From assembly GCA_017412645.1 (NCBI GenBank), contig JAFPWX010000024.1, forward strand, positions 1 through 36,122: 36,122 nt of DNA, written 5' to 3'. The notes beneath the pieces were generated by a model, which did not search any database, was not told where the DNA came from, and saw only the letters and a list, made by a program, of their open reading frames with translations. Source of the DNA: Bacteroidales bacterium (GTDB lineage Bacteria > Bacteroidota > Bacteroidia > Bacteroidales > UBA932). A program made the translations under genes and the position numbers. Of this stretch, positions 1-36,122 are shown piece after piece; position 1 is the stretch's first letter, and each line of letters begins with the position of its first letter.

Positions 1-42
1 CAAGGTAGCCGTACCGGAAGGTGTGGCTGGAACACCTCCTTT
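1..42 (+). rRNA. rrs: 16S rRNA, 3' end only
   Basis: The first bases carry the conserved 16S helix 44/45 tail (the CAAGGTAGCCGTACCGG block) and end in CACCTCCTTT, the anti-Shine-Dalgarno region. The GGAACACC form just before it agrees with Bacteroidota, where many bacteria have GGATCACC. The rest of the gene lies outside the window. The exact mature end is estimated. Confidence 0.93.
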
Positions 43-126
43 TTGGAGCACGACTCCGACGATCGCTTTCGGTTCGTACAAGGTTCATTCAATCGGAGAC
101 CTTGTGCTTGTCTTCCATTATTATAT

Positions 127-200
127 AGTCTCTTAGCTCAGTTGGTTAGAGCGCCACACTGATAATGTGGAGGTCCGCGGTTCAACTCCGCGAGGGACTA
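127..200 (+). tRNA. tRNA-Ile (GAT)
   Basis: A 74-nt cloverleaf can be folded. Acceptor arm AGTCTCT pairs with AGGGACT at 193-199, a D-arm TAGCTCAGTTGGTTAGAGC follows, the anticodon loop CTGATAA has GAT at 161-163, and the T-arm is CGCGG-TTCAACT-CCGCG. CCA is not encoded. It sits in the usual 16S-23S spacer position for tRNA-Ile. Confidence 0.95.
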
Positions 201-214
201 CTTTTTTTATGCCC

Positions 215-287
215 GGGGGTATAGCTCAGCTGGTAGAGCACATGCTTTGCAAGCATGGGGTCAGGAGTTCGAATCTCCTTATCTCCA
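215..287 (+). tRNA. tRNA-Ala (TGC)
   Basis: A 73-nt cloverleaf with acceptor GGGGGTA paired to TATCTCC (two G-T pairs), D-arm TAGCTCAGCTGGTAGAGC, anticodon loop TTTGCAA with TGC at 248-250, and T-loop TTCGAAT. CCA is not encoded. Ile-Ala is the standard spacer pair of bacterial rRNA operons, yet no 23S gene follows here. Confidence 0.95.
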
Positions 288-288
288 C

Positions 289-418
289 AAAACGGATTCA
301 GCTGGTCGCAATTGCGACCGGCTGTTTTTGTTTCCGGCCACTCTGAAAGCTTGCTTTCAAGATGGCCGGAAATGAAAATAGCCTATTGGCCCGAAGGGCC
401 TGGCTGAATCCTGTTTTG
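289..418 (+). other. Multi-branched structured stretch downstream of tRNA-Ala
   Basis: An outer stem can form between AAAACGGATTCAGC (289-302) and GCTGAATCCTGTTTT (about 403-417; one bulged base). Inside it are three hairpins: 299-324, the TTTCCGGCCA...TGGCCGGAAA pair around 331-374, and GGCCCGAAGGGCC near 390-402. The 5' arm of the outer stem overlaps the terminator hairpin, so the two folds are partly exclusive. A further imperfect hairpin lies at about 441-475. No ORF fits 288-503. It may be a spacer remnant, a processing structure or a small RNA. Confidence 0.4.
299..329 (+). terminator. Hairpin plus T-run after tRNA-Ala
   Basis: CAGCTGGTCGC and GCGACCGGCTG form an 11-bp stem (one T-G pair) around an AATT loop, followed at once by TTTTT (325-329). 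This has the form of an intrinsic terminator and would end the 16S-tRNA transcript before any 23S gene. It could instead be one arm of the larger fold at 289-418. Confidence 0.65.
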
Positions 419-485
419 TAAGGGCCCCGCGGCGAGCGCACAGAGATGTGGCAGCCGAAGGCTGGCAAATCTCCATACCCGAAAG

Positions 486-499
486 TGCGGCTAATCTCC
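486..499. repeat. 14-bp direct repeat, copy 1 (TGCGGCTAATCTCC)
   Basis: Identical to 1115-1128. It lies 4 bp beyond the parE stop codon, and the second copy lies 6 bp beyond the hicB stop codon. The two copies bracket the parDE module in a 629-bp unit. Confidence 0.85.
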
Positions 500-503
500 G
501 CCC

Positions 504-800
504 CTAAAAATGCCTTTTATAGTCCATCCTCTCGTGAAGAATCCTGACTATAAGAACTGTCTTATCTTCTCTTCTCAAATAGAAGACCATATGATGTCCA
601 ACGTGTCTTGCTCTCAGTCCTTCCAGAATTCCAGAATAATCGTTTCCAAATCTTAAAGGAATTGCAGCAATCTTCCGGAAAGCGGAAATCAATTCATTGT
701 AATATCTATCTGCCTGCTTTTCGGACCAAGTATCAACCGTGTAATTCCATATATCATTAAGGTCTTCTTTTGCCTTCTTTGTAAGCTCATACTTTTTCAT
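504..800 (-). CDS. parE: ParE/RelE-superfamily toxin
   Basis: A 98-residue protein with the ParE/RelE toxin layout: an N-terminal LTKKAKEDLNDIWNYT helix, the central KIAAIPLRFGNDY segment, and the C-terminal strands GLRARHVGHHMVFYLRRED and VLIVRILHERMDYKRHF. Family members either poison gyrase (ParE) or cut mRNA (RelE); the ending HERMDYKRH is typical of ParE, so gyrase is the likelier target, by inference. It overlaps the end of the upstream antitoxin gene by 14 bp, the usual coupling of antitoxin then toxin. Expression should come from the promoter before parD. The gene is more AT-rich than the housekeeping genes, which fits a transferred module. Confidence 0.88.
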   Translation of the reverse strand: MKKYELTKKAKEDLNDIWNYTVDTWSEKQADRYYNELISAFRKIAAIPLRFGNDYSGILEGLRARHVGHHMVFYLRREDKTVLIVRILHERMDYKRHF

Positions 801-1035
801 TTTTCCGCGCCTTCATTTCCAGAAGGTACGCATCCGCATCAAAATCCTCAACAACGCCGCTATCTAATCCCTCCTGAATGGACGACCTTAGAGCCGCCAT
901 CTTGTTCTCCTGATCTTCCAGGAGTCTTAACCCGGACCGTACCACCTCACTGGCGTTATTGTAACGCCCAGACTGAATACTGTCTTGAATAAATGCCTCA
1001 AAATGAGGGCCCAATGCTACGGATGTTGTTTTCAT
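787..1035 (-). CDS. parD: ParD-type antitoxin (ribbon-helix-helix)
   Basis: An 82-residue protein beginning MKTTSVALGPHFEAFIQDSIQSGRYNNASEVVRSGLRLLE, the pattern of ParD antitoxins: a short DNA-contacting strand, then the SGRYNNASEVVR helix pair of a ribbon-helix-helix domain. The C-terminal part (about 45-82) is charged and would wrap the toxin. ParD normally neutralises ParE and represses its own promoter. It is the first gene of the pair. A -7 box TAACTTTG lies at 1055-1062 on the minus strand, 19 nt before the ATG. The assignment is firm at family level; the exact subfamily is not tested. Confidence 0.9.
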   Translation of the reverse strand: MKTTSVALGPHFEAFIQDSIQSGRYNNASEVVRSGLRLLEDQENKMAALRSSIQEGLDSGVVEDFDADAYLLEMKARKNEKV

Positions 1036-1054
1036 ATTGTCTTTGCTTGTATCG

Positions 1055-1062
1055 CAAAGTTA
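1055..1062 (-). promoter_or_regulatory. -7 promoter box for parDE
   Basis: Minus-strand TAACTTTG matches the Bacteroidota consensus TAnnTTTG and sits 19 nt before the parD start. The matching -33 element is not obvious. Confidence 0.6.
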
Positions 1063-1114
1063 CCAATATTTGTTAATAATTCATAATAATCAACATCCTT
1101 TTTTACAATTTCGC

Positions 1115-1128
1115 TGCGGCTAATCTCC
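1115..1128. repeat. 14-bp direct repeat, copy 2
   Basis: Identical to 486-499 and located just beyond the hicB stop codon. See the note on the parDE cassette. Confidence 0.85.
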
Positions 1129-1134
1129 CTCCCT

Positions 1135-1539
1135 TTACAACATCACCGCCGATAGTTCCGCCCCGATTTTCCTTATAGCCGCCAGTATCTTTTTGGTGGT
1201 CTTGGTCCCCGGATACGCAGCTCCGCATTTATACTGTCGCATCTTCGACTCGTTGATTCCTGCATACGAGGCGAATTTGCTCGTATTCAGCATGTCGAAA
1301 CAATTAAATAACGACGGAATATCGTAAGTGAATGTGACGTGTACCTCGTCAAACAATGGATGCGGCAGGCCTTGTTCTTCAGCATCTTCTATAGCCTCAC
1401 GAATGCTTAGAAAAAAATCTTCTTTCGCCTCATCAACGTTATCGCCAAATCCTCCAAAATAAGATCTTCCGATCTTTGATTCGGATCTAGCCGCATACAA
1501 TCCGTCTACACTCTTTTCGATAATTGCTTCAACGTTCAT
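1135..1539 (-). CDS. hicB: HicB-type antitoxin with C-terminal HTH
   Basis: A 134-residue protein. The N-terminal part (about 1-60) is the HicB pseudo-RNase H fold: EAIIEKSVDGLYAARSE, then FGGFGDNVDEAKEDFFLSIREAI. The C-terminal part (about 85-130), LNTSKFASYAGINESKMRQYKCG, resembles an XRE-like helix-turn-helix for autoregulation. The start at 1539 is chosen because its ATG overlaps the hicA stop (ATGA) and the HicB fold begins there; a longer reading to 1683 would overlap hicA widely. HicB binds and inhibits HicA and represses the operon. The order toxin then antitoxin is usual for hicAB. Confidence 0.85.
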   Translation of the reverse strand: MNVEAIIEKSVDGLYAARSESKIGRSYFGGFGDNVDEAKEDFFLSIREAIEDAEEQGLPHPLFDEVHVTFTYDIPSLFNCFDMLNTSKFASYAGINESKMRQYKCGAAYPGTKTTKKILAAIRKIGAELSAVML

Positions 1540-1724
1540 AGTTTTATTCCCGCTTGTTTTAATATTGAACAAAAGGTTCCAATTGGCACTTCTGAGGCAT
1601 AATGTCTGGGCATAACAACCCTTGACTTTGTTATTGGAGAATACCATTGATCTTGCTTTCCACCCGCTTTCAGCGGATAGCACCCATGCTTACGCATGAT
1701 CTTTTCCAATTCACTCCGTTTCAT
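1536..1724 (-). CDS. hicA: HicA-type mRNA interferase toxin
   Basis: A 62-residue protein reading MKRSELEKIMRKHGCYPLKAGGKQDQWYSP then VVMPRHYASEVPIGTFCSILKQAGI, the compact double-stranded-RNA-binding-like fold of HicA (usual length about 60). The catalytic His of many HicA proteins (G-S/K-H-H) appears replaced by KQDQW here, although H41 in MPRHYASEVP is present. Activity is therefore less certain than family membership. Its stop codon overlaps the hicB start. A CATATTTG -7-like box at 1745-1752 gives a short leader. A perfect TATCTTTG box at 1726-1733 is only 1 nt before the ATG and would start transcription inside the gene. Confidence 0.82.
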   Translation of the reverse strand: MKRSELEKIMRKHGCYPLKAGGKQDQWYSPITKSRVVMPRHYASEVPIGTFCSILKQAGIKL

Positions 1725-1767
1725 GCAAAGATAGTAATAAGTAGCAAATATGTTACTATAAAGGTGA

Positions 1768-2985
1768 TTATTCCACCTTAAATGTTATCCTCACATCCCC
1801 AAAACGCCCTTCATCGGAACCGAGTTTTCTCAGATAATCCATCGACAGTGGGCCGCGCCAGACCATGTCGTCATTGCTGTAGAGTGGGAATTCCATATCC
1901 ACCCCATAGCTTTTCGACTTGATCATCACTTTGGCCGACGCCTTCCAGGTAGTGCGGGTGCCTCCGTCGCTCTCAGTAATCAACAGGGCTATTTCGGAGA
2001 GTTCCTCCGGGAAGTTCGACAGCAGCATCGCCTCATAGGGGATCTTCATCCCGAGCTGGCGCCGCTTCACCACTATCATGAGCTGGGTGATATCCGGATT
2101 GAAACTGCCGGGATTGACTTCGGATTCGCCATAATCCGCAATGACGCTGCCTGCCTGAATAAAAAACTCGCTCGCACCAGCGAACCAGGAGTCGTAATTC
2201 CGGAGCATGGTGAAGTCTTTGATGAAAAGATTGTGACCGGGCGACTCATCTTCGTCGGGGTCGTCATCAAAATTGAACAGTCCCTTTTTCGGGGAGACGC
2301 CGGCGCGGGCGAACATCTCCAACGGCGTGAAGGCGCTGTCGTCGTTACTGTTGATTACCCAGACCGGCCTGGAAGCGGCGATGGCTTCGTCTACATAAAC
2401 CTGCCGTACTGCCTTGTAGGCTCCGTCTTCCCAAGCGATTTCCCAGGCATAGTTGTCGCTCGCCCCGTAGCCCGGATCGAAGGTTACAAGCGGCTTGGTT
2501 TCGCCGTCCCAATCACTCGAATACGGCCAGTAAATCTGAAGTCCGGAAGACGACAGGTCGGCGAGCCACTGCTGCACGAGGGCGGCTTCGGATGCTTTTG
2601 TGCCGCCTTCTCGGGAGACGGCAACGGCCTGCTCGGACAGGTAGCTGGCAATCAAGTCGCGGAGGGGCTTTGAGTATTGGGCGCGCGTGGCTGCTCGCGC
2701 CTGCGGACTGTCCCCCACTCCGGCACCGGGGCTGGAGAGTAGGTCGCACATCATATACTCCTCGTCATAACCATTTGTGTTGGAGGAGTTTACCGCATTC
2801 CAAACTTCGGCTATGTGATCCGATTCGATGGGGAGCGAGGCCAGCATTCTCGCAACTCCTGGCTTGGAGAGGAGCTCGTATGTGGTGGCAGCAACAGGGT
2901 CGTTTCCGTCTTTTTCAGCCTTATCACAGGAGAACATGGCCAGTGCGCAGACGGCAGGCAGAAGGAAGAGTTTTACTTGTTTCAT
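1768..2985 (-). CDS. Uncharacterised lipoprotein, 405 residues
   Basis: The N-terminus MKQVKLFLLPAVCALAMFSC is a lipoprotein signal with a lipobox ending in C20, followed by DKAEKDGN, so export and lipid anchoring are well supported. The mature part has no domain I can name. It contains an acidic loop NFDDDPDEDESPG and aromatic-rich stretches (LQIYWPYSSDWDGETKP), and ends in an apparent beta-rich domain (GDVRITFKVE). It stands between hicAB and the higBA-flanking repeat. A minus-strand CATATTTG box at 3010-3017, on the edge of that repeat, probably drives it. Related Bacteroidales lipoproteins are often variable surface proteins, but no specific role is claimed. Confidence 0.8.
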   Translation of the reverse strand: MKQVKLFLLPAVCALAMFSCDKAEKDGNDPVAATTYELLSKPGVARMLASLPIESDHIAEVWNAVNSSNTNGYDEEYMMCDLLSSPGAGVGDSPQARAATRAQYSKPLRDLIASYLSEQAVAVSREGGTKASEAALVQQWLADLSSSGLQIYWPYSSDWDGETKPLVTFDPGYGASDNYAWEIAWEDGAYKAVRQVYVDEAIAASRPVWVINSNDDSAFTPLEMFARAGVSPKKGLFNFDDDPDEDESPGHNLFIKDFTMLRNYDSWFAGASEFFIQAGSVIADYGESEVNPGSFNPDITQLMIVVKRRQLGMKIPYEAMLLSNFPEELSEIALLITESDGGTRTTWKASAKVMIKSKSYGVDMEFPLYSNDDMVWRGPLSMDYLRKLGSDEGRFGDVRITFKVE

Positions 2986-3008
2986 TTTGCGTCAGTTTAT
3001 ATTCTGGC

Positions 3009-3131
3009 GCAAATATGAAAGGGGAAAAAGAGTTTAAAAAGTTTGTAAACGTTTAACGGTTTCAAACGGCACTGGAAGCCTGTCTACCCGAGCCGTTTGA
3101 GACTTTTAAAAACGTTTTTGTGCTGCAAAAA
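3009..3131. repeat. ~123-bp direct repeat, copy A
   Basis: About 94% identical by eye to 3850-3972, with a constant offset of 841 bp. Each copy contains an imperfect inverted repeat (GTTTCAAACGGC against GCCGTTTGAGAC) around a ~20-bp variable centre, where most of the differences lie. It starts with a minus-strand CATNTTTG box and ends 6 bp before the higA stop codon. Confidence 0.9.
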
Positions 3132-3137
3132 CAGCTA

Positions 3138-3455
3138 TTAAGCGATAGCCGGAGATGGGAATTGTTTGATATAACCAAGGCGTTCTGACAGAGACTTATC
3201 AGCCTTTGCTACCTGAAGGTCATACTTGAGTTGCAATTGAAGCAGGGAATCCGCAGGTATTCCAAGAGCAGCTTCAACCATCAGGGCAGTGCGCGTAGAA
3301 ACCGGGCGACGTCCTTTCAATATCTCGTTGACTACAGAATACTTAAGGCCGATGCGATCCGCAAACTGACGCTGAGTTATGTGACGGGATTTCAACTCGT
3401 CCCTTAGTACCTCCCCTGGATGGGTGGGTATAAAACCGAAGCCTAAATTAGTCAT
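3138..3455 (-). CDS. higA: HigA-type antitoxin (XRE HTH)
   Basis: A 105-residue protein with the HigA signature THPGEVLRDELKSRHITQRQFADRIGLKYSVVNEILKGRRPVS: the PGE start of the family followed by an XRE helix-turn-helix (about residues 25-65), then ALGIPADSLLQLQLKYDL. HigA binds the toxin and the shared promoter. The gene starts 6 bp after the higB stop, giving the reversed order (toxin first) typical of higBA. Both genes sit between the two 123-bp repeats. Confidence 0.9.
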   Translation of the reverse strand: MTNLGFGFIPTHPGEVLRDELKSRHITQRQFADRIGLKYSVVNEILKGRRPVSTRTALMVEAALGIPADSLLQLQLKYDLQVAKADKSLSERLGYIKQFPSPAIA

Positions 3456-3461
3456 AACCTT

Positions 3462-3779
3462 CTACTTATAATGATTCGACAACTTCAGCAACCTGCAAAT
3501 GGTTATCACCGGCTCACTCGCGGTTTTCCTGCTGGAAAATTCCAGCCTGTATTTCTTATCTATCGCCACCGATTCAATTCCGGACTTGTCCCCTGTCAGC
3601 ATCTCATAATTCAGTGAGTTATACCTGAATAGATCCTCTATTCGTCTAACAGATTCAAGAATGTTAACGACCTTCACATATTTCTTCACCACCTGCGGCT
3701 GAAAGCGGTATTGCTTGTCTTTTGCCTTTCCCTTGTAATAAAGTTCAGATAAATACTCCTTGTCAAACTCAATAATCAT
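3462..3779 (-). CDS. higB: HigB/RelE-superfamily toxin
   Basis: A 105-residue protein (ATG at 3779) with the RelE/HigB fold: MIIEFDKEYLSELYYKGKAKDKQYRFQPQVVKKYVKVVNIL, an LTGDKSGIESVAIDKKYRLEF beta segment and VITICRLLKLSNHYK at the end. HigB toxins cleave mRNA on the ribosome; that activity is inferred from the family. The start at 3779 is preferred over a TTG at 3797 because GAAAGGA lies directly upstream and a TATATTTG -7 box (3795-3802) would overlap the longer reading. Confidence 0.85.
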   Translation of the reverse strand: MIIEFDKEYLSELYYKGKAKDKQYRFQPQVVKKYVKVVNILESVRRIEDLFRYNSLNYEMLTGDKSGIESVAIDKKYRLEFSSRKTASEPVITICRLLKLSNHYK

Positions 3780-3794
3780 GTCCTTTCGACCTTG

Positions 3795-3802
3795 CAAATA
3801 TA
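3795..3802 (-). promoter_or_regulatory. -7 promoter box for higBA
   Basis: Minus-strand TATATTTG, a full match to TAnnTTTG, is 15 nt before the higB ATG. A TTG about 20 nt further upstream may be the -33 element. Confidence 0.65.
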
Positions 3803-3849
3803 ACTATTCTTTTAAAAATTCACAATATTTGCGAACTTTTTACCTATTT

Positions 3850-3972
3850 GCAAAGATGAAAGGGGAAAAAGAGTTTAAAAAGTTTGTAAACGTTTAACGG
3901 TTTCAAACGGCACTGGAGGCCATTCTGCCCGATCCGTTTGAGACTTTTAAAAACGCTTTTGTGCTGCAAAAA
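3850..3972. repeat. ~123-bp direct repeat, copy B
   Basis: Partner of 3009-3131. It lies between higB and the end of prmC, 26 bp past the prmC stop codon on the minus strand. The long imperfect hairpin could also act as a prmC terminator, although no good T-run follows it. Confidence 0.9.
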
Positions 3973-3998
3973 ACGCGTTTATTAAGAAAAGGGCGTTG

Positions 3999-4970
3999 TT
4001 ATTTACCGCGGAAGGAGACAAAACGTGGGCGGTCGAAGTAATCTGGGATGATGCGGACGTCCGAAAAGCCGGCAGCAGTGAAGACCTCCGCCGTTTCGTC
4101 GGGAAGTTCGGAGTTGATCTCTACGATTCCGCAGCCTCCGGGCACCAGCACGCGAAGGGCGACGAGCGCGATTGCCTTATGGAAGGCGAGCGGGTCGCGG
4201 TCGGGGGCGAAAATTGCCATATGGGGTTCCCACCCGAGGACGTTCTGACGCATCTCAGCTTTCTCGGCCACCATCACATACGGCGGATTGGCGGTCAGCA
4301 GATCGAAACCACCTGTCTGGGGCTCCCCGGCAGCACTTAAAACAGCAGCCACCGTAGCCTCAACATCCAGAAGATCAGCCTTCACGAAGCAAGGCCTGAG
4401 AGCGCCCTTCGGAAGGCGCGACGCCCGGCCTGACTCAGTGCGGAACTGGCTGTCCGCCAGGTCAAGAGCGTCCTGCGAGAGGTCGGTAGCGACCACTTCG
4501 GCTCCGGGAAGGTCGAGCGCCAGAGTCCATGCGATGCAGCCTGAACCGGTACAGAGGTCCAGCACCCGGAGCGAGGCGGGATCTGGGCGAACCGGATCGG
4601 AGGCAGTGGCCTCCCCGGCGGGCCGCGCAGCCTGGCTGGCCGCCACCATCTCCTCGGCCTTGATGCAGAGGACTTCCGTCTCCGCTCGTGGAATCAAGGC
4701 GCGCTCGTCAACAGCGAAGCGGCGGCCGCAGAACTCGGTATAGCCGAGCACATACTGCAAGGGCTCACTTGCAGCCAGGCGGCGCATATCGTCCAGCGCC
4801 ACATCCAGCAATTCCGCAGGAATCTCCGTAGTGGGCTCGGTAATATGCTGATAAACTGGGAATCCAAAGACCTCGGTGCAATAGTACATCACCATGCTTC
4901 GCGCCTCCTCCTTCGGATAGAGGGGAGCCAGGGCAGCAATGGAAATCTTTATGAAATGGGAGAGCAGCAC
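3999..4970 (-). CDS. prmC: Release factor glutamine N5-methyltransferase
   Basis: PrmC (HemK) methylates the Gln of the GGQ motif in release factors RF1 and RF2 using S-adenosylmethionine. The 323-residue protein has the N-terminal helical domain (about 1-85), LIPRAETE (92-99, the family LIPRPETE), the SAM-binding VLDLCTGSGC (136-145) and the catalytic NPPYV (228-232). The start is GTG at 4970, one base from the ddl stop codon, so it is translated from the pbp1A-ddl operon. It is longer than the usual ~280 residues because of an Ala/Pro-rich insertion at about 109-133, just before the SAM motif, and a second one near 211-220. Confidence 0.95.
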   Translation of the reverse strand: MLLSHFIKISIAALAPLYPKEEARSMVMYYCTEVFGFPVYQHITEPTTEIPAELLDVALDDMRRLAASEPLQYVLGYTEFCGRRFAVDERALIPRAETEVLCIKAEEMVAASQAARPAGEATASDPVRPDPASLRVLDLCTGSGCIAWTLALDLPGAEVVATDLSQDALDLADSQFRTESGRASRLPKGALRPCFVKADLLDVEATVAAVLSAAGEPQTGGFDLLTANPPYVMVAEKAEMRQNVLGWEPHMAIFAPDRDPLAFHKAIALVALRVLVPGGCGIVEINSELPDETAEVFTAAGFSDVRIIPDYFDRPRFVSFRGK

Positions 4971-4971
4971 C

Positions 4972-5988
4972 CTAGCCGTTCTCGATGATGTCCGTGAGGA
5001 AGGCGGTCATGTCCAGACCGGCGGCGCGGACCATCTTGGGAACGAGCGAGGCACTGGTCATGCCGGGGATGGTGTTGACTTCCAGGAAGTAGAGCCCGTC
5101 GGAAGCGAGGATGTAGTCCATGCGGACAATTCCGGAGCAGCCCAGATTCTCGTACACCTTGGTTGTGGTCTTCTGCAACAGAGCCACCACATCGTCCCCA
5201 ACCTCGGCGGGGCAGACCTCGCGGCTGTGGCCATTATACTTGGCGTCGTAGTCGAAGTATTCGTTTTCAGAAACTATCTCGATTATTGGTAGGGTATGCA
5301 CGACTCCGCCGGTACGGTAGGCAGCGCAGGTGAACTCACGACCGCTGATGCCCTGCTCCACCAGCACAGTGGGGCCTTCGGCAAAGGCATAACCCACGGC
5401 GGTGGCCAGGCCGGCGGCGTCCTTGACCATAGTGATGCCGAAGCTCGACCCGCCTATCGTGGGCTTCACGAACACCGGGAATATCAGGCGCGAAGCCACG
5501 TCGGCGGCGAATGCCTGCACATCGGCTCCCTTGTGGATGAAGGCGTCGGGGGCGCACTTCACTATTCCGAGATCACGGATATAACTCTTGCAGGCGTACT
5601 TGTCGAAGGCGATGGACGATACCGACGATGAGCAGGTGCTGAACGGAATGCCGAGCATCTCGAAATAACCCTGGAGCTGGCCGCTCTCACCCGGAGCACC
5701 GTGCTGAACGATATACACATAGTCGAACTTTATCTTTTCGCCGAGCACGGAAACGCTGAAATCCGTCTTGTCGATTTCCGGGCGCGCACCCTCGGGGAAG
5801 TTCACCTTCATGGCATCCTTCTTCTTGCAGGCGACGACCTGCCAGGTGCCGAAACGCGCGAAAATCTCGTAAACATCGTAGCGCTCGCCGTCCAGACGGG
5901 ACGCCACGAACTCACCGCTGCGGCACGACACCTCCCATTCGGAGGAGTCGCTGCCGTACATCACTGCAATAGTTTTATACTTGCTCAT
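4972..5988 (-). CDS. ddl: D-alanine--D-alanine ligase
   Basis: An ATP-grasp enzyme joining two D-alanines for peptidoglycan precursors in the cytoplasm. Of the 338 residues, the N-terminal domain carries SEWEVSCRSG (the family EREVS glutamate site). The central ATP-grasp has FVKPTIGGSSFGITMV. The C-terminal EVNTIPGMTSASLVPKM is the Ddl signature that binds Mg2+ and substrate. The gene lies 34 bp after pbp1A and 1 bp before prmC, so it shares a wall-synthesis operon with the polymerase that uses its product. Confidence 0.96.
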   Translation of the reverse strand: MSKYKTIAVMYGSDSSEWEVSCRSGEFVASRLDGERYDVYEIFARFGTWQVVACKKKDAMKVNFPEGARPEIDKTDFSVSVLGEKIKFDYVYIVQHGAPGESGQLQGYFEMLGIPFSTCSSSVSSIAFDKYACKSYIRDLGIVKCAPDAFIHKGADVQAFAADVASRLIFPVFVKPTIGGSSFGITMVKDAAGLATAVGYAFAEGPTVLVEQGISGREFTCAAYRTGGVVHTLPIIEIVSENEYFDYDAKYNGHSREVCPAEVGDDVVALLQKTTTKVYENLGCSGIVRMDYILASDGLYFLEVNTIPGMTSASLVPKMVRAAGLDMTAFLTDIIENG

Positions 5989-6022
5989 TGTTTCAGAATA
6001 CTTCGTTCAGAATAACAGGGGG

Positions 6023-8398
6023 CTATTCAAAATAATAGTCTTCCACAGAACCGGTCTGCTCCACCGCGTCGGCAATCTCGTCGCCGGTGCAGCTGAGGTC
6101 CAGATTTACTCCCGGAGGAGCGATGAAGCTTTCGTTCGCTCCGAAGCCGAAGCTGCCGTCGGCCACGCATTTCTTCATCCATATACCCCAGATGGGCAGG
6201 GCCATGTTGGCACCGCCGCCGAGGGCGATAGAATTGAAGTGCACCTGACGGTCTTCGCCGCCGACCCATACGCCGGCGGTGATGGACGGGGTGTAGCCGA
6301 TGAACCAGCCGTCGGAGTTGTCGTTGGTGGTGCCGGTCTTGCCGGCGATGTCGCCTTCCAGCCTGTAGGTACCCCGCAGACGGTAGGCGGTTCCGTGATT
6401 CACCACGCCCTCCATGAGGTTGGCCATGAGGTAGGCGGTGCGCTCGCCGATGGCCTCACGCTTGCGGTTGGTGAACTCGCCCAGCACGTTGCCGTCGGCA
6501 TCTTCAATGCGCGTCACGTACATCGGGCTGATGTAAACGCCCTTCGAGGGGAAGGTGTTGTAGGCCGCCACCATTTCGTAGGGAGCGAGGTCTGCCGGAC
6601 CGACGCAGAGGGAGTAGACTTCGTCCACATGGGAGTGGATGCCCATCTTGTGCATCATCTCGGCCATGGCGTGCGGGCCGAACTGCTTCATGAGGTAGGC
6701 GGAGATATTGTTCGACGAGTGCGTGAGACCCCATTTGAGGGTGACGGACTTGCCTATCCATTCGTCTTTGTCGGTGGAACGCGGGGTCCACTCAGTGCCG
6801 TCGGTGGCAAGGAAGCTCTGGGGCACGCAGACGGTGCGGTCGCAGGGACTCATGCCCTCCTGCATAGCCAGGGTGTAGAGGAAGGGCTTGATGGTGGAAC
6901 CAACCTGACGCTTGCCCTGGGACACGTTGTCGTACTTGAACCAGCGGTAGTTGGGCCCGCCCACATAGGCCTTCACGTGGCCCGTGCCGGGCTCCATCGC
7001 CACGAAGCCGCAGCGCAGTATGCCCTTGTAGTAGCGGATGCTGTCGTCCGGAGTCATGACCGTATCCACGTATCCTTTCTTATTATAGGCGAACACGCGC
7101 ATGGGGACCTTTTCCTTGAACTGGGCAAGAACCTCTTCTTCCGGCTTGCCTGCCTTTATCTGAGTGCGGTAGCGGTCGCTCCAGCGGCGGGCGTTCTTCA
7201 TGAGGCGCTCGCGCACGGCGGGCTCGGTGTCGTTCGCGAAGGGCGGATGGTTCTTCCAGCGGAGTTCCTTGTCGAAGGATTTCTGGAGATTGCCTCCCAT
7301 CCATTCGGACACCGCTTCCTCGGCGTACTTCTGCATCTTGTAGTTGATGGTGGTATAGATGCGCAGACCGTCGCGGTCCAGGTCGTAGGGCTCGCCGTTA
7401 GCCTTTTTGTTCTTGTTGAGCCAGCCGTAGAACTCTTCCTGCTCCCAGCGCTGCAGGTCGTACTCGTAGTCCTCTTCGTACTGATAGGAACTGCGCTTGG
7501 GCTTCTGGGCGTTCAGTTCACGGCGCAGCAGGTCGCGGAAATAGGGTGCCAGACCGGCGTTATGGTCCTGCACCTGGAAGTTCAGCACTATGGGCAGGGC
7601 CTGCAGGGAATCCAGCTGGTTCTTGGGGAGATAGAGCCCCTTCTTCTTATAAGAGTTCTGGGCCATGCGGCCGAGCACGAAGTTACGGCGCGACAGGGCC
7701 TTTTCCGGGTTGATGGCGGGGTTGTAGCGGGTGGGCTTGTTCACCATGCCGATGAGGGTGGCGGCCTCCTCGACGTTCACCTCTATCGGGAGCTTGTCGA
7801 AGAAGGTTTCGCTCGCTGCGCGTATGCCGTAGGCGCTGCTGCCGAAGAAGACGGAATTGAGGTACATGTCCACGATCTCCTCCTTGGTGTAGTTGCGCTC
7901 CAGTTTTACCGCGGTGATCCACTCCTTGAGTTTGGTCCAGACCATCACTACGGCGCTCCAGCCGGGTACCTTGCTGTGCACCTCGCGGCGCGGATAGAGG
8001 CTCTTGGCGAGCTGCTGGGTGATGGTGGAGCCGCCTCCCTGGGAGGAGTCGCGCATGAGGAGGGTTTTGAAGAACACTCTCATGAGGCCCTTCGTGTCGA
8101 TGCCTGAGTGGCGGTAGAAGCGGGCGTCTTCCGTGGCGATGGCGGCGTGCACCAGATACGGGGAGAGTTCTTCGTAGCTGACGAAGGTGCGGTTTTCTAT
8201 ATGGAAGGTGGTGAGCACCTGACCGTCGTCCGAAAGCACCTGGGTGGCCAGTTTGCTGTCGGGATGCTCAAGCTCTTCGAAGGACGGGATCCTGGCGAAA
8301 AGCCACACCAGAAGCACCAGCAGGAACACCAGCGCGAAGGGTGCGGCCAGGATAATCCAAAACCATTTGACTATCTTCTTTTTAGTGGAGTCTTTCAT
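6023..8398 (-). CDS. mrcA: Class A penicillin-binding protein 1A (glycosyltransferase/transpeptidase)
   Basis: A bifunctional peptidoglycan synthase of 791 residues. A short cytoplasmic tail is followed by a membrane segment (about 13-36). The GT51 domain has EDARFYRHSG (catalytic E90) and GGGSTITQQLAK (about 121-132). The transpeptidase domain has VGSTIKPF (catalytic Ser near 501, SxxK), HSSNN (SxN) and GKTGTTND (KTG). All catalytic motifs are present. It is the first gene of the minus-strand operon with ddl and prmC. A minus-strand TACTTTTG box at 8418-8425 lies 19 nt before the ATG, in a 52-bp divergent promoter region shared with topA. Confidence 0.96.
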   Translation of the reverse strand: MKDSTKKKIVKWFWIILAAPFALVFLLVLLVWLFARIPSFEELEHPDSKLATQVLSDDGQVLTTFHIENRTFVSYEELSPYLVHAAIATEDARFYRHSGIDTKGLMRVFFKTLLMRDSSQGGGSTITQQLAKSLYPRREVHSKVPGWSAVVMVWTKLKEWITAVKLERNYTKEEIVDMYLNSVFFGSSAYGIRAASETFFDKLPIEVNVEEAATLIGMVNKPTRYNPAINPEKALSRRNFVLGRMAQNSYKKKGLYLPKNQLDSLQALPIVLNFQVQDHNAGLAPYFRDLLRRELNAQKPKRSSYQYEEDYEYDLQRWEQEEFYGWLNKNKKANGEPYDLDRDGLRIYTTINYKMQKYAEEAVSEWMGGNLQKSFDKELRWKNHPPFANDTEPAVRERLMKNARRWSDRYRTQIKAGKPEEEVLAQFKEKVPMRVFAYNKKGYVDTVMTPDDSIRYYKGILRCGFVAMEPGTGHVKAYVGGPNYRWFKYDNVSQGKRQVGSTIKPFLYTLAMQEGMSPCDRTVCVPQSFLATDGTEWTPRSTDKDEWIGKSVTLKWGLTHSSNNISAYLMKQFGPHAMAEMMHKMGIHSHVDEVYSLCVGPADLAPYEMVAAYNTFPSKGVYISPMYVTRIEDADGNVLGEFTNRKREAIGERTAYLMANLMEGVVNHGTAYRLRGTYRLEGDIAGKTGTTNDNSDGWFIGYTPSITAGVWVGGEDRQVHFNSIALGGGANMALPIWGIWMKKCVADGSFGFGANESFIAPPGVNLDLSCTGDEIADAVEQTGSVEDYYFE

Positions 8399-8417
8399 TT
8401 GAGTTTCGCTATGACCA

Positions 8418-8425
8418 CAAAAGTA
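8418..8425 (-). promoter_or_regulatory. -7 promoter box for pbp1A-ddl-prmC
   Basis: Minus-strand TACTTTTG fits TAnnTTTG, 19 nt upstream of the pbp1A ATG and 13 bp from the topA box on the other strand, so the two promoters overlap back to back. Confidence 0.6.
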
Positions 8426-8438
8426 GTGATTTTTTCAC

Positions 8439-8446
8439 TAACTTTG
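8439..8446 (+). promoter_or_regulatory. -7 promoter box for topA
   Basis: TAACTTTG fits TAnnTTTG and ends only 4 nt before the topA ATG, so the transcript should begin at or next to the start codon. Confidence 0.6.
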
Positions 8447-8450
8447 CCGC

Positions 8451-10766
8451 ATGAAAGGAAACAATCTCGTAATTGTCGAGTCGCCTGCGAAGGCAAAAAC
8501 CATACAGCGATTTCTGGGAGAAGACTTCACCGTCAAACCCAGTTTCGGACACATCAGGGACCTCAAGGACAAGACCCTGAGCATAGACCTTGACCACGGC
8601 TTCGCGCCGCAGTACGTGGTGCCCGACGACAAGAAGCGGGTGGTGGCGGACCTCAAGCGCCTGGCAGACAAGGCCGACATCGTGTGGCTCGCTTCCGATG
8701 AGGACCGCGAGGGAGAGGCCATCTCCTGGCATCTTACCGACGCACTCGAAATCCCTAAGGAAAAGACCCGCCGAATAGTCTTCCATGAAATCACCAAAGA
8801 CGCCATCCTGAATGCGGTGAACAACCCGCGCGAGCTGGATATGAACCTCGTTAACGCCCAACAGGCAAGGCGCGTACTGGATCGTCTGGTAGGCTTCGAG
8901 ATCTCGCCCATACTCTGGAAAAAGATAGGCCGCGGGCTTTCGGCAGGCCGCGTGCAGAGCGTCGCCCTCCGTCTCGTGGTGGACCGCGAGCGCGAGATCA
9001 TCGCCTTCACCCCTGAGGCCTACTACCGCATCACCGGCAACTTCAGGATCGCCGGCAAGAGCGGCATCTACGGCAGTCTGGACAAGCACTTCGCCACCGA
9101 AGAGCAGGCCCGCGCCTTCCTGGAAGACAGCAAGGCGTCGACCTATACCATCGAAAACGTGGACCGCAAGGAGGCCGAACGCTGGCCGGCTCCGCCTTTC
9201 ACCACCTCGACCCTCCAGCAGGAGGCGTCGCGCAAGCTGCGCATGCCGGTAAGCGTGACCATGCGCATCGCCCAGAGTCTCTACGAAAAAGGTCTCATTA
9301 CCTACATGCGTACGGACTCCACAAATCTCTCCGCACTCGCGCTCGGAACCGCAAAGAAGTTCATCATCGACCAGTTCGGCCCCGAATACTCCAACCCCCG
9401 TCAGTTCAAGACCCACAGCAAGGGAGCCCAGGAGGCTCACGAAGCCATACGCCCCACCTTCATAGAGAACACCTCCATTAACGGCAATTCGCAGGAGCAG
9501 AAGCTCTATGAGCTCATCTGGAAACGCACGGTAGCGTCGCAGATGGCATCGGCCCGCATGGAGAACACCGAAATCACGGCAGGTATCAGCAACCGGCCGG
9601 AGAAGTTCATCATCCGGGGTGCGAGGATTCTTTTCGACGGTTTCCTGAAACTCTACTCCGAAGGCGTGGACGACGCCCCCGAAGAGGAGAGAACCGCCAT
9701 CCTGCCGGAAATCTCCAAAGGCGACACCGCCACTGCCGTCCAGATGAAGGCCGAGTGCAAGTTCACCAAGGCCCCCTACCGCTATTCCGAGGCCACGCTG
9801 GTGAAGAAACTCGAGGAGCTGGGTATAGGCCGTCCGAGCACCTACGCCCCCACCATTTCCACCCTTACCACAGGCCGCGGCTATCTGGTTCGCGGCGGCA
9901 AGGACGGCACCAAGGTACAGGTACGCAACCTCAGCCTCAAGGGAGACGAGATCAGCGTATCCACCAAGACCGAAACCATAGGCGAGGAGCACGGAAAGCT
10001 GCTCCCGCAGGAGGTGGGAATGATTGTAACCGACTATCTGGTGCAGCACTTCCCGGACATCCTGGACTACGATTTTACCGCCAACGTGGAGAAGGACTTC
10101 GATATTATCGCCGAAGGCGGAAAGGTGTGGAACGATGTGATCAAGACATTCTACGATCCCTTCCATAAGGAGGTGGACGCCGATATGCACGACGGTCAGT
10201 ACAGCAAGGTGGAGCGTCTGCTCGGAACGGATCCTGTGAGCGGCGAACCCATCAGCGCGAAATTCGGTCAGTACGGTGCTTACGTACAGAAGGGCGAAGG
10301 CGAGAACCGCCAGTTCGCCAATCTCGCCGAAGGCCAGCTCATCGAAACCATCACACTCGAAGAGGCACTGCAGTTGTTCGCCCTCCCGCGCACGGTGGGC
10401 AGCTACGAAGGCTCCGACATCGTGGCCATGAAGGGCAGGTTCGGTCCGTATCTCAAATGGAACTCTCAGAACTTCTCCCTCCCCAGGGGCAAGGATCCCC
10501 TAAAGGTGACGCTGGAGGAATGCATCGCCATAGTCGCGGCACAGAAGGACAAGCCGGCCGCGGGCGAGCCACTGGCCGAATTCGGAGACATAAAGGTACT
10601 CTCCGGCCGCTACGGCAACTACATCAAGTACAACGGCAGCAACTACCGTATCCCGAGGAACACCAAACCGGAGGAACTTACGGAGGAATTCTGCAGGCGC
10701 ATCATCAGCGAAGGGGCACCCACTTCGTCCGGCAAGAAATTCCATAAACGCTTCAGCAAGAAATGA
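8451..10766 (+). CDS. topA: DNA topoisomerase I (type IA)
   Basis: Relaxes negatively supercoiled DNA by cutting one strand. The 771-residue protein has the TOPRIM domain from residue 7 (VIVESPAKAKTI) with the acidic DEDREGEAISWHL (about 83-95). The catalytic tyrosine is Y285 in LITYMRTDST. The C-terminus has several TOPRIM-associated repeats (FGQYGAYVQKG, KGRFGPYLKWN, LSGRYGNYIKYNGSNYRIP) instead of Cys4 zinc fingers, the usual form in Bacteroidota. The last bases overlap the lrp start (ATGA), so the two genes are co-translated. Confidence 0.97.
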   Translation: MKGNNLVIVESPAKAKTIQRFLGEDFTVKPSFGHIRDLKDKTLSIDLDHGFAPQYVVPDDKKRVVADLKRLADKADIVWLASDEDREGEAISWHLTDALEIPKEKTRRIVFHEITKDAILNAVNNPRELDMNLVNAQQARRVLDRLVGFEISPILWKKIGRGLSAGRVQSVALRLVVDREREIIAFTPEAYYRITGNFRIAGKSGIYGSLDKHFATEEQARAFLEDSKASTYTIENVDRKEAERWPAPPFTTSTLQQEASRKLRMPVSVTMRIAQSLYEKGLITYMRTDSTNLSALALGTAKKFIIDQFGPEYSNPRQFKTHSKGAQEAHEAIRPTFIENTSINGNSQEQKLYELIWKRTVASQMASARMENTEITAGISNRPEKFIIRGARILFDGFLKLYSEGVDDAPEEERTAILPEISKGDTATAVQMKAECKFTKAPYRYSEATLVKKLEELGIGRPSTYAPTISTLTTGRGYLVRGGKDGTKVQVRNLSLKGDEISVSTKTETIGEEHGKLLPQEVGMIVTDYLVQHFPDILDYDFTANVEKDFDIIAEGGKVWNDVIKTFYDPFHKEVDADMHDGQYSKVERLLGTDPVSGEPISAKFGQYGAYVQKGEGENRQFANLAEGQLIETITLEEALQLFALPRTVGSYEGSDIVAMKGRFGPYLKWNSQNFSLPRGKDPLKVTLEECIAIVAAQKDKPAAGEPLAEFGDIKVLSGRYGNYIKYNGSNYRIPRNTKPEELTEEFCRRIISEGAPTSSGKKFHKRFSKK

Positions 10767-11224
10767 AGTACAATATAGATGATATAGACAGGAGAATACT
10801 CTACCTCCTGATCAAGGACGCCAGGGCTCCTTTCCTGGAAATCGCCCGCGAGGTGGGCATCTCCGGCACGGCCATCCATCAGAGGGTCGAGAGGCTCCGC
10901 GAAAAGGGTGTGATCACAGGTTCCCAGGTGCTGGTGGAACCCACCGCCATAGGTCTCAATGTGTGCGCCTTCGTGAACGTTGCCGTAACCGAAGCCGGAA
11001 AGCTCGGAGATGTCATCAAGGCCCTGAAGGAAATCCCGGAAGTGGTTGAATGCCACTTTATTACGGGCAAGTATTCACTGTTCGTGAAGATTTATTGCCG
11101 CGATAACGCCCACCTGATGGAGGTACTCATGGGCCGCATCCGCAATATCCCCTGCGTTCAGGGTACCGAAACCATGATCTCGCTGGAAGAGGCTTTCCAG
11201 CGCCAGGTCTGGGTGAAGGAATAA
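10763..11224 (+). CDS. Lrp/AsnC-family transcriptional regulator
   Basis: A 153-residue protein with an N-terminal winged HTH (IDDIDRRILYLLIKDARAPFLEIAREVGISGTAIHQRVERLREKGVI, about 5-52) and a C-terminal RAM ligand-binding domain (about 65-145, CHFITGKYSLFVKIYCRDNAHLMEVL). These proteins form octamers and respond to amino acids. The effector and targets cannot be read from the sequence. It is coupled to topA by a 4-bp overlap and may be transcribed with it. The gene is followed after 10 bp by the end of the convergent ispD. Confidence 0.93.
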   Translation: MKYNIDDIDRRILYLLIKDARAPFLEIAREVGISGTAIHQRVERLREKGVITGSQVLVEPTAIGLNVCAFVNVAVTEAGKLGDVIKALKEIPEVVECHFITGKYSLFVKIYCRDNAHLMEVLMGRIRNIPCVQGTETMISLEEAFQRQVWVKE

Positions 11225-11236
11225 GGCGCGCCGCCT
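11224..11236. terminator. Short GC hairpin between convergent lrp and ispD
   Basis: AGGCG and CGCCT form a 5-bp stem with a 3-nt loop that takes in the last base of the lrp stop codon and the first bases of the ispD stop codon. No clear T-run follows on either strand, so terminator function is only suggested by position. Confidence 0.3.
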
Positions 11237-11903
11237 AAAGCATCAGCTCCGCCATCCGCAAGTCTTCCGGAGTCGTAATCTTGAAATTCAGTTTTTCCCC
11301 CGGGAAAAGGTCCACCGGGATGCCGAAGGCTGCCGCGACGGAGGCGTCGTCGGTATAGTCTTCGCGGTAGCCAATTCCGAAGTAGGCCGCACGGATGTCT
11401 TCGCTGCGGAAGATCTGGGGCGTCTGCACCGCCACAAGGCCGGTCCTGTCCGGGCCGATGCCGGGGGTCTCACGGAATTTGAGGGTGTCTGTTACGGGAA
11501 GGGCCGGGATGAGCGCGCGATGCTCCGCCATTACGGCGAACATGTCTTTGATGAGATTGGACGACACCAGCGGTCGCACTCCGTCATGAATGGCCACCAG
11601 GGCGCCGTCGGGCACCTTTTCAAGCGCCGCCCGCACCGAGTGGAAACGGGTGATTCCGCCGGCAGTGATGATTTGCGGAGTGTTGAAGACATGCTCCTGG
11701 CAGAGCTCTTTCCATCGGGCCGTTTCCCCGGACGGCAGCACGGTGATGACCTTGATTCCCGGAACGGCGGTTGTAAATGCGGAAATGCTCCTCTGGAGGA
11801 CGGGTACGCCGCCAAGCGGCAGGAACTGCTTGGGCACGTCGGAACCGAAGCGGGTGCCGCTTCCGCCGCCGAGGGCGATGAGATATTTTTTTCTTTCCTC
11901 CAA
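11235..11903 (-). CDS. ispD: 2-C-methyl-D-erythritol 4-phosphate cytidylyltransferase
   Basis: IspD makes CDP-methylerythritol from MEP and CTP in the non-mevalonate isoprenoid pathway. The CTP-binding start KKYLIALGGGSGTRFGSDVPKQFLPLGGVPV, the VAIHDGVRPLVS motif and TDTLKF/VQTPQIFR are all present. The reading frame extends to 11984, but the family fold starts at about 11895. I choose TTG at 11903, giving 222 residues, because a minus-strand TACATTTG -7 box at 11911-11918 ends 7 nt before it and no in-frame ATG exists nearby. The upstream extension would run into the mreB start. No ispF is fused or adjacent. Confidence 0.92.
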   Translation of the reverse strand: MEERKKYLIALGGGSGTRFGSDVPKQFLPLGGVPVLQRSISAFTTAVPGIKVITVLPSGETARWKELCQEHVFNTPQIITAGGITRFHSVRAALEKVPDGALVAIHDGVRPLVSSNLIKDMFAVMAEHRALIPALPVTDTLKFRETPGIGPDRTGLVAVQTPQIFRSEDIRAAYFGIGYREDYTDDASVAAAFGIPVDLFPGEKLNFKITTPEDLRMAELML

Positions 11904-11910
11904 GGTATGG

Positions 11911-11918
11911 CAAATGTA
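11911..11918 (-). promoter_or_regulatory. -7 promoter box for ispD
   Basis: Minus-strand TACATTTG is 7 nt before the proposed TTG start, so the mRNA should be nearly leaderless. It lies 12 bp from the mreB box on the other strand. Confidence 0.55.
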
Positions 11919-11930
11919 GTCATTTTTACT

Positions 11931-11938
11931 TAAATTTG
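11931..11938 (+). promoter_or_regulatory. -7 promoter box for the mre operon
   Basis: TAAATTTG fits TAnnTTTG and lies 26 nt before the mreB ATG, leaving a normal short leader. Confidence 0.6.
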
Positions 11939-11964
11939 TCTGCTTAATAATCCCAACGACCCAA

Positions 11965-12990
11965 ATGGCATTTTTCTCTCTCAATCAGGAACTCGCAATA
12001 GACCTCGGAACGGCCAACACCGTCATCTATCAGAACGACCAGATAGTGCTGGACGAGCCGAGCATAGTGGCTATCGACAATAACAGCGGCAAGTGCATCG
12101 CCATCGGCCGACAGGCCAAGCTTATGCACGAGCGCAGCAACCCGGGCATCAAGACCATACGGCCCCTTCGCGACGGAGTGATCGCTGACTTCAACGCCGC
12201 GGAGATGATGATACGTGGTTTCATCAAGCATGTGAACAGCAAGCACCGCACCCTCTTCACCCCCAACCTCAAGGTGGTGGTAGGCATCCCTTCGGGCAGC
12301 ACGGAAGTTGAAATCAGGGCTGTGCGCGACTCTTCCGAGCATGCCGGCGGACGCGACGTGTACCTGGTGTACGAGCCCATGGCGGCAGCCCTCGGTATCG
12401 GCCTTGAAGTGCTTCAGCCGAAGGGAAGCATGGTGGTCGACATCGGCGGCGGCACCACCGAAATCGCAGTCATCTCCCTGGGCGGCCTGGTGCTGCAGGA
12501 CAGCATCCGTACCGCAGGCGACGTGTTCACCAGCGACATCCAGTATTACCTGCGTCAGCAGCACAATATCAAGGTGGGTGAAATCACCGCCGAGAAGATC
12601 AAGATCGCAGTCGGAGCGGTTATTCCGGATCTCGACGGCGAGGCGCCGGAGCCCTATGTGGTGCGCGGCCCGAACCTCATGACCGCCCATCCCGTGGAGG
12701 CTACCATCACCCACGAGGAAATAGCCCACTGCCTGGACAAGAGCATAGCCAAGATAGAGACGAGCATACTCCATGTGCTGGAGATGACTCCGCCGGAGCT
12801 CTACTCCGATATCGTGGAGAACGGCATCTTCCTCAGCGGAGGCGGCGCGCTCCTGCGCGGTCTCGACAAACGTCTCACCGACAAGGTGAACATCCAGTTC
12901 CATGTGGCCGAAGACCCTCTTCACGCGGTGGCCCGCGGAACCTGCATGGCTCTCAAGAATACCGAAAGCTATCCCTTCCTCATGCGCTAG
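11965..12990 (+). CDS. mreB: Rod shape-determining protein MreB
   Basis: An actin-like ATPase that forms membrane-associated filaments and directs lateral wall synthesis. The 341-residue protein has phosphate 1 IDLGTANTVIY (about 13-23), the phosphate 2 motif VDIGGGTTEIAVISLGG (about 158-174) and the adenosine motif FLSGGGALLRGLDKRL near residue 290. The length equals the family norm. It is the first gene of mreB-mreC-mreD-mrdA-rodA, with 3 bp to mreC, and has its own promoter box at 11931. Confidence 0.97.
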   Translation: MAFFSLNQELAIDLGTANTVIYQNDQIVLDEPSIVAIDNNSGKCIAIGRQAKLMHERSNPGIKTIRPLRDGVIADFNAAEMMIRGFIKHVNSKHRTLFTPNLKVVVGIPSGSTEVEIRAVRDSSEHAGGRDVYLVYEPMAAALGIGLEVLQPKGSMVVDIGGGTTEIAVISLGGLVLQDSIRTAGDVFTSDIQYYLRQQHNIKVGEITAEKIKIAVGAVIPDLDGEAPEPYVVRGPNLMTAHPVEATITHEEIAHCLDKSIAKIETSILHVLEMTPPELYSDIVENGIFLSGGGALLRGLDKRLTDKVNIQFHVAEDPLHAVARGTCMALKNTESYPFLMR

Positions 12991-12993
12991 CTT

Positions 12994-13809
12994 ATGGCCG
13001 GCAAAGGACAGGGCTGGGTACTGGGCGCGGCAACCTTCATCGTTTTGGAGATTGCCGCCGTCTTTATGCTCTCCGGCAGCCGCAGCCTTCAGGATGTGTG
13101 GATGAACCGTGCCACCCACAGGGTGCTGGCGGCGATATGGAGCGGAGGGGAAAGCGTGCGCAGCTGGTGGTCGCTCCGGGAACAGAACCGGGTGCTGGCG
13201 GAGGAGAATCTGCTCTTGGCGGAAGCGCTGCGCAGGCTCGAAGGGCAGAAGACGGCCCTTTCCGGAGCCGTAGCCGATACGGTTACCGGGAACTGGCGCT
13301 TCACTCCCGCCACCATCGTCAAGATGAGCCGCAACTCGCAGCACAACTACATCATCCTGGACAAGGGAACGGCCGATGGCATCGTCCCGCGCAGCGGCAT
13401 CGTCACCCCGGCAGGGGTTGTCGGAATCGTGAACGCCGTGGACGAGCACTTCTGCTACGGCATCACCCTGCAGAACGCCCTCGTGAGCGTTAGCGCGCGC
13501 ATAGGGCACGACGGAACCGTGGCTCCGCTCGAATGGGACGGCCTTCACAGCCGGGGAGCCGTTCTCAAGAACCTGCCGGCGCATCTCGAGACAGCCCCCG
13601 GGGACACGGTCTGGACCAGCGGATTCTCCGGCATCTTCCCTCCGGATATCCCCCTGGGAATCACGGGAGGAAGCCGCCTTGTGGACGGAGCCGTGAAGGA
13701 AATGAAAGTGGAACTGTTCCTAGATTTCGGGGCGCTGCGGCACGTGACCGTGGTGGAGAATCTGGACCGGGAAGAAATCAAAAGGCTTGAAGGAGGGGCC
13801 GGAGAGTGA
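12994..13809 (+). CDS. mreC: Rod shape-determining protein MreC
   Basis: A 271-residue bitopic protein that links MreB to periplasmic PBP2. It has an N-terminal membrane helix (GAATFIVLEIAAVFMLSG, about 10-27), a coiled coil (SLREQNRVLAEENLLLAEALRRLEG, about 55-80), then the two beta-barrel domains (LDKGTADGIVPRSGIVTPAGVVGIV at about 125-150, and GDTVWTSGFSGIFPPDIPLGI). The last 4 bases overlap the GTG start of mreD. Confidence 0.94.
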   Translation: MAGKGQGWVLGAATFIVLEIAAVFMLSGSRSLQDVWMNRATHRVLAAIWSGGESVRSWWSLREQNRVLAEENLLLAEALRRLEGQKTALSGAVADTVTGNWRFTPATIVKMSRNSQHNYIILDKGTADGIVPRSGIVTPAGVVGIVNAVDEHFCYGITLQNALVSVSARIGHDGTVAPLEWDGLHSRGAVLKNLPAHLETAPGDTVWTSGFSGIFPPDIPLGITGGSRLVDGAVKEMKVELFLDFGALRHVTVVENLDREEIKRLEGGAGE

Positions 13810-14294
13810 AAGACCGTTATTGGCTGATATACCTCCTGCTGGTTGCAGTGCAGATTGTCCTGGGGAACTTTCTGAACCTGGGACAGCTCATCACGGTGTG
13901 TCTGCTGCCTCTTCTGGTGCTGAGCCTGCCTGTGAAATACAGTACGCCTAAGGTCCTGCTCATCACCTTTGCCACCGCCATGATAGTGGACCTTCTGACT
14001 CACGGAATCCCGGGGCTGGGCACGGTAGCCCTGCTGCCTGTGGCCGCAGGCAGGCGCTGGATTATCCAGGCGGTGTTCGGCGACGAACTCTACGCCCGCG
14101 GGGAAGACCTGTCGGTGCATAAACAGGGCGTGCCCAAAATCGCCCTGGCGGTTCTGTTGGCCACTGCGGTTTATTTCGCAGTGTTCGTATGGGTCGATGC
14201 CGCCGGCACCCGGAGCCTCGGCTTCTGCACCCTGCGCTGGCTGCTCTCCACTCTCGTGAGCACTCTCCTGGAAATCCTTCTGCTATGGAAATAA
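13806..14294 (+). CDS. mreD: Rod shape-determining protein MreD
   Basis: A 162-residue polytopic membrane protein of the elongasome, with about five hydrophobic segments (starting YWLIYLLLVAVQIVLGNFL). Sequence conservation in this family is weak, so the call rests on size, hydrophobicity and its place between mreC and mrdA. GTG start at 13806, within the mreC stop (GTGA). It overlaps the PBP2 gene by 10 bp. Confidence 0.88.
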   Translation: MKDRYWLIYLLLVAVQIVLGNFLNLGQLITVCLLPLLVLSLPVKYSTPKVLLITFATAMIVDLLTHGIPGLGTVALLPVAAGRRWIIQAVFGDELYARGEDLSVHKQGVPKIALAVLLATAVYFAVFVWVDAAGTRSLGFCTLRWLLSTLVSTLLEILLLWK

Positions 14295-16090
14295 ACAACC
14301 GCACGAAGGTTCTCGGCATAGTGCTGGGGGTGGTCGTCGCCATCCTCGTGGGCCGGCTTTTCCAGATCCAGATCCTGGACGGCTCCTACAAGCGCGACGC
14401 CTCCAATAACTCCATGATCTACGAGACCATCTACCCGCCCCGCGGCATCATCTACGACCGCGACGACCGGGTGCTGGTGGGGAACAAGGTGTGTTATGAC
14501 ATTCTGGTTACACCCCGTGAGGTGACGGAGTTTGACACGCTCGCCCTTGCGGAGGCGCTGGGGATCACGCCGGAGTTTGTGCGCGAGCGCATGGCTTACT
14601 ACCGCGAGCGCCGGCGGAGCATCGGTTACCAGACGCTCACCTTCGTGAAGCAGCTGCCGGTGGAGCGCTACATGCGCTTCGCGGAGACGGCCTACGCCTT
14701 CCCCGGCTTCCGCGGGCAGGTGCGCAGCATACGCGAGTATCCGTTCGACGCCGGCGGCAACCTGCTGGGCTACATGGGCGAGGTGAACGCCACCGACATC
14801 AAGGCGGAACCGGAGACCTATAAGGCGGGCGACTATATAGGCAAGACTGGTCTGGAGGCGATACGAGAAAAGGAACTCCGGGGAAAGAAGGGATATCATA
14901 TTTTCTTAAGGGACTCCCGTAACCGCCGGCAGAATGCCTATGCGGACGGGGAGTTCGATCTGCCGGCGGAACCCGGCACCGACATTGTCACCACCATAGA
15001 CGCACCGCTGCAGCAGTACGGCCAGCGCCTCATGGCTGGCAAGAAGGGGAGCCTCATCGCCATCGAACCGGCTACCGGAGAGATTCTGGCGATGGTCTCC
15101 AGTCCCGGCATCTCCGTGGACGAGCTGGCGAATATCGGACAGCACTACGGCCGTCTGGTGATGGACCCGAACCGGCCGATGTTCAACCGTACCGTGCAGG
15201 CATCGTACCCGCCGGGATCGGTGTTCAAGCTCGTGAACGGCCTCATCGGCATGCAGGAAGGGGTGCTGGAGCCCTGGTACAAGTATCCGTGCACGAGGGG
15301 CTATGCCTATTCGTCGAAACATAAGCTGGGCTGCCACGCCCACCGCTCGCCGCTGGATCTCACCGAGGCCGTAATGATGAGCTGCAACGCCTACTTCTGC
15401 TACGTGTTCAAAAATTTGCTGGAGAAGGGGCCCACTGCGGAATGCTTCGACCGTTGGCGCGACTATGTACTGAGCTTTGGATTCGGGGCTCCGCTGGGCA
15501 GCGACTTCCCCTCGGAACTGGGCGGCAACATCCCCACATCGAAGTACTATGATAGGGTTTACGGCGCACGGCACTGGCGCTTCAGCAACGTGGTGTCGCT
15601 CTCCATCGGCCAGGGAGAGATAGGCGCAACGCCGCTTCAGATAGCTAATTTGGCGGCGATTATGGCCAACCGGGGCTGGTACCGCGTGCCGCATATCGTG
15701 CGCTCGGGCGAGGAACGCTTTACGGAGAAGCACTACACCCTCGTGGATACGACGCATTTCGAAAAGGTGATACCCGGGATGTGGCAGGCGGTGAACGCGC
15801 CCTGGGGCGCGGGCGGAACGGCTGCTGCAGCCGCGGTGCCAGGACTGGATATCTGCGGGAAGACGGGAACGGCCCAGAACCCGCACGGCGCCGACAACTC
15901 GGTGTTCATCTGCTTTGCCCCGAAGGACAATCCTCGAATCGCGGTTGTCGGCTATGTGGAAGGAGGCGGCTGGGGAGGCAGTACCTCCTGCCCCATCGCT
16001 TCGCTGCTGGTGGAAAAGTATCTTACCGGGGAAATCTCCCGCCCCGCTCTGGAGGAGAGAATGCTTAAGCTGAGGTTTATCGATGAGTAA
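14285..16090 (+). CDS. mrdA: Penicillin-binding protein 2 (elongation transpeptidase)
   Basis: The class B PBP that cross-links lateral wall with RodA. The 601-residue protein has an N-terminal membrane helix (VLGIVLGVVVAILVGRLF), the dimerisation domain (PPRGIIYDRDDRVLVGN from about 47), and a transpeptidase domain with YPPGSVFK (catalytic S312, SxxK), SCN (SxN) and KTGTAQN (about 526). The start at 14285 gives MEINNRTKVLGI and matches the family. An in-frame extension to 14189 would run deep into mreD. It overlaps mreD by 10 bp and rodA by 8 bp. Confidence 0.96.
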   Translation: MEINNRTKVLGIVLGVVVAILVGRLFQIQILDGSYKRDASNNSMIYETIYPPRGIIYDRDDRVLVGNKVCYDILVTPREVTEFDTLALAEALGITPEFVRERMAYYRERRRSIGYQTLTFVKQLPVERYMRFAETAYAFPGFRGQVRSIREYPFDAGGNLLGYMGEVNATDIKAEPETYKAGDYIGKTGLEAIREKELRGKKGYHIFLRDSRNRRQNAYADGEFDLPAEPGTDIVTTIDAPLQQYGQRLMAGKKGSLIAIEPATGEILAMVSSPGISVDELANIGQHYGRLVMDPNRPMFNRTVQASYPPGSVFKLVNGLIGMQEGVLEPWYKYPCTRGYAYSSKHKLGCHAHRSPLDLTEAVMMSCNAYFCYVFKNLLEKGPTAECFDRWRDYVLSFGFGAPLGSDFPSELGGNIPTSKYYDRVYGARHWRFSNVVSLSIGQGEIGATPLQIANLAAIMANRGWYRVPHIVRSGEERFTEKHYTLVDTTHFEKVIPGMWQAVNAPWGAGGTAAAAAVPGLDICGKTGTAQNPHGADNSVFICFAPKDNPRIAVVGYVEGGGWGGSTSCPIASLLVEKYLTGEISRPALEERMLKLRFIDE

Positions 16091-17375
16091 TTCTTCACGC
16101 AGAAGCCTCGGAAAGGCGGTTGACTGGCGGCTGGTGCTGTACTGGCTGGTGCTGGTGGGCATCGGCTGGATAAACATCTACGCCTCTATCCATTCCAGTG
16201 AGCCGGCAAGCATCTTCGACTGGAGTTGCCGCAGCGGAAAGCAGTTTGTGTGGATACTTACGGCCACCGTGCTTGCCGCAGTGATACTATTTGCCGTGAA
16301 TCCGCGGCTCTGGGAGGTAGTTTCGGTTCCGGCCTACTTTGCAGTGGTCTTCCTGCTGGTGGCGGTAATTTTCGTGGGAGCCTCGGTGAAGGGCTCACAT
16401 TCCTGGTTCCGCCTGGGGCCTGTCTCCTTCCAGCCGGCGGAGATCTCGAAGATAACCACTTCGCTGGTACTGGCCACCATAATGGGCAAAGTTGGCTTCA
16501 GCTTCGCCAGGCGAGGCGATTTCCTGAAGGTCGCCGCCGTCGTGGCTCTGCCGATGCTGATAATTATCGCCGAGAGCGAGACGGGCAGCGCCCTGGTTTA
16601 TGTGGGCTTCCTTTTCGCCCTCTTCCGGGAAGGCCTGTCGGTGTGGTACCTTGTGTTGATCCTGGCGGCGATAGTGCTGTTCATTCTGACCTTGAAGGCC
16701 GGTATCTGGGTCTCGTTGGGAGTGGTGGCCGCCGGAGGCATCGCCGGACTCGTAGTGCTGCTCCGCCGGCATCGTCCAAGGTCGCGCGAGAGGCGTTCCG
16801 CGCTCCGGCTGCTCCTGCTGGGAGTGGTGGCCGCCGGCCTTATGGCGCTGAGCACCCGCGTAGTGTTCGATAAGGTGCTGGCCGACCATCAGCGCAGCCG
16901 TATCGAGGTCCTGCTGGGAATGAAGGAAGACCCAGCCGGGGTGGGTTACAACGTGCGGCAGAGCATGATAGCCATAGGCTCGGGCGGCCTGTTCGGGAAA
17001 GGTTACCTTCAAGGCACCCAGACCACTTACGGCTTCGTGCCGGAGCAGAGCACCGATTTCATCTTCTGCACCGTCGGTGAAGAGTGGGGCTTCGTGGGCT
17101 GTCTCGCCGTGATCTTGCTATACGTCGCCCTGATTCTCCGAATCGCCAAGGACGCCGAACGCAGCCGGGAAGCGTTCACGCGCATCTACGGCTACTGTCT
17201 GGCATGCTGCCTCTTCATGCATCTGTTCATCAATATAGGCATGACCATAGGTCTCATGCCTGTCATCGGCATCCCGCTGCCTTTCATCAGCTACGGCGGC
17301 TCGTCGCTCTGGGCCTTCACAGTGATGCTCTTCATCTTCATCGCGCTGGACAGGCAGGAGAAGAAGTATTTTTAG
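16083..17375 (+). CDS. rodA: Peptidoglycan glycosyltransferase RodA (SEDS family)
   Basis: An integral membrane SEDS protein that polymerises lipid II for the lateral wall with PBP2. The 430 residues include about ten hydrophobic helices and the SEDS signatures GSHSWFRLGPVSFQPAEISK (about 102-121), GLFGKGYLQGTQTTYGFVPEQSTDFIF (about 302-328), and GIPLPFISYGGSSLW near the end. A basic stretch RRHRPRSRERRS between helices is probably cytoplasmic. It is the last gene of the shape operon, and a new promoter for the next gene starts at its stop codon. Confidence 0.96.
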   Translation: MSNSSRRSLGKAVDWRLVLYWLVLVGIGWINIYASIHSSEPASIFDWSCRSGKQFVWILTATVLAAVILFAVNPRLWEVVSVPAYFAVVFLLVAVIFVGASVKGSHSWFRLGPVSFQPAEISKITTSLVLATIMGKVGFSFARRGDFLKVAAVVALPMLIIIAESETGSALVYVGFLFALFREGLSVWYLVLILAAIVLFILTLKAGIWVSLGVVAAGGIAGLVVLLRRHRPRSRERRSALRLLLLGVVAAGLMALSTRVVFDKVLADHQRSRIEVLLGMKEDPAGVGYNVRQSMIAIGSGGLFGKGYLQGTQTTYGFVPEQSTDFIFCTVGEEWGFVGCLAVILLYVALILRIAKDAERSREAFTRIYGYCLACCLFMHLFINIGMTIGLMPVIGIPLPFISYGGSSLWAFTVMLFIFIALDRQEKKYF

Positions 17376-17383
17376 TAAATTTG
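17376..17383 (+). promoter_or_regulatory. -7 promoter box for the aminopeptidase gene
   Basis: TAAATTTG starts directly after the rodA TAG and ends 6 nt before the next ATG, giving a predicted leaderless transcript. Confidence 0.6.
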
Positions 17384-17389
17384 TAGGCT

Positions 17390-18784
17390 ATGTTCAGTAA
17401 AGATATATATGTCGCACGCAGGCGCAGGCTCCTGGAGCTGCTCCGCGGGGAGAAGGGAATAGCCCTGTTTTTGGGCAACGCTCCCTCTCCGGCACAGTAC
17501 AAAGACAATTGCTATAAATTCCGTCAGGACAGCACCTGGCTGTATTACTGGGGTATAGACGAACCCTATTTCGCCGCCACCCTGGACCTCGAGACCGGCG
17601 AGGAGACCATCTTCGCGGACGATGTTAGCATTGACGACATCATCTGGATGGGGCCGCAGCCCTCGGTGGCCGAGCAGGCCGCTTCGGTTGGAGTAGCCGG
17701 CAGCGCCCCGTACGCCAAGCTGAACCTTGTGGTGAGCGCCGCCATCGTCAAGGGTCGTCCTGTACATACCATCCCGCCCAGCAGGCACTACGGCTCTATG
17801 AAGCTGCAGGGCCTCGGAATCGACGCCCCGTCGGAAGCGCTCATCCGCGCCATCATCGCCATGAGGCTCGTGAAGCAGCCTGAGGAAATTGTGGAACTTG
17901 ACGCCGCCGGAGTGCTCGGACAAAAGATGCACACCGTGGCGCGCAAGGGTATACGCATCGGCCGCGTGGAACAGGAAATCGTGGGCGAGATGGAAGGCGT
18001 GACTCTGGCCGAGGGCTGGGGGATCTCGTTCGAGACCATACTCACCCAGCACGGCGAGGTGTTCCACAATCACGGGCACGCTGCCGTCATCGAACCGGGA
18101 AAACTCATGGTGATAGACGCCGGCGCGGAGGGGAATTCCCACTACGCTTCGGACTTCACCCGCACCTATCCGACTTCCGGCAAGTACTCGGCAAAGCAGC
18201 GCGACCTCTACCAGACGGTGTGGGAGTGCCACGAGCTGGCGTTCTCGATGATCAAGCCGGGAGTTGCCTACCGCGACGTGCATCTGGCCGCCTGCCGGCA
18301 CATGCTGGAGAATCTCTCACAGCTCGGGCTGGTTCACGGTTCGCTGGACGAAATGATGGAACTCGGAATTGCCGGCCTGTTCATGCCCCACGGGCTCGGC
18401 CACAATATGGGTCTGGACGTGCACGACATGGAGGACCTGGGCGAGGATCTGGTGGGTTACGATCCCGACCAGAAGCGCTCTTCACAGATGGGACTCAGGA
18501 GCCTTCGTATGGCGCGCCGCCTGGTTCCCGGCAACGTGATTACCGACGAACCCGGCATCTACCTGATTCCGGACCTGATAGCTCTCTGGAAGCGCGAGGG
18601 TACGGACAAGGGTCACGTGAACTATGCCCTTCTGGAAAAGGAATACCTCGATTTCGGCGGCATCCGCCTGGAGGACGACGTTCTCGTAACGGAAGACGGT
18701 GCCCGCAGGCTCGGAGGCAAGCGTCTCCCGGCATCGGCCGACGAGATAGAGGAAGCAATGCGTTTGGATAAAGAAAACAACTAG
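17390..18784 (+). CDS. pepP: M24-family Xaa-Pro aminopeptidase
   Basis: A 464-residue two-domain metallopeptidase that removes an N-terminal residue before proline. The N-terminal creatinase-like domain (about 1-165) includes FLGNAPSPAQYKDNCYKFRQDSTWLYYWG. The C-terminal pita-bread domain has the metal ligands in VIDAGAEGNSHYASDFTRTYP (two Asp), HGLGHNMGLDVHDM (His), ITDEPGIYL (Glu) and GGIRLEDDVLVT (Glu). All five ligands appear to be present. It is followed 2 bp later by fabG. The link to fabG and comF is positional only. Confidence 0.93.
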   Translation: MFSKDIYVARRRRLLELLRGEKGIALFLGNAPSPAQYKDNCYKFRQDSTWLYYWGIDEPYFAATLDLETGEETIFADDVSIDDIIWMGPQPSVAEQAASVGVAGSAPYAKLNLVVSAAIVKGRPVHTIPPSRHYGSMKLQGLGIDAPSEALIRAIIAMRLVKQPEEIVELDAAGVLGQKMHTVARKGIRIGRVEQEIVGEMEGVTLAEGWGISFETILTQHGEVFHNHGHAAVIEPGKLMVIDAGAEGNSHYASDFTRTYPTSGKYSAKQRDLYQTVWECHELAFSMIKPGVAYRDVHLAACRHMLENLSQLGLVHGSLDEMMELGIAGLFMPHGLGHNMGLDVHDMEDLGEDLVGYDPDQKRSSQMGLRSLRMARRLVPGNVITDEPGIYLIPDLIALWKREGTDKGHVNYALLEKEYLDFGGIRLEDDVLVTEDGARRLGGKRLPASADEIEEAMRLDKENN

Positions 18785-18786
18785 AT

Positions 18787-19524
18787 ATGGGACTTCTGGA
18801 TGGAAAAGTGGCGCTCGTAACGGGCGCGTCAAGGGGGATAGGCAAGGCCATCGCCCTGAGGTTTGCTTCGGAAGGAGCGAATATAGCTTTTACAGATCTT
18901 AAGGTTTCGCAGGAAACCGTGGACGAGATTGCCGCCCTCGGCGTGAAGGTTCGCGCCTGGGAGAGCAACGCCGCCTCTTTCGAGGATACCGCCCGCGTGG
19001 TTGGTGAGATCGTGGCCGAATTCGGCCGCATCGACGTTCTTGTGAACAACGCCGGTATCACCAAGGACGGCCTGATGCTTCGCATGGAGGAGGCCCAGTG
19101 GGACGCCGTGCTCACCGTGAACCTGAAATCGGCTTTCAACTATATTCACGCTGTAACGCCCGTGATGATGAAGCAGCGCAGCGGCTCCATTATCGGCATG
19201 GCGTCGGTGGTTGGTATCCATGGTAACGCCGGTCAGGCAAACTATTCCGCGTCGAAGGCCGGCATGATCGCCCTTCACAAGAGTATGGCCAAGGAGCTCG
19301 GCCCCCGCGGCATCCGCGCCAACTGCATCGCTCCGGGATTCATCATCTCTGACATGACGGCAGCGATGCCCGAAGAGGTGCGCAACGAGTGGATCAAGAC
19401 CATCCCGATGCGTCGCGGAGGCACTCCGGAAGACGTTGCCGGCGTAGCCCTCTTCCTCGCCAGCGATCTCTCCGGCTATGTGAGCGGCCAGGTGATTCCC
19501 GTCTGCGGCGGCATGGGCTGCTAG
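18787..19524 (+). CDS. fabG: 3-oxoacyl-[ACP] reductase (SDR family)
   Basis: The NADPH-dependent ketoreductase of fatty acid elongation. The 245-residue protein has TGASRGIGKAI (cofactor binding, 13-23), NNAG (about 87-90), the catalytic Ser in GMASVVG, YSASK (catalytic Tyr and Lys, about 153-157) and the C-terminal VCGGMGC. It ends in GGMGC where many FabG have GGM.M. Length and motifs are those of FabG, though other short-chain reductases cannot be fully excluded. It lies 2 bp after pepP and 5 bp before the comF-like gene. Confidence 0.9.
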   Translation: MGLLDGKVALVTGASRGIGKAIALRFASEGANIAFTDLKVSQETVDEIAALGVKVRAWESNAASFEDTARVVGEIVAEFGRIDVLVNNAGITKDGLMLRMEEAQWDAVLTVNLKSAFNYIHAVTPVMMKQRSGSIIGMASVVGIHGNAGQANYSASKAGMIALHKSMAKELGPRGIRANCIAPGFIISDMTAAMPEEVRNEWIKTIPMRRGGTPEDVAGVALFLASDLSGYVSGQVIPVCGGMGC

Positions 19525-19529
19525 GTCTT

Positions 19530-20378
19530 ATGGATGCGAGAATCTCGCAGATCAGTTTACGGTCGGCGGCGCTCAGCGTCGCCGATCTTGTCCTTCCGCG
19601 TGTCTGTGTGGTGTGTGGACGGACGCTGCTTCCGCGCGAGACTCACGTCTGTACCGCCTGCGCCGCCGACCTGCCACGGACTTTCTTCGCCGGGCAGCGG
19701 GACAATCCCATGGCGCTGGCGTTTAATGCGCTGGTGGAGAGGGAGCTGGGAGGGAGCCATGGAGTGGACACGCCCTCCGGAGCCTGCTCCCTGCCGACGA
19801 CACAACCGTTCAGTTATGCAGCGGCTCTGTTTTACTATCGGGGAGATTCGCCGTACAGTCTGATTCCGCAGGCGCTGAAATACGATCGCAACTTTGGGGC
19901 GGGGCGGTATTTCGCCAGGATGCTTGGGCGGGAGCTTGCGGCCTCGTCGCTCTTTGCCGATGTGGACGCCATCCTGCCCGTGCCCCTTCATTGGCTTCGC
20001 CAATGGCGGCGCGGGTATAACCAGGCGGAGGTGATAGCGAAAGGGATTGCGGAGGAGTTGAAGGGCGGAGCTGAGGCCAGTGGCTCTCCGGCTCCACCGG
20101 TGCTAACCCGGGTGCTGAAGCGCGTGCGCCGCACCCGAACCCAGACCCGTCTCGACGCCGGCGGGCGCTATGCTAACGTCCACTCGGCCTTCGTGGCGGA
20201 TGGAAAGGTATTGGGCAAGCCGCTCCATCTGCTGCTGGTGGACGACGTGTTCACCACCGGCGCCACGCTACTCGCCTGCGAACGGGCACTCCGTCGGGCT
20301 CTGACCGAAACCCTCGGCCCCGAAGCCGCCAGCCGGGTGCGCATTTCCGTTGCAACGCTCGCTTACGTGGGGAGATAA
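19530..20378 (+). CDS. comF: ComF-family phosphoribosyltransferase-like protein
   Basis: A 282-residue protein with an N-terminal zinc ribbon (CVVC at 26-29, CTAC at 41-44) and a C-terminal PRTase fold with the PRPP loop LLLVDDVFTTGATLLAC (about 231-247), the layout of ComF/GntX. ComF is needed for DNA uptake in competent species; its reaction is unknown. The YNQAEVIAKGIAE segment is family-typical. Two low-complexity stretches (GGSHGVDTPSGACSLPT at about 74-90 and KGGAEASGSPAPP) make it longer than usual. The start at 19530 is chosen because the extension overlaps fabG and is not ComF-like. Confidence 0.88.
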   Translation: MDARISQISLRSAALSVADLVLPRVCVVCGRTLLPRETHVCTACAADLPRTFFAGQRDNPMALAFNALVERELGGSHGVDTPSGACSLPTTQPFSYAAALFYYRGDSPYSLIPQALKYDRNFGAGRYFARMLGRELAASSLFADVDAILPVPLHWLRQWRRGYNQAEVIAKGIAEELKGGAEASGSPAPPVLTRVLKRVRRTRTQTRLDAGGRYANVHSAFVADGKVLGKPLHLLLVDDVFTTGATLLACERALRRALTETLGPEAASRVRISVATLAYVGR

Positions 20379-20410
20379 AAAAAGGAGCTCAGATTTCTCT
20401 GAACTCCTTT
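20377..20410 (-). terminator. Intrinsic terminator of tRNA-Pro (possibly bidirectional)
   Basis: AAAGGAG-c-TCAGA and TCTGA-a-CTCCTTT form a strong hairpin with one mismatch at 20381-20410. On the minus strand it is followed by a run of seven or more T (plus-strand A run 20377-20383), ideal for ending tRNA-Pro transcription. On the plus strand it could also end the comF transcript. Confidence 0.85.
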
Positions 20411-20413
20411 ATG

Positions 20414-20487
20414 TCGGGAAGACTGGACTCGAACCAGCGACCCCGCGCCCCCCAGACGCGTGCGCTAACCAACTGCGCCACTTCCCG
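20414..20487 (-). tRNA. tRNA-Pro (GGG)
   Basis: The minus-strand 74-nt cloverleaf has acceptor CGGGAAG/CTTCCCG, D-arm GCGCAGTTGGTTAGCGC, anticodon stem CGCGT/GCGCG with loop CTGGGGG (anticodon GGG at 20451-20453), and T-loop TTCGAGT. The first pair C-G is typical for tRNA-Pro. CCA is not encoded. Confidence 0.94.
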
Positions 20488-20543
20488 AAAGCGGACCGCA
20501 AAGATAGATATTTTTCGGAACATTGCAAAATAAACCATCGTTA

Positions 20544-20621
20544 GTCGCAAAAATGGCCCAAAATGCAACTAACCCCCGGTCGATACCAGGGGTTAGTTTC
20601 AAAAAAGGCGAAAAATGCGAC
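20544..20621. repeat. Palindromic repeat element, intergenic copy
   Basis: A perfect 10-bp stem AACTAACCCC/GGGGTTAGTT (20567-20576, 20589-20598) with an inner GGT/ACC pair is bracketed by two related direct repeats (AAAAATGGCCCAAAATGC at 20549-20566 and AAAAAAGGCGAAAAATGC at 20601-20618) spaced 52 bp apart. Outer GTCGCA/TGCGAC also pair. It lies 2 bp past the rubrerythrin stop codon and may serve as its terminator. Same plan as 22543-22609. Confidence 0.75.
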
Positions 20622-20623
20622 TG

Positions 20624-21166
20624 TTAATAGTTCTCTGCCTTGAGCTCGAAGTAGCTCTTGGGATGGAGGCAGCAGGGGCAGACCTCGGGAGCCTTCTTGC
20701 CGATGACCACGTGACCGCAGTTGCGGCATACCCAGATGCGGTCGCCTTCGCTGGAGAAGACTACGCCGTCCTTGATGTTCTGGGCGAGTTTGCGATAGCG
20801 CTCCTCGTGGTGCTTCTCGATGGCGCCGACCATGCGGAACTTGGCGGCAATCTCCTTGAAGCCTTCTTCGTCGGCCTCCTTGGCCATGCGGTCGTACATG
20901 TCGGTCCATTCGAAGTTCTCGCCGGCAGCGGCCTCTTCGAGGTTGGCGACGGTGTCGTTCAGCTGGCCTCCGTTAAGATATTTGAACCAGAGCTCGGCAT
21001 GTTCTTTTTCGTTCCCTGCCGTTTCCAGGAAGATCGCCGCGATTTGTTCGTAACCCTCTTTCTTTGCCTTGGAGGCGAAGTAGGTGTACTTGTTGCGGGC
21101 CTGGGATTCGCCTGCGAAGGCTTCCATCAGGTTCTTTTCGGTCTTTGTTCCTTTAAGGTCTTTCAT
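20624..21166 (-). CDS. rbr: Rubrerythrin
   Basis: A non-haem di-iron peroxidase of 180 residues that protects anaerobes from hydrogen peroxide. The four-helix ferritin-like domain has the diiron ligands in [13 protein letters not shown] (E20), [12 protein letters not shown] (E53, H56) and [10 protein letters not shown] (about 116-124). The C-terminal rubredoxin-like domain has C147, C150, C163 and C166. A minus-strand TACATTTG box at 21197-21204 lies 30 nt upstream. It is divergent from thrA. The gene fits an anaerobic gut-type Bacteroidales. Confidence 0.96.
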
Positions 21167-21196
21167 GATATGTGATTATTAGAGTTTCGGATTTCA

Positions 21197-21204
21197 CAAA
21201 TGTA
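21197..21204 (-). promoter_or_regulatory. -7 promoter box for rubrerythrin
   Basis: Minus-strand TACATTTG fits TAnnTTTG, 30 nt before the rubrerythrin ATG. It stands 12 bp from the thrA box on the plus strand. Confidence 0.6.
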
Positions 21205-21216
21205 GCAAAAAAATCC

Positions 21217-21224
21217 TAAATTTG
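21217..21224 (+). promoter_or_regulatory. -7 promoter box for thrA-asd
   Basis: TAAATTTG ends 7 nt before the thrA ATG, so the transcript would be close to leaderless and leaves no room for a threonine leader attenuator. Confidence 0.6.
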
Positions 21225-21231
21225 TAAGACT

Positions 21232-23472
21232 ATGCAAGTACTGAAATTCGGCGGATCGTCGGTTGCGAACGCCACCAATATTTCGAGGGTTCTCGACATC
21301 GTGGGAGCCGCGGCGAAGAAGGGTCGCGTGATGCTCATCTGCTCGGCCATCAAGGGCTGCACGGACGAGCTGCTGGCGCTGGCCCGCCTGGCAGAGCGGC
21401 AGCAGGTAGAGGCGTTGGTGGAACTGGCAGGAGCCGACAGTGCCGGCGCAGCCAGCAGGGACTCGGAAGCCCTGCAGTTCGCGGAGAAGGTCCGCGACCT
21501 GAAGGCCCGTCATCTGGATATCATCCGCCGTCTTTTCACCGGAGCCGAGAGGGCCGAGGCGGAAGCGGAATGCCATTCTCTCTTCGCGGAGATGGCGGCG
21601 TCGCCCGCCGACGAAATGGTGACCTTCGGCGAAATCTTCTCCACCCGCATCATCGCCCGCAAGCTCGCCTGCGACGGGGTGATGACCAAGTGGCTGGACT
21701 CCCGCATCCTGGTGATTAAAGACAATCAGAACCTGACCTATAATAATATCTCCGCAGCCGTCGCCCTGAATCCCGACGTGCAGGTGTTCGTGGCGCCCGG
21801 CTTCATCGCCAGCACTTACGAAGGCAAGCGCACCACCCTGGGCCGCGGAGGCAGCGACCTTTCCGCGAGTATCTTCGCGGCGGCCCTGCAGGCGGATGAC
21901 CTCCAGATCTGGACGGATGTCCCCGGCATCATGACCGCCAACCCGAAGGACGTGCCGGAGGCGCATACGGTTCCGGAGATGTCGTACCGGGCCGCCCTTG
22001 ACATGGCGTCGGCCGGAGCGAAGGTGCTCTACGCCCCCAGCGTGCAGCCCGCCATGGACGCCGGGATCGCCATACGCATCCTCAACACCTTTGAGCCGGA
22101 GAATCCGGGAACGGTGGTGAGCTCCCAGACTGGAGCTGGCTGGACGGGAGTGGCAAGCATGACGGACGATACCGCCGGCGAAGCGCTCCTCACTCTGGTT
22201 GGCGAAACCCCGACCGACGGAAAAGCGGCAGCGGAAAGGGTGCAGAGGTGCCTGCGCAAGGCTGGAATCAAGACTCTGAACGCCTCTTCCGACGGCAGGA
22301 ATGTGCACGCGGGCGTGAAGGCTTCGGTGGAGAATGCGGCGCTCTGCGCCATCCACCGGGAGTTCTTCGAGAACGCGCCGGAAAGCGTCATCAACCTGTA
22401 TGTAGCCGGTTACGGCGCAGTGGGCAAGGCGTTCGTGGAGCTGCTGGAGAGCAGCGGTGCCGATATCGCCGCCCGCAGCGGACGAGTGCTGAGGATAGCT
22501 GGCATCGCCAATAGCCGGGAGTTTGTGATGGGGCCCTTGCATAATCGGCCAAAAACGTCAGACCCCCTGGCAAAATTCGAGGGGGGTCTGTCAAAATCGG
22601 CCAAAAACGCAGGGGCAGGCAGCGATTTTGTGGCCGCGGTGAAGGCGGAGGCGCCGAGAGGCAGCATCTTCGTGGACCTGACAGACAGTGAGACGATCTG
22701 GCAGGAGTACGTTGGGCTGCTTCGCGAGGGAATCAATATAGTGAGTTCGAACCGGCGCTCGTTCGCAGTGCCGTATGCGGACTACGCCGCGATCATGGCG
22801 GCTGCGGCCGAAAATGGCTGCTTCGTACGGCACGAGACAACGGTGGGCAGTGCCCTGCCGATGCTCGGGAGCATGTCGGCCAGTGCTAACGCGGGTGAGG
22901 AGATCGTGAGCATCGAGGCGGTGGTGAGCTGCACCCTCAACAGCATCCTGAGTTCGTACGCACGTTATCCCGGCAGCTTCGCGCAGACGGTGCGCCGCGC
23001 CCAGGAAGAGGGGCTGACGGAGGCGGACCCGAGGGTGGACCTCGCGGGCAGGGACGCCCTCCGCAAGCTTCTCATTCTTGCCCGCGAGGCGGGGATACCG
23101 CTGGAAGAGGAGGATGTGCGGATCGTCCCGGCTGTGCCGGAAAAGCTGCTGGCACTGCCGCTGCCGGAATTCTACGAAGCGCTGGAAAAGCTCGAACCGG
23201 CCTTCGATGCTGCCGAAAAGGCCGCTGCGCACTCCCAGTGCCGTCAGAGGTTCCTCGCCAGCGTCGTCCGGGATCCCAAGGCTCCGCTTGGGTATCGCGC
23301 TGAAATCGCCATACAGAATGTTCCCCGTTCGCATCCCGCCTTCCGTATCCTCGGAAGCGAGAACGCTGTTATCCTGCGCACCACGCTGCATCCGGATCCG
23401 CTGCTCATCCAGGGCCCGGGAGAAGGAGCGCGAATGGCTGCAGGAAGCATCTTAAATGAGATTTTGAAATGA
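21232..23472 (+). CDS. thrA: Bifunctional aspartokinase / homoserine dehydrogenase
   Basis: Catalyses the first step (aspartate phosphorylation) and third step (aspartate semialdehyde reduction) of the Thr/Met/Lys pathway. The 746 residues begin with the kinase motif VLKFGGSSVAN and include TTLGRGGSDLSA (about 201-212) and the end of the kinase at about residue 300. A short regulatory segment follows, then the dehydrogenase from about 385 (LYVAGYGAVGKAFVELL) with VGSALPMLGSM and LTEADPRVDLAGRDALRKLLILARE. It is ~70 residues shorter than E. coli ThrA (820), mainly between kinase and dehydrogenase. That suggests loss of one of two ACT domains. A palindromic element lies in frame at about residues 438-460. 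Coupled to asd by ATGA. Confidence 0.95.
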   Translation: MQVLKFGGSSVANATNISRVLDIVGAAAKKGRVMLICSAIKGCTDELLALARLAERQQVEALVELAGADSAGAASRDSEALQFAEKVRDLKARHLDIIRRLFTGAERAEAEAECHSLFAEMAASPADEMVTFGEIFSTRIIARKLACDGVMTKWLDSRILVIKDNQNLTYNNISAAVALNPDVQVFVAPGFIASTYEGKRTTLGRGGSDLSASIFAAALQADDLQIWTDVPGIMTANPKDVPEAHTVPEMSYRAALDMASAGAKVLYAPSVQPAMDAGIAIRILNTFEPENPGTVVSSQTGAGWTGVASMTDDTAGEALLTLVGETPTDGKAAAERVQRCLRKAGIKTLNASSDGRNVHAGVKASVENAALCAIHREFFENAPESVINLYVAGYGAVGKAFVELLESSGADIAARSGRVLRIAGIANSREFVMGPLHNRPKTSDPLAKFEGGLSKSAKNAGAGSDFVAAVKAEAPRGSIFVDLTDSETIWQEYVGLLREGINIVSSNRRSFAVPYADYAAIMAAAAENGCFVRHETTVGSALPMLGSMSASANAGEEIVSIEAVVSCTLNSILSSYARYPGSFAQTVRRAQEEGLTEADPRVDLAGRDALRKLLILAREAGIPLEEEDVRIVPAVPEKLLALPLPEFYEALEKLEPAFDAAEKAAAHSQCRQRFLASVVRDPKAPLGYRAEIAIQNVPRSHPAFRILGSENAVILRTTLHPDPLLIQGPGEGARMAAGSILNEILK
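22543..22609. repeat. Palindromic repeat element inside thrA
   Basis: AATCGGCCAAAAACG occurs at 22543-22557 and again at 22595-22609 (52 bp apart). Between the copies is a 9-bp perfect stem CAGACCCCC/GGGGGTCTG (22559-22567, 22582-22590) with a 14-nt loop. The reading frame continues through it as NRPKTSDPLAKFEGGLSKSAKNA, in a variable surface segment of the dehydrogenase. Confidence 0.75.
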
Positions 23473-24560
23473 AAGTCGCTGTCGTAGGGGCCACCGGCCT
23501 CGTTGGTACAAGAATGTTGGAAGTGCTGCAGGAGCGGCATTTTCCGGTAGACGAACTGCTGCCCGTGGCTTCGGAGAAGTCGGTCGGCAAGAAGGTCGTT
23601 TTCGGCGGCCGCGAGTGGACGGTCCTTTCGGCCGATGATGCCATCGCCGCCAAGCCTCAGCTGGCACTCTTCTCAGCCGGCGGAGGAACGTCTTCCGAGT
23701 TGGCACCGAAGTTCGCCGCCGTTGGATGCCGAGTTGTTGACAACTCGTCTTTCTGGCGCATGGACCCGACGAAGAAACTGGTGGTGCCGGAGATTAACGG
23801 CGACGTGCTGGGGCCGGACGACTGGATTATCGCCAATCCCAACTGCTCCACCATACAGATGGTGCTGCCCCTCGCGCCGACACATAAAGAGTTGGGTATC
23901 AAGAGAATAGTGGTTTCCACTTACCAGAGCGTGACGGGTACGGGCTACAAGGCCATCGCCCAGATGAACACCGAGCGCGAGCTTGCGGAGAAGGAGCGCG
24001 CTAAGGCTTCCGAGGCCGCGGGATCCGCCGACAGCGCCTCGGGTTCCGCCGGCATGCTCGCTCCCGCTACCGCCCTGCCGCATTGGGGCTCCTACCCCGC
24101 CGTCTACCCGTATCCCATCGACCAGAACATCCTTCCTCACATCGACTCTTTCCTCGAGAACGGCTACACCAAGGAGGAGATGAAGATGGTGAACGAGACG
24201 AAGAAGATCCTTCGGGACGACTCCATCGCCGTGACCGCCACCACCGTCCGCGTGCCGGTGCAGGGCGGGCACTCCGAGAGCATCAACGTGGAGACGCTGA
24301 AGCCGTTCACCGTGGAGCAGCTGCGCTCCCTCATGGCCTCGCAGCCGGGAGTGGTGGTGCAGGACGACCCGTCGCGTAATATTTACCCGATGCCTCTCTA
24401 CGCATGGGGTCGCAATGAGGTGTTCGTCGGCCGTATCAGGCGAGACTTTACCGTGGAGAACGGATTCAATTTCTGGTGCGTGAGCGACAATATCCGCAAG
24501 GGAGCAGCCACCAACGCCGTGCAGATTGCCGAATTGCTTCTAAAGAAAGGACTTATATGA
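23469..24560 (+). CDS. asd: Aspartate-semialdehyde dehydrogenase
   Basis: Reduces aspartyl phosphate made by ThrA to the semialdehyde used for Thr, Met and Lys/diaminopimelate. The 363-residue protein has the NADPH loop VAVVGATGLVGTRML (3-17), the catalytic Cys in NPNCSTIQM (C126), and the His in VPVQGGHSESINVE (H268). It is longer than the usual ~335-340 because of an Ala/Ser/Gly-rich insertion at about 177-203, where the family has a short loop before YPYPI. It shares ATGA overlaps with thrA before and the transporter after, so the three form one translational unit. Confidence 0.96.
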   Translation: MKVAVVGATGLVGTRMLEVLQERHFPVDELLPVASEKSVGKKVVFGGREWTVLSADDAIAAKPQLALFSAGGGTSSELAPKFAAVGCRVVDNSSFWRMDPTKKLVVPEINGDVLGPDDWIIANPNCSTIQMVLPLAPTHKELGIKRIVVSTYQSVTGTGYKAIAQMNTERELAEKERAKASEAAGSADSASGSAGMLAPATALPHWGSYPAVYPYPIDQNILPHIDSFLENGYTKEEMKMVNETKKILRDDSIAVTATTVRVPVQGGHSESINVETLKPFTVEQLRSLMASQPGVVVQDDPSRNIYPMPLYAWGRNEVFVGRIRRDFTVENGFNFWCVSDNIRKGAATNAVQIAELLLKKGLI

Positions 24561-25468
24561 CACAGAAAAAACACAACTGGCTGCTGTATGCCCTGATAAC
24601 CATGATTACCTGGGGTGTATGGATGACGTTCTCGGATCCCACCCTGGGGCAGATCTATCTCGGTGTTCTGAGCGACTTCCCTTCCGAGATGGTGTATGTG
24701 ATCTGGGCGCTTTCGATGATTCCATGCGCGCTGTTCGCACTGAATAACATCAAGTGGAAGTTGGACGTTCGGCCGAAGACCGTGGCTCTGAGTATGGGTG
24801 TCGGGTTGCTGGGAGCCGGCGGACAGCTGGTGCTGTTCCTCGCGCTTAAGTATGCGCCGTCCTATCTGGTGATGCCGATGATTTCCGTGGCGCCTATCGT
24901 TACCGTGCTGCTGTCGGCCACCATCCTTAAGGAGAAGGTTTCTAAGTTGGGCATTCTGGGCATAGTGCTGGCATTCGTGGCAATCATTTGCTTCGCGATG
25001 CCGAGCGACACCGAAGGCAGCGCCCATGGCTGGCTCTGGATAGTGCTGGCCGCGGTGGTGTTCATCTGCTGGGGTATCCAGGCTTTCGTGATGAAGCTCG
25101 CCAACAACCACACTCCCGACGCCGAAAGTGTGTTCGTTTATATGGCGATCGCGGCTGTGGTGCTCATTCCAGTGGCCTTCCTGCTGAAATCGCCCGCCGC
25201 CCTGGCCGCCTATGGCTGGGCCGTTCCTATGAAAGTTTTCTTCGTGCAGATTCTCAACGCCATCGGCGCGTTCACTCTGGTATACGCCAACCGTTACGGC
25301 AAGGCCATGGTCATCGCCCCGCTGGCAGACGCCTGCTCGCCGGTGATCTGCTGCCTTCTTTCGATAGTGCTGCTGCTCATCGCGCACATGAACGCCCTGC
25401 CCTCCGTGTGGCAGATCTGCGGCATGGTGGCAGCCATCAGCTGCGTGCTGATTTTCTCGAGAGAGTAA
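24557..25468 (+). CDS. EamA/DMT-family transporter
   Basis: A 303-residue membrane protein with about ten hydrophobic helices in two halves (first MTQKKHNWLLYALITMITWGVWMTF), the layout of the drug/metabolite transporter superfamily (EamA). The sequence LKYAPSYLVMPMISVAPIVTVLLSATILKEKV is typical of the first repeat. The start at 24557 overlaps the asd stop. Because it is translationally coupled to thrA-asd, export of threonine, homoserine or another aspartate-family product is a reasonable guess, but substrate cannot be read from sequence. Confidence 0.88.
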   Translation: MTQKKHNWLLYALITMITWGVWMTFSDPTLGQIYLGVLSDFPSEMVYVIWALSMIPCALFALNNIKWKLDVRPKTVALSMGVGLLGAGGQLVLFLALKYAPSYLVMPMISVAPIVTVLLSATILKEKVSKLGILGIVLAFVAIICFAMPSDTEGSAHGWLWIVLAAVVFICWGIQAFVMKLANNHTPDAESVFVYMAIAAVVLIPVAFLLKSPAALAAYGWAVPMKVFFVQILNAIGAFTLVYANRYGKAMVIAPLADACSPVICCLLSIVLLLIAHMNALPSVWQICGMVAAISCVLIFSRE

Positions 25469-25489
25469 CTGTTATTTAAGGATACTGGT

Positions 25490-25954
25490 ATGAAAAGGGT
25501 TGTTTTTCTTTTAGTGCTTTTGCTTCTTTCGACATTTAGCGCCTTTGGGCAATATGCAAGTTCTGAACCCGTGGATTATTCTCAGACGCGTGAATACAAA
25601 CTGGCCAAGACTGCGTATTACAGCGGCATTGCTGTCTTTTGCGTAGGAGCCGCTTCGTGGGTTACCGGAAGCATTATGACCACAGTGGAAATGAATCGTT
25701 ATACCAACAATCACCTCACTACCGGAACGGCAGAAGAAATTATCTCGCTAAACAATGAAGCCAAACAACAACCGGAGTATAAAAGAGCCGCTACAATCCA
25801 AACAGTAGGCTTTGTTGCTACCGTTGCCGGTATTGGAGTGTCTTTGCTAGGTAAAAGAAAAATCAAAAAAATCGAGAATGCTGCCGGAGAAACTGTTGCC
25901 ACTTTAGGTTACGGTTTTACAGGAAGCGGCATACAGTTGGCTTTATCTTTCTGA
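25490..25954 (+). CDS. Small exported membrane protein of unknown function
   Basis: A 154-residue protein with a signal peptide (MKRVVFLLVLLLLSTFSAFG, cleavage likely after G21 region) and two further hydrophobic segments (about 48-66 GIAVFCVGAASWVTGSIM and about 108-124 VGFVATVAGIGVSLLG), then a basic patch KRKIKKIEN. I do not recognise the family. Similar small proteins with paired membrane helices are common in Bacteroidales. It is more AT-rich than its neighbours. It lies 21 bp after the transporter gene, and its 3' end overlaps the convergent lplA by 12 bp. Confidence 0.75.
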   Translation: MKRVVFLLVLLLLSTFSAFGQYASSEPVDYSQTREYKLAKTAYYSGIAVFCVGAASWVTGSIMTTVEMNRYTNNHLTTGTAEEIISLNNEAKQQPEYKRAATIQTVGFVATVAGIGVSLLGKRKIKKIENAAGETVATLGYGFTGSGIQLALSF

Positions 25955-26650
25955 TTTCATTATCCACTCCTCCGAGGCGAATTTGGAGGAGGCGAGAGTG
26001 TCGATGGACGCGAAATCGGCTGCCGAAAGCCGGATTTCCGCTCCGTCGGCACTTTTCAGATATTCGTGCAGCGCGGCTTCGACTGCGTCCAGCGAGGCAA
26101 ACTGCGGGAGATAGTCACGGACATTGGTTACGCGGCTACGGACCGAAGCGACACCTTTAAGGTTCAGCTTCGACGAGCCTTCGACATTGAGGGCGGCGGT
26201 GAGGGTATCGATATCCACATTATACATAAGGGTGCCGTGCACGAGCTCGCGGTTATGCCAGACGCTGCGGGCGTAGCCGGAGATTTTGCGGCCTTCCACG
26301 AAAATATCGTTGCGGCCGGAGAGTTCTGCCGGGAGACCGAGGGACTGAAGGGCCTCCGCAAAGAGGTCCGGGGAGACGGTGCCGATCGGCCCGGCAAAGC
26401 TGTAGTTGAGGTTCTGGAGGTCGTGGTAGACGGCGCCGCCTCCCGTGACGCGGCGGGCGAGCTTGATTCCGTTTTGACGGAGATATTCGAGGTTGACCTC
26501 CTGCGCCGCCACCTGGTTATGGCCGATGATGACCGACGGCTCGTTGCGCCATAGGCGGAAGACGGGTTCGGAAGGGCCGCATTGCAGCAGCCACTCGTCG
26601 AACGCCATGTTCCACCATGGGTTGGTGCAAGGGATGTCGTAGTAATTCAT
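25943..26650 (-). CDS. lplA: Lipoate-protein ligase A family protein
   Basis: Attaches lipoate to 2-oxoacid dehydrogenase E2 and glycine cleavage H proteins. The 235-residue protein has the BPL/LplA catalytic fold: IIGHNQ (41-46), RRVTGGGAVYHD (66-77), LNYSF, and GRNDIFVEGRKISG with K122, the catalytic lysine. It ends before the small C-terminal accessory domain of E. coli LplA, so a separate domain or a transferase role (LipM-like) is possible. The start at 26650 is preferred because the frame upstream overlaps the M20 gene and is Ser/Pro-rich junk. It follows the M20 gene by 13 bp. Confidence 0.9.
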   Translation of the reverse strand: MNYYDIPCTNPWWNMAFDEWLLQCGPSEPVFRLWRNEPSVIIGHNQVAAQEVNLEYLRQNGIKLARRVTGGGAVYHDLQNLNYSFAGPIGTVSPDLFAEALQSLGLPAELSGRNDIFVEGRKISGYARSVWHNRELVHGTLMYNVDIDTLTAALNVEGSSKLNLKGVASVRSRVTNVRDYLPQFASLDAVEAALHEYLKSADGAEIRLSAADFASIDTLASSKFASEEWIMKSER

Positions 26651-26663
26651 GCGGAAGGGTTTG

Positions 26664-27719
26664 CTACTTCTGGAGCGCCTTGAACATCGCCACGTAGCGC
26701 TCGGCGGCGGCGGCGAGTTCGGCAAGGGAGACCTGTTCGTCGGGCCGATGGGCGAAGCGTATGCTGCCGGCTCCGCAGATGGCGCGGTGCTCGAAGTTTG
26801 TGAGATGCGGTGCATCCGAGCCGAACGATGCCGGCGCAGCCTCGAAGCCCGGGATGGTGAACCAGCGCGACGGAGTGTCGCCGCCGATTTCCTTCACGTC
26901 CGCTCCTCCCTCGGCGGCCAGACGCTTGACTTCTCCCGCCACGCGGCCGTCCGAAAGGAAGGTTGTGCGGAAGTAGAGGCGGCAGCGGAGTTCGGGGCTG
27001 AGCACGTTCTGGGCGTTGTCGCTATGCAGGCGACCGATATTCCAGGTGGTGGGACCGAGTTCTGGGTCGGTGCCAAAGTCTACGGCGCGAAGAGAGTTCA
27101 CAAAATCCACGAATGAATCGATCGCGCTATGGCCGAACTGCGGGTAGCCGCTATGGAAGGCCTCGCCATGGAAGACGAGTTCGAATGCCTTGGTACCCTT
27201 GCAGGCCGATACCATCTTACCTTCGGTGGGCTCGCCGATAATAAGATAGGGGGCGCGGAAATCCGTTTTGGCGAAGGCCTTGGCTCCCCAGGAGCCGGTT
27301 TCCTCGCCGCTCAGCAGTAGGAGGCCGAAACCGTCGAGCCCCTCGGCGGCCAGCTGGCGGCACGCGGCATAAAGGGCGACGATCTGGCCTTTGGCATCGC
27401 ACGCCCCGCGGCCGAATACCATCTCACCCGCAACAGTCGGAGGAATGTACGGTGGAACGGTGTCCATGTGGGTGCAGAACACCACGCGGGGTTCGCCCCA
27501 GGAGAAAAGGAGGTTGCGACCGCCTTCCGGGACGTCCCAGGACTGGACTCGGGGGCACACAGCGGGTTCGGGACCAGAACCTGCAGCGGAGCCGGCAGCG
27601 CCTCCTGACACCGGACCGGCCAGGGCCTTCTCCAGATAATCCGCAAGAGGCTTTTCGGCTCCGCTGGTGGAGTCGAAGCTGAGGATATCCAAGAATAGTT
27701 TGCGGTCGATTGCAGCCAT
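26664..27719 (-). CDS. M20-family metallopeptidase/deacylase (ArgE/DapE-like)
   Basis: A 351-residue di-zinc amidohydrolase. Metal ligands and catalytic residues are visible: THMDTVPP (H84, D86), GRGACDAKGQ (D108), SGEETGS (E139, E140), GEPTEG and a late His. A dimerisation domain lies at about 165-270. The family includes acetylornithine deacetylase, succinyl-DAP desuccinylase and, in Bacteroidota, acetylcitrulline deacetylase. The substrate is not decided by the sequence, though the overall length and GEPTEGK are ArgE-like. An insertion GPVSGGAAGSAAGSGPEP (35-52) interrupts the N-terminal domain. ATG at 27719 is chosen over a TTG at 27749. Confidence 0.88.
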   Translation of the reverse strand: MAAIDRKLFLDILSFDSTSGAEKPLADYLEKALAGPVSGGAAGSAAGSGPEPAVCPRVQSWDVPEGGRNLLFSWGEPRVVFCTHMDTVPPYIPPTVAGEMVFGRGACDAKGQIVALYAACRQLAAEGLDGFGLLLLSGEETGSWGAKAFAKTDFRAPYLIIGEPTEGKMVSACKGTKAFELVFHGEAFHSGYPQFGHSAIDSFVDFVNSLRAVDFGTDPELGPTTWNIGRLHSDNAQNVLSPELRCRLYFRTTFLSDGRVAGEVKRLAAEGGADVKEIGGDTPSRWFTIPGFEAAPASFGSDAPHLTNFEHRAICGAGSIRFAHRPDEQVSLAELAAAAERYVAMFKALQK

Positions 27720-27762
27720 ATCGGTCTGGGGATTAAAGGCGCCGGTCAAAAAAGACTATGCG

Positions 27763-28524
27763 TTAAATCTGAGCGAAAGTGATCAGGTAAATCGCCGCGG
27801 CAAAGGCAGCGCCGCAAAGGGGAGCCAGCGCGGGAATCCAGCTGTAGCCCCAGCCGCTGTTGCGCTTGCCCTTGATGGGCAGGATGGCGTGGGCCAGACG
27901 CGGGGAGAGGTCACGGGCGGGGTTCATGGCGTAGCCGGTGGTGGCGCCGAGCGACATGCCCAGCGACATAATGACCGCCGTCACGGGGAATGCGCCCACA
28001 CCGCCGAGGCCTACCGGAACGCCGCCCACCGCAGCCACGTTGCCGCGGGAGCCAAGGGCCATGATGAGGAACACCAGCACGAAGGTGGCGATGAACTCGC
28101 TGAAGAAGTTGATAGGCTTATGCTCGATGGCAGGCATGGTGCAGAAGCAGCCGAGCATGCCGTCGGGATTGTCGGCAGTGGCGGCAAAGTGGTCAGCGTA
28201 GAAGGCGTACACCAGCACCGCACCGGCGAAGCCGCCGAGCATCTGGGCCACCACGTAGGGCAGCACGTCGCCCCATGGGAAGAGGCCGCCGAGGGCGAGG
28301 CCGAGCGAAACTGCCGGGTTCAGATGGGCGCCGCTGTAGGGACCGGCGATGAACACGCCCGCCATGACTGCGAATCCCCATCCAAGGGTTATGACTATCC
28401 AGCCGGCGCCCTGAGCCTTGCTCTTATTGAGAGTGCAGGCGGCGCAGACTCCGTCTCCAAGGAGCACCAGTGCGAGGGTGCCCAGGAACTCGAAGACGCA
28501 TTTCATGAAAAGACTAACTTCCAT
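27763..28524 (-). CDS. glpF: Glycerol facilitator (MIP family)
   Basis: A channel for glycerol across the inner membrane. The 253-residue protein has six hydrophobic helices and both half-helix motifs: HLNPA (68-71) and MNPARD (200-205). Asp after NPAR in the second motif marks the glycerol branch rather than water-only aquaporins, and SPR follows it. It is 11 bp after glpK, so the kinase that traps the imported glycerol is made with it. Confidence 0.94.
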   Translation of the reverse strand: MEVSLFMKCVFEFLGTLALVLLGDGVCAACTLNKSKAQGAGWIVITLGWGFAVMAGVFIAGPYSGAHLNPAVSLGLALGGLFPWGDVLPYVVAQMLGGFAGAVLVYAFYADHFAATADNPDGMLGCFCTMPAIEHKPINFFSEFIATFVLVFLIMALGSRGNVAAVGGVPVGLGGVGAFPVTAVIMSLGMSLGATTGYAMNPARDLSPRLAHAILPIKGKRNSGWGYSWIPALAPLCGAAFAAAIYLITFAQI

Positions 28525-28535
28525 AGTATTCCTTA

Positions 28536-30017
28536 TTAATTCTTTTTACCGGATAAAGTTCTGCCGACGGCGTCTGCCCAGCCGGCCTTTTCGGCATCGC
28601 GCTGGGCCTGCGGGTTGAATTCAGTCTCGGCCTTCCAGTAGCGGCGGATTTCGTCGACACTCTTCCAATAACCCACTGCCAGACCGGCCAGGTAGGCCGC
28701 TCCCTCAGCGGTAGTTTCGGTGATCTGCGGACGGACGACGCGGGTGCCGAGCACGTCGGCCTGGAACTGCATGAGCAGGTTGTTGCGGGACGCGCCGCCG
28801 TCTACCTTGAGGGTACCGAGGTGTACGCCGGCGTCTTTCTCCATTGCCTGAGCGATATCCATGGTCTGGAAGGCTATGCCTTCGAGGGCTGCGCGGGCGA
28901 TGTGGGCGGCAGTGGTGCCGCGGGTGATACCGCAGACGGTGCCCTTGGCGTAGGGATCCCAGTACGGGGCGCCGAGGCCGGTGAGGGCCGGCACAAAGTA
29001 GACGCCGCCGTTGTCGGGCACGGACAGTGCCAGTGCCTCAACCTCCGACGAACTCTTGATGATGCCGAGGCCGTCGCGCAGCCACTGCACCACGCTGCCG
29101 CCGACGAAGATGGAGCCTTCGAGGGCGTAGTCGACCTTGTCGCCAATCTTCCAGGCGATGGTGGTGAGGAGGTTGTTGCGGATCATGATGGGCTTGCTGC
29201 CGGTGTTCATGAGGAGGAAGCAGCCGGTGCCGTAGGTGTTCTTGATGTCGCCCGGGGTGGTGCACATCTGCCCGAAGAGGGCGGCCTGCTGATCACCCGC
29301 GATGCCGGCGATTGGCACTTCGTGGGCGAAGATGGTGGTTTTCGTGTGGCCGTAGATTTCGGAAGACGCCGCCACGCGCGGAAGCATGCTCTCGGGGATG
29401 CCGAAGAAGTCCAGCAGCTCCTTGTCCCACTCCAGCGTGTGGATATTGAAGATCATGGTACGCGAGGCGTTGGAGACGTCGGTCACGTGCACCTCACCGC
29501 GGGTGAGGTTCCACACCAGCCAGCTGTCGACCGTACCGAAACGGAGCTCTCCGCGCTTGGCCTTTTCGGCTGCGCCGGGGACGTTGCGGAGTATCCAGCG
29601 TATCTTGGTGGCGGAGAAATACGGGTCCGGAATGAGGCCGGTCTTTTCGCGAATCTTCAGGGCCATTTCCGGGGAGATGCCTTCGCAGAACTCGCTGGTT
29701 CGGCGGTCCTGCCAGACGATGGCGTTGCACACCGGCTCGCCGGTTGCGGCATCCCAGACGATGGTGGTTTCCCTCTGGTTGGTGATGCCTATGGCCGCGA
29801 TGTCGAGGCCGTTTATGTCCATCTTGGTAATGGCTTCCGCGATGACGGAGGCCTCGCTGGACCAGATGTCTTTAGGGTCGTGCTCGACCCAGCCCGGACG
29901 GGGGAAATGCTGGGGGAATTCCTTTTGTGCTACGCTTCTGATGTTGCCTTCGTGGTCGAAGACTATGGCTCTCGAGGAGCTGGTTCCCTGATCCAGGGCG
30001 AGGATAAATTTTTCCAT
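28536..30017 (-). CDS. glpK: Glycerol kinase
   Basis: Phosphorylates glycerol to glycerol 3-phosphate with ATP. The 493-residue FGGY-family protein has [16 protein letters not shown] (phosphate 1, about 6-21), WQDRRT, the GVVQ-type segment [34 protein letters not shown], and the C-terminal [21 protein letters not shown] at 30017 matches the family start. A minus-strand TACCTTTG box (30035-30042) is 17 nt upstream. No glpD or glpA dehydrogenase gene is in the window. Confidence 0.96.
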
Positions 30018-30034
30018 GTCATTAAATATGTAAA

Positions 30035-30042
30035 CAAAGGTA
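30035..30042 (-). promoter_or_regulatory. -7 promoter box for glpK-glpF
   Basis: Minus-strand TACCTTTG fits TAnnTTTG, 17 nt before the glpK ATG. Confidence 0.6.
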
Positions 30043-30135
30043 ACCCTTTTTTCGGAGTTTTTCAACAATAAAAAGGAATCATCGCCCGCGGGGAAGACCC
30101 TGCGGGCGATGAAAAGCGATTCCGGTTATTATGTC

Positions 30136-32715
30136 TTAGTCCATGACGGGACGGATGGAGTAACCTTTGGAGCGGTAGCCGTGATTGACATTATAATCTG
30201 TAGCGGAGTGAAGATAACACATCGAGGCCTCTGCCGGTGCCCACTCATTGCCATCGCTGATAAAGGATTCCACCAGAGTGGAAGACCAATAATATCCATA
30301 TGTGGAGCAGTCTCGTGGATCCACATTAAAGATGTTACCTGCCAGCGGGAATACTATGCTCTTGCCGTTCTTTTTGCTGGTAAACTTGATGGCAGCGACT
30401 CCGAGACCCGGATTGGTCTCAGTCTTGAACATCCACCCTATTCTTTTCAGGTATACTATATCACAATTATCCAGCAACTCCTGCCATTCAGCCTTGGTGG
30501 GCATGCGCCAGCCGTTGCCAAGTATCACATGGGCGGCATCGTCTTCCGGATCAAGGACGGTTTTGTTATCCACTACACCATTCCCTTCGTGGGTATTATA
30601 CTTTGTAACGATCAAATGATCGTCGCCGGTTCCATATGCCAGGGAACCACTCTCCCTAAACTTATAGGAAACCATGTTGTAACCCTTACTCTTCCCGTCT
30701 TTCCATGTTGTTACGTTTACGCCCCAGGTCTGGCCATACTCTAAGCCGTTGTAATAGGTTTCCACCTCGCCCCATGCATAATAGTCTCCATACTCAGAGG
30801 GTTTGGTGGCACCAAGGTTCCATCCACGCCACTTGACCGAGAGGCCAAGGTCCACAACTTCCTCGGAAGTTGGTTCCAATACATGTACCTTGCACTGTAC
30901 TTGTTTGCCTCCGGCAGTTGCGGTTATCACGGCTTCGCCCACACCGACGCCTGTAATCAGGCCTTTGGATACGGATGCGGTATAAGAGTCTGAAGTATTC
31001 CAGTATACCGTAGTGTTCGCCGGCACGTCGGTAGCAGTAATTTGCTTGCTTGTTCCTACTTCAAGATTTATTTCCGTCTCACTGAGAGAGAAGGCTGGCG
31101 TCTCATTATTATCGCCCTTAACCGGACGGATGGTCAAACCATGTTCGCGTGCCTGTCCATCCGGGCCTGCAGTTAGGAGACCATTAAATGCGGACTTTTC
31201 AAATCGGAAATACCAGGCATAATAAGTACCTCCCTGATTCACCTCGTTGATCCAATAGTTGCCAAAGTCGTTATCGCTCAATTTAAAGCCGTTATTAAAC
31301 TTGTATCCGGCACCGGGCAGGAAGATGCTTTTGCCGTTAATATTGCTCGTAAATATGAATCCTTTCACTCCGTTAACCTTAACTAAGTCCCAGGAGCAAT
31401 TAGCACACAGCTCTTCCACATCAGCCTTTGTGGGAATACGCCATCCATTTCCAAGAATAACATTGGCAGCATCATCCTCCAGCTCCAACTTCATAATGTT
31501 ATCTGCTACATGATTACCACCCTCGTCAGATGCAGTTTTATCATCCACGTATTTGGTCAGCGCCTGAAGGCCGGCATCCCACCATTTGTAATCCTTACGC
31601 CAGTATTCGGCCTTGGGAGCCGTTTCTCCCCAAGCGAAATAATCGCCGTATTCCTCGGGTTTTGTGGCACCCAGATTCCAACCGCGCCACTTGATGCCGC
31701 TGGGAAGTCCAAGATCCACCTCCTCAACACCCTCTTCTATTTCGCCACCACCTGGACCACTACCGCCAGTGACCGTCACCTCGCAGGTCGCGGACTTGCC
31801 GCCGGCACACGCCGTAACGGTTGCCACTCCTTCTGCCAGGCCCTGCACTTTAGCCTCAATATCAGAAATGGCTCCTACGGCCAGCACTTCGGGCTTATCA
31901 CATTTCCATTCCACCGTTACTTTGGCGCCAGAGGGCTGGATGACTGCTGTGAGCTTCTGCTCCTCGTCTATGGCAAGCGTGACAGGCGCGGGTTCAATGA
32001 CGATGCTTTCGATTGTTTCTTCTCCGCCACCGGACACCACGGTTACCTTGCATTCCGCCTTGGCAGAGCCGAGATAGGCCGTAATGATGGCTTCGCCGGG
32101 ATCCCGGCCAGTTACCAAACCGCCTTTGTAGGGAGTTCCGTCTGAGGCGACATCATCCCTCTCTATCACCAACGCAACATTCGTATTTGAACTCACCCAA
32201 AGAGCGTTCTTTTCAGTGACATTCTCCGGCAGGATCTTAGTAATCTCCAACTGCTCGCTGAGGCCGGTAGTTAGGGTAAGCTCCGTCTTGTTGAGAGTAA
32301 TGGATGTTGCTTCCACCTTGTCGTCTCCATTTCCGGACTTCTTTACCGTAATCTTGCAAGTTGCCTCTTTGCCTTCGATGCTGGCGGTAATGGTGGCCTC
32401 GCCTTCACCCACGGCCGTAACCAGACCGGCGGGGAGATACGTTCCGTCCATCGCGACCTCGTCGCCTGTTGTTACGGTGGCCACATTTTCATCGGAACTG
32501 CTCCAAATCACTCTGGGACCTGCCGGAAGCTGCGGTTCCACAGTGACGGCAAGCTGCAGGGTTTCGCCTACCGTCAGTTCGGCGCTCTCCCTGTCCAGGG
32601 AAATCTTTACCTGGTCGGTGCCGCCACCGTTTAACAATTGATTGAGTTCTTCGTTGTCGCAGGCCGCAAAAAAGGCCAGCGAACAGGCCAGAATGGCATA
32701 GAATAACTTTTTCAT
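30136..32715 (-). CDS. Large surface lipoprotein with Big2 and paired FISUMP-like domains
   Basis: An 859-residue lipoprotein: MKKLFYAILACSLAFFAAC gives a lipid-modified C19. Three Big2-like immunoglobulin domains follow (about 37-125, 134-227, 231-313), each with a pattern such as VTAVGEGEATITA. Then comes a FISUMP-like domain (about 325-540, VDLGLPSGIKWRGWNLGATKP...YGDYFAWGE), a fourth Big2-like domain (about 545-620), and a second FISUMP-like domain (VVDLGLSVKWRGWNLGATKP...YGDYYAWGE) ending SIRPVMD. The two large domains are clearly duplicated, also at DNA level. The function is unknown; an outer-surface binding or structural role is inferred. The promoter is at 32741-32770. ATG 32715 is chosen over the longer frame because it starts the signal peptide. 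Confidence 0.88.
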   Translation of the reverse strand: MKKLFYAILACSLAFFAACDNEELNQLLNGGGTDQVKISLDRESAELTVGETLQLAVTVEPQLPAGPRVIWSSSDENVATVTTGDEVAMDGTYLPAGLVTAVGEGEATITASIEGKEATCKITVKKSGNGDDKVEATSITLNKTELTLTTGLSEQLEITKILPENVTEKNALWVSSNTNVALVIERDDVASDGTPYKGGLVTGRDPGEAIITAYLGSAKAECKVTVVSGGGEETIESIVIEPAPVTLAIDEEQKLTAVIQPSGAKVTVEWKCDKPEVLAVGAISDIEAKVQGLAEGVATVTACAGGKSATCEVTVTGGSGPGGGEIEEGVEEVDLGLPSGIKWRGWNLGATKPEEYGDYFAWGETAPKAEYWRKDYKWWDAGLQALTKYVDDKTASDEGGNHVADNIMKLELEDDAANVILGNGWRIPTKADVEELCANCSWDLVKVNGVKGFIFTSNINGKSIFLPGAGYKFNNGFKLSDNDFGNYWINEVNQGGTYYAWYFRFEKSAFNGLLTAGPDGQAREHGLTIRPVKGDNNETPAFSLSETEINLEVGTSKQITATDVPANTTVYWNTSDSYTASVSKGLITGVGVGEAVITATAGGKQVQCKVHVLEPTSEEVVDLGLSVKWRGWNLGATKPSEYGDYYAWGEVETYYNGLEYGQTWGVNVTTWKDGKSKGYNMVSYKFRESGSLAYGTGDDHLIVTKYNTHEGNGVVDNKTVLDPEDDAAHVILGNGWRMPTKAEWQELLDNCDIVYLKRIGWMFKTETNPGLGVAAIKFTSKKNGKSIVFPLAGNIFNVDPRDCSTYGYYWSSTLVESFISDGNEWAPAEASMCYLHSATDYNVNHGYRSKGYSIRPVMD

Positions 32716-32740
32716 AATACTATTGTCACACGATTTTTGG

Positions 32741-32770
32741 CGAAGATAGGTAAAACCCGTCTCCGCCAAA
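32741..32770 (-). promoter_or_regulatory. Promoter of the Big2/FISUMP lipoprotein
   Basis: On the minus strand TTTG (plus-strand CAAA, 32767-32770) and TATCTTCG (32741-32748) are separated by 18 nt, near the Bacteroidota -33/-7 arrangement. The ATG is 25 nt further on. Confidence 0.55.
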
Positions 32771-32788
32771 TAGTACGAAAGAACTATT

Positions 32789-34192
32789 TTATATTATTCC
32801 GAGCTGACTAGCGACAGAGAGCATCTCCGAATTGTTCCTCACAGCCATCTTGAGGTAGATGTTCTGCTTGTGGTTCTTCACGGTGTAGACGCTCACGTGG
32901 AGCCGGTCGGCTATTTCAGCTGCCGACAGGCCTTCGCGGCTCAGGCGTATGACTTCGAGTTCCCGCGCGGTAAGTCCCAGTTTCTTTACTTCACGCGAGC
33001 GTTCCTCCATCAGATTTACAATGTACGACGCCACGTCTTCCGCCACGAATCCTTCTTCGTCACCGAACAGTTCCCGGCAGCGGGCGCGGATGGCTTCTTC
33101 GTCCATGGAGACGATGCCCCGCAGCGATTCGGAGATCTTCCTGTTGAACTGGGGGCTTGTTAAATCTTTGGAAACCAGACGCAGAAGCTGTTCTTTCCCG
33201 CGGTCGAAAGCGACAAGACGGCGGTTATAGACCATGGCTGTGACTATAATGGCGGCAAGTGTCGCAGCCAGGAAGCAGAGCAGCACCACCCAGAAACGCA
33301 TGCGCGCTATCCTCGCCTCCTTGAGGGATGTCTCGTAGCGGGTTTCCATCTCCTGGAGGCGGGCGTCGGCCTTCTGCTGCATATAATACTCCATCGCATA
33401 CACATACTGCTGATGGGCCACGGCGGCGTTCTGCACATCGCCGGCCTGGGTGTAGAGCAAGACCAGGTTGTTCCAGCACTGGCTCTGCATGAGGTAGTCG
33501 TCGCCCCGAAGGCCGGAGAGTACGTTCTCACAGCAGGCGATGCCGTCGCGCCAGTTGCCTCCCTGACGATACCAGCGCATCCAGTACGGCAGGGCCTTCG
33601 CGGCGAAGGAAGAGTCGCGGGACACGGCAACTGCCCGGTCGATACACTCGCCCGCCCTGGCGTAGATTTCCTTGTCGATACTGGAATTGAAACGGTTGAG
33701 GCCGATGTAGGCCTGGCTCATCTGCAGAAGGATGTCCGCCTGAAGATTCGGGCTGACGGAAGCGAAGGTCATGGCTTCCTGAAGAGTAGCAAGGGCTTCG
33801 GCGTCCTGGGCCTCACCCTCGGTAATGGCTCCGCAGAGCTGGAGGCGGCCCTTCTGGAGCAGCGCGGTGGCTATCAGGGTGTCGGTGCCGTCTTCCCGGG
33901 CAAGACGCTCAGCCTCGGTGGCGTGTTCCCAACCCTGGGCGTCGCGCCAGGTCATGATATCGAGGGAGGCAAGACGGCTCAGCAGGAGGGATCTGCCGCC
34001 CCCATTTAAGTCTTTATCTGACAACGCTTTAAGTATGGCTTCCGTGGCCGGTTCCCACTCTTTCAGGGATGCGTGACGCTCGCTTTCCGCAAGCAGGTCG
34101 CGCCAGGACTCCTCCGGGGCAGCAGAATTCCGGCAGGAGACCGGAGCCGCCAGCACGGCAGCGGCAAGAAGTATGACTTTCAGAGCCTTCAT
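32789..34192 (-). CDS. Membrane-anchored TPR regulator with C-terminal LuxR HTH
   Basis: A 467-residue protein. The N-terminus MKALKVILLAAAVLAAPVSC is a lipoprotein-like signal with C20. The periplasmic part is alpha-helical with TPR-like repeats (about 25-285) and a coiled coil just before the membrane (QQKADARLQEMETRYETSLKEARIAR). A membrane helix follows (about 299-322, FWVVLLCFLAATLAAIIVTAMV). The cytoplasmic end carries a LuxR/GerE HTH: GLTARELEVIRLSREGLSAAEIADRLHVSVYTVKNHKQNIYLK (about 410-453). Such one-piece receptors are common in Bacteroidota and often control the neighbouring surface-protein gene; here that is the large lipoprotein 73 bp downstream. Signal and targets are unknown. 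A TATCTTTG box ends 6 nt before the ATG. Confidence 0.87.
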   Translation of the reverse strand: MKALKVILLAAAVLAAPVSCRNSAAPEESWRDLLAESERHASLKEWEPATEAILKALSDKDLNGGGRSLLLSRLASLDIMTWRDAQGWEHATEAERLAREDGTDTLIATALLQKGRLQLCGAITEGEAQDAEALATLQEAMTFASVSPNLQADILLQMSQAYIGLNRFNSSIDKEIYARAGECIDRAVAVSRDSSFAAKALPYWMRWYRQGGNWRDGIACCENVLSGLRGDDYLMQSQCWNNLVLLYTQAGDVQNAAVAHQQYVYAMEYYMQQKADARLQEMETRYETSLKEARIARMRFWVVLLCFLAATLAAIIVTAMVYNRRLVAFDRGKEQLLRLVSKDLTSPQFNRKISESLRGIVSMDEEAIRARCRELFGDEEGFVAEDVASYIVNLMEERSREVKKLGLTARELEVIRLSREGLSAAEIADRLHVSVYTVKNHKQNIYLKMAVRNNSEMLSVASQLGII

Positions 34193-34198
34193 TCCCCG

Positions 34199-34206
34199 CA
34201 AAGATA
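34199..34206 (-). promoter_or_regulatory. -7 promoter box for the TPR-LuxR regulator
   Basis: Minus-strand TATCTTTG fits TAnnTTTG fully and ends 6 nt before the chosen ATG. It overlaps a TTG that would be the only longer start, which argues for ATG 34192. Confidence 0.6.
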
Positions 34207-34235
34207 TGCAAAAAGTAACAATCCGGGATTATTGT

Positions 34236-34243
34236 TATATTTG
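34236..34243 (+). promoter_or_regulatory. -7 promoter box before the dapB-like remnant
   Basis: TATATTTG fits TAnnTTTG and ends 6 nt before ATG 34250, so the ancestral gene's promoter appears intact. Confidence 0.55.
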
Positions 34244-34249
34244 TAAGTT

Positions 34250-34315
34250 ATGAAAATCGTCATTTCAGGATACGGCCGCCTGCGCGCACTCGGTGCCGTG
34301 ATAACCAGAAAGTAG
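34250..34315 (+). pseudogene. dapB: 5' remnant resembling dapB
   Basis: The 21-codon frame MKIVISGYGRLRALGAVITRK then TAG begins like 4-hydroxy-tetrahydrodipicolinate reductase (DapB), whose start is a Rossmann loop of the type MKI-V/A-I-x-GYGRMG. The M-G pair of GRMG is disturbed and the frame stops at once, and nothing downstream resembles the rest of DapB. I read it as the head of a broken gene that keeps its promoter. It could also be an unrelated short ORF. An intact dapB would be expected elsewhere, since the organism needs lysine/diaminopimelate for its wall. Confidence 0.45.
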
Positions 34316-34354
34316 CTGGCAGGGCCGCAGTAATTGTTTTAGAAAAAGCTTTTA

Positions 34355-34392
34355 AATAAATCGTCAAAACTATTTGTTTTTGACGATTTATT
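34355..34392. promoter_or_regulatory. 15-bp perfect inverted repeat, probable operator
   Basis: AATAAATCGTCAAAA (34355-34369) and TTTTGACGATTTATT (34378-34392) are exact inverses around an 8-nt spacer that holds the TTTG -33 element (34373-34376). It lies 31 bp before the start of a gene with an N-terminal winged HTH, so autorepression is likely. It could form a hairpin, but there is no suitable terminator context. Confidence 0.7.
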
Positions 34393-34404
34393 ATTTTATC
34401 TTCG
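34373..34404 (+). promoter_or_regulatory. Promoter of the wHTH-MNT/HEPN module
   Basis: TTTG (34373-34376) and TATCTTCG (34397-34404) are spaced 20 nt, matching the Bacteroidota -33/-7 layout. The ATG is 19 nt after the -7 box. The inverted repeat covers the -33 element. Confidence 0.6.
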
Positions 34405-34423
34405 CGGCAGTAAAGATTCGAAG

Positions 34424-35386
34424 ATGATAAACGGAATCAAAGAACAGATGCTTGCTTTGTTGGAGAGCAGAGGCGAGGTCTCAGCTGCGGAATTCAGGGC
34501 TTTAATGCCCGGTGTGCCGGAACAAACCGTTTTTTCCCGCATCCGCTCTCTTGAAAGATCCGGATTGCTCTACCAGAGCGGTCGCGGTAAATACTCCCTT
34601 GGGACAAAACCGGTATATAAAGAAGAGATATTTCCTAAAATGATGGAGTTGAGTTCCGCGCTCACGTTAGAGTTTGTTGGGGCCACGCTCTGTATATCAT
34701 CTTTGGACAAATCAAACATTTTAATCGAGACCGACAGAGTGGAGGTCGACAGAATGCTGATATTTCTACGGGAGAGGTATAAAGGTGTCTATAGCCTGCG
34801 AGAGGCTATTCGCAACAGGGAATTCTTGAAAGACGCCATCATTGTCAAACCAATAATCACCGACGCTCCGTTAATACTTGCCGAAGGATTAACCGCTCCT
34901 TCTCTGGAGAAGAAACTCGTGGACCTTATTGCGGACAGGGCGTTTTTCCATTTTGAAGACAGTGATTTGAAACGGGAGTTTCAGCGGGCGTTCGAGGTGT
35001 ACCCCATAAATATAAACAGGTTGCTGCGCTATGCCGGGAGAAGGAATGTCGCCAAAAAAGTAAAAGCTCAGATTGCCAGCCTCAATAGCGAAAGACTGGA
35101 TGCCGTTTCCATGATTCAACGAACCTTAGCCGGTCTGCCGGTACTGAGGGCATGGTTGTTCGGTTCGTGGTCGAGGATGGAAGAAAGGGAAAACAGCGAC
35201 ATAGACCTCCTTGTAGATTTCGACAAATCTGCCGGCGTGAGTCTGCTGGACCACGTTGGGTATCAGCAGGAGCTCGAATCGCTTCTGAACCGCCCGGTAG
35301 ACCTGGTAACCAACGGAACGCTCTTCCCTCACGTTGCCAAAAACGTAAACAATGATAAGTATTTAATCTATGAGAGAAGAGCTTAG
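34424..35386 (+). CDS. Winged-HTH/AbiEi-like (DUF6577-type) protein fused to MNT nucleotidyltransferase
   Basis: A 320-residue fusion. Residues 1-60 form a winged HTH (VSAAEFRALMPGVPEQTVFSRIRSLERSGLLYQSGRGKYSLG). Residues 66-215 resemble the body of AbiEi/DUF6577 antitoxin-like proteins (AIIVKPIITDAPL, SLEKKLVDLIAD, ININRLLRYAGRRN). Residues 235-320 are a minimal nucleotidyltransferase with GSWSRMEERENSDIDLLVDF, that is GS then ten residues then DxD (G247, D259, D261), and a further Asp in PVDLV. MntA enzymes of this type AMPylate and inactivate their HEPN partner. Here the HEPN gene overlaps by 17 bp. The fusion would combine operator binding with toxin modification in one antitoxin. The DUF6577 assignment is from memory of the family. 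Confidence 0.82.
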   Translation: MINGIKEQMLALLESRGEVSAAEFRALMPGVPEQTVFSRIRSLERSGLLYQSGRGKYSLGTKPVYKEEIFPKMMELSSALTLEFVGATLCISSLDKSNILIETDRVEVDRMLIFLRERYKGVYSLREAIRNREFLKDAIIVKPIITDAPLILAEGLTAPSLEKKLVDLIADRAFFHFEDSDLKREFQRAFEVYPININRLLRYAGRRNVAKKVKAQIASLNSERLDAVSMIQRTLAGLPVLRAWLFGSWSRMEERENSDIDLLVDFDKSAGVSLLDHVGYQQELESLLNRPVDLVTNGTLFPHVAKNVNNDKYLIYERRA

Positions 35387-35738
35387 GGATCCCGGTCGTC
35401 TGGAGCACATCCTCGCTTCAATAGACCGCATATACAACTTTGTTGAAGGCCATATTGCGGAGGACCTGAAAGGGGATTCGCAACTGTTTTACGCGGTAGT
35501 TAAGAATTTGGAAATAATCGGCGAGGCGGCCTATATGCTGTCTCCGGCATTTAAGGAGAATCATCCCGATACTCCCTGGAAACGCATTATTGGCCTTCGT
35601 CACATCCTGGTACACGACTACTATCAGGTCGATGCGGATGAACTATGGAATATCATCACGCGCGACCTTCAACCCCTTCAATCACAGGTAAAAGAATACC
35701 GAAACGAATTCAAAGGGGCTAGACAGACGCCTCAGTAG
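35370..35738 (+). CDS. hepT: HEPN-domain (HepT-like, DUF86) ribonuclease toxin
   Basis: A 122-residue all-helical HEPN protein. It carries the RX4HXY motif in LRHILVHDYYQV (R77, H82, Y84), the RNase active site of HepT. Other family features are the N-terminal helix LEHILASIDRIYNFVEG and the NLEIIGEAAYML helix. In characterised type VII systems the Tyr of this motif is AMPylated by MntA, and it is present here. The ATG lies inside the end of the MNT gene (17-bp overlap), so the antitoxin is translated first. The activity is inferred from the motif, not shown. Confidence 0.88.
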   Translation: MREELRDPGRLEHILASIDRIYNFVEGHIAEDLKGDSQLFYAVVKNLEIIGEAAYMLSPAFKENHPDTPWKRIIGLRHILVHDYYQVDADELWNIITRDLQPLQSQVKEYRNEFKGARQTPQ

Positions 35739-35788
35739 AGTGTCAATATGCATTGGCGCCTCCGGCTTCGACGAGTTATTATGGCGAG

Positions 35789-35844
35789 ACTTTTTACATA
35801 AAAGAGCCTTTCGGGCATTAGCAGCACACATGCGTGTAAAAAGT
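35789..35844. repeat. 10-bp inverted repeat with 36-bp spacer
   Basis: ACTTTTTACA (35789-35798) and TGTAAAAAGT (35835-35844) are exact inverses, lying between the HEPN gene and the IS. It may be a terminator, an attachment-type site or the remnant of a mobile end. No T-run follows. Confidence 0.5.
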
Positions 35845-35952
35845 ATTCGGAAACGACTGCGGCAGCGGCCATCCTTTTTCGGCAGGCGGTAGTTTCTTCG
35901 GATTATCCGCTGACTTTGCGGTGGAATCATCATCCTGTCGCGTATATGGCAT
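35818..35952 (-). CDS. Possible 44-residue small protein
   Basis: The minus-strand frame MPYTRQDDDSTAKSADNPKK continues as LPPAEKGWPLPQSFPNTFYT and ends HVCC. Its composition looks more protein-like than the overlapping 83-residue frame, but there is no convincing -7 box or ribosome binding site, and I recognise no family. It may be a C-terminal fragment or chance. Apart from this and the inverted repeat, I see nothing coding in 35739-36095. Confidence 0.25.
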   Translation of the reverse strand: MPYTRQDDDSTAKSADNPKKLPPAEKGWPLPQSFPNTFYTHVCC

Positions 35953-36023
35953 ATTTAACTACAAACACCCTGGCAAAAACGGAGGGCACTGAAAAAGTCC
36001 CTATAAAAGCCGGCTAAAAAACT

Positions 36024-36066
36024 TCGAGGAAGTATTCAATTTATTTGGATATTTCCTCGATTTTTT
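36024..36066 (+). terminator. Terminator-like hairpin inside the IS left end
   Basis: TCGAGGAAGTAT (36024-36035) pairs with ATATTTCCTCGA (36049-36060; one G-T pair), followed by TTTTTT (36061-36066). Such hairpins ahead of transposase genes block transcription entering from the host and limit transposition. Confidence 0.7.
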
Positions 36067-36095
36067 GTAACTTAACCTTTGGAAATCAAAGAGTT

Positions 36096-36122
36096 ATGTT
36101 ACCTATTCAAGGCGAAATACAG
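36096..36122 (+). CDS. Start of a probable transposase, cut by the contig end
   Basis: Only MLPIQGEIQ is visible. The call depends entirely on its place inside the putative IS end, 29 nt after the hairpin T-run. The reading frame is open to the last base. Confidence 0.35.

Follow-up and report, generated by a model that had tools for sequence, protein, structure and literature searches.

A putative toxin-antitoxin pair of a gut Bacteroidales bacterium whose predicted antitoxin joins an AbiEi-type repressor and a HepT/MntA-type nucleotidyltransferase in one chain

The window analysed here, a whole stretch of 36,122 nucleotides from a gut bacterium of the order Bacteroidales, carries what domain comparison identifies as a toxin-antitoxin pair whose antitoxin unites an AbiEi-type DNA-binding repressor and a HepT/MntA-type toxin-modifying enzyme in one chain (Table 1). 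We consider it likely that this is an autoregulated HepT/MntA-type (type VII) toxin-antitoxin module that has an AbiEi repressor in cis and a single origin. In such a module, one protein would probably both shut off its own operon and disarm an RNA-cutting toxin. That the pair is a lineage-limited variant of the HepT/MntA design is well supported by the comparisons set out below, and we strongly infer that the fusion protein acts as the antitoxin and represses its own operon.

Table 1 Features of the fusion gene, its putative operator and the HEPN gene (positions in the window)
Feature	Positions	Strand	Remarks
Operator-like palindrome AATAA-ATCGTCAAA-N10-TTTGACGAT-TTATT	34355..34392	.	overlaps promoter-like elements; 9/9 symmetric
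Promoter-like elements TTTG (34373-34376) and TATCTTCG (34397-34404)	34373..34404	+	by comparison with the consensus
Fusion antitoxin (putative), 320 aa	34424..35386	+	
Winged helix-turn-helix, residues 1-62	34424..34609	+	
AbiEi/DUF6577 body, residues 63-224	34610..35095	+	conserved NxxRLxRYAxRRG
MNT domain, residues 225-320	35096..35383	+	
GSX10DXD catalytic motif, residues 247-261	35162..35206	+	
HEPN (HepT-like) putative toxin, 122 aa	35370..35738	+	start overlaps fusion end by 17 nt
RX4HXY motif RHILVHDY, HEPN residues 77-84	35598..35621	+	

The unusual domain make-up that the earlier note had read from this one sequence was confirmed: residues 1-224 are DUF6577/AbiEi-like, a winged helix followed by the AbiEi/DUF6577 body, and the MNT domain comes after them. 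Both the catalytic GSX10DXD of the fusion and the RX4HXY of the HEPN protein are intact by sequence. The MNT part scores 42.1 bits against PF01909 (cut-off 21) and neighbours the HEPN gene; the HEPN protein scores 86.8 bits against PF01934 (cut-off 23.5), so that the HepT-like partner proposed for the fusion is indeed encoded by the gene overlapping it. The scores against the NCBIfam equivalogs lie below the cut-off of 60 (fusion against NF047752, MntA, 45.7 bits; HEPN against NF047751, HepT, 39.7 bits), and our class comparison was made through Pfam families and motifs as they are set out in passages of PMC7641770, the proteins not being filed under these equivalogs. Foldseek placed the whole chain with 6y8q at 7.4e-5 and the body alone with the same entry at an E value of 0.026, while a comparison of the body with PDB sequences gave no match; the fused domain resembles MntA/MNT models and structures. 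G247, S248, D259, D261 and D293 are invariant in 27/27 aligned fusions. GSX10DXD was found in 51/51 fusions collected, and a simple pattern for the third catalytic Asp matched 49 of the 51, with L108 and L112 unmatched.

The pair resembles HepT/MntA (type VII; SO_3166/SO_3165 of S. oneidensis) in having a PF01934 HEPN with RX4HXY, a PF01909 MNT with GSX10DXD and an MNT gene that lies upstream of the HEPN gene and overlaps it. The PADLOC candidates PDC-M05 and PDC-S09 are grouped with HepT/MntA, and the closest stand-alone MNT-HEPN pair (L033/L036) shows 58% identity in MNT and 53-54% in HEPN. Unlike the small single-domain MNT protein of about 80-150 aa that defines HepT/MntA, the fusion has 320 aa in three parts and its headless copies, which are described below, have about 256 aa; the MNT domain follows a winged helix plus AbiEi-type body in the long copies and the body by itself in the headless ones, and the operator goes with the AbiEi side. 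As in an AbiEi antitoxin, a winged helix and an AbiEi C-terminal domain are both present, but unlike AbiE (type IV, S. agalactiae) and the DUF6577-AbiEii form, the pair has no AbiEii operon partner and instead carries a C-terminal MNT domain and a downstream HEPN gene. In MenA3/MenT3 and Rv2827c (MenA4), as described in passages of PMC11375011, the toxin is a nucleotidyltransferase that is silenced by phosphorylation, whereas here the intact-motif nucleotidyltransferase lies in the putative antitoxin. A Saprospiraceae locus (L184, 1286-1888) likewise joins a DNA-binding domain to MNT, in an Xre-type helix-turn-helix-MNT fusion with an overlapping HEPN ORF downstream, but its HTH_19/HTH_3 domain is unrelated and the AbiEi body is missing, and it represents an independent fusion. 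The paREP1 family, in which PMC2701414 describes a HEPN fused to a ribbon-helix-helix, also sets a DNA-binding domain on a HEPN/MNT-like part, but it is archaeal, the joining is to HEPN, and, as far as that source describes it, the fusion contains no MNT. DNA-binding domains have thus been joined to HEPN/MNT parts more than once.

The fusion recurs. Body and MNT stand in one frame in at least 28 of 299 genomes of the same family, at 29 listed places in 4 of 25 genera, and the same listing of 299 genomes also holds weaker matches with internal stops (e.g. G045:C33 and G245:C52). When a collection of species genomes was scanned with an alignment, the first 42 (L108-L149) of the best 80 of 550 relatives matched at least part of the body together with MNT; their titles all name Bacteroidales or Bacteroidia, many of them from the ruminant gut. 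Of the 51 fusions collected altogether, 27 are long, mostly with 311-329 aa; the other 24, of about 256 aa, are headless: they lack the winged helix and begin at the position of residue 64 of the window's protein. Copies were called distinct when their MNT tails were distinct, each tail being counted once; the near-identical L023 (HEPN absent) and L024 (HEPN intact) were counted once, as intact, the partial locus L146 was excluded from trees and counts, and the start position of L013 is ambiguous. Two wider searches, one of 395 genomes across the phylum and one of 295 from the order (E limit 1e-40), with at most 5 or 7 candidate places per genome scored in each, found the fusion only in the window's own genome, so its recurrence is demonstrated within one family only. 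The expectation of a conserved fused pair thus held, in 51 copies with distinct MNT domains, but for this family and not more widely. Stand-alone DUF6577 and stand-alone MNT genes were both present among the 395 phylum genomes. An initial scan of genome contigs with a single protein gave no matches, and no published description of the fusion was found in open-licence PubMed Central papers.

The headless branch, which makes up 24 of the 51 fusions, goes beyond what the single sequence could show. Mis-called starts were considered as its source and rejected: in 21 of the 24 copies only 19-31 nt separate the end of the palindrome from the headless ATG, which leaves no space for a winged helix, the exceptions being L113, L115 and L145, where the script picked another site or start.

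The HEPN gene is intact in 32 of the 49 fusions that could be judged and decayed or absent in 17, and in 2 more it is cut by the contig end. Intact here means at least 100 aa with RX4HXY, L006 being counted as intact; assembly errors could account for some of the HEPN frameshifts. A quick tree of the fusions requires at least 14 changes of the HEPN state. Because the fusion was the search target, its own decay is unevenly sampled. In every pair scored as intact, the HEPN start overlaps the fusion end in the same relative frame. At the 30 best HEPN loci, MNT stood beside HEPN in 30/30, and a HEPN gene on its own was found at none of them. Repeated loss of HEPN, together with an MNT beside HEPN at all 30 of these loci, fits a HEPN that is the toxin and a fusion that is the antitoxin. 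The window's genome holds a second fusion on contig C12 (L001), which is headless and has lost HEPN; an SLFN_AlbA_2/HATPase gene starts 3 nt past its stop, in HEPN's place. At L012 the first few HEPN residues are kept and are followed by unrelated sequence that by eye resembles a RelB/DinJ-type antitoxin.

An operator-like palindrome stands before the fusion gene of the window. Its inverted repeats overlap promoter-like elements, and binding of the fusion protein to them, as AbiEi binds such repeats in AbiE systems, is a prediction. The Bacteroidota promoter consensus is TTTG / TAnnTTTG, and relatives carry similar promoter-like elements as judged by eye. We searched for G[GT]CAA-N8..18-TTG[CA]C in the 130 nt before the start and the first 12 nt of each gene, and found it in 24 of 27 long fusions (0.10 in dinucleotide shuffles) and 23 of 24 headless ones (0.35), that is, in 47 of the 51 fusions; the four missed have degenerate versions by eye, the weakest in L111. 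Among stand-alone DUF6577 genes the palindrome was present in 11 of 43 (0.20 in shuffles), or in 8 of 40 unselected ones after removal of L094, L106 and L107, which had been fetched for showing it, whereas stand-alone MNT genes gave 0/59 against 0.75 in shuffles. That fusions and some stand-alone DUF6577 genes share this palindrome, and none of the 59 stand-alone MNT genes does, is new. From this distribution across gene classes it follows that the GGCAA operator travels with the AbiEi-type part; an origin of the operator on the MNT-HEPN side was considered and rejected on the same 0/59. Strong inverted repeats of any kind exceeded the 95% shuffle level in 19 of 27 long fusions, 17 of 24 headless fusions and 16 of 43 stand-alone DUF6577 genes. 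Nine of the 59 stand-alone MNT genes have another inverted repeat above that level (about 3 expected), and MNT genes may sometimes carry palindromes or operators of another kind. A G-to-T change in the half-site is found in the window, L108 and L109.

An exact search for the headless operator matched in 23 of the 299 genomes, against 2 for a reversed control. Ten of the 23 places lie before headless fusions and 3 before stand-alone DUF6577 genes; the remaining 10 comprise 6 inside other ORFs, 2 that look terminator-like by eye and 2 before other ORFs (L075, L086). At position 1501 of L086, a perfect TTGGCAAT...ATTGCCAA palindrome with promoter-like elements stands directly before a 487-aa ATPase-like ORF (by eye), and the fetched stretch of L086 contains no DUF6577 match. 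In the long form the operator arms change together (7.70 versus 7.01 symmetric positions of 9, with 0 of 5000 shuffles as high), in a test of 20 distinct operators whose sites were picked partly by symmetry, which inflates the result somewhat. Such co-change is as expected for a site that would be read by two protein copies. The 13 distinct headless operators show no symmetric co-change of the arms (7.85 versus 7.85), because the headless set hardly varies. At the stand-alone DUF6577 genes of L034, L089, L090, L092, L107 and L209, inverted-repeat arms of 13 bp are separated by 15 nt; they match perfectly at five of these loci and at 12/13 positions in L090, and L092 has another half-site (...TTGACA). 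The operator may co-evolve with the winged helix.

The operator appears to be bipartite. In the headless branch (23 of 24 sequences used; the long form entered this comparison with 21 of 27) the information content is 1.66 bits per position in the half-site and 0.19 in the flank, and the half-site has thus been kept by selection despite the missing winged helix. The inner core GGCA-N15-TGCC is present in 24/24 headless fusions with the spacer fixed at 15 nt. Six outer positions behave differently: 5.00 of 6 are symmetric in long fusions (22 of 27 used) but 1.42 of 6 in headless ones (24/24), which is near the 1.75 obtained from arms mixed between loci. Stand-alone DUF6577 genes give 5.0 of 6, a value from 19 of 43 that were pre-filtered for symmetry and biased upward by it. 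None of 20000 permutations produced a long-headless difference as large, with kinship ignored and each form representing one or few lineages; the sites had been chosen partly by symmetry, alike in both forms. Only the body is shared by all three kinds of protein, the long fusions, the headless ones and the stand-alone DUF6577. The most economical inference would assign the outer arms to the winged helix and the inner core to the body, and the pattern suggests that an AbiEi-type body may itself read DNA. Since the core is kept in the headless branch, simple winged-helix repression cannot explain everything. Passages of PMC3985639 report that the AbiEi C-terminal domain is required for repression and sufficient for antitoxicity, and PMC7319586 places the positively charged DNA-binding residues of AbiEi in both domains; these domain roles are consistent with a body that reads the inner core.

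We tentatively advance a further possibility, namely that GGCA-N15-TGCC is read sequence-specifically by the body itself and the outer arms by the winged helix, and that the headless fusions still repress without any helix-turn-helix by means of a degenerate-nucleotidyltransferase fold. The antitoxin would then combine a DNA-holding pseudo-nucleotidyltransferase with an active AMPylating nucleotidyltransferase, and, if this is true, AMPylation state and operator occupancy could be coupled within one chain. A winged helix of the fused type supplied in trans was sought with a profile of ten in 13 headless genomes, with no strong match (best E 0.0018); the scan covered 16 handles in all, and the window's own genome holds the window's copy. 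Diverged DUF6577 winged helices would escape this profile, and a DNA reader in trans is conceivable in some headless genomes, e.g. G015 and G129, which have a stand-alone DUF6577 match. That the MNT domain might read the core is less likely, being disfavoured by the lack of this palindrome at all 59 stand-alone MNT genes. The stand-alone MntA of S. oneidensis is reported in PMC4621449 to bind its own promoter. Of the new design that the earlier note proposed, the fusion architecture stands, DNA binding by an MNT antitoxin had already been reported, and the suggested sensing of the toxin is conjecture. Directly upstream of the headless fusion at L022, an AbiEi/AbiEii-like pair lies on the other strand (by eye).

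Trees of the two halves point to a common history. In the body tree (51 fused and 43 stand-alone rows) a branch with support 100/99 sets the fused rows apart from the stand-alone ones, and the MNT tree (51 fused, 59 stand-alone), which has few columns, separates them with 86/87; MNT support for a single origin is moderate. The headless rows form one group in both trees (99/99 for the body, 97/97 for MNT). Together, the trees fit a single fusion and a single subsequent loss of the winged helix. Stand-alone DUF6577 genes are followed by an AbiEii-like gene in 19 of 22 cases (by eye, some cut short), and 3/3 of the following genes that were scanned match PF08843. The simplest history would be that an AbiEi/DUF6577 gene was joined once to the MNT gene of an MNT-HEPN pair, and that the winged helix was then lost a single time.

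Several other explanations have to be weighed against this reading. The contigs are metagenome-assembled and that of the window has its terminal stretch in common with another contig, so an assembly join or a mis-annotation of two separate genes had to be considered; the chance of this is negligible, as the fusion occurs in 51 copies with distinct MNT domains from many assemblies and there is no conserved internal Met ahead of the MNT domain (best column 6/27), and the fear of a unique assembly join can be laid aside. It is also very unlikely that the logic of AbiE has been kept, with a toxic fused nucleotidyltransferase restrained by the AbiEi-type body to which it is joined, and HEPN serving as an accessory or second control. 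AbiEi does normally partner a nucleotidyltransferase toxin, and the genes that follow stand-alone DUF6577 are mostly AbiEii-like, but the fused domain matches MntA/MNT models and structures, its close stand-alone relatives sit in MNT-HEPN pairs, and it is HEPN that is lost and the fusion that persists.

In 17 of the 49 copies that could be judged, the fusion persists though HEPN is decayed or gone, as would be conceivable for a useful regulator. This could also speak for a system outside the toxin-antitoxin class, in which HEPN would be a signalling RNase under the control of a regulator that carries an AMPylator and has targets elsewhere, and the second copy in the window's genome, with its SLFN_AlbA_2 gene where HEPN would be, points the same way. 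We think this unlikely, as 13 of the 23 exact headless operators precede fusions or DUF6577 genes and no wider regulon is visible among these exact matches. Comparably improbable is an anti-addiction role, in which the AbiEi-type body would in addition counteract AbiEii toxins from other elements, making the fusion an antitoxin against two classes: the AbiEi C-terminal domain that alone neutralises AbiEii (according to passages of PMC3985639) is retained in headless copies, and some genomes with fusions also hold stand-alone DUF6577 (e.g. G294, G295 and G261), but the fused bodies group apart from the stand-alone ones (100/99).

The surroundings of the pair were examined for signs of mobility. 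On the upstream side, the opposite strand carries a gene that by eye is LuxR-like, and then comes a 43-nt scar (window 34240-34282) with 93% identity to the beginning of dapB, a gene of which this genome has a 220-aa copy close to the end of contig C12 (L217). The end of the window (35976-36122) also begins contig C20 with 99% identity, and in a relative (L230) a similar stretch (85%) runs into an ORF that we take to be an IS1182-like transposase; the contig break at the window end is probably a repeat break. Plasmids gave six partial matches, each covering no more than 80% of the query, phages gave no match to the fusion, and viral contigs gave two loci that match the MNT part only. The idea of a mobile unit was not sustained, as the dapB scar and the nearby IS-like end fail to show mobility and none of the plasmids, phages or viral contigs searched carries the whole fusion.

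We therefore return to a HepT/MntA-type module with its own repressor in cis. In the S. oneidensis HepT/MntA system, passages of PMC7641770 describe a GSX10DXD enzyme that puts three AMPs on the Tyr of RX4HXY, the residue that is AMPylated in HepT/MntA pairs. By analogy, and from the intact motifs, the HEPN protein would act as an RNase toxin and the fusion protein as its antitoxin, the MNT domain transferring AMP from ATP onto the RX4HXY Tyr and so switching the toxin off. AbiEi autorepression works through inverted repeats, as reported in passages of PMC3985639 and PMC7319586, and in the fusion the winged helix and the AbiEi-type body would bind the promoter palindrome and repress the operon. 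The antitoxin would be translated first, and the overlapping start may couple translation of the toxin to that of the antitoxin. An AbiEi/DUF6577 gene would have brought its operator along when it was joined to the MNT of an MNT-HEPN pair, and HEPN would have taken the place of AbiEii. By borrowing an AbiEi repressor and its operator in cis, this family of modules would join the type IV and type VII toxin-antitoxin designs, and its headless branch makes the role of the bifunctional AbiEi C-terminal domain on DNA directly testable.
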